Source: an archaeon RBG_16_50_20
GTDB taxonomy: Archaea > Thermoproteota > Bathyarchaeia > 40CM-2-53-6
Length of the DNA stretch: 33,361 nt
Direction of reading: 5' to 3'
Assembly: GCA_001768965.1 (NCBI GenBank)
Contig: MEMY01000095.1
Location: 1-33,361 of the forward strand
Of the stretch, positions 1 to 33,361 are shown in pieces (the first letter of the stretch is position 1; each line of letters begins with the position of its first letter). Under the pieces are notes generated by a model. It was given only the letters and a program-made list of their open reading frames with translations. It was not told the origin of the DNA and did not search any database. The position numbers were made by a program, and so were the translations under genes.

Positions 1-48
1 TACGGCGGCTCGTGTAACGTCGGCGGCATCGCGGCACTTGGCCCGTAG
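1..48 (+). CDS. 3' end of an unidentified gene (partial)
   Basis: Frame 1 from the first base reads a short glycine-rich tail (YGGSCNVGGIAALGP) ending in TAG at 46-48. It converges on the small zinc-ribbon gene, whose stop lies only 8 bases further on, so the two genes would meet tail to tail. Only 15 residues are visible. I do not recognise the family, and the frame could be a chance open stretch. The sequence left of the window would decide. Confidence 0.35.
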   Translation, partial: YGGSCNVGGIAALGP

Positions 49-56
49 GTCGTTAT

Positions 57-275
57 TTAAGGATTCATTAGCTCGCGCTGCCAAGCTCCACAGAAAGCGC
101 ACTTCCGAACACCTTCAGGAATCATCGAACCACAAGCCCTGCAATGCACCAGCTTCTCAAGTTCGATGATTGGTTCCGCGGACAAAGCTCGGCGTCTTCG
201 CAGAAACCAACGAATGACCAAGAACAAAGCGAGTATTGCAATTAGGATGGCAGTTGCATCTAGGATTTCGAGCAT
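57..275 (-). CDS. Small membrane-anchored zinc-ribbon protein
   Basis: About 72 residues. The N-terminal third is one strongly hydrophobic segment (LDATAILIAILALFLVIRWF) followed by a basic stretch RRRR, so the chain should sit in the membrane with its C-terminus in the cytoplasm. The C-terminal part holds a two-knuckle zinc ribbon, CRACG...CAFCG, 13 residues apart. This is a common archaeal architecture without a fixed function. The ATG at 275 is preferred; a TTG at 284 in the same frame would add three residues, and neither has a clear Shine-Dalgarno sequence. The gene is divergent from moeA with about 75 bases between them. Specific role unknown. Confidence 0.7.
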   Translation of the reverse strand: MLEILDATAILIAILALFLVIRWFLRRRRALSAEPIIELEKLVHCRACGSMIPEGVRKCAFCGAWQRELMNP

Positions 276-349
276 GGGTGTCAAATGATAAGGCCAACAG
301 GTGTATTACAGTTAGGCCCGTGTCATAACTGCATCGAGTTGCTGAAGAA

Positions 350-1900
350 ATGGATCACCTTCACAGTGAAGGGTTTCAAAAGGTAACCAGAGTTGACGAC
401 GCCCTTCGAATTTTCCTCGCAGCGATGCGTAGGCCTCCGCCAAAAACAGAGTCAGTTATTCTCTCTGAGGCTCTCGGAAGAGTGTTGGGCGATGACATTG
501 TATCTCGACAATTCATCCCAGCTGTCGATCGATCGGTCATGGACGGCTATGCTGTTCGTTCTGCGGATATCGCAAATGCCTCCGAGGAGCACCCTATTGC
601 TCTGGAAGTGGCGGGAGAGAGTAGAATTGGTGAGGTATGCCGAATCGTCGTGAAAGCTAGACAGGCAGTAACGGTCGCGACCGGGAGCATGATTCCTCCT
701 GAAGCAGATGCAGTGGTAATGGTCGAGATAACTCGGATTCTTCCGGACCGTAAGGTCGTTGTCCATGCTCCGACCACTCCGGGCCAAAACATTTCCAAAA
801 GGGGTGAAGATGTCTCGCCGGGGACACTTGTTCTGAGGAAAGGCCAACGCCTTCGCGCCCAGGACTTGGCTATACTGAGAGCAATGGGCTCTGCGAAAGT
901 CAGGGTCGTCAGGCGAATTCGAATAGGTATCATATCGACCGGTAACGAACTTGTGAACTTACCGGGAAAGAGAGATGTCGGCAAGGTTGTTGACCTCAAT
1001 AGGCAAATCCTATCAGCGATGTCAGAGGAATTGGGAGCCCAACCCATGGACCTGGGAATCGCCCGGGACGATGAATCAGGGATTATTCGAATTCTACGGA
1101 AAGCCTTGCGATCCTGCGACGTTATCCTGATTACTGCTGGATCCTCGGTGGGGAGGAAAGATCTCGTCCCAGAATGCATCAACAGGCTTGGCAAGCCGGG
1201 GATGCTGGTCCATGGTGTTGCAATGCGACCATCTCTACCAACAGGGTTGGCAGTTGTGAGTGGGAAACCGATACTATCACTCCCGGGCTTTCCTGTATCA
1301 GCGATGATTGCGGAATTGGGAGCCCAACCCATGGACCTGGGAATCGCCCGGGACGATGAATCAGGGATTATTCGAATTCTACGGAAAGCCTTGCGATCCT
1401 GCGACGTTATCCTGATTACTGCTGGATCCTCGGTGGGGAGGAAAGATCTCGTCCCAGAATGCATCAACAGGCTTGGCAAGCCGGGGATGCTGGTCCATGG
1501 TGTTGCAATGCGACCATCTCTACCAACAGGGTTGGCAGTTGTGAGTGGGAAACCGATAGTATCACTCCCGGGCTTTCCTGTATCGGCGATGATTGCCTTT
1601 CGCGTCTTCGGCCGGCCTCTAATCGGTCGACTCATGGGCACCGGGGAGCCCTCAGAGCCGGTTGTCAAGGCGGTTCTGAAAGAGCGGATCAGCGGACCGA
1701 AAGGTTATCGGACATTCGTCAGGGTGATGTTGAGAAAGACCCTCGATGGGTTGGTTGCGGAGCCCCTGAAGCTTCAGCGAGCTTCGGTCCTAATGAGCAT
1801 GGTTGCCGCAAATGGAATAATCATTATCCCAGAACATGTTGAAGCCTTTGATGCGGGGCAAGAAGTTGACGTGGCGGTTATCGGCGAAATCGCATCCTAG
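350..1900 (+). CDS. moeA: Molybdopterin molybdenumtransferase MoeA with internal 95-residue duplication
   Basis: MoeA inserts molybdate (or tungstate) into adenylylated molybdopterin in cofactor synthesis. Family motifs are present: RSVMDGYA (61-68), TGSMIPPEADAVVMVE (about 111-126), STGNEL (about 196-201), ITAGSSVGRKD (261-271) in the molybdopterin-binding domain, and LPGFPVSAM (311-319). The protein is 516 residues, whereas the family is usually near 400-420. The excess is exactly explained by a tandem repeat: residues 227-321 recur as 322-416 with one Leu/Val difference. The repeat covers most of the MogA-like domain, including its molybdopterin-binding motif. The frame stays open, so a protein could be made, but folding of this domain is uncertain. 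It is either a very recent duplication or an assembly error. The C-terminal domain IV (about 420-516) is intact. No other cofactor genes adjoin it. Confidence 0.93.
   Translation: MDHLHSEGFQKVTRVDDALRIFLAAMRRPPPKTESVILSEALGRVLGDDIVSRQFIPAVDRSVMDGYAVRSADIANASEEHPIALEVAGESRIGEVCRIVVKARQAVTVATGSMIPPEADAVVMVEITRILPDRKVVVHAPTTPGQNISKRGEDVSPGTLVLRKGQRLRAQDLAILRAMGSAKVRVVRRIRIGIISTGNELVNLPGKRDVGKVVDLNRQILSAMSEELGAQPMDLGIARDDESGIIRILRKALRSCDVILITAGSSVGRKDLVPECINRLGKPGMLVHGVAMRPSLPTGLAVVSGKPILSLPGFPVSAMIAELGAQPMDLGIARDDESGIIRILRKALRSCDVILITAGSSVGRKDLVPECINRLGKPGMLVHGVAMRPSLPTGLAVVSGKPIVSLPGFPVSAMIAFRVFGRPLIGRLMGTGEPSEPVVKAVLKERISGPKGYRTFVRVMLRKTLDGLVAEPLKLQRASVLMSMVAANGIIIIPEHVEAFDAGQEVDVAVIGEIAS
1027..1311 (+). 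repeat. Tandem duplication in moeA, copy 1 (285 bp)
   Basis: Begins GGAATTGGGAGCCC and ends ...GCGATGATTGC. The unit is 285 bp, a multiple of three, so the reading frame is kept. By eye it differs from copy 2 at only two bases: c1274 versus g1559 and a1300 versus g1585. Just upstream of copy 1, TATCAGCGATG at 1011-1021 matches 1296-1306 at the same 285-base offset, so a short homology flanks the duplication. Confidence 0.92.
1312..1596 (+). repeat. Tandem duplication in moeA, copy 2 (285 bp)
   Basis: Directly abuts copy 1. The junction ATTGC|GGAATTGGG joins the unit's end to its beginning, and after copy 2 the sequence continues into CTTTCGCGTC, the natural continuation of the MoeA domain. 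An ancestral gene lacking one unit would encode about 421 residues, the normal family size. Confidence 0.92.
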
Positions 1901-1911
1901 AGCCGCATCGG

Positions 1912-2235
1912 CTACTTGCGGGTTTTCTCTTGACTTGATTTCGCCGCTCTGATCTTCTTGATCTCACTTGCCAATGAACGCAACATGGTAGTCCTTGCGT
2001 CATTCTTGGGCAAGATAACGTATCCACCCTTCTCCCACCAAGAGCGGGGACGGGACTTACCAGCAGCAACCTCAGCTTCCAGCGATAGTCGTGTTGCAGC
2101 TTCGTTAATCTCCTCCAGCCTCGGAGCTTGAACCGCTAAACCCTTGGCCAGTTTCCGACCTTCTTCTCGAGATTTCGTGGAATCTAAGTTAGCGGGCCAG
2201 ATTACCCGCTTTCCCGGCTGTTTCAACCGGTCCAA
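1912..2235 (-). CDS. srp19: Signal recognition particle subunit SRP19
   Basis: 107 residues, a typical archaeal SRP19 length. The N-terminus VIWPANLDSTKSREEGRKL (11-29) is the family hallmark, followed by the conserved WWEKGGYVILPK region and a lysine-rich tail. SRP19 binds the tetraloops of 7S RNA helices 6 and 8 and prepares the RNA for SRP54. It lies 25 bases downstream of eS8 on the same strand. The start is a TTG, and a downstream TTG at codon 4 cannot be excluded. The stop is close to the moeA stop, so the two genes are convergent. Confidence 0.93.
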   Translation of the reverse strand: MDRLKQPGKRVIWPANLDSTKSREEGRKLAKGLAVQAPRLEEINEAATRLSLEAEVAAGKSRPRSWWEKGGYVILPKNDARTTMLRSLASEIKKIRAAKSSQEKTRK

Positions 2236-2260
2236 CCACTAAGAAAGAAAGCGGTTATTG

Positions 2261-2656
2261 CTACTTCTCGGATCCCTGAACGAGGACTGCGTTCACGGCC
2301 CCATGTTGACCAGGCCTGGATGTGACAATTGCCTGTCCCAGTGGGGTGTCCAGGATCGCGCCCTTTGTTATGACGCCTCGGCGTTGGTAGTCTACGTTGG
2401 CGGGGTTCTTCAGGACTCCGCGAATTTCAGTCTTCTGACTTTTTCCAGTTGCAGGGTCGGTTACGTTGACTGTATTCACTGCCAAAGATCTGAGCTTGTC
2501 CTTCCCACCGCGTCCGCGCTTCTTTGTAATGCGCGTCTCACCAACGATGGTCTCCGCGGGGTCGCTTCCCATTTCGAAAGCGCGTTTGCCGCGGAAGATG
2601 TGCCTCTTCCCACCTGTCTTCTTGCGTTTGCGTTGATTTCCGTGCCATTGGGGCAT
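2261..2656 (-). CDS. rps8e: 30S ribosomal protein eS8
   Basis: 131 residues, starting with the basic N-terminus MPQWHGNQRKRKKTGGKRH typical of eS8 and continuing with IVGETRITKKRGRGG and the conserved region RGVLKNPANVDYQRRGVITKGAIL. It is a small-subunit ribosomal protein. It starts at an ATG with GGAGT about 13 bases upstream. A TATA-like CCCTTAAATGA lies at about 2703-2713 on the minus strand, so it may have its own promoter in addition to read-through from the SMC operon. SRP19 follows 25 bases later. Confidence 0.95.
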   Translation of the reverse strand: MPQWHGNQRKRKKTGGKRHIFRGKRAFEMGSDPAETIVGETRITKKRGRGGKDKLRSLAVNTVNVTDPATGKSQKTEIRGVLKNPANVDYQRRGVITKGAILDTPLGQAIVTSRPGQHGAVNAVLVQGSEK

Positions 2657-2730
2657 TTTGCAATGCTACTCCAGTTGGGATTTTACTGAGAGGCAAGTCG
2701 CCGTTCATTTAAGGGTTGTTGTATGCACAA

Positions 2731-2889
2731 CTAGGATGGAAGTTGATCATTCTCGCTCAAGACTTTGTGCAATAGTTGATAGAGCTGCTTTGCTTTCTCG
2801 ACAGTCATCGTCAGCGTGATTGATGCTCCTTCAGTGGTTCTTGGGATGAAGATGTCTACTGTTTCTTTCAGCTTGTTAAACTCGACCAT
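2731..2889 (-). CDS. Small conserved-looking hypothetical protein (52 aa)
   Basis: An uninterrupted frame encodes 52 residues beginning MVEFNKLKETVDIFIPRT and ending in a predicted helix VEKAKQLYQLLHKVLSEN. Residue composition and codon use look like a real globular protein: alternating hydrophobic strands, then an amphipathic helix. The frame stays open upstream as far as a TAA at about 2950, so a TTG start at 2901 with GAGGT four bases before it would give 56 residues. It sits between scpB (70 bases upstream) and eS8 (74 bases downstream), all on the minus strand. I do not recognise a family. Possible fold: a small beta-alpha protein. No function is inferred. Confidence 0.6.
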   Translation of the reverse strand: MVEFNKLKETVDIFIPRTTEGASITLTMTVEKAKQLYQLLHKVLSENDQLPS

Positions 2890-2959
2890 GACCAAATGCA
2901 ATTCAACCTCAATGCAAACGACTAGGAATCGACCCTCCGATTACATTCGATTGCTGACC

Positions 2960-3625
2960 CTAGGGACTTAAGCTCTTGCCTTCCAAACGAGCAGTTAACG
3001 CATTCTTCACTTGATCAGCATTCATGGGCGTCTTCTTGGACATCTTGCTCGCCTTGATGGATTGAAACATCTTCTCCAACTGCTTTTTCATCGTCGGCAG
3101 ATCATGGCTGAGATTGAAATAATCCGCAAAATTGGGCGTAGTCCGCAAAATCTTCGTGCGTCCCAACCTCTCTTCCGCGATTAACCCCATCTCTCGAAGC
3201 TGTTTGACATGTGAGTACGCCAGGTTGCCCCTCACTTTGGCGAGGTAGGACTGTGGTATAGGTTGTCGATATGCGATGAAGGAGAGCGTCTTCATCGGGC
3301 CGGCTGTCAACAACTGCCTCGATGCGAGCTTCTTAACATGCTTCACATATTGTGGTTTCAGTTGCATTACGAACCTACCATCGCTCAACTCCAGAATCTC
3401 GAGACAGGTTCCATCACTTCCGTACTTCTCCTTGACCAGCCTAGCGAGTTCTCGTGTTTTATCCTCAGATCGAAAACCCACTACAGAACCTAACGTTTTG
3501 AGATCGATTGGTCGTCCCGTCACGTACAACGCAGCCTCTATCAGTGCCATCTTGCCCTTTGATCTCAGTGGCGAAAATGCGGGTTGCTTCTGTGGGAGCG
3601 TGGGTTGCTTTACTGTTTCAAGCAA
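2960..3625 (-). CDS. scpB: Segregation and condensation protein ScpB
   Basis: 221 residues with two predicted winged-helix domains. The first begins KMALIEAALYVTGRPIDLKTLGSVVGF (about 25-51), and the second includes TLSFIAYRQPIPQSYLAKVRGNLAYSHVKQLREMGLI (about 113-149), matching ScpB's AxLIAY...ReIRG...VxxLxExGLI pattern. ScpB dimers bind ScpA and regulate the SMC ATPase. The TTG start at 3625 lies inside the end of scpA (8-base overlap) and has GAGGTG ten bases upstream, indicating translational coupling. It is the last gene of the smc-scpA-scpB unit. Confidence 0.92.
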   Translation of the reverse strand: MLETVKQPTLPQKQPAFSPLRSKGKMALIEAALYVTGRPIDLKTLGSVVGFRSEDKTRELARLVKEKYGSDGTCLEILELSDGRFVMQLKPQYVKHVKKLASRQLLTAGPMKTLSFIAYRQPIPQSYLAKVRGNLAYSHVKQLREMGLIAEERLGRTKILRTTPNFADYFNLSHDLPTMKKQLEKMFQSIKASKMSKKTPMNADQVKNALTARLEGKSLSP

Positions 3626-4289
3626 TTGGCGGTGACACCTCGCCTAGACGTATGAGAATGTCTGTACCCTGCTCCTCTTGTGCTATAATGACCTTCTTTT
3701 GATGGGCCAAGAACAGCAGCATAATGAATACTCGAACGATCTGTATGAACGGTTCTCCCTTCACCATTTTCCTGAAAGAGATCGGCACGCCACGGATGCT
3801 CAACTTGATCAGCTCGGCGTAGAAGTCCTGTATGTTCTCTTCTATGTTCGCTAGGAATTCATCTAACTGCTCAAAGACGGAGGGCGGACTCAAAACGAAA
3901 GGTTTCTTCGCAAGAAGCGCCTTCTCGTTTGTCAAAACCTCCTGAAGCGTACGAAGAATCTCCACAACCGATGTTGAAGTATATTCGAATCTCAACGGGA
4001 AAGGCAGCGGAGGAGGTATATCCTCTATTGGTTTCGGAACTGGTGGTTTGGGCGGTTCCTCCATCTTCAATACAAGCTCTGACTTCATGCGATGGACTAT
4101 TGAAGACGAGAGCAGAGCGGTCCCAGAAGCGGAGAAGTCGATGTAACCATTGTCCTTCATCTCGGCAAGGAAAGAATTCAACAGGGAAGCTATGTCAACG
4201 TCCCATGGCTTGATTCTGTGAAGCCTCAGCAAGTCGAAGAGGATGAGGTATGGAGGTCTCAGCCAGAAGGGCTTACTTAGCTCTTCCAA
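3618..4289 (-). CDS. scpA: Segregation and condensation protein ScpA (kleisin)
   Basis: 223 residues. The N-terminal helical domain, WLRPPYLILFDLLRLHRIKPWDVDIASLLNSFL (9-41), matches the ScpA region that contacts the SMC neck. A proline-rich linker EEPPKPPVPKPIEDIPPPLP (about 77-96) separates it from the C-terminal winged helix, with PFIQIVRVFIMLLFLAHQKKVIIAQEE, that binds the SMC head. The kleisin bridges the two SMC heads and closes the ring. The TTG start lies within the smc 3' end (17-base overlap) and is preceded by GGAGGTG eight bases upstream. The scpB start overlaps its stop. Confidence 0.93.
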   Translation of the reverse strand: MEELSKPFWLRPPYLILFDLLRLHRIKPWDVDIASLLNSFLAEMKDNGYIDFSASGTALLSSSIVHRMKSELVLKMEEPPKPPVPKPIEDIPPPLPFPLRFEYTSTSVVEILRTLQEVLTNEKALLAKKPFVLSPPSVFEQLDEFLANIEENIQDFYAELIKLSIRGVPISFRKMVKGEPFIQIVRVFIMLLFLAHQKKVIIAQEEQGTDILIRLGEVSPPIA

Positions 4290-7200
4290 CGGCCTTCACC
4301 TCCTGCATCGGTAAGCCGACCACTTGAGACGTCCCCTCTTGAATGAAAACTCCATAGACACTGTCGGCTCTTGCGATCGTCACGTCCTTCAATGATACTA
4401 CGATGAACTGAGAACCCTTGGATTTCGACTTGAGAAGCTCTGCGAGTCGTTGAGAGTTGACAACATCCAAGTGGGCATCCATCTCGTCCATCATGTAGAA
4501 GGGCATTGGATGGATCGCCTGCAAAGCTAGGATGAAGCACACTGTCCCGACGGATTTCTCGCCCCCGCTCGCGCTACCAATCGTCATCTCAGTCTTGCCG
4601 GGGAACTGTAGGCGTATGTCTGCTCCAGCTTCAAATGGGTTTTCGGGTTTCTCTAAGAACAGACGTCCCGCGCCTCCAGTGACCGTGGAGAAGATCTCGT
4701 TGAACGATTGGCTTACTTGGTTGAAGGCTTTCATGAAAGCTTCAAGCTTCTGTCGATCGACCTCGTTCATGAACTGGACAATCGACAGCTTCTCCTTTTC
4801 GAGATCATAGATCCTTGAAGCAAGGTGCTTGTAATTCTCCTTCACCTCTTCGTACTGCGACGCTGCAAGCTCGTTTACCCCGCCGATCGCCGCGATTTCC
4901 TTCTTCAGAATTGGTAGAGTCTTCTCTACGCCTTCTATCTCCTCATCAGCAACTTCTACTAGGTCTGAGTAGCCGAGTTCTCTTAGCTCGTTCATGTGGA
5001 ACTCGATTTGCATCCGTTGGTGCTTGGATGAGGCGGTAAGATCTGCCAGTTCCGTGTTTATGGGATCAAGCTCGTCTAGGAGTTTGGTTATCTCGGTCTC
5101 GATCTTCTTAGATTGGCCATCATATTCGTTCCGTTTTGCTTTAACCCCAGAGAGTTCCTCCGACAGTTGTTCTCGGCTTGCCTGTAACGTCTTTAGCTGG
5201 TCTTCGAATTTCGACATTTCAGCCTGCGTTAATGTCAGGTCAGAAGCCAGTTTCTGCAGTTGTTTATCGATGCTTGAGGTTTGGGTCTTGGTTTGTTCGA
5301 CAGAGGGTTCGATGACCGCGACAGTTGAGGATACGGATTCGATTCGACTGTCAGTCTCAATCTTCTGTCTTACTAGATCATTCAATTCAGTTGTAAGCTT
5401 AGCGTGGTCATTCTCCTTTTCTAGAAGTGTAGCGGAGCGAGAGCGTAGCTTCAGCGCGCCCCTATTCCGCTCGTACTCTGACAATCGTTGCTGTATCGGC
5501 TCTTTGTGCGCCACACTTGCCTCCAGGATGGCCTGTTCCGTTCCAATCTCGTGGACAATCTGTTCGATTCGAGTCTCTGTGTCTACGATGCTTCTGCGGG
5601 CCCGGTCCAAGCTCTCGATGAAGGATGCGATTTCTCTTTCAGTTGATCGTATGAGGTTCTGACTTTGTGCCTTTCTCTTACTCTGATCGAGGATCTCTTG
5701 GTCCACTCTATCAATATCCTCACGGGATTTCGCTGCCAGCCGCTCCAAAGAGGATAGCGTGTTTTTCAACTGCTCAACGGTTTGACCATTCAAGAGGAGC
5801 TTGGAGAGGTCGAAGGGCTGTCTGAAATATCCAGTCTCCATGGCGCCGCCCGGTTCATAGAGGTCCCCGGTTGCGGCAACCGCTCTGGTGCCCCTCAGAG
5901 AGGCAAGAAACGCGGATTTCTGGTTAGACGTCAGAATCGTGTCGCCGAACACAAAGTCGACCGCAGCTTTGAAAGGTTCGTCGAAAACGAGCTGGTCTGT
6001 CAAAGGACCGATTATGTTCCGAAGGCCTCTGGGATAATTCACCTTCTTCTGGAACGTAAGGTCTCCGAGTGGGATCAGCTTTACCCGGCCGACCTTCGCC
6101 TTCTTTAGGGCTTCAATGCATGAAACCGCGGTTCCTATGTTCTTCACAACGAGAGCTTTCATCCATCCTGCTGAGGCGGCCTCGACCGCCTTAGAATACC
6201 CATCCTTGACCTTGACGAGTGATAGTAGTCGTCCGTAGACGCCTTGAACTGCACCCGCCTTTGCCATCTCCTCAATTAGGTTTAGCGCTTTGTCCTCAGA
6301 AGCCATGTTCTCCGCTAGGTTCTTCTGAGTCTCAATTTCTACCAGCGCAGAGTTTGCTCGTTTGGCAACCTCGTTAGCGTGCTCTATCTCCTTAGTCCGT
6401 TGCTTCTTAAGCTCCGAATACTCTGCGACCTTCTTGTCAAAGTCCCCTAGCGTCGATTCCTCATCTCGCTTAACGGTCGCTAAGTCCTCAAGACGCTTGG
6501 TGACGGTCTGCAGTAACATTTCGTACTCTTCTTTCCTGGACCTGAGCGTTCGAAGGTGATTCTGAAGAAGGTCGATCTTGGTCGCGCTGGCTTTGATTTG
6601 AGCGTTGAACTTGATGATTCTGTGAGTTTGTGCACTTATCGAACGCTCAAGGTCTTCGGCATCCTTGCTGTTCTCGCCCAGCTTATTCCTAAGTTCGGTC
6701 AGCGTTTTGCTGGACTCGTCAACTTTCACTTGAGTCGCTTCGATTGCTCTGAGAACTTTCGTTTTTTGAATTCTGAGTTGTCGGAGCTCGTTTTTGGAAT
6801 TGCTTATCTTCTGGAGGATCTCTCCAGAGTTCTGTTCGAGATCGGTCTTTTGTTTTTCGAGGGATTTGATGTTTGCTTGTATTGCATTTGCCTGTGCCTT
6901 TAGACTCGCGATGGTTGCGCTGGCGTCACCCATCGCGCCTTGTACTTCGAGCAGTTTGCTGCTGCCCTTTTCGGCTACTGAGTCCTCGTATTCTCGTTTT
7001 TCGGATTCGACCTTTGATTTCTGCCGTATGAGCTCGTCTCTCTTTGCCTTAAGTTCTTGGAGTCTTTGCTGATGTTGGGTGATCTCGCCTTCTAGTTGGC
7101 TTGCTTGCTCCTGAGCTTTCTTGATTTTGTGTGAGAGAGTTTTTGCTTGAAGTTGGGAGATCTCCTTCCTGACTTGGAGGTATTTCAGGTAGTCATTGCG

Positions 7201-7824
7201 CTCTCGTTCCAGTGACTCGACGCGGAGTCGGACTTCCTCGATCTTGGCTGAGGCGACCTTGAGGTTGAGGTCGGCTTGCTGGAGCTCAGCTTGTGATGAG
7301 GCCTTCTTAACATCGTAGACGGCTATTCCTATCATGTCCTCAATTATTCGGCGGCGCTCTTCCGCGGTAACCTCCGCTAGTCTCGTTATGGCATGTTGTG
7401 GGACGATGTTGTAGCCTGAGACTTGGATATCAGCTGAGGAGAGGATGTCTGTGAGTTGCTTCCTGGAGATTCGCTTCCCGTTGAGTCGGTAAATGCCCTC
7501 TCCGCCGCGCCTGAATTCCCTAGAAATTGTCACAGCTTCAGAATCAATCGGGATCCTTCTGTCGTGATTATCGAACTGCACTGCAACATACGCGGAGTGT
7601 AGAGAAGTCGTTTGGGAGCTCTTGTGGATCAAGTCTCCGATTGTTTCGCCCCTAAGCTCTTTGGGGCTCAATTCGCCAAGAGCGAATTTAACTGCGTCAA
7701 GAATGTTCGATTTGCCGGACCCGTTCGGGCCGGTTATGATGGTGAGACCGCGGTCGAGATGGACTGTTGCTTTTTTCCCGAAGGTCTTGAAACCTCTCAG
7801 GTCAACTCTTTTGATATACACCAT
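4273..7824 (-). CDS. smc: Chromosome segregation ATPase SMC
   Basis: 1183 residues, standard SMC size. Walker A is GPNGSGKS (32-39). A first long coiled coil follows, then a hinge at roughly 520-670 (VYGRLLSLVKV...SAGWMKALVV...), then the returning coiled coil. The C-terminal head has the signature ASGGEKS (about 1085) and Walker B FYMMDEMDAHLD (about 1108-1119). SMC dimers form rings that compact and separate chromosomes, with ScpA and ScpB as partners encoded directly downstream in overlapping frames. The ATG at 7824 gives the usual N-terminus YIKRVDLRGFKTF. About 280 bases separate it from the preceding prenyltransferase gene, so this is probably the promoter-proximal gene of its unit. A weak TATA-like CCTTATCTTC lies near 7910-7919 on the minus strand. 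Confidence 0.97.
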   Translation of the reverse strand: MVYIKRVDLRGFKTFGKKATVHLDRGLTIITGPNGSGKSNILDAVKFALGELSPKELRGETIGDLIHKSSQTTSLHSAYVAVQFDNHDRRIPIDSEAVTISREFRRGGEGIYRLNGKRISRKQLTDILSSADIQVSGYNIVPQHAITRLAEVTAEERRRIIEDMIGIAVYDVKKASSQAELQQADLNLKVASAKIEEVRLRVESLERERNDYLKYLQVRKEISQLQAKTLSHKIKKAQEQASQLEGEITQHQQRLQELKAKRDELIRQKSKVESEKREYEDSVAEKGSSKLLEVQGAMGDASATIASLKAQANAIQANIKSLEKQKTDLEQNSGEILQKISNSKNELRQLRIQKTKVLRAIEATQVKVDESSKTLTELRNKLGENSKDAEDLERSISAQTHRIIKFNAQIKASATKIDLLQNHLRTLRSRKEEYEMLLQTVTKRLEDLATVKRDEESTLGDFDKKVAEYSELKKQRTKEIEHANEVAKRANSALVEIETQKNLAENMASEDKALNLIEEMAKAGAVQGVYGRLLSLVKVKDGYSKAVEAASAGWMKALVVKNIGTAVSCIEALKKAKVGRVKLIPLGDLTFQKKVNYPRGLRNIIGPLTDQLVFDEPFKAAVDFVFGDTILTSNQKSAFLASLRGTRAVAATGDLYEPGGAMETGYFRQPFDLSKLLLNGQTVEQLKNTLSSLERLAAKSREDIDRVDQEILDQSKRKAQSQNLIRSTEREIASFIESLDRARRSIVDTETRIEQIVHEIGTEQAILEASVAHKEPIQQRLSEYERNRGALKLRSRSATLLEKENDHAKLTTELNDLVRQKIETDSRIESVSSTVAVIEPSVEQTKTQTSSIDKQLQKLASDLTLTQAEMSKFEDQLKTLQASREQLSEELSGVKAKRNEYDGQSKKIETEITKLLDELDPINTELADLTASSKHQRMQIEFHMNELRELGYSDLVEVADEEIEGVEKTLPILKKEIAAIGGVNELAASQYEEVKENYKHLASRIYDLEKEKLSIVQFMNEVDRQKLEAFMKAFNQVSQSFNEIFSTVTGGAGRLFLEKPENPFEAGADIRLQFPGKTEMTIGSASGGEKSVGTVCFILALQAIHPMPFYMMDEMDAHLDVVNSQRLAELLKSKSKGSQFIVVSLKDVTIARADSVYGVFIQEGTSQVVGLPMQEVKAVGRAK

Positions 7825-8102
7825 TTGGAATCCATGCTCGCTGCGGTAGTTTCGCGGGATTTTGTAACTTTAGCAACTCACGTGGTAGACCGGATGCTGC
7901 GAAAGTGCGAAGATAAGGCTTGGTTACATTTTCATGATGATTTGTATGGATAAGCTCATGTCAAATTTGGCATAGTGCTGCCTTTTCATCCTCGGACAAC
8001 TAAGACAAGTTCAGCTAAACCCGGGGGCGGCAACGTGTCATCGTATAGGGGGAGGAACCATGCGAAAGGCTATATGCAATTGACCGAAGGCGTGAGGCTT
8101 GC

Positions 8103-8885
8103 TTATCTCCCGAAACGACGTTTACGACGTTGATAGGTCCTTACAGCTCGTAATAGATCTATCCTTCGAAACTCCGGCCAGTAGACATCAAGAAAAACGA
8201 ACTCGCTATACGCCGCCTGCCAGATCAGAAACCCGCTAAGCCTCTCTTCTCCAGAAGTGCGTATGATTAATTCAGGATAGGGATTGGGCAAGTGCGATGT
8301 GTACAAGTATTTTGTGAAGACGTCTTCGTCAACTGAATCTGCGTTCAAGGTGCCGCTTTGAACTTCGTCGATCATGCGTTTTGCAGCGTCAACGATTTCT
8401 GCGCGGCCACCGTAGGCGACGGCGATGTTCAGGTAGTGTTGGTCATAGGCTTCGGTGACCTTCTCAACCTCAGCAAGGACCAATCTTAGCGATTCAGGGA
8501 GAAGTTCGAGACGGCCAATCGCCTTTACGTGAACCTTATTTTCGTGTATGCGGCGGTCTGTTGTGAGTTTCCTAGCTTCGTTCTCAATGATCCTTAGAAT
8601 AGTTGCGACTTCATCCTTTGGCCTCAGGAAGTTCTCCGTCGAGAACACGTAAAGCGTGACAGTCTTGATACCTAACTCAAGGCACCATTCTAGGAAATTC
8701 TCTCCTGTTTGTGCACCGTAAAGGTGGCCGTTCAATTGGTCTCCGTGCTTCTCGAACCCCCACCTCCGGTTTCCATCAAGTATGATGCCCACATGTTCTG
8801 GCATCTCGTCTCCCGTGAGACTTCCTTCAAGCCATTTCTCATAGAGCTTGTAGGCGCCAATTGTTCGGAGTACTGTGGGTAACAT
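8103..8885 (-). CDS. uppS: Polyprenyl diphosphate synthase, cis-type (UppS family)
   Basis: 260 residues. The catalytic signature ILDGNRRW (35-42) carries the essential Asp37 and following Arg residues. The region LNGHLYGAQTGENFLEWCLELGIKTVTLYVFSTENF is also typical, as are the late motifs LIIRTSGEERLSGFLIWQAAYSEFVF and DVYWPEF. These enzymes condense isopentenyl diphosphate units in cis to make the long polyprenyl phosphate that carries sugars for N-glycosylation and related membrane reactions in archaea. It starts four bases after the MTA phosphorylase stop, so the two are cotranscribed. Function is confident; chain length cannot be told. Confidence 0.95.
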   Translation of the reverse strand: MLPTVLRTIGAYKLYEKWLEGSLTGDEMPEHVGIILDGNRRWGFEKHGDQLNGHLYGAQTGENFLEWCLELGIKTVTLYVFSTENFLRPKDEVATILRIIENEARKLTTDRRIHENKVHVKAIGRLELLPESLRLVLAEVEKVTEAYDQHYLNIAVAYGGRAEIVDAAKRMIDEVQSGTLNADSVDEDVFTKYLYTSHLPNPYPELIIRTSGEERLSGFLIWQAAYSEFVFLDVYWPEFRRIDLLRAVRTYQRRKRRFGR

Positions 8886-8889
8886 CGTT

Positions 8890-9663
8890 TCACACTTGGG
8901 CCTCGTGGGTTGCTCGGCCGCAGTTACAGGTTCTTTTTACTGGAATGCTTTCAGCGGTCTTGCGTATAATAGCAACTATCTCGGGCATGAGTCTCTTCCC
9001 GATGTCCATGACTTCCACCGCAGACAGTTTAGCTTGCTTGCCAGCTGCGCGGTTTGAAATGAAGCAGAGCGTCGCGTAGCACATTTCAAGTTCCCTTGCG
9101 AGGAAGGTTTCAGGTGCTCCAGTCATCCCGACCAGGTCGCCTCCGAGCTTCTCAAGCATCCGGATTTCGGCTGGGGTCTCATATCGTGGCCCCTCTGTCG
9201 CGGCGAGGACCGAGGTGTTCCACATCTTCACTTTACTCCCCTTCGAAGAATCAAGCAAAGCTTTCCTCAATTCCGGGCAGTAGGGTTGTGAAAAGTCGAT
9301 GTGTGTGACCGGAGAGCTGTCGAAGAATGTGGTGGTTCTGGATTTCGTCATGTCGATTATGTCGTCGGGGATGGAGAGGTCTCCGGGATTGTACTCTGAG
9401 TTGATGCCGCCCACTGCGTTCGTAGCTATGATTCTCTCGACACCAATCTGTTTGAGCGCATGGATATTGGCTCTATAGTTGACCTTGTGTGGTGGAAGGT
9501 CATGTTTTGGGCCATGTCTGGGTAGAAAGGCAACCTCCTCTTTGCCAACGGATCCAACAGAGATCCAAGGAGCAGGGCCATATGGTGTTCCAACTCGAAC
9601 TATTCTCGTCCCTTTAAGGAGGGCTTCGAGCCCGCTGCCGCCGATTATGCCAATCCTGGTCAT
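8890..9663 (-). CDS. mtnP: S-methyl-5'-thioadenosine phosphorylase (MTAP/PNP family)
   Basis: 257 residues. The N-terminus IGIIGGSGLEALL, the phosphate site FLPRHGPKHDLPPHKVNYRANI and the ribose/purine site TNAVGGINSEYNPGDLSIPDDIIDMTKSR are hallmarks of the trimeric MTAP/PNP family. The MTGAPETFLARE segment and a final CxC pair (CNC) near the C-terminus resemble archaeal MTAP, in which cysteines can form stabilising disulfides. It cleaves methylthioadenosine, a by-product of polyamine and other SAM-dependent pathways, to adenine and methylthioribose-1-phosphate. Inosine/guanosine phosphorylase activity is a possible alternative within the same family. It lies between the coiled-coil gene and uppS with gaps of 18 and 4 bases. 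Confidence 0.93.
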   Translation of the reverse strand: MTRIGIIGGSGLEALLKGTRIVRVGTPYGPAPWISVGSVGKEEVAFLPRHGPKHDLPPHKVNYRANIHALKQIGVERIIATNAVGGINSEYNPGDLSIPDDIIDMTKSRTTTFFDSSPVTHIDFSQPYCPELRKALLDSSKGSKVKMWNTSVLAATEGPRYETPAEIRMLEKLGGDLVGMTGAPETFLARELEMCYATLCFISNRAAGKQAKLSAVEVMDIGKRLMPEIVAIIRKTAESIPVKRTCNCGRATHEAQV

Positions 9664-9681
9664 GATTCAGAATTCCTGCCC

Positions 9682-10581
9682 CTACTCTTCCTCACTGTCC
9701 GAGAGGGAATCGCCCATGAGTGCTTGGAATTCCTCAAAGGACAATTTGCCGCCCGAGCGCACCTTCTCGTTTGCAGCCTCCTTGTACTTCGATTTGAGCT
9801 TCTCGGCTTTCTCAACTTTCGATGAAACCTTAACCTCGCCTATCTGAGTTCGAATCTCGTCAATCCTTTGAAGATTGCTCCTCAGGGTCGCAATGGCTTC
9901 ATGGCGCTCTTTACTCTGTTCAACGTACTTCGCATGTCTCTGATCCGCTTCTTTCTTCTTCTCCGCGAGAACCTTCACAAGTTCATACATGGCTGTATGG
10001 ACGTGTTCGCTTTCGTCAGCGATCTTCGTCAGCTCCTCGTGGGTAGATTGTGCTTGGATTCGAAGAGCCCCCACCTCGACCTTCAGGCGTAGGAGTTTTT
10101 CCCTGACGTTCCTGAGCCCCTTGTGCTTAGCGAGGTTGGTTTCTAACGCACCAATCTTGGCGACTAAGCTCCGTTCGGCCTGTGTGGACAGAGGGTTAGT
10201 CTGAATATACCACTCAAAGCGCTTGATCTGTGTCAGGACCTCAGACATACTGCCATGCAACTGCTCGGAGATCTGACGCGCCTGTTCAAGGAGCTTGGAT
10301 AACGTCTCACGCTTCTTCGACGCCTCGTTCCGAAGCTCATCGCGCTTCGTCTTCAGATCCTTGACTTTGCCGTTCAGTGAATCTCTTTTTTCTTTCAGTT
10401 TCTTGGCTTCAGTCGAGATTCGTTTGACCTCTGCGTTGAGTTCATCGCGCTGCTTCAGGGTTTCATCGATCTGCGTTCTTAGAAGTCTAATTTCGGTCTT
10501 CTTGTTAGCGCTGCTTGCTTTGAGCTGTTCGAGTTCACGATAAAGGTGCTCGACGGGTGTCTGGATTGTTTTTGAATCCAT
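9682..10581 (-). CDS. Archaeal coiled-coil protein (COG1340-like)
   Basis: 299 residues, almost entirely predicted coiled coil and rich in Lys, Glu, Arg and Leu, for example KRDSLNGKVKDLKTKRDELR (about 65-84). There is no membrane segment or catalytic motif. A short non-coiled region near 130-150 contains FEWYIQTNPLSTQAERSLV, and the acidic tail after GKLSFEEFQALM ends in DSEEE. This layout matches a family of archaeal coiled-coil proteins of unknown role that I associate with COG1340. Some are annotated as phosphoserine-phosphatase-like, which this sequence does not support. The ATG has AGAGGTG seven bases upstream. It lies 23 bases after the metzincin-like gene and 18 bases before mtnP. Confidence 0.8.
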   Translation of the reverse strand: MDSKTIQTPVEHLYRELEQLKASSANKKTEIRLLRTQIDETLKQRDELNAEVKRISTEAKKLKEKRDSLNGKVKDLKTKRDELRNEASKKRETLSKLLEQARQISEQLHGSMSEVLTQIKRFEWYIQTNPLSTQAERSLVAKIGALETNLAKHKGLRNVREKLLRLKVEVGALRIQAQSTHEELTKIADESEHVHTAMYELVKVLAEKKKEADQRHAKYVEQSKERHEAIATLRSNLQRIDEIRTQIGEVKVSSKVEKAEKLKSKYKEAANEKVRSGGKLSFEEFQALMGDSLSDSEEE

Positions 10582-10604
10582 GAGAGCACCTCTCTCGCTG
10601 TGGT

Positions 10605-12509
10605 CTACCTTCTTTGGGCAGTTTTCTCGTCATACTTTCTTAGAGCCATGAAGATGAGGACTGAGCCGACTACGATTCCCAGAATGAGTGCAGCCAACAC
10701 CATAACCACCCAGCTCGGTGTTGCCAGGGCGAGAGTCAAGGCGTTTGAGGCTGTTTGAGCTGCTCTCACAGCGATCTCAACTGCCAATGTGTACTGCATT
10801 GAACCATATTTCCCGAGTGCCTTGTCAACTAGTGTTTTTGCGGAGGCCATCTGGTCTCCCACCGATCCCAAGGCCATTCGGCTGTTGAGAACATCTTGAG
10901 CTTCCGCAAGTGTGGTTGTCGCTGAGTTGATCAATTGATCTGCATGTGCTCTGTTGATTGCGTCTTTGTCGAACTGACTGAACTTATACTCCCAAGCCCA
11001 GTAGCTCATGGCCGATGATACGAAATCCTCAAGGTAACCGAACTGGTGGGGGTGCATTAAGCCGAGTGAATGGCCTGCCTCATGGATAATGGCCTGCGTG
11101 AAACCTATTCCTTTGCCTGGTTGAGGTGGGCTCACGTTATCCCCTCTTTTGAAATCGATCTGGCTCATTCCGATTAGCGCCAGATCTCCCAGGGAAATTC
11201 CAAGGAAATTGTTCTCATCAAGTTTGAGGGTCGCAACGTACCACTTGTAAGTGTATCCGAAGTAAATTCCGGCTGAGAAGGCGAATGCAAAGACTGGAAG
11301 CGTCACCTCATTCGAATCTCTTTTGACGGTGCCCGCGAATTCGGATAAGTGCTCCTGAAGGTACCTATAGATCGGACGTGTATCCACATACCTGCCGAGC
11401 GCGAGATCTGACGGGGGTGTAACTGTGTTCTCTATGATCACGCTTTGGAGATCTGGCTTCGCGCTTGCTTCTATGAAGTGGGTTTCCACTTGGATTTCTG
11501 AGTATGGCAGTATGTCTGTGTACGCCTCTTTGATGAGTTCTGGGTGGATTGTGCTTTCTATTGCAACAGCTGTTCTCTCCTTTTCTGTGCGGTTATCAAT
11601 GATGTTAACAACAATTCTGTAGGTCCGACTGTAGACAGGTTGGTACACGAAGACGGGAACCGCCAAGTTCAGAACAGCGTCATAGATATAGTCTGAAAGG
11701 AATTGCGTCAGCCATTGCTTCCCGTAGAGCGAGTGAAGGTTGAACCGATAGAGGTCTATGGCAATCTGCATCGGGATGTGTGGAACAGCCTCGGGGCTTG
11801 TCCAAGTCCAGAATTCGGGACCTGCTGCCATGTCCAGGTACCACAGCCTGTTTCGGCCACCCCATCCCACCGAGAAATCGCGATACCGGATCTGGTAGTC
11901 CAAGTCCTTGTCTACGTATTTTGTTGCGTAGTAATGGGGTGTGGCGCTAGACGGATTCTCGCTTTCCAATTGCTGTTCGGTAACGGAGGGTAAGCTCGTC
12001 AGATTTGCGAAGACGAATGTGTAACCGCTGGTCGGAAAGCCTCCGTAGCTTGCGTTGTTAGCTGCGAACCAGCTTTCAACTTTCTCTGCATCGTAGAAGT
12101 AGTTGCTTGTTATCGATTTGAACCAGGGATTATACATGAGCTTCTTCTGCTCGATTGACTTCAGGTAATTGACTAGACTGTCTTGGAACTCGGCCTTTGT
12201 GTAGACAAAATCGTAGGTTAGATCGTAAGAGACGCCCGTTATGTTGCCTGTCGAGAGCACGTTGTTGACCGAGTTCTGCACGGCATTTCCTCGCCACGTC
12301 AAGTAGTCTTGGTCGATTGTCTGTGCGTCGAACCCGATCAGCACGATCTTTATTGTCAATGGGACGGTTCGAACTGTGATCGTTTGAGTAGTAGCTGCCT
12401 CGTTTGATGAGAATCCTGCTGGCAACGAGGCGATGACTATGAGAAATACCAAAAGCATGGCGTTTGTAGTTTTCAAAGCGAACCCGCGATTGCACAGATG
12501 GCCCAACAC
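10605..12509 (-). CDS. Exported, C-terminally anchored metzincin-like metalloprotease
   Basis: 634 residues from GTG. A TTG at 12476 (codon 12) is an equally good start and gives a classic signal peptide, KTTNAMLLVFLIVIASLPAGF. The large extracellular region (about 36-600) carries HEAGHSLGLMH at 476-486, the HExxHxxGxxH zinc motif of metzincins, and SAMSYW at 499-504 as a likely Met-turn. Near the C-terminus a membrane segment (about 604-624, WVVMVLAALILGIVVGSVLIF) is followed by basic residues, so the enzyme should be anchored outside the cell. A helical stretch with repeated Ala/Leu (about 520-600) precedes the anchor. The substrate is unknown. The upstream gene is acdB-like, with 51 bases between; downstream lies the coiled-coil gene. 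I do not know a named family for the N-terminal 450 residues. Confidence 0.87.
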   Translation of the reverse strand: MLGHLCNRGFALKTTNAMLLVFLIVIASLPAGFSSNEAATTQTITVRTVPLTIKIVLIGFDAQTIDQDYLTWRGNAVQNSVNNVLSTGNITGVSYDLTYDFVYTKAEFQDSLVNYLKSIEQKKLMYNPWFKSITSNYFYDAEKVESWFAANNASYGGFPTSGYTFVFANLTSLPSVTEQQLESENPSSATPHYYATKYVDKDLDYQIRYRDFSVGWGGRNRLWYLDMAAGPEFWTWTSPEAVPHIPMQIAIDLYRFNLHSLYGKQWLTQFLSDYIYDAVLNLAVPVFVYQPVYSRTYRIVVNIIDNRTEKERTAVAIESTIHPELIKEAYTDILPYSEIQVETHFIEASAKPDLQSVIIENTVTPPSDLALGRYVDTRPIYRYLQEHLSEFAGTVKRDSNEVTLPVFAFAFSAGIYFGYTYKWYVATLKLDENNFLGISLGDLALIGMSQIDFKRGDNVSPPQPGKGIGFTQAIIHEAGHSLGLMHPHQFGYLEDFVSSAMSYWAWEYKFSQFDKDAINRAHADQLINSATTTLAEAQDVLNSRMALGSVGDQMASAKTLVDKALGKYGSMQYTLAVEIAVRAAQTASNALTLALATPSWVVMVLAALILGIVVGSVLIFMALRKYDEKTAQRR

Positions 12510-12560
12510 ATTCAGCCGTCCCTAATTAATCCCTTACCCACATTTCCTCAAGATTGAGTC

Positions 12561-13268
12561 TTACTCGTCACCTAGAATCATTCTTGCGTCAACTATGCTT
12601 GCACCGGTCCCATACACCATGATAGGGTTTAGGTCCAATTGTTCAATTGACGAGTTCTCCAACATGATTTGAGAAGTGCCCTCAAGTATGCTGATTATGG
12701 CGTTTTCATCGCTTGGGCCCTGCCCCCTAATCCCTCTCAGCACAGGGTATGCGTGAATCTCTCTAATCATTTCCTGAGAATCCAAATCAGTCAATGGCGC
12801 GACTCTGAACGTCACGTCCTTGAGTACCTCGACAAAGATTCCTCCAAGACCAAACAACACCGTCGGTCCAAACTGGCTGTCCCGAAGACCACCCACTATG
12901 ACTTCCACGCCCTTCGGTGCCAAGTGTTGAACAAGCACACCTTCGAGACGAGCGCTCGTGTTGTACGATTTGGCGTTGTCAACGATTCGCTGATATCCAC
13001 GCTCAACTTCCTCCTTCGACTTCAAGTCGAGTAAGACAGCGTCCGCCTCAGTCTTGTGGAGGATATCTTGGGAGATGATCTTCAACACAATTGGGTAGCC
13101 TACTTTCTCAGCCAGCGCGATGGCCTCTGGCGCACTTTTGGCGACGCCGAATTCCGGGGTCGGCATTCTGTAAGCTCGACAGATCTCTTTTGCCTCAGGC
13201 TCTAGGAGAGCCTTCCTATTCTCGCTGAGAGCTCGGTGAATGATTTGCTCGACGATGAGCGGTGGCAT
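12561..13268 (-). CDS. acdB: ADP-forming acyl-CoA synthetase, beta (ATP-grasp) subunit
   Basis: About 235 residues from the ATG at 13268. A TTG at 13298 would add ten residues, but the ATG aligns better with the family N-terminus. Motifs: ALLEPEAKEICRAYRMPTP, GYPIVLKIISQDILHKTEADAVLLDL (ATP-grasp entry), GVEVIVGGLRDSQFGPTVLFGLGGIFVEVLKDVTFRVAPL and the closing LDLNPIMV. The subunit transfers phosphate from acyl-phosphate/phosphohistidine to ADP, conserving energy from acetyl-CoA or other acyl-CoAs. The partner alpha subunit (CoA-binding) is not in this window, so it must lie elsewhere or this is a stand-alone paralogue. The GPN GTPase is 118 bases upstream on the same strand. Confidence 0.9.
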   Translation of the reverse strand: MPPLIVEQIIHRALSENRKALLEPEAKEICRAYRMPTPEFGVAKSAPEAIALAEKVGYPIVLKIISQDILHKTEADAVLLDLKSKEEVERGYQRIVDNAKSYNTSARLEGVLVQHLAPKGVEVIVGGLRDSQFGPTVLFGLGGIFVEVLKDVTFRVAPLTDLDSQEMIREIHAYPVLRGIRGQGPSDENAIISILEGTSQIMLENSSIEQLDLNPIMVYGTGASIVDARMILGDE

Positions 13269-13386
13269 TGAGGGCGCTTTCCTTGGGTCGACGTTCAACG
13301 CAGCTCGGACCGCGTATTATACGATTACCTCGGGCAATGAGTTATGGGATGAATCTTGATCGTGCAAGACACGCTCACCTGGCTGC

Positions 13387-14151
13387 CTATGCTGAAGCTT
13401 CTTCTCCTCGGTTGAGTACTCGAGTTACCGCAGCGTTCAACTCCATGAGGCCTGTGGTCTCCTTAGCGGAGACTGGAATTGGTTCAGATAACAGTCCGGT
13501 CCTGAAAACAGCGTTCGCGAGATCTTTCACAAGAAGCGACAAATTCAGCTCCTTTGCCCTGCCAAGCGCGATGTCGAAGGATTCAGGTTCAGTTGCCCAA
13601 GTAACGATCTCATCTATCTCTTGCTCCGTAACGAGATCGATCTTGGAGAGGGCATAAATCTGGGGTTGCGTTATCCTGCTCTCAATGGCTGCAGCGAGAA
13701 ATACGTTGGAAATGAAGTTCAGCGGAGAGCGCGAAAAAGGCGCGTCCATCAGGTAGATCAATGCTTGACTATCCTCTGTTAGATGTCTCGCAATGAATCG
13801 GCCTCCTTCTCTGAAGGCGAAAAGTTCTATCTGACCAGGCGTGTCCACTAGGACAACGTCCGGGTTGGCCGCATCAATTTCCTCGCGCATTTCCTCCATG
13901 TGATCGGCGAGCAGGTCAGACGCCATGATGAGCGCGCCGTTCGGCCCGAGTTGATAATCCAGCATTAACTTCTGTACGTCCACGTATTGGCGGGCGTCGA
14001 TGTCGGGATTGTAGGGGAGCGCAGTGGCGCCGGGATCCATGTTGGCAACGATCACATCCTGTTCTCCTGCCTTGAGCCATTCTAGGTAAGCGGCAGTGAG
14101 TGTTGATTTTCCAGATCCTGCCATCCCCACAATGAACACGGAATATGCCAT
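13387..14151 (-). CDS. GPN-loop GTPase
   Basis: 254 residues. The P-loop is GMAGSGKST (9-17). The family-defining Gly-Pro-Asn insertion is at 69-71 (LGPNGALIMASD), followed by G3 DTPGQIELF and G4-like ALSKIDLV. GPN GTPases form homodimers. The eukaryotic relatives assist RNA polymerase II assembly and nuclear import; the archaeal protein's client is not established. The ATG at 14151 starts right at the P-loop strand, as usual. It is divergent from the winged-helix gene at 14394. Confidence 0.94.
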   Translation of the reverse strand: MAYSVFIVGMAGSGKSTLTAAYLEWLKAGEQDVIVANMDPGATALPYNPDIDARQYVDVQKLMLDYQLGPNGALIMASDLLADHMEEMREEIDAANPDVVLVDTPGQIELFAFREGGRFIARHLTEDSQALIYLMDAPFSRSPLNFISNVFLAAAIESRITQPQIYALSKIDLVTEQEIDEIVTWATEPESFDIALGRAKELNLSLLVKDLANAVFRTGLLSEPIPVSAKETTGLMELNAAVTRVLNRGEEASA

Positions 14152-14347
14152 GTGAGATTCCCCCGCGATAGTGCGCTAGCTCCTATCAAGTCTGCTGGAT
14201 TTCACTGGGAGGGAATTCTTTTCCGCACAACAAGTCATACTGTTCAGCGCTGCGATGATGAGCAAGCTAGAACAGGACTAGGTGACTGTGAACCCGGGCG
14301 CCAGAGCAGCAATTCGACTTCTCAGCAACTAGTCAGCCAGGTATTCG

Positions 14348-14363
14348 GTAAAGGTTTCTTTAC
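14348..14363. promoter_or_regulatory. Inverted repeat upstream of the winged-helix gene
   Basis: GTAAAG GTTT CTTTAC is a perfect 6-bp inverted repeat with a 4-base spacer, ending about 30 bases before the ATG at 14394, near where a TATA box or operator would sit. The downstream gene encodes a winged-helix regulator, so autoregulation is possible. The remainder of 14152-14347 shows nothing I can support. Confidence 0.35.
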
Positions 14364-14393
14364 TGAATTCATTTCCACTTAGCTGTTTAAGTG

Positions 14394-14876
14394 ATGGGCG
14401 CGTTTCCTTCTGTTCGGCTGGGTGGGGTGATGGAGGAACCGTCAGATTTGGGACTGGAAGACCAAGTCTTCAAGTCGCTCTCGCATCAGATCAGGCGTGA
14501 CATCATTCGTTATGTGGGTGAGAGATCGAAGGCGTCCTTCACGGAGATTCGAAACTCGTTGCGGATCGAAGACAGTTCTATGTTTTCCTATCACTTGAAC
14601 GGGTTGCGACCGCTATTGCAGCAGCATGACTCTAACTACCTTCTCAGTGATTTAGGAAGGCATGCATACAGGTTGATACTGGGAACGACCGCACTTGGGA
14701 CTGAAAGCAGACTAAAGATGAGAATCCGGTATGCGATTGTCGCAAACGCGTTGCTGTGGGCCAGAGTCATTTTCAGCATCTCAAATTGGCAGGGACACCT
14801 GCAGTCACAGACGATGATGTCACTGGCGGCCTTGTGGTTCATCAGCAATCTGATTCTATATCGCCTGAGCCTCTAG
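14394..14876 (+). CDS. Winged-helix transcriptional regulator with C-terminal membrane segments
   Basis: About 160 residues. The N-terminal half is an ArsR-like winged helix: VFKSLSHQIRRDIIRYV, then FTEIRNSLRIEDSSMFSYHLNGLRPLL as the turn and recognition helix, then a YLLSDLGRHAYRLI wing/helix. The C-terminal 55 residues form two hydrophobic segments (RYAIVANALLWARVIFSI and TMMSLAALWFISNLILYRL) joined by a short loop, so it is probably tethered to the membrane. Starts: GTG 14391, ATG 14394 and ATG 14430 (after GGTGGGG) are all possible. Family: small archaeal membrane-bound winged-helix regulators; targets unknown. It stands alone on the plus strand. Confidence 0.78.
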   Translation: MGAFPSVRLGGVMEEPSDLGLEDQVFKSLSHQIRRDIIRYVGERSKASFTEIRNSLRIEDSSMFSYHLNGLRPLLQQHDSNYLLSDLGRHAYRLILGTTALGTESRLKMRIRYAIVANALLWARVIFSISNWQGHLQSQTMMSLAALWFISNLILYRLSL

Positions 14877-14905
14877 GGGAACCGGCAACGCAGGAGTTCC
14901 GAGCG

Positions 14906-15071
14906 ACTGTCTGACAGTTGATCCTTGCTCTGGCAGCGTCAAAATGACCGTACTTCGCGAGGTTTTCTCGAAATGTGATTGAGGGCCATATGGCCCACGG
15001 TTTCCATGGCGCACTAGTTTTCTGGTGCGTTTGCCGCAGAGTAACATGTTGTATGCAAGAAGTTGCATACA
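14906..15071. repeat. Cluster of five palindromes/hairpins in a non-coding stretch
   Basis: The 237-base gap between the winged-helix gene and the CinA-like gene contains ACTGTC-T-GACAGT (14906-14918), CGAG-GTTTT-CTCG (14958-14970), the perfect palindrome GGGCCATATGGCCC (14983-14996), CGCACTAG-TTTT-CTGGTGCG (15010-15029, 8-bp stem with one G-U) and TGTATGCAA-GAAG-TTGCATACA (15050-15071, perfect 9-bp stem). Both flanking genes end here, so some hairpins may serve termination, but five in 166 bases exceeds what convergent terminators need. It could also be a structured RNA or a degraded small mobile element. Confidence 0.6.
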
Positions 15072-15113
15072 CCCCCCTCCTCCCGGTCCAAGAAACTGGA
15101 GGCGCAAAGGCGA

Positions 15114-15926
15114 CTATGCCTTAAGGGAGATTCTTGCTCCGACGTTTCGGATTTGGCGCGCCAAATCGCGTGATGCTCCAAGAACAGCCCGTTCCGCCCC
15201 TTCCGAATTTTGGGCTCTAGTTGAGAAGTGGAGGTCGATGTGAGGGCGTCCTCCAGCCTCAACGCCCCTCGGGTGGGACTTGATGTAAACCTTAGGCCAT
15301 TTCGCCATGATCTGGTCGATGATTGGCGCTAGCGACGATTCCATAATCCCCTGAACTCTCAGCCATTTCTCGGCGAATATCATCCCGCCCGTTTTAGCAA
15401 GAATGGCCTTCGAGGCTGATTCTCGGAAGATTGCTTTTGCTTCCTTTGGAACACCCGGCAAACAGAACACCTGAGTCTCCTTTACGGTTACTCGCACGGC
15501 GGGTGCGGTGCCAACAGGATTTCGAACAGGCTTGGCGCGAGCAGGAATTCGGGCCATTTTGAGGCGTGGCTGGGTCAATGAGATTCTTCGATTAGGGAAT
15601 CTTCGGGCATAATGCTCCCGAACCATCGCTAGAGCGATCCTGTCAACTCTGAGAGGCACCTTGAGCGCTCTGGCAACGGCCTTGAGCGTCATATCATCAA
15701 AGGTCGGTCCGATTCCCCCAGTCGTTATGAGGAAGTCGGGCTTTCTTCTTAGTGATTCTCTGATTGCGTGCGAAATCTCTTTGAGATTGTCCGGGACAGT
15801 AGTGATTCTGGAAACCGCGGCTCCCAACGAAGTTACGCGTGCCGCGATCCAAGAGGCATTCGTGTTAACCGTATTCCCGAGCAGAAGCTCATTTCCCACC
15901 GATAAAATCTCAACTATGCAGGGCAT
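15114..15926 (-). CDS. CinA-type molybdopterin-binding-fold protein (NMN deamidase-related)
   Basis: About 270 residues from the ATG at 15926, which is preceded by GAGG-rich sequence; a TTG at 15932 is alternative. The N-terminus EILSVGNELLLGNTVNTNASWIA and the motif TTGGIGPTFDDMTLKAVA are the COG1058/CinA N-domain signature, followed by NPVGTAPAV and FCLPGVPKEAKAIF. There is no C-terminal PncC amidase domain, as is usual in archaea. Bacterial CinA acts on ADP-ribose/NMN-type substrates, so a nucleotide-repair role is plausible but unproven here. A TATA-like AAATACTG lies near 15966-15975 on the minus strand. Confidence 0.88.
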   Translation of the reverse strand: MPCIVEILSVGNELLLGNTVNTNASWIAARVTSLGAAVSRITTVPDNLKEISHAIRESLRRKPDFLITTGGIGPTFDDMTLKAVARALKVPLRVDRIALAMVREHYARRFPNRRISLTQPRLKMARIPARAKPVRNPVGTAPAVRVTVKETQVFCLPGVPKEAKAIFRESASKAILAKTGGMIFAEKWLRVQGIMESSLAPIIDQIMAKWPKVYIKSHPRGVEAGGRPHIDLHFSTRAQNSEGAERAVLGASRDLARQIRNVGARISLKA

Positions 15927-15980
15927 CCTCAAACCCTCAATGAGAATGAGCGCAACGAGAACTAAACAGTATTTGTTCTA

Positions 15981-16004
15981 AGAGAAGCCGCGTTCGCGGT
16001 CTCT
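15981..16004. terminator. Hairpin between the zinc-ribbon and CinA-like genes
   Basis: AGAGA-AG-CCGC-GTTC-GCGG-TCTCT folds into a compact stem with a two-base bulge. It lies 18 bases downstream of the zinc-ribbon stop on the minus strand, consistent with a transcription end or RNA-stability element. No strong U tract follows, so the terminator reading is tentative. Confidence 0.35.
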
Positions 16005-16022
16005 CACCGAGATGAGAGATCA

Positions 16023-16232
16023 CTAAGGCTTTTTCGAAAGCCACCATTTCAGGTAGTCATTCTGGCGGCGTCTGCGCTGCTCCTCGGGACTTTCAATATC
16101 ACGCAATTTGTTTCTGCCCTCCATGAGCTGCTGGGCACTTACAGTGAGCCCACAACTCTTGCATGTGTAAAATTTCTGTGCGCTGTCGTAGCTCAGTATG
16201 CCGCCACATTCAAGGCAGTAGTTCGTTGTCAC
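16023..16232 (-). CDS. Small zinc-ribbon protein
   Basis: 69 residues. CLECGG...CKSCG (Cys at 6, 9, 24 and 27) forms one zinc ribbon of the type found at the N-terminus of RPB9/TFS-like proteins. It is followed by a helical, charged tail rich in Arg and Glu (SPEEQRRRRQNDYLKWWLSKKP). It lacks the C-terminal domain needed for TFS, so it is not a transcript cleavage factor. The GTG start has GGAG 13 bases upstream, and a TATA-like GGTTTAACTAG lies about 45 bases upstream on the minus strand. It follows ABCE1 by 59 bases. Likely a nucleic-acid or protein-interaction module; role unknown. Confidence 0.8.
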   Translation of the reverse strand: MTTNYCLECGGILSYDSAQKFYTCKSCGLTVSAQQLMEGRNKLRDIESPEEQRRRRQNDYLKWWLSKKP

Positions 16233-16291
16233 TTGAAATTTGGTCTCCGCGTGTGTAAGGCAAAGTCGCGCTAGTTAAACCTGTAGCACGC

Positions 16292-18070
16292 TCAACCTGC
16301 CGCGGAAACGTAGTAAAATTCGCCAGAGCTTTTTTGCTCCTTGTCCAATTTGCTGTCCTGTTTGTTTATCCGCGGTCGCTTGGTATCTGGGTCCCTTCTG
16401 AATGTAACGCCCATGTCGGAGAGGAAGAGGTTCATTCCCTCGCGCAAAGGCAGCGGGTTGGATGCCTTTCCATCTCTGCTTCGGACGCCCTTGAAGACCA
16501 TGAGGCGGTCTGCGAGAAAATCCTGAGCGAGGATGTCATGCTCTACAACAAACGCAAACGCCTGTCGTGAGTCGACGAGATGCCGTAAAGCCTTCGCAAC
16601 GTTCAATCTTTCCTCAACATCCAAGAACGCACTTGGCTCGTCGAGCAAATACAGTTGCGCTTTTCGTCCAAGGGATGCAGCTATGGCGACACGCTGCAGT
16701 TCTCCGCCACTGAGCCCATCTATCTTTCGCTCGAGGAGCCTGTTAATGGAAAGAGGTCGTATGACCTCGTCGGTAAACAAAGATGAAGAGTAGTCGTCTG
16801 CAGCACTTGTAAGCAACTGTTCAACCGTGCCATCAAAGTCTGAGGAAATGTACTGCGGCTTGTAACTGACTTGAAGTTCGTTCTGGCTTGACTTCGTATA
16901 GAAATCGAGTAGCTCCTTTAAGAACGTCGTTTTTCCAATGCCGTTGGGGCCGATTATGCCAACGATCTCACCGGCATTCAGATGTCCAGCTTCAACTTCC
17001 AAGTGGAAGTTACCAACGATCTTGGTGATCTTCGGCCACTCGAGTTTAGCTTCCACCTCAAAGTCGATCTGCCTCGGCGGTCTGACATGAAAGCGGATGG
17101 GCTCATCTCTGAATCGCATGTTCTCATCGGGCAGAAACCCGATCAAATAGTCATTGATCCCACCCCTCGTCGGGTGCACATGTGACACGATTCCATAGGA
17201 CCCAGGCTGACCATAGACAAGGTAAACTTCATCGGAGAGGTAATCCAATACCGCCAAATCGTGCTCTGCCACAAGGACAGACTTGCCCTCGTCAACTAGC
17301 TTCCTGATGCTCCGTGCGGCTTGAACTCTCTGATACACATCCAAGTGACTCGATGGTTCATCGAACATGTACACGTCGGCATTCCTTGAAATCGCGGCCG
17401 CAATAGCAACTCTCTGAAGCTCTCCGCCGCTAAGCACCTTTGGCTCTCTGTCGAGGAGAGGTTCCAGCTCAAGCTCATGCACTAGTTCAGCTAGCTTTCC
17501 GCGCTCATCTGCCTTCTTCAGCAACTGACCCGTCTTTCCTTCGAGCAACGACCCAATCTTGTCAATATGCTGGGGCTTATGCACTACTTTCATCTTCTTG
17601 CCTGCGATCTGCTGGAAGTACTCGAAGAGGAGTGTTCCACGGTAACGTGAGAGCACTGTATCCCACTTGCTCTCAGTTTCGAGGGCTCCAAAATTGGGTG
17701 TAAGTTCCCCGGCCAAAATCCGTAAAGCCGTGCTCTTTCCTGTCCCATTTCTGCCGATGAGGCCTATGACCGTTCCAGGTTGTGGAACGGGCAATCGGAA
17801 GAGTTTGAATTCATTGACGCCGTAACTGTGAATGCACTCCCCATCCAGTTCCTGCGGCAGCTTCACGATGCTTATGGCATCAAAGGGGCATTTCTTGATG
17901 CAAATCCCACAACCTGTGCACAGGTCTTCATCGATTATCGGTTTCTTCTGTCCGGCAATGAATTTGATCGCGTACCTCCGGTTCAGAACTTCGGGGCAGA
18001 ACCGGTAACATGGAATGCCGCAATCATCAGGTTTGCAATGCTCCTTGTCCAGCGTAGCCACACGTAACAA
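16292..18070 (-). CDS. abce1: Ribosome-recycling ATPase ABCE1 / RNase L inhibitor homologue
   Basis: 592 residues with the full ABCE1 layout. The N-terminal Fe-S domain has CKPDDCGIPCYRFCP (12-26) and CTGCGICIKKCP (51-62). NBD1 has Walker A GRNGTGKS (106-113), signature LSGGELQRVAIAAAI and Walker B DEPSSHLDV. NBD2 has Walker A GPNGIGKT, a second LSGGELQRVAIAA signature and LLDEPSAFLDV. ABCE1 splits post-termination ribosomes with aRF1/aPelota and acts near initiation. The TTG start at 18070 has GAGGTG seven bases upstream. A micro-ORF with its own promoter lies 83 bases upstream on the same strand, so the two may share a transcript. The short lysine-rich C-terminal tail is usual. Confidence 0.97.
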   Translation of the reverse strand: MLRVATLDKEHCKPDDCGIPCYRFCPEVLNRRYAIKFIAGQKKPIIDEDLCTGCGICIKKCPFDAISIVKLPQELDGECIHSYGVNEFKLFRLPVPQPGTVIGLIGRNGTGKSTALRILAGELTPNFGALETESKWDTVLSRYRGTLLFEYFQQIAGKKMKVVHKPQHIDKIGSLLEGKTGQLLKKADERGKLAELVHELELEPLLDREPKVLSGGELQRVAIAAAISRNADVYMFDEPSSHLDVYQRVQAARSIRKLVDEGKSVLVAEHDLAVLDYLSDEVYLVYGQPGSYGIVSHVHPTRGGINDYLIGFLPDENMRFRDEPIRFHVRPPRQIDFEVEAKLEWPKITKIVGNFHLEVEAGHLNAGEIVGIIGPNGIGKTTFLKELLDFYTKSSQNELQVSYKPQYISSDFDGTVEQLLTSAADDYSSSLFTDEVIRPLSINRLLERKIDGLSGGELQRVAIAASLGRKAQLYLLDEPSAFLDVEERLNVAKALRHLVDSRQAFAFVVEHDILAQDFLADRLMVFKGVRSRDGKASNPLPLREGMNLFLSDMGVTFRRDPDTKRPRINKQDSKLDKEQKSSGEFYYVSAAG

Positions 18071-18153
18071 TCAGACACACCTCAATGAGAGAAAGAGATT
18101 GAAAGTTAGTTAGTGAATTGAGCAAAGAGATGAAAAACGGAGGCTGAACTTAG

Positions 18154-18255
18154 TCACCACTCCTCTTCTTCTCCCCAACCTTCGTCTTCGCCCCATTCAT
18201 CATCAGTCCAGTCGTCTTCTTCTCCGTCATTGTCCCAGTTTTCCTCTTCACTCAA
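18154..18255 (-). CDS. Acidic, tryptophan-rich micro-ORF (33 aa)
   Basis: Reading the minus strand from TTG at 18255 to TGA at 18154 gives 33 residues: 19 Asp/Glu, 5 Trp, no Lys or Arg. Segments include SEEENWDNDGEEDDW and DEWGEDEGWGEEEEW. The start has GGAG nine bases upstream (18265-18268). A TATA-like AAAAGGTTTAAACTC lies at 18301-18315, about 50 bases before the TTG, so promoter, Shine-Dalgarno and start are consistently spaced. The frame stays open upstream to a TGA at about 18345, but I see no other usable start with better signals. Tryptophans recur every 5-9 residues, giving a degenerate repeat. I recognise no family. Alternatives: a non-coding purine-rich leader of the ABCE1 transcript. 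Confidence 0.5.
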   Translation of the reverse strand: MSEEENWDNDGEEDDWTDDEWGEDEGWGEEEEW

Positions 18256-18300
18256 GAGAAGAATCTCCAAAACAGGAATCGCGTTACCCCCTAGATGTGA

Positions 18301-18315
18301 GAGTTTAAACCTTTT
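18301..18315 (-). promoter_or_regulatory. Archaeal promoter of the micro-ORF/ABCE1 transcript
   Basis: AAAAGGTTTAAACTC on the minus strand combines a purine-rich BRE-like part with a TTTAAA TATA element. Transcription would begin about 25 bases downstream, near 18282, giving a short leader that includes the GGAG Shine-Dalgarno at 18265-18268 before the TTG at 18255. The rest of the gap 18256-18382 shows no gene. Confidence 0.55.
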
Positions 18316-18382
18316 GGCTGAATTTGGAGCATTTCAGAATGTTCGTAAAGAGTCTGGACGATTCTAACCTGCCATACGGATG

Positions 18383-19342
18383 TTAAGCCGTTTTTCTGAC
18401 GAGGGCGACTATCTCGCCATTCGGCCTAGCTTTCGGCTTGGGTGCCCGGGTGTTTGATGTCGCCCAAGGCATACAGGGCGTATTGTGCACTGAGGAAATG
18501 CGACCGGTTTTGTCGATCGCTATGACACCCGCTTCACCTTTCAAGCGATTAGAAGCCAATCTGACTGCTCGTATGGCTGCCATTCTTGCCGTTAGGCCCA
18601 TTTCCATTTGGGAGCAGACTGCCTTCGATAGAGCCAGCTTGATGGCGACCTCTCCTAGGCCAGTCACTGTTGCTGCGCCAACCTGGTTGTCAGCGTAGAG
18701 GCCAGACCCTATTTGTGGACTGTCACCTATCCTGCCAGGTAGCTTCATAGTCGGTCCCCCTGTGGACGCAGCTGCCGCGAAATTTCCCTCCTTGTCCAAT
18801 GCCACAGCTCCAACAGTGTCAAACCTGAGGGTCTCTGGATGCCCCTCGATCAATTCCCGGTTCTTCCTGACCCAGCTGACTCGCTCGTCCGTTCCCCCTT
18901 TCTTGACTTTCATGAGCAATCTTCGCCGGTGCTGTGTTATGGGGTTGGCTTCGGGGAGTGAGAAGATCTTGGCGAGTTCTTCCGCTCTATCCCCAGCCAG
19001 CAGGACGTGATCGGTCTTCTCCATGACTATTCGCGCTAATCGAATCGGATTCCTGACTCTTCGGATCAACGCTACGGCGCCTGCTGACAGATCTCGACCA
19101 TCCATTATGCCAGCGTCCATTTCGATCGTCCCAGCCACGGTCAACGAGGAGCCTTTCCCTGCATTGAAAACCGGATTATCCTCCATTACCATGATGGAGG
19201 CCTCGACTGCATCTAACGCTGAGCCGCCGCGTCGGAGTATATCCACACCTTCGGACGCGGCTGCGGTAACACCCGCTAACCCTCGTGAGATCTCCTTCTT
19301 CCAAAATCCCGCGCCACCATGAACCACAATCTTGCCAAGCAA
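18383..19342 (-). CDS. Ntn-hydrolase asparaginase / isoaspartyl peptidase
   Basis: About 319 residues from the TTG at 19342, preceded by GAGGAG ten bases upstream; an in-frame TTG at 19369 lacks such a site. Motifs: IVVHGGAG at the N-terminus, LDAVEASIMVMEDNPVFNAGKGSSLT, the catalytic segment FDTVGAVALD (Thr at about residue 176 of this form), GNFAAAASTGGPTMKLPGRIGDSPQIGSGLYADN and TGLGE. The family matures by self-cleavage before the Thr nucleophile and hydrolyses L-asparagine and/or beta-aspartyl peptides from damaged proteins. Substrate preference cannot be read from the sequence. It is divergent from the tsaC/sua5 gene. Confidence 0.93.
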   Translation of the reverse strand: MLGKIVVHGGAGFWKKEISRGLAGVTAAASEGVDILRRGGSALDAVEASIMVMEDNPVFNAGKGSSLTVAGTIEMDAGIMDGRDLSAGAVALIRRVRNPIRLARIVMEKTDHVLLAGDRAEELAKIFSLPEANPITQHRRRLLMKVKKGGTDERVSWVRKNRELIEGHPETLRFDTVGAVALDKEGNFAAAASTGGPTMKLPGRIGDSPQIGSGLYADNQVGAATVTGLGEVAIKLALSKAVCSQMEMGLTARMAAIRAVRLASNRLKGEAGVIAIDKTGRISSVHNTPCMPWATSNTRAPKPKARPNGEIVALVRKTA

Positions 19343-19460
19343 ATCCTTCAGTCTCCTCAGATTCCCCAAAGTCTTGACGCGTTGAATTGGCTGCGAATGA
19401 GGGATGCGTGTCTAGCAAACCAGTCTTTAAGCAGTTTGCGCTTGAGGTAGTGAACCTTGT

Positions 19461-20090
19461 TTGGCGATTTCCTTGGTGCGCGTTGTCAAAGCCGATCTCG
19501 ACGGACTGAGTATCGCTGCGAACACCGTAGCGAAGGGCGGCATCATCTGCTATCCCACAGACACCGTCTACGGATTGGGATGTGATCCATTCAACCTATC
19601 TGCGGTCGAGAAGGCAATGATGGCGAAAGGCAGAGGTACAAAAGCGATGCCAGTCCTAGTTCATTGTATCGAGGACGCAGAACGACTCGTTTTCTTCTCG
19701 GAAGCAGCGAAAAGAATCGCTAAGAGGTTTTGGCCTGGCCCGCTCTCAATTGTACTTCCAGCCAGAGAAAGTGTCCCATCCATCCTCGCCCCCGAACGAA
19801 CAGTAGCGGTGCGTTCTCCGAATCATGCAATCTGTCATCAGCTCCTGGTTTTGTGTTCTGGAATGCTTGTTGGCACAAGCGCAAACAGGGCTGGAAGCCA
19901 ACCTGCCACATCCGCAGACGACGTCGTGGAGCAACTTGATGATTGTGTTGATGTTGTCTTGGATGGTGGAAAATCCCCGATGAGAGTCGCCTCGACCGTC
20001 ATCGATCTGACCAAGCAGCAGCTAGTAGTTCTGCGAGAAGGTCCAATTGGCAAAACAGAAATTCTCAGAACTCTCCGGAATTCTAGATAG
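19461..20090 (+). CDS. Threonylcarbamoyl-AMP synthase (YrdC/Sua5 family)
   Basis: 209 residues, essentially one YrdC domain: GGIICYPTDTVYGLGCDPFN, KGRGTKAMPVLVH, RFWPGPLSIVLPA, AVRSPNH and GTSANRAGSQPATSADDV. It makes threonylcarbamoyl-AMP from threonine, bicarbonate and ATP, the first step of t6A formation at tRNA position 37; KEOPS performs the transfer. The Sua5 C-terminal domain is absent, making it TsaC-like. The TTG start has GAGGT about 12 bases upstream, and CTTTAAG lies about 33 bases upstream as a possible TATA element. A KEOPS Cgi121-like gene lies nearby on the opposite strand, supporting the role. Confidence 0.93.
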   Translation: MAISLVRVVKADLDGLSIAANTVAKGGIICYPTDTVYGLGCDPFNLSAVEKAMMAKGRGTKAMPVLVHCIEDAERLVFFSEAAKRIAKRFWPGPLSIVLPARESVPSILAPERTVAVRSPNHAICHQLLVLCSGMLVGTSANRAGSQPATSADDVVEQLDDCVDVVLDGGKSPMRVASTVIDLTKQQLVVLREGPIGKTEILRTLRNSR

Positions 20091-20137
20091 CTATTATAGT
20101 ATCGAACCTACATCTCGCCATTCTCTGGTGTGTTCCT

Positions 20138-20665
20138 TTGCTGAATGACTTCAATCTCGTTGTCTCCACGAGTAGAGGCAACGAAAGGAACACGTGCAGC
20201 GAAATGTGGTACCTTCTCGGAGAAGTCGGCGACCGTGGTTCCACCATTGAAACCACTTCCGTTATCGGATTAGTCGTTGCCAAGACTAAGCTCGACCCCA
20301 TCAAAGCTATCCGGGATCTTAGGGCTCTACTCAAAGAAAGGCCTTGGGAATTCAAATACACTCTCAAGCTGGTCCCTGTCCAGAAAGTAGTCGAAGCCCG
20401 ATTGCCCGAAATCGAGCAGGCAGCCGTAGGACTTGCAGCTGGCATCGGAGACAAAGAGAAATTCAGAATCACAGTGGAGAAGCGTCATACAGATCTATCC
20501 AGTAAGACAATCATTGACACAGTTGCAAAGAGGATCGAAAGAACCGTTGACCTCGACACTCCAGACAGAATAGTTCTCGTGGAGGTCATTGGGGAACTTG
20601 CGGGAGTGGCTCTGATCAAACCGGAGGATGTTCTTTCCGTTGAGCGAGAGAAGCGTGTCAGTTAG
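20138..20665 (+). CDS. THUMP-domain protein (Tan1-like)
   Basis: 175 residues. The opening FNLVVSTSRGNERNTCSEMWYLLGEVGD is the typical start of THUMP proteins related to yeast Tan1. The C-terminal half, KFRITVEKRHTDLSSKTIIDTVAKRIERTVDLDTPDRIVLVEVIG followed by GVALIKPEDVLS, is the THUMP RNA-binding core. Tan1 helps the acetyltransferase place N4-acetylcytidine in tRNA; archaeal homologues probably do likewise, but the enzyme partner is not in this window. The TTG start is inferred; no ATG is available in frame. It follows the YrdC gene by 47 bases on the same strand and converges on Cgi121 with a 4-base gap. Confidence 0.88.
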   Translation: MLNDFNLVVSTSRGNERNTCSEMWYLLGEVGDRGSTIETTSVIGLVVAKTKLDPIKAIRDLRALLKERPWEFKYTLKLVPVQKVVEARLPEIEQAAVGLAAGIGDKEKFRITVEKRHTDLSSKTIIDTVAKRIERTVDLDTPDRIVLVEVIGELAGVALIKPEDVLSVEREKRVS

Positions 20666-20669
20666 AGTG

Positions 20670-21236
20670 CTATTTTCTTACTGTCAGCAATGCTGATCTC
20701 TCTGTAGCCAGACGCTCGATAGCCTTCGTCTTAGCCTCACCTGCTCTGAGCGTGGCTTTGAGTTCCATGTCACGAATTTCGAAAATCGATTGCACGTTTC
20801 GTATCCTATCTGGTGACCAGTTGTCGATGAGATCGTCATCGCTTTTCTGATTGAGAATCCGAGCAAGTGACTTTGTCGCGTGCAACAGTTCGTCTCTCGT
20901 GGTTCCTACTAGTATTCCCACGATTTTCTCAGTGCTGGAACTAATTCCGACGCGCTGTATCGCTTCGCCAATCTGCCTGCTAGCCGCAATGTAAAGCAGA
21001 ATTTCCATGCCGAGGCTTCGGGCGATTGGCTGTTTCGAATGAAAGGATTTCAAGGCGTTCAATACAGCCAGTAACATGTACCTTGAACCAGGCACTCGAC
21101 CCAAGTCAACGAGTTGAGCAGTGACGTCTGGGGACTTTTCTTGAATCGAGCGAAGGGTGGCGTCTACGTTGTCAGGTCTATTCTTGAATCCAGAAATCCA
21201 CACCTGGACGGGGAACTCGGTCAACTGAAAGAACAA
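20670..21236 (-). CDS. KEOPS complex subunit Cgi121-like protein
   Basis: 188 residues. The core segment IARSLGMEILLYIAASRQIGEAIQRVGI matches the conserved Cgi121/TPRKB region (helix-rich, with the RQI...A...GI pattern), and the N-terminal strands TEFPVQVWISGFKN fit as well. Cgi121 binds Bud32 and delivers the tRNA 3' end within KEOPS for t6A synthesis. The TTG start lies 3 bases after the phosphoribosyltransferase stop, so the two are cotranscribed. The C-terminal basic tail (RAGEAKTKAIERLATERS) is longer than I would expect. Other KEOPS subunits are not in the window. Confidence 0.82.
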   Translation of the reverse strand: MFFQLTEFPVQVWISGFKNRPDNVDATLRSIQEKSPDVTAQLVDLGRVPGSRYMLLAVLNALKSFHSKQPIARSLGMEILLYIAASRQIGEAIQRVGISSSTEKIVGILVGTTRDELLHATKSLARILNQKSDDDLIDNWSPDRIRNVQSIFEIRDMELKATLRAGEAKTKAIERLATERSALLTVRK

Positions 21237-21239
21237 GAA

Positions 21240-21836
21240 CTACGTTCCACCGTTCGCGAGCTGAAAGAGGAATTCAACAATCCCATCTGGAATGCTGCAT
21301 TTTTTCAATATCTCGCGAACGGAATTGAGGTCGCGTCCCGCTGATCGTGCCTCTTCGAGCAACAGCTTGGTAGCTTCCAGTCTCTCCCAAGGGAAGATGA
21401 TCCAGTCGCTCGTCGAGTCGGCGAAGAAATCTGGTTTGAAGGTACTGTGAGGCTTGTAATACACCGTAACTGTCTTGACGCCTGTCGTTCCGTTTTCCAG
21501 CATATGCTCTAGGGCGACCTTCAGGCTCTCCCCTGTGTCGGAAACGTCATCAACCACCAGAACTCTTTTGCCTCTGATGTCTTGAGAAAGAGGTTGAGTG
21601 ACCACCGGTTTCCGTGTTGTTTTTGCAAGCCCCACATAGAACTCTATTTTGATGTTTACTGTGTGCGTGTTTTCTAGTAGATCTGAGAGTATTCTTCCCG
21701 GCGCCCATCCTCCCCTTGACACTCCCACAATGAGGTCTGGTTTGAATCCTGAACGGCGGATTCTGATGGCAAGGTCAACCAGCATTTCATAGATCCTGTC
21801 CCAGCTTGGGGCGACGTACCTTCGCGAGTCGGACAT
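21240..21836 (-). CDS. Purine-type phosphoribosyltransferase (COG2236-like)
   Basis: About 198 residues from the ATG at 21836. An open frame continues 39 codons upstream, but a TATA-like CTTATAGT near 21874-21881 lies inside that extension, favouring the shorter form. The PRPP-binding motif RVLVVDDVSDTGES (91-104) is intact, and the N-terminal PDLIVGVSRGGWAPGRIL forms the pyrophosphate loop. The family includes xanthine/hypoxanthine-guanine salvage enzymes, and the base specificity cannot be read. It precedes the Cgi121 gene by 3 bases in the same transcript. Confidence 0.9.
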   Translation of the reverse strand: MSDSRRYVAPSWDRIYEMLVDLAIRIRRSGFKPDLIVGVSRGGWAPGRILSDLLENTHTVNIKIEFYVGLAKTTRKPVVTQPLSQDIRGKRVLVVDDVSDTGESLKVALEHMLENGTTGVKTVTVYYKPHSTFKPDFFADSTSDWIIFPWERLEATKLLLEEARSAGRDLNSVREILKKCSIPDGIVEFLFQLANGGT

Positions 21837-22014
21837 TCGAGCACCGTTTGTTACGGCAAGGGTTCCGCTTTCACTATAAGCGTTATTGCGGTCAGCGGAG
21901 ATGCATCTCCTCATCTGGCGTGAGGCGCCTCGGTGCAGGTCAATCCACGTCATACCGCTACAGAGACTTCTCTTCAGCAGCTTAACTACTCTTCGTCAAC
22001 TGAGCCGCGAAGGA

Positions 22015-23292
22015 CTAACTTGCAGAAATTGCGCCCGGAGATTTGCTTCTGAGAATGTTGATCAAATAGCCGGCGTTTAGAGCTGTGAAAACTGAGCCCG
22101 AAAGGAAATTCAACGCGAGTCTTGCGGGACCTATGACCTGAGACAATCCATTTTCGATCTGCCCATAGTCGAGATACACTGGCGACAGGAACCGAATAAG
22201 GAAGAAATTGTTCATTACGAGATATAACAGAGCAACACCCGCAGTCGCCAAGAACATTGGCTTACGCTTGCGATTCCACAAGGCGAAATCAACAGTAGAA
22301 AGGGCGAGCAAGTAAATCGCGTATTGCTCGGTTACTCGACTCTTGAAAACTAGAAATGAAAGGGTCACGACAAGTAGCGATTGTATGAGTCCGTAGTCTG
22401 AATCGAATCCGAATTTCCTATACGCAATCAAGGTGAAGATAATTACTGCGGGGATCCATAACACGCCAAGCAAGTCAGACACAAATGGGTCAAGCGTCGG
22501 AATGATTCCCTGGTAATTGAAGTAGAAGAACAGGTCCCACACGGACATTGATTCGCCAGATCTCGTAACCGTATAGCTTAGTGCGCTCGTGACAGTGGTA
22601 AGGGACCATCCCATTACGGCGAAAGTCGCGGCGGAAAATCCGATTGGTAACGCAATAGCTACCAGAAATGACTGCCAGTTCCGTCTACTTTTGAGGGATA
22701 GAGGGATGGCGTAAATGACGGGTATCGATTTAGCGAATGTGCCCAAACCGGCCCAGAATGCTCTTTTCAAGTGGCGAGTTGTCATAATGGAAATCATAAC
22801 GAACGCCATGGCAAGGGAGTCGAACATTCCCCAGATTCCCGACAGGATTATGGTGAATGGGCAGAGCATCCAGAAACGCAAGACCCAGACAGAAGTATTC
22901 AGGTTCCGCAAGCGCACATAGGAGTAGAGCAGGTAGCCAAGAGCCACATCGCCCAAAATAGTTGGCTGCTTGAGTAACAAGTAGTACAGGAACCTATCAT
23001 TCAAACCAATCGTCAAGTAGAGCATGTACAGCACACCGGTGATAAGGGGCCAGAATGGTAGGTACGCTATTGTCGCACTGTCTCGTAATGTGTAGAGGTT
23101 TGCAAAACTAAGGCCGGGTGCAGGTCCCAGAAATCCGTATGGGTTTCCACCATGTATCATCGCATAGCCCAGTCGCACCCAGAGCTCGAAATCGTACGGA
23201 TGCCCGGTCCAAAACGAGAAGACTTCTCTGATTGTCAAGCCTAAGAGCAATAGCAAGGTGGTTTGCTGCAGGCTCTTCTTAGTGAATTGCAA
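22015..23292 (-). CDS. Polytopic GT-C-type glycosyltransferase
   Basis: 425 residues with about ten hydrophobic segments. After the first segment, the loop SFWTGHPYDFELWVRLGYAMIHGGNPY carries an acidic residue as in GT-C enzymes that use polyprenyl-phosphate sugars (DUF2029/PIG-M-like). Further segments include LCPFTIILSGIWGMFDSLAMAFVMISI and a late KSRVTEQYAIYLLALS. It is likely to transfer a sugar outside the membrane; donor and acceptor are unknown. The TTG start at 23292 lies about 28 bases after the expected transcript start from a TATA element shared with the divergent operon. It stands as a single gene on the minus strand facing the sugar-related cassette. Confidence 0.8.
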   Translation of the reverse strand: MQFTKKSLQQTTLLLLLGLTIREVFSFWTGHPYDFELWVRLGYAMIHGGNPYGFLGPAPGLSFANLYTLRDSATIAYLPFWPLITGVLYMLYLTIGLNDRFLYYLLLKQPTILGDVALGYLLYSYVRLRNLNTSVWVLRFWMLCPFTIILSGIWGMFDSLAMAFVMISIMTTRHLKRAFWAGLGTFAKSIPVIYAIPLSLKSRRNWQSFLVAIALPIGFSAATFAVMGWSLTTVTSALSYTVTRSGESMSVWDLFFYFNYQGIIPTLDPFVSDLLGVLWIPAVIIFTLIAYRKFGFDSDYGLIQSLLVVTLSFLVFKSRVTEQYAIYLLALSTVDFALWNRKRKPMFLATAGVALLYLVMNNFFLIRFLSPVYLDYGQIENGLSQVIGPARLALNFLSGSVFTALNAGYLINILRSKSPGAISAS

Positions 23293-23326
23293 TTGAGGTC
23301 TACCTGTCAGTTGAATATGTCCATAC

Positions 23327-23354
23327 TTACTACGATTGTAGTAACTTTTTTATA
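23327..23354. promoter_or_regulatory. Divergent promoter with operator-like inverted repeat
   Basis: TTACTAC-GATT-GTAGTAA (23327-23344) is a perfect 7-bp inverted repeat directly next to CTTTTTTATATG (23345-23356). Read on the minus strand this A/T block is CATATAAAAAAG, a good TATA box for the glycosyltransferase at 23292; on the plus strand TTTTTTATATG, or the later ACATTATAAC at 23371-23380, can serve the operon at 23414. A repressor bound to the inverted repeat could control both directions. Confidence 0.55.
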
Positions 23355-23413
23355 TGTTCTCCTCAAACCCAACATTATAACCTGCGTCATACACACATGG
23401 GAAGGCTCTCCAG

Positions 23414-24376
23414 ATGCAAACAACAATTTTAACAAAAGATGCAGATTTAGCGGACATTCGAAGCAATCTGGAGAAAGTTTACGAAGTCTCTGCTTACTTG
23501 GACTTTCCTTTCAGCTTAGATGAAGTAGCCAACTACTTTCTCCCTAATCGAAATATCACCTCCGAAAAGTTACGATTCATGATTTCCAATGGGGATTTCG
23601 CTAATATCCCATTTCAGATCAAAGATGGCTACATTCTGACTCGTGCATCACAGTCGGAGACTCTGCGTTTTGAGAGAGAGCAGATCTCGGGTGAAAAACT
23701 GCAATCAGCGGCGCGGTTCGCTAGAATCCTTACCAAAATAGTTCCCTTCATTCGGACTGTAGCTGTGACCGGTAGTGTTGCGTATGGAAGTGCAGGGAGG
23801 TGGGATGATATCGATCTCTTTGTGGTCACCGAGGGAAAGAGGCTGTGGCTGTCGGTCCTGATGGCTTTGGTAATGGTAAGAGTCGAGAAACTGTTGGGAT
23901 TGGCTCCTTCTCATCTTCTTCCTTTCTGTTTGAGCTACGTTCATGATGAGCAAGGATTCGCAGAAGATGCTTCACGGAACCGAGTCAATCCACTCTTTGC
24001 TCGAGAACTCCTCAAGGCGAAGCCTGTTGCTGGTCCAGAGCAGTACCGACTCATTTTGCAGGAAAATGACTGGGTTGGAGAACTATATTCGGCCCCCTAT
24101 GCAGCTGCATTGAAGGCACTAGATCAGGGACCATTGAACGGAGTTCAACCAAGAGTTGACCAGCCGGGACTGTTTGCGTTATTCTTTGATTGGGCCGAAG
24201 GTATTGTGTATGTCTTTCTGAGTCGCTACCTCAAATTGCGGGCATACTTAACCAACTTGAAGCTCAAGTCACAGAGACAGAAGCTGCGGGTCTTTGAATC
24301 AAGAATTACTCCGAACTCATGCGTATACACATCCAACTTCTACAGATGGCTACATTCACTGTGGGGTGAAAGATAG
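23414..24376 (+). CDS. Polymerase-beta-superfamily nucleotidyltransferase with N-terminal winged helix
   Basis: 320 residues. Residues 20-80 look like a small helical/winged-helix domain (AYLDFPFSLDEVANYF...YILTR). The nucleotidyltransferase core has TGSVAYGS (119-126) and the metal-binding WDDIDLFVVTE (130-140; DxD at 132/134). A hydrophobic stretch LWLSVLMALVMVRVEKLLGL follows, and the C-terminal half has a second one, AEGIVYVFLSRYL. This architecture is known from uncharacterised bacterial and archaeal nucleotidyltransferases. A third catalytic Asp is not obvious to me. The TAG stop overlaps the GTG start of the radical SAM gene by one base, showing tight coupling. Substrate unknown. Confidence 0.82.
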   Translation: MQTTILTKDADLADIRSNLEKVYEVSAYLDFPFSLDEVANYFLPNRNITSEKLRFMISNGDFANIPFQIKDGYILTRASQSETLRFEREQISGEKLQSAARFARILTKIVPFIRTVAVTGSVAYGSAGRWDDIDLFVVTEGKRLWLSVLMALVMVRVEKLLGLAPSHLLPFCLSYVHDEQGFAEDASRNRVNPLFARELLKAKPVAGPEQYRLILQENDWVGELYSAPYAAALKALDQGPLNGVQPRVDQPGLFALFFDWAEGIVYVFLSRYLKLRAYLTNLKLKSQRQKLRVFESRITPNSCVYTSNFYRWLHSLWGER

Positions 24377-25827
24377 TGCCACTGGACTGTTTACTGGTAT
24401 TCCCGTACATGCTAAGTGACGATCCCACACAGAAACGGAAGAGAAGTCCCTTCCCACCTCTTGGCCTGATGTATGTTGCCGCCTCGCTCAGACAAGCAGG
24501 TTACAAAGTGGAAATTCTCGATTGCACATTCATGCAGAGCATCGAGCAAGCCGAACAGATCGTACGGAAGACAGAGGCGCGTTACATCGGCATTCATTCA
24601 ATGATTACCCTAACGCGAAACGCCGTAGCCTTAGCGGAGGCCGCGAAATCAGCGGGAAAGACGGTTATCTACGGCGGACCTGACCCATCTACAGCTCCTG
24701 ACAAGTATCTCAAGAAAGGTTTCGGAGACTACGTCGTCATGGGTGAAGGCGAAAGAACAGCGGTCGAACTCATTAGAGCTCTAGATCGGGGCGAGATTCC
24801 TTTGGACGTGAAGGGCCTTGTCTTTCTGACCGGTGAGGGCTCGATAGTTACCACACCCGCACGGGAGCTCGAACGGGACTTGGATTCCATCTTGTCTCCT
24901 GCCCGTGATCTGATCGACAATGAACACTACAAGGAAGTATGGCGTGCGGATCATGGCTACGCCTTGACCTCAGTGATGACGACTCGCGGCTGTCCCTATG
25001 GTTGTTTCTTCTGCAGCGAGAAGCTGGTCTTCGGGCGCCGTTACACTGTTCGAAGCGCGAACAACGTAGTCGCTGAGCTAGAAGACATCATCCGGAAATA
25101 CGGATACGACAGAGTCTGGTTCGCAGACGACATATTCCCACTGCGCAAAGAACGAACACTCCAGATCTGCAAAGAGATAATCAATCGAGCCCTAGATTTC
25201 ACCTGGTCTTGCTTGGCAAGGGCCGATCTCGTTGACGAAGAAGCACTTGCTTCAATGAAGCAGGCTGGCTGCGACATCGTATTCTTCGGAGTAGAATCAG
25301 GTTCCCAAAGAATGCTCGATGCAATGAACCGGATGATGACAATCGAGCAGATAGCGTCAGGAGTTTCTGCAGCCAAGCGAGTTGGCTTGAAGGTGCATGC
25401 GTTCATGATGGTTGGCTTCCCAGGCGAGAACTACGAATCACTGAAGCAAACGATCGAATTCCTCAAGGAACTGAGCCCTGACGAATTCAGCTTCACAGTG
25501 GCTTATCCACTGCCTGGGACAGAATTATTCCACATGATCGAGCCGATCGATGAGCAGCTTGAATGGCGCGACCCAAGCGAGAACAGGCTCCTGTTCGAAA
25601 GCAACATTCCAGAATGGGGGTTAAAATTCGCTGTCTGGAAGGCCAAGTACGAGTTCTACCTCTACCGTCGCATAAAGCGTGGTCAGACCATTTTCCGCGT
25701 GGCGTTCATACTCTTCAAGAAACCAACCGACATCGTCCTCCGCCTTTCGGTGCCCAAGGAGGCTATGGCTCCGAAACTCAGCAAATGCGCGATCATGTCC
25801 GAAGTGCTCGCGAGGCTCCCGCGGTAG
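24376..25827 (+). CDS. B12-binding-domain radical SAM protein
   Basis: 483 residues. The N-terminal Rossmann-like cobalamin-type domain (about 1-150) contains PFPPLGLMYVAASLRQAG and YGGPDPSTAP but lacks the usual DxHxxG cobalamin ligand motif. The radical SAM core starts at TTRGCPYGCFFCSE with Cys206, Cys210 and Cys213 for the [4Fe-4S] cluster, followed by FGVESGSQRMLDAMNR and MMVGFPGE. The C-terminal extension (about 400-483) is basic. Members methylate or rearrange many substrates, often lipids or sugars; this one's target is unknown. It begins at GTG overlapping the nucleotidyltransferase stop, and the glycosyltransferase starts 8 bases after its TAG. Confidence 0.92.
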   Translation: MPLDCLLVFPYMLSDDPTQKRKRSPFPPLGLMYVAASLRQAGYKVEILDCTFMQSIEQAEQIVRKTEARYIGIHSMITLTRNAVALAEAAKSAGKTVIYGGPDPSTAPDKYLKKGFGDYVVMGEGERTAVELIRALDRGEIPLDVKGLVFLTGEGSIVTTPARELERDLDSILSPARDLIDNEHYKEVWRADHGYALTSVMTTRGCPYGCFFCSEKLVFGRRYTVRSANNVVAELEDIIRKYGYDRVWFADDIFPLRKERTLQICKEIINRALDFTWSCLARADLVDEEALASMKQAGCDIVFFGVESGSQRMLDAMNRMMTIEQIASGVSAAKRVGLKVHAFMMVGFPGENYESLKQTIEFLKELSPDEFSFTVAYPLPGTELFHMIEPIDEQLEWRDPSENRLLFESNIPEWGLKFAVWKAKYEFYLYRRIKRGQTIFRVAFILFKKPTDIVLRLSVPKEAMAPKLSKCAIMSEVLARLPR

Positions 25828-25835
25828 GAATACCA

Positions 25836-26753
25836 TTGATCCCTCTCACAATCGGCATCTGTGCGTACAATGAAGAGTGGAACATAGGTGAGCTTCTAAC
25901 AAACATACTTAGCATCCAAGGGATTCCCAAGGATGCGGAAGTAATCGCCGTTTGCTCCGGATGCCAAGACGGGACGGCAGAGGTTGTCCGGGAATTTGCT
26001 CGCAGAGACCGTCGTGTGAAACTGATAGAAGAGCCAAGAAGACTGGGAAAGGCTGCGGCCGTGAACAAGATTCTATCTAAGGCTAAAGGCGAACAGATAG
26101 TGTTTGTTTCTGCCGACGTCATTCCGAGGCAAGACTGCATAATGAGTCTCGTAAGGACAATGGCAGATGAGAATGTCGGGATAGCCTGCGGAAGACCCGA
26201 ACCAATTCCCCGTGGAAGGAAGCTTGTGAAAGGGCTCGTAGAGACGCTGTGGGGATTTCATAACTGGCAGTTGGAGAAGCTGAACCACGCAGGAGTCCTA
26301 ATGCACGCCAGCGAAGTTTTCTGTGTCAGGAATGGGATTGTAAAGCAGATTCCCCGGGGGTTGGTGAACGATGACGCTTTCCTTGCTGTTGCTGCGAAGG
26401 GTAGAGGATATCGAATCAAATACGTTCCGCAATCTGAGGTTAAGGTCTTCGGACCCCAGACTATCTCCGATTACCTGACACAGCGGCGTCGCATTATTGC
26501 CGGGCACTATCAAGTTCGCTCGGCAACTGGCCATTTCTCTCAGTACCTCTTCTACTCCCTTCTTGCGAGGCCGAAGCTAACTTTGGAGACTTTGGCTGGA
26601 TATTTCGCCAAGAAACGAAAAATCGCGGGTGGGTTGGTTGCTGGGTTGGTTGAAGTGATGGCAAACTTGCTCGCGTTATCTGACATTGTCAGAGGGAGAT
26701 CTCATGCGGTATGGAGTATCTCCTCTACTGCGAAGACAGCGACTGAACTTTGA
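25836..26753 (+). CDS. Family 2 glycosyltransferase
   Basis: About 305 residues from the TTG at 25836, which has AGGA from the upstream TAGGAA eight bases before it. The frame is open further upstream, but that part overlaps the radical SAM gene in another frame. GT-A motifs: LTIGICAYNEEWNIGELL, EVIAVCSGCQDGTAEVV, KLIEEPRRLGKAAAVNKIL, the DxD-like VFVSADVIP, and LVNDDAFLAV with QRRRIIAG (the QxxRW-like site). It probably uses a nucleotide sugar in the cytoplasm, possibly processive or lipid-linked, with short hydrophobic segments near its C-terminus. It is the third gene of the coupled cassette; its TGA overlaps the next start as TTGA. Confidence 0.92.
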   Translation: MIPLTIGICAYNEEWNIGELLTNILSIQGIPKDAEVIAVCSGCQDGTAEVVREFARRDRRVKLIEEPRRLGKAAAVNKILSKAKGEQIVFVSADVIPRQDCIMSLVRTMADENVGIACGRPEPIPRGRKLVKGLVETLWGFHNWQLEKLNHAGVLMHASEVFCVRNGIVKQIPRGLVNDDAFLAVAAKGRGYRIKYVPQSEVKVFGPQTISDYLTQRRRIIAGHYQVRSATGHFSQYLFYSLLARPKLTLETLAGYFAKKRKIAGGLVAGLVEVMANLLALSDIVRGRSHAVWSISSTAKTATEL

Positions 26754-27199
26754 ATCACCCAAGCTCTACTCGTTTATTCAACCGGATTCATCGGCTCGTA
26801 TTCCTATACCTCTTCAGGGACTTCGACAAGGGCACTTTGGACACTGGTATCGAGTTCACGACTCTGCTCCCCCTGAGGAAGGACAGAGTGATATGCCGGG
26901 CGATGACGTTCAACATCAAAGGACTCAAACGAGACTCATTCGTCGTCGACGGATCAAATCGTAGAATAGTCAATCTGCCGGGACGCTACGTTTGCTATTG
27001 GATCAACGGGAAGCAAGATTCCGCAACGATATACAACCGACCATATCGAAGAAGCTCGGACGGCTCTTATGTTCACAGCTCAAGAAATGCAAAAAGCGAA
27101 GTTGCCTTTGATGGTGAAGGGTTAGAGAAGAGAGCTGAGAATCTAGTTTCCGGGCCTAGACGGTATCACGAGATATTCGTGCGACTCTTTCGATTCTGA
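26750..27199 (+). CDS. Hypothetical protein, last gene of the sugar-related cassette
   Basis: 149 residues from a TTG that overlaps the glycosyltransferase stop in the sequence TTGA, a typical coupled arrangement. The frame is open for 450 bases, and the residues look protein-like: an initial FNRIHRLVFLYLFRDFDKG, then beta-rich segments such as GIEFTTLL, RVICRAMTFNIKG and RYVCYWINGKQDSATIY, and a basic C-terminus ending RLFRF. I recognise no domain. The other plus-strand frame here (26686-26964) is shorter and has less protein-like composition. It could be a small accessory protein or a degraded gene. The stop lies 7 bases from the convergent DUF457 gene. Confidence 0.55.
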   Translation: MNHPSSTRLFNRIHRLVFLYLFRDFDKGTLDTGIEFTTLLPLRKDRVICRAMTFNIKGLKRDSFVVDGSNRRIVNLPGRYVCYWINGKQDSATIYNRPYRRSSDGSYVHSSRNAKSEVAFDGEGLEKRAENLVSGPRRYHEIFVRLFRF

Positions 27200-27206
27200 C
27201 TCGCGT

Positions 27207-27833
27207 TCAGCGGACGCTGTGGAAGGCCAGTGTGGCGCACGTGACTAGCAGAGAAAGGCTGGAAAAGATTGCGTATGCAGAGTAGATTTGAGTCAGTAGA
27301 TCGGGCTCGTAGTAGAGGAAGCCCTGAGTAGCTGTTAACAGAAGGGGAGGAACCCAAAGCAACAGCCACAGTCTTGTCCACTTGGTTCGGGGCAGTTGCA
27401 TCTTCCAATCGCCAGAACTGATGAAGAGCATCAGGAAAAGCAGGAATCCAATTATCTCCAGCGCAATCTCAACTGTAGGATTATTTTCGGACAGGTTGAG
27501 GCCGGTTTCTGATAGCGTCAGTGGAAACAGAAGAGGAATGTGGTTTGCCACTAGGTCGCCGAACATTGGGTGCTGCAACACTCCGACGAAGTAAGGAAGA
27601 GTCCGCGCGCCGAAAACGTAGAAAAATGGCAACGAAATCAGGACGATCACGACCCACGAGTGCGAAATTCCGTGATGCCCAAACAATGTCCCATACGGTT
27701 GGCTGGTGAAAAGGTCGAAATCTGGAAGAGCTCCGACTAGAATCAGCAACGCTAGATTGGGCTTAGTTGTTTGAAAACGTGCCGTCGCTTTCCCGAACAC
27801 GTAACCCCAAACCATGTGACTTGATATAATCAT
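27207..27833 (-). CDS. DUF457-family membrane-bound metal-dependent hydrolase (YdjM-like)
   Basis: About 208 residues from the ATG at 27833; a TTG at 27845 adds four. Conserved features: His6 near the N-terminus, GALPDFDLF (34-42), FGHHGISHS (51-59) and LQHPMFGDLVANH (86-98), the His/Asp pattern of the membrane metal-dependent hydrolase family (PF04307). Hydrophobic segments follow at about 60-76, 130-145, 155-175 and 185-205. Substrates of this family are unknown. It is 26 bases downstream of the presenilin-like gene, so it is the last member of the minus-strand operon. Confidence 0.85.
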   Translation of the reverse strand: MIISSHMVWGYVFGKATARFQTTKPNLALLILVGALPDFDLFTSQPYGTLFGHHGISHSWVVIVLISLPFFYVFGARTLPYFVGVLQHPMFGDLVANHIPLLFPLTLSETGLNLSENNPTVEIALEIIGFLLFLMLFISSGDWKMQLPRTKWTRLWLLLWVPPLLLTATQGFLYYEPDLLTQIYSAYAIFSSLSLLVTCATLAFHSVR

Positions 27834-27871
27834 CCTAGAAACCAAAACCTAGATTCGATAAGTCACAGGCC

Positions 27872-28723
27872 TTATGCAGGTTTGATGAACAATAGTACCT
27901 GGGATGTCGCGTACATGAAAACTAAGCCGAGGATTATGGCAAAAGGTAGCCCTGGAAACATGTCGCGGCCTTCGAGCATTTTGAAGCCCAGATAGGCTCC
28001 GACTACGAGTCCGATGGACGCGGCAACAAAGGGTAGTGGACCGAAATTCATCATTGAGTTACTTGCGAGCATAGAGTAGAACACCATGTCACCCATGCCG
28101 ACCGTCAAATCCCCGTACGTGAAGACGGCTCCCGTGAATTCCTCAAGATCAGTCGACTGCGCCATCTTCCCAATCGGCCCTTTGTATACGGCGAAAATGT
28201 CGTAGGCCGCCAGAGCAAGCAAAAGTGCAGCTGCGGTTAGTGTCGGGATTGAGACGCCCAGAAAGGTTCCGGTCATTCCTCCGATTAGGATTATGGCAGC
28301 AAAGTGGACCCCGCCTTTCGATTTGTGAAGTGCCAACCCGAGTGTGACTGAAACAAGCAGGCTAATGATCAGCCAAATCCAGCTGTCCGAAGCCAAGAAG
28401 GATGGAAAGTAGTCGGCGTAGAGTGTGCCGTACCATGTGAAGAGGAAGAAGACGAGGGCGAGAACTGCGAGGTTGATCAGGTACCTTACGATGCGTTTCA
28501 GCCCGAATTTTATGAAGAGGTACATCATGGTCCCAGTAGCAGCCATCAAGATTACGAAGATGCTCGCATTCAGTGTAATGCCCCCAGTTGTTTCGGGAAA
28601 GATTGTGATTGTTTCTATTGGGGCGTTGGAGGCTCGAAGACTGTAGGTTAACGCGCCTGCTAACGCTATGGCGAGTATCTCGGGGAGCAGAAGTGTTGGT
28701 TTTGCTTTGAATTCGTTACTCAA
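27872..28723 (-). CDS. Presenilin/SPP-type intramembrane aspartyl protease (A22 family)
   Basis: 283 residues with about nine hydrophobic segments. The two catalytic motifs are visible: YDIFAVYKGP (174-183, Asp175) and VGMGDMVFYSML (208-219, Asp212). The family's C-terminal PAL motif appears as PGLPFAIILG. Archaeal homologues (PSH) cleave signal peptides or other membrane helices inside the bilayer. The ATG at 28723 overlaps the end of the archaemetzincin gene by 8 bases, so both are translated from one message. Its position beside another protease and a PAC2 protein suggests a shared protein-turnover theme, which is inference. Confidence 0.93.
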   Translation of the reverse strand: MSNEFKAKPTLLLPEILAIALAGALTYSLRASNAPIETITIFPETTGGITLNASIFVILMAATGTMMYLFIKFGLKRIVRYLINLAVLALVFFLFTWYGTLYADYFPSFLASDSWIWLIISLLVSVTLGLALHKSKGGVHFAAIILIGGMTGTFLGVSIPTLTAAALLLALAAYDIFAVYKGPIGKMAQSTDLEEFTGAVFTYGDLTVGMGDMVFYSMLASNSMMNFGPLPFVAASIGLVVGAYLGFKMLEGRDMFPGLPFAIILGLVFMYATSQVLLFIKPA

Positions 28724-29342
28724 TCTGTATCCTCACCTGTGAACGGCATTTGCCGCAAAAATCTGGACCTTTATAGTCAGTGTCAGCGAGCGTGTTAGAA
28801 AAGTACATCACACATGACGTGTCAGAGCAGTGCTCTAAACCCACCATATGACCAATTTCGTGGATAGCTTCTTTGACGACCCGTTCCACGAACAGACCAG
28901 CTTTGCTGCGAGAAGAGGCTTTCAATCTGTAGGTTGAGATGATTCCCACGCGGCCTGGCAGCCTAGCTTCCCCGAATACGAAATTCAATCCCGGAACAAA
29001 CAGATCAAAATGTGTAACGCCCAAAAGTCTGTTGACTTGCAGATTTTGGATTTCCTGCTCAAGAAGTATAAGGATCCGGGTTGAGTGATATTGGTTTCTA
29101 AGTGAATCGTAGGCCTCTGCTGGTTCAGCGAGTGTACTGGTGATGCTTGCATCAATCCAGGGAAATCTTGTGGTGATTGGATCTCGCAAAGTGTCAAGTG
29201 GATAGTCTAGGGTGGTACCGACCTGGATGAGCCCTAAGGTCTCAGACGTCGCAGATCTCTCCGGGTCGCGGTGTCGTCGCCTGCAGTCCCAATTCCTGTG
29301 ATGCCCAGTCCGCCAAGTGCCTGCAGTTTGCTTCTTCTCCAT
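28716..29342 (-). CDS. amzA: Archaemetzincin (zinc metalloprotease)
   Basis: Catalytic motif HEIGHMVGLEH at 161-171 of the open frame, followed by CSDTSCVM and FCGKC: the HExxHxxGxxHC...CxM...CxxC pattern of archaemetzincins, with a catalytic zinc and a second structural zinc on the cysteines. QYHSTRILILL and the FDLFVPGLNFVFGEARLPGRVGIIST region also fit. The frame opens at ATG 29342, but its first 35 residues overlap the beta-CASP gene out of frame and look non-coding. Family alignment would begin near 29237, where no ATG, GTG or TTG exists; the next TTG is at 29189. The true start is therefore unclear. It sits between the beta-CASP RNase and the presenilin-like gene. Confidence 0.9.
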   Translation of the reverse strand: MEKKQTAGTWRTGHHRNWDCRRRHRDPERSATSETLGLIQVGTTLDYPLDTLRDPITTRFPWIDASITSTLAEPAEAYDSLRNQYHSTRILILLEQEIQNLQVNRLLGVTHFDLFVPGLNFVFGEARLPGRVGIISTYRLKASSRSKAGLFVERVVKEAIHEIGHMVGLEHCSDTSCVMYFSNTLADTDYKGPDFCGKCRSQVRIQIE

Positions 29343-30501
29343 GAATCACGAAAACTTTCGTTCGCTTGTCAAGATCCCTGAGCGTCTCTTGAAGTTGTGT
29401 TTTTCCGCCGTGTGATGAGAAGTCGAATTTCTCAACGCGCGCTCCGACCTTGCGTGCCTTTCCATGAAGTATGAAGCGTCCTTCGTCAAGTAATATTCTT
29501 CCGGGGGAACCTTGCACCTGATAGCTCACTAGGAAGATTCCGTTGTCTTTGTTGTTTGCGATGTTCTCCATGTAGAAAACGGATGCTCCTCCTTTCAGCA
29601 TTCCTGCGGGGGAAACTATGACTCCTGCAGTTCGGGCCGCGCGACGTCGACCGTTCCAATTCGATATCTGGTCAGCCTGCCTCATTGCCTGCTTGAACTG
29701 TTCCTGGTTTCTCAGGGAGTCTGGATGCTCCTCAAGCATTCTGATCGCATCCAAAGCCATACCATCTACGAAGACCGGGTAGGAGAAGTTGTGGTCGGCG
29801 AGCATGCAGATAATTTCCTGGGAGCGACCCACTCCGAAGGCCGGGACTAGCACGGTGCCTCCTGCTTCCACAACCTCTTTGCATGCGAGGACGAAGTTTC
29901 GCTCGGACTCAACTCGATCTGGGTGATCCTCTGCAGCGTATGTGCTCTCTATGACGATCGCATCCAGATCGTTGTAAGCTCGGTCTGCACCGGGTACGAG
30001 ATGCGTTGGAATCAGATTGAAATCTCCAGTGTAGAGAACCCGTTTTCCCTCAGCCGCCACGATTACCTGTGCGCTTCCAGGTATGTGCCCTGCGTTGACC
30101 AGGGTGATTTCAGCATCGCCCACTGTAAATTTGGAGCGATAATTTACTGGGAGGACATGGTTCAGCATATTTTCGAGGTCTATGTATTCGAAGGGAAGAT
30201 AGTAGCCGCTGAGTTTGATCATGTCGCGCACGAGGACTTTCGTCAGCTTGAATGTCGGCTCAATGCCGTAAACGGGCAACCTGGACGCATGAGCATAGAA
30301 TAGAGGTATCAGCCCACTGTGATCGAGGTGAGCATGAGTCAGGACGACTGCATCAAGATCCCTCGGAGAGATGTGAACTGGAAAGCCCAGGTCATGGTTT
30401 ATCATAACTCCATAATCCATGAGTATCTGGCTACGGGCGGTTTTGACAGCCACACCGGATCTTCCAACTTCCTGACAAGCGCCTAGGAATCGCAGTTGCA
30501 T
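29242..30501 (-). CDS. Beta-CASP metallo-beta-lactamase ribonuclease (aCPSF2-like)
   Basis: 419 residues. The metallo-beta-lactamase zinc site is THAHLDHSG (55-63) with an early GACQEVGRSG. Further signatures are AGHIPGSAQVIV, LYTGDFNLI, ESTYA, VLVPAFGVGRSQEII, and in the C-terminal beta-CASP part VSPAGMLKGG and FSSHGGK, then FVIHGEE. There is no N-terminal KH domain, so it matches aCPSF2-type archaeal enzymes rather than aCPSF1. These act as exo- and/or endoribonucleases in RNA processing and decay. The ATG follows GGAAAC about 16 bases upstream. The gene lies 73 bases after the PAC2 gene and directly before the archaemetzincin frame. Confidence 0.95.
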   Translation of the reverse strand: MQLRFLGACQEVGRSGVAVKTARSQILMDYGVMINHDLGFPVHISPRDLDAVVLTHAHLDHSGLIPLFYAHASRLPVYGIEPTFKLTKVLVRDMIKLSGYYLPFEYIDLENMLNHVLPVNYRSKFTVGDAEITLVNAGHIPGSAQVIVAAEGKRVLYTGDFNLIPTHLVPGADRAYNDLDAIVIESTYAAEDHPDRVESERNFVLACKEVVEAGGTVLVPAFGVGRSQEIICMLADHNFSYPVFVDGMALDAIRMLEEHPDSLRNQEQFKQAMRQADQISNWNGRRRAARTAGVIVSPAGMLKGGASVFYMENIANNKDNGIFLVSYQVQGSPGRILLDEGRFILHGKARKVGARVEKFDFSSHGGKTQLQETLRDLDKRTKVFVIHGEEANCRHLADWASQELGLQATTPRPGEICDV

Positions 30502-30574
30502 TCGTAATCAGCTAGTTTCCTTGTATCTCGAATTGCCGGAGCTAACTTGTATTCGTCCTTGTAAGAATGTCGGA

Positions 30575-31276
30575 TTACCCGTACATTCCCCGCAGCGACC
30601 GAGCGGTTTGCTGCAGCCGCTTGTCTATCTCTTCCTCAATGCCCTTTGCGTCGTATTCTAGATCCTTCACATCCACTTTCAGGCCATAGGCCTTCGAGAT
30701 TGATTTGATAGCCGTGGCCGCTGCTTTCGGATCGGCATGATCAGCGGACGCGTATGGAAGAATCGCAACGGCTGGAAAGCTTCGCTTCTCGAATTCACCT
30801 AACATGACCGCCAGAGGTCCGTAGACGAAGAGGCCTGCCTCTAGCGAGGGGTGCTTCATCTTTCTAGATTTGAGTGGGTAGGTCCGCGTGGGGACTATTC
30901 GCACTCCATCGGGGCCCGATTGGAGGGTCCCATCTAATCCTCCGATGAGAACGGCGTCCCGGAACTTGCTATTCATAGCCCAGTTGGCGAGAGTCTTGGC
31001 GAATTCAGCCTCCTCACTTCGGTGTGGGGAAAACTCGAGTTTGACCAGTATGATCTTCCCAGCTTTGTAGACTTCGAAGGGTGTTACTAGTCCGTCGTCC
31101 GATGTTGCGATGAATGGAGGTGGATGTGCTACATCCACGAACCCTATCCGTTCCGCCTTCAAGGTGTGAACGAGGTATGAGACAGATATGTAGCCCGTCT
31201 CGCCTACTCCATGGAATCCTGTTATGAGCGTACAGTTGCGAAGGTTTGATGTTCGCACCAACAGGTTGACGGGCAA
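30575..31276 (-). CDS. PAC2-family proteasome assembly chaperone-like protein
   Basis: 233 residues. LITGFHGVGETGYISVSYLV, then ERIGFVDVAHPPPFIA, VLIGGLDG and the C-terminal FPAVAILPYASADHADPKAAATAIKSISKAYGL are characteristic of the PAC2 family, whose archaeal members (PbaA/PbaB type) bind proteasome alpha subunits or relate to the eukaryotic PAC1-PAC2 chaperone. No proteasome gene is in the window, so the link is by family only. The TTG start at 31276 has GAGGAG eight bases upstream and a TATA box about 70 bases upstream. It is probably the first gene of the operon running to 27207. Confidence 0.9.
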   Translation of the reverse strand: MPVNLLVRTSNLRNCTLITGFHGVGETGYISVSYLVHTLKAERIGFVDVAHPPPFIATSDDGLVTPFEVYKAGKIILVKLEFSPHRSEEAEFAKTLANWAMNSKFRDAVLIGGLDGTLQSGPDGVRIVPTRTYPLKSRKMKHPSLEAGLFVYGPLAVMLGEFEKRSFPAVAILPYASADHADPKAAATAIKSISKAYGLKVDVKDLEYDAKGIEEEIDKRLQQTARSLRGMYG

Positions 31277-31341
31277 ATGGGTCTCCTCAAAATCCTACTG
31301 AAGAGGTTCGAAAACCTACTTCTCGCACGAATGGCTGGACC

Positions 31342-31352
31342 GATATAATAAG
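31342..31352 (-). promoter_or_regulatory. TATA box of the PAC2 gene
   Basis: CTTATTATATC on the minus strand is a strong archaeal TATA sequence. It lies about 66-76 bases before the TTG at 31276, predicting a transcript start near 31320 and a leader of roughly 45 bases containing GAGGAG. It drives the minus-strand operon away from the thermosome gene. The rest of 31277-31490 shows no gene I can support. Confidence 0.55.
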
Positions 31353-31494
31353 TTCGCTGGATTCTTGCACCGTTTTTTGGCTGCAACTTCTCAACGCACT
31401 CGATCGTACGCGATTCCAAAATCGGAATAGTGAAGATGCAGACTCTCTTGAGAATCAGCGGTATATCATCTCTTATCGGTGGGCTGAGAAAATC

Positions 31495-31535
31495 CTTATA
31501 ACCGCCAGTTTTCATGCAGAGAAGTCACCTGAGGT
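31495..31535 (+). promoter_or_regulatory. Thermosome promoter and Shine-Dalgarno
   Basis: CTTATAACC at 31495-31503 is a TATA-like element; transcription would start near 31525. GAGGT at 31531-31535 lies eight bases before the GTG at 31544, fixing the start codon. Preceding purine-rich GAGAAAATC may act as BRE. Heat-shock regulation is common for this gene, but no operator is evident. Confidence 0.55.
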
Positions 31536-31543
31536 AACAAAAA

Positions 31544-33169
31544 GTGTCGTATTTAGCTGGTCAACCTGTTCTCATATTGAAAGAAGGTTCGAGTCGCAAT
31601 CGCGGACGAGACGCTCAACGAAGCAACATCACTGCAGCAATCATCGTATCCGAGGTTGTCAAGAGCACCCTTGGACCGCGCGGCATGGACAAGATGCTTG
31701 TCGACAGCTTGGGCGACGTGACTGTAACTAACGACGGCGCCACGATCCTTGACGAAATAGATGTCCAGAACCCCGCCGCCAAAATGATGGTTGAAGTTGC
31801 CAAGACACAAGACGATGAGGTCGGCGACGGGACAACCACGGCCGTTGTCCTTGCAGGCGAATTATTGAAACGAGCACAAAACTTGCTGGACGACAACGTT
31901 CACCCCACGACCATCGTAGCGGGTTACAAGAAGGCCGCTGATCGTGCGGTCCAGATCCTCGATTCATTGGGCGAACCGATCAAACTGGAAGACAAAGCTG
32001 CGCTGAAGAAAGTTGCTATGACTTCGATGCACAGTAAAGGTCTTGGTGGTGTCCGTGAACATTTCGCGGACATTGCGGTCACTGCTATTTTGCAGGTGAT
32101 GGAGAAGCGAGGCGATTCCTGGAACGCTGACATTGACAACATACAGCTCGTCAAGAAGGAAGGCAAGAGCATGCTGGACACGGAGCTGGTGAAGGGCGTA
32201 ATCGTGGACAAGGAAGTGGTTCACCCGGGGATGCCCAAACAAGTCAAGAATGCAAAGGTCGCGCTGCTTGACGCGGCATTGGAGATTGAGAAAACTGAGA
32301 CTTCGGCGGAGATACGTATCAACGATCCAACTCAGATGAAGGCCTTCTTAGACGAGGAAACTCACATGATGAAGGAAATGGTGGACAAGATCAAGGCGTC
32401 CGGGGCTAACGTTGTGCTCTGCCAGAAAGGGATCGACGACACAACACAACATTTCCTGGCGAAAGAAGGAGTCCTCGCAGTGAGGAGAATCAAGAAGTCC
32501 GACATGGAGAAGCTGGCTAGAGCGACCGGAGGCAAAATCGTAACCAACCTAGACGACCTGAAGGCTCCAGACCTTGGCAAGGCAGGCCTCGTTGAGGAGA
32601 AAAAGGTCGGCGACGATAAGATGGTCTTCATTCAAGAGTGCAAAGATCCCAGATCGGTCAGCATCCTAATCAGAGCCGGCCTTGAGCGGTTAGTCGACGA
32701 AGCTGAAAGAGCGCTCAAGGACGCGCTTTCCGTCGTGGCCGATGTCGTACACAAACCCAAAGTTGTGACTGGTGCAGGTGCGATCGAGGCTGAACTGTCA
32801 AAGAAGTTGATAGATTACGCGATCAAGGTCGGCGGGCGCGAGCAACTTGCAATAGAGGCCTTCGCCGAAACGCTTGATACGATTCCGAAGACTCTGGCCG
32901 ACAATGCAGGTTTGGATCCGATCGATATCATGGTGTCACTGCGTTCGGCACACCAGAAGAAAGATGGTCTGACATACGGAGTGGACGTCTTCGAGGGCAA
33001 GATCAGGGACATGAGGAAGCAGGGTGTCCTGGAGCCTGTTCGCGTTAAAGAGCAGGCAATTAAGTCCGCAGCCGAAGCTGCATCAATGATCTTGCGGGTC
33101 GATGACGTGATCGCCGCAGCCAAACCGCCCCCAAGTCCACCTCCAAGAGGCGGAGAACCCGACTACTAG
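31544..33169 (+). CDS. thsA: Thermosome subunit (group II chaperonin)
   Basis: 541 residues. Family motifs: [13 protein letters not shown] (42-54), [10 protein letters not shown] (60-69), [15 protein letters not shown] (from 94), MTSMHSKG, the helical-protrusion region and the nucleotide-site [14 protein letters not shown], then GLDPIDIM and [10 protein letters not shown]. It forms the double-ring ATP-driven chaperonin that folds proteins in archaea. The GTG start is set by GAGGT eight bases upstream. The C-terminus ends in a proline-rich tail ([17 protein letters not shown]) rather than the Gly-Met repeats common in thermosomes. It is transcribed alone, followed by a pyrimidine-rich end and a tRNA gene. 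Confidence 0.97.
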
Positions 33170-33186
33170 ACTGAACAACGCCCCCG

Positions 33187-33206
33187 TTTCTCTTTCTCTT
33201 CCTTTT
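33187..33206 (+). terminator. T-rich transcription end of the thermosome gene
   Basis: A T-rich pyrimidine run (TTTCTCTTTCTCTTCCTTTT) begins about 18 bases after the thermosome stop. Archaeal RNA polymerase terminates at such U-rich tracts without a hairpin. It separates the thermosome from the downstream tRNA. Confidence 0.5.
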
Positions 33207-33223
33207 CCGCAGCTTGCGCACTG

Positions 33224-33231
33224 TTAAAATA
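33224..33231 (+). promoter_or_regulatory. TATA box of the tRNA gene
   Basis: TTAAAATA lies about 42 bases before the first base of the mature tRNA, giving a predicted short 5' leader of around 18 bases for RNase P removal. Confidence 0.5.
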
Positions 33232-33272
33232 CCGTTTGACCGCGTTAATCGGTTTGTTCCGGGCAACTTGGG

Positions 33273-33361
33273 GCTCCGGTAGTATAGCCCGGTCAAGGCG
33301 CGTGACGCCGAGAGTATGCTGGCCTCTCGACATTGTGGAGAGAGTCAGCGACGCGGGTTCG
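33273..33361 (+). tRNA. tRNA-Glu (CUC), partial, with two predicted introns
   Basis: Acceptor GCTCCGG (33273-33279), T8, D-arm GTAT-AGCCCGGTCAA, 3' D-stem GTAT (33314-33317), anticodon stem CTGGC/GTCAG (33319-33323 / 33344-33348), loop CTCTCG...A with anticodon CTC at 33326-33328, variable loop CGAC, T-stem GCGGG and TTCG running off the window end. To obtain this cloverleaf two insertions must be removed: 17 bases in the D-loop (33297-33313, or shifted one base left), holding GGCG-CGTGA-CGCC, and 13 bases at the canonical 37/38 site (33330-33342), whose GAGAG pairs with the anticodon-loop CTCTC. The 3' half is outside the window, so the acceptor pairing is untested. Confidence 0.75.

Follow-up and report, generated by a model that had tools for sequence, protein, structure and literature searches.

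The in-frame tandem duplication in moeA of a draft Bathyarchaeia genome is very probably an assembly artefact

The window analysed here, a stretch of 33,361 nucleotides from the archaeon RBG_16_50_20, takes up bases 1-33361 of a scaffold of 36,129 bp and hence includes one scaffold end; on its other side it stops at the start of an N run, beyond which the scaffold goes on. The source genome is a draft of 1,337,130 bases in 113 contigs and is 67.5% complete. The distance from the scaffold end to the start of moeA is 350 bp, and the gene's open reading frame (350..1900, forward strand) encodes 516 amino acids as assembled. The Pfam domains MoeA_N (residues 14-180), MoCF_biosynth (in two stretches), and MoeA_C (residues 440-510) are found in this order with scores of 144, 167, and 61 bits, respectively, all above the cut-off, and this order identifies the protein as MoeA. 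The likeness to known MoeA lies in the presence and order of all three domains, whereas the doubled MoCF_biosynth part exists in the assembled sequence only. A MoeA is expected to have one molybdopterin-binding domain and about 400-460 residues; the second stretch and the length of 516 residues are attributed to the assembly.

Two 285-bp copies lie head to tail and in frame within moeA on the forward strand, at 1027..1311 and 1312..1596, and the reading frame stays open through both of them. These are exactly the coordinates at which the earlier note on this DNA had reported a tandem duplication, and its count of two differing bases is also correct: the copies are identical at 283 of 285 positions, with a Tandem Repeats Finder (TRF) score of 1130, which excludes a chance origin. 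The only mismatches, 1274C/1559G in a Leu/Val codon and the silent 1300A/1585G, are located 38 and 12 nt from the join, so that both fall inside the final 38 nt of copy 1. Near-identical copies whose differences cluster near a putative contig end, here no more than 38 nt from the join, are what would be expected of a mis-assembly. Deleting one copy gives a protein of 421 residues, the normal-sized MoeA that had been predicted, and the organism probably carries an ordinary single-unit moeA of about 421 codons. Neither a second moeA nor an alternative single-unit copy was found elsewhere in the source genome, at its completeness of 67.5%.

A comparison with moeA in close relatives had been proposed, and we aligned the protein with the MoeA of three relatives, none of them close. 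All three have a single unit, with a 95-column gap opposite the 95 extra residues of the window protein. No close relative for a direct comparison was found among the 20 other genomes of the family or in one GTDB scan, which yielded only a relative at 42% identity. As a side observation, only two of these 20 genomes contain a MoeA match (32-35% identical), and the best hits (~49%) come from outside the family, elsewhere in the order and class; moeA may have been widely lost in the family or gained here, or the contig may be mis-binned. Decay of moeA after loss of the pathway was also considered and rejected: MoaC is present twice in the source genome (G000:C88, 8780-9196, and G000:C35, 5574-5987), and the failure to find the PF00384 molybdopterin oxidoreductase in this genome is set against its 67.5% completeness.

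Several relatives carry adjacent moeA pairs, with a spacing of ~1.27 kb and identical tracts of 29-134 nt that are mostly confined to the N-terminal half of the gene (stretches L004, at 928-1061 and from 1270 nt on, L008, L009, L015, L021, and L025). The tracts look as if tandem paralogues had undergone gene conversion repeatedly, and they occur in good assemblies as well, such as G029. They lend some colour to an origin of the window gene by fusion of two tandem paralogues through a deletion, the copies having been homogenised by gene conversion. However, the front (residues 9-301) and the back (residues 327-511) of the window protein have the same best hit, the relative gene G031:C15, at 49-50% identity; the tracts examined in relatives are located mainly in the N-terminal half, outside the 285-bp unit; and a single moeA was found in the source genome, itself 67.5% complete. 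We reject the fusion, which is highly improbable, on the ground that both ends of the protein best match one and the same gene.

The sequences flanking the copies bear a distinct signature. The 16 nt ahead of copy 1 (1011..1026, forward strand; TATCAGCGATGTCAGA) and the 16 nt ahead of copy 2 (1296..1311, forward strand; TATCAGCGATGATTGC) match in register at 12 of 16 positions: both begin with TATCAGCGATG, which is followed by TCAGA ahead of copy 1 and by ATTGC ahead of copy 2. The junction 1311|1312 reads ATGATTGC|GGAATTGG, and no microhomology was found at the join itself. An out-of-frame duplication in another gene of the same assembly (L078) has flanks of the same kind, TTCACGAAGCTTTTG and TTCACGAAGCGACTT, and the pattern common to both loci consists of 11 or 10 identical in-register bases, then 5 nt that match only at the fourth, and then the join. 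Runs of at least 10 bases in that place were seen in only 6 of 384,736 random position pairs. The pattern suits overlapping contig ends that were joined via a short false overlap.

The same flanks bear on whether the duplication is real. A very recent tandem duplication could have arisen by template switching between TATCAGCGATG (1011) and TATCRGCGATG (~1296 in the single-copy gene); the resulting 516-residue MoeA would be impaired or tolerated, or would be polymorphic within the population. The short in-register similarity beside the 285-bp unit would be in keeping with this, as would the near identity of the copies, their common frame, and the lack of a stop codon. But template switching, or simple slippage at the repeat, should place TCAGA before copy 2, where ATTGC, the downstream end, is observed; the junction pattern recurs at a duplication that breaks another gene; and the duplication is absent from the three aligned relatives, while no such duplications occur in the control genomes described below. 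We regard this origin as unlikely.

We scanned 81 stretches (877 kb) of the source genome for duplications. Besides moeA, we found four tandem pairs of adjacent, exactly matching copies, none shorter than 36 bp, and one exact 65-bp duplication split by 25 Ns. The largest, of 235 bp (235/235 identical), occupies 7298-7532 and 7533-7767 of G000:C63 (L078), inside a Lactamase_B_2 gene; its period is not divisible by 3, and this gene of the metallo-beta-lactamase fold is split into two frames. PF12706 is matched by both pieces, over profile positions 5-165 in the first and 118-200 in the second. Two others start with the very first base of a contig: a 57-bp duplication at 1-114 of G000:C81 (L094), repeating 19 residues of a chaperonin that has a paralogue without the repeat in the window (31544-33169), and a 36-bp duplication at 1-72 of G000:C73 (L087). 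The fourth, of 68 bp, lies mid-contig at 3713-3848 of G000:C77 (L091). The copies of the 65-bp duplication stand on both sides of the 25 Ns at 4497-4651 of G000:C22 (L071), and in L056 of the source genome an N run likewise has a shorter match, of 24 bp, on its two sides. Duplications of the moeA class, tied to contig ends or gaps, are thus present elsewhere in the assembly (L078, L071, L087, L091, and L094). The L091 duplication lacks the short-overlap signature; therefore, not all of them arose in one way. As an observation in its own right, the L078 duplication (7298-7767) probably stems from the same assembly fault, and its correction in the source genome would be worthwhile.

The same scan of six relatives, whose control sequence totalled ~1.06 Mb, found no such duplication, and the contrast of five adjacent duplications with none gives p ~0.02 by our own arithmetic on sequence length alone, the controls being mostly better assemblies than the source genome. 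The nature of the cases carries more weight than their number. N runs differ likewise between the genomes, with 140 in the 877 kb sampled of the source genome and none in 800 kb of good relatives; because of this contrast, scaffold gaps are the likelier source of most N runs in the source genome, and some of the N may be masked sequence.

Judged from the sequence, the moeA duplication is with high probability an artefact of the assembly that the organism itself does not carry, a reading that is strongly supported but not proven. It is favoured because further exact duplications were found in this assembly, some at the start of a contig, one spanning an N gap, and one, L078, that is out of frame in a conserved gene and has the same junction signature as moeA. 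The earlier note had left the choice between a recent real event and an assembly artefact; the other exact duplications favour the latter half and not the former. We infer that two contigs, which would truly overlap by ~285-300 bp inside a single-copy moeA, came to be placed within one scaffold, the left contig ending at ~1311 and the right one beginning at ~1011. The assembly program may have joined them via a ~16-nt false overlap, for which the two flanks of 16 nt are the proposed partners, and may not have merged the true overlap, so that the shared stretch would have been written twice. Copy 1 would then probably be the final bases of the left-hand contig ahead of the join, and copy 2 probably part of the right-hand contig. 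The two mismatches could be contig-end errors or strain variants, and they may be why the true overlap of ~300 bp was missed. Several points speak against an artefact: the copies are in frame, which would happen by chance once in three; the moeA join contains no N run; the signature is missing from L091; the excess of duplications over the controls is modest at p ~0.02; and a clean overlap merge would not leave five non-matching bases at the join. As to the last, the left contig's bases may have been kept at the short, poor overlap.

An in-vitro chimera from library amplification, built into the contig, would also account for the short in-register similarity beside the join, but a rare chimeric read should lose in the consensus, and the duplications at contig base 1 or around an N gap would be left unexplained; we consider such a chimera barely credible. 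It is very unlikely, too, that tandem duplications arise unusually often in this archaeon and that most of the molybdopterin-binding domain of its single-copy MoeA is truly duplicated in frame, in a form that is tolerated or reversible. The extra domain copy and the on/off switching by slippage that had been suggested earlier find no support in evidence that favours an assembly artefact.

False segmental duplications are a known product of mis-assembly, in which duplicated overlapping contigs lying side by side resemble a recent duplication bearing a few SNPs (Kelley and Salzberg 2010, PMC2864568); duplications within one contig were rarely of the mis-assembly kind according to the same study. 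Those cases concern separate contigs of diploid vertebrate genomes, whereas moeA lies in a draft prokaryote genome, its copies would differ through errors or strains, and its join lacks an N gap. The junction pattern, in which 10-11 matching and 5 mostly non-matching bases precede a near-perfect repeat, could help to detect this fault when other draft genomes are checked. Several duplications in the present draft look false, one of them breaking a conserved gene, and the doubled MoeA domain should not be read as biology of this archaeon.
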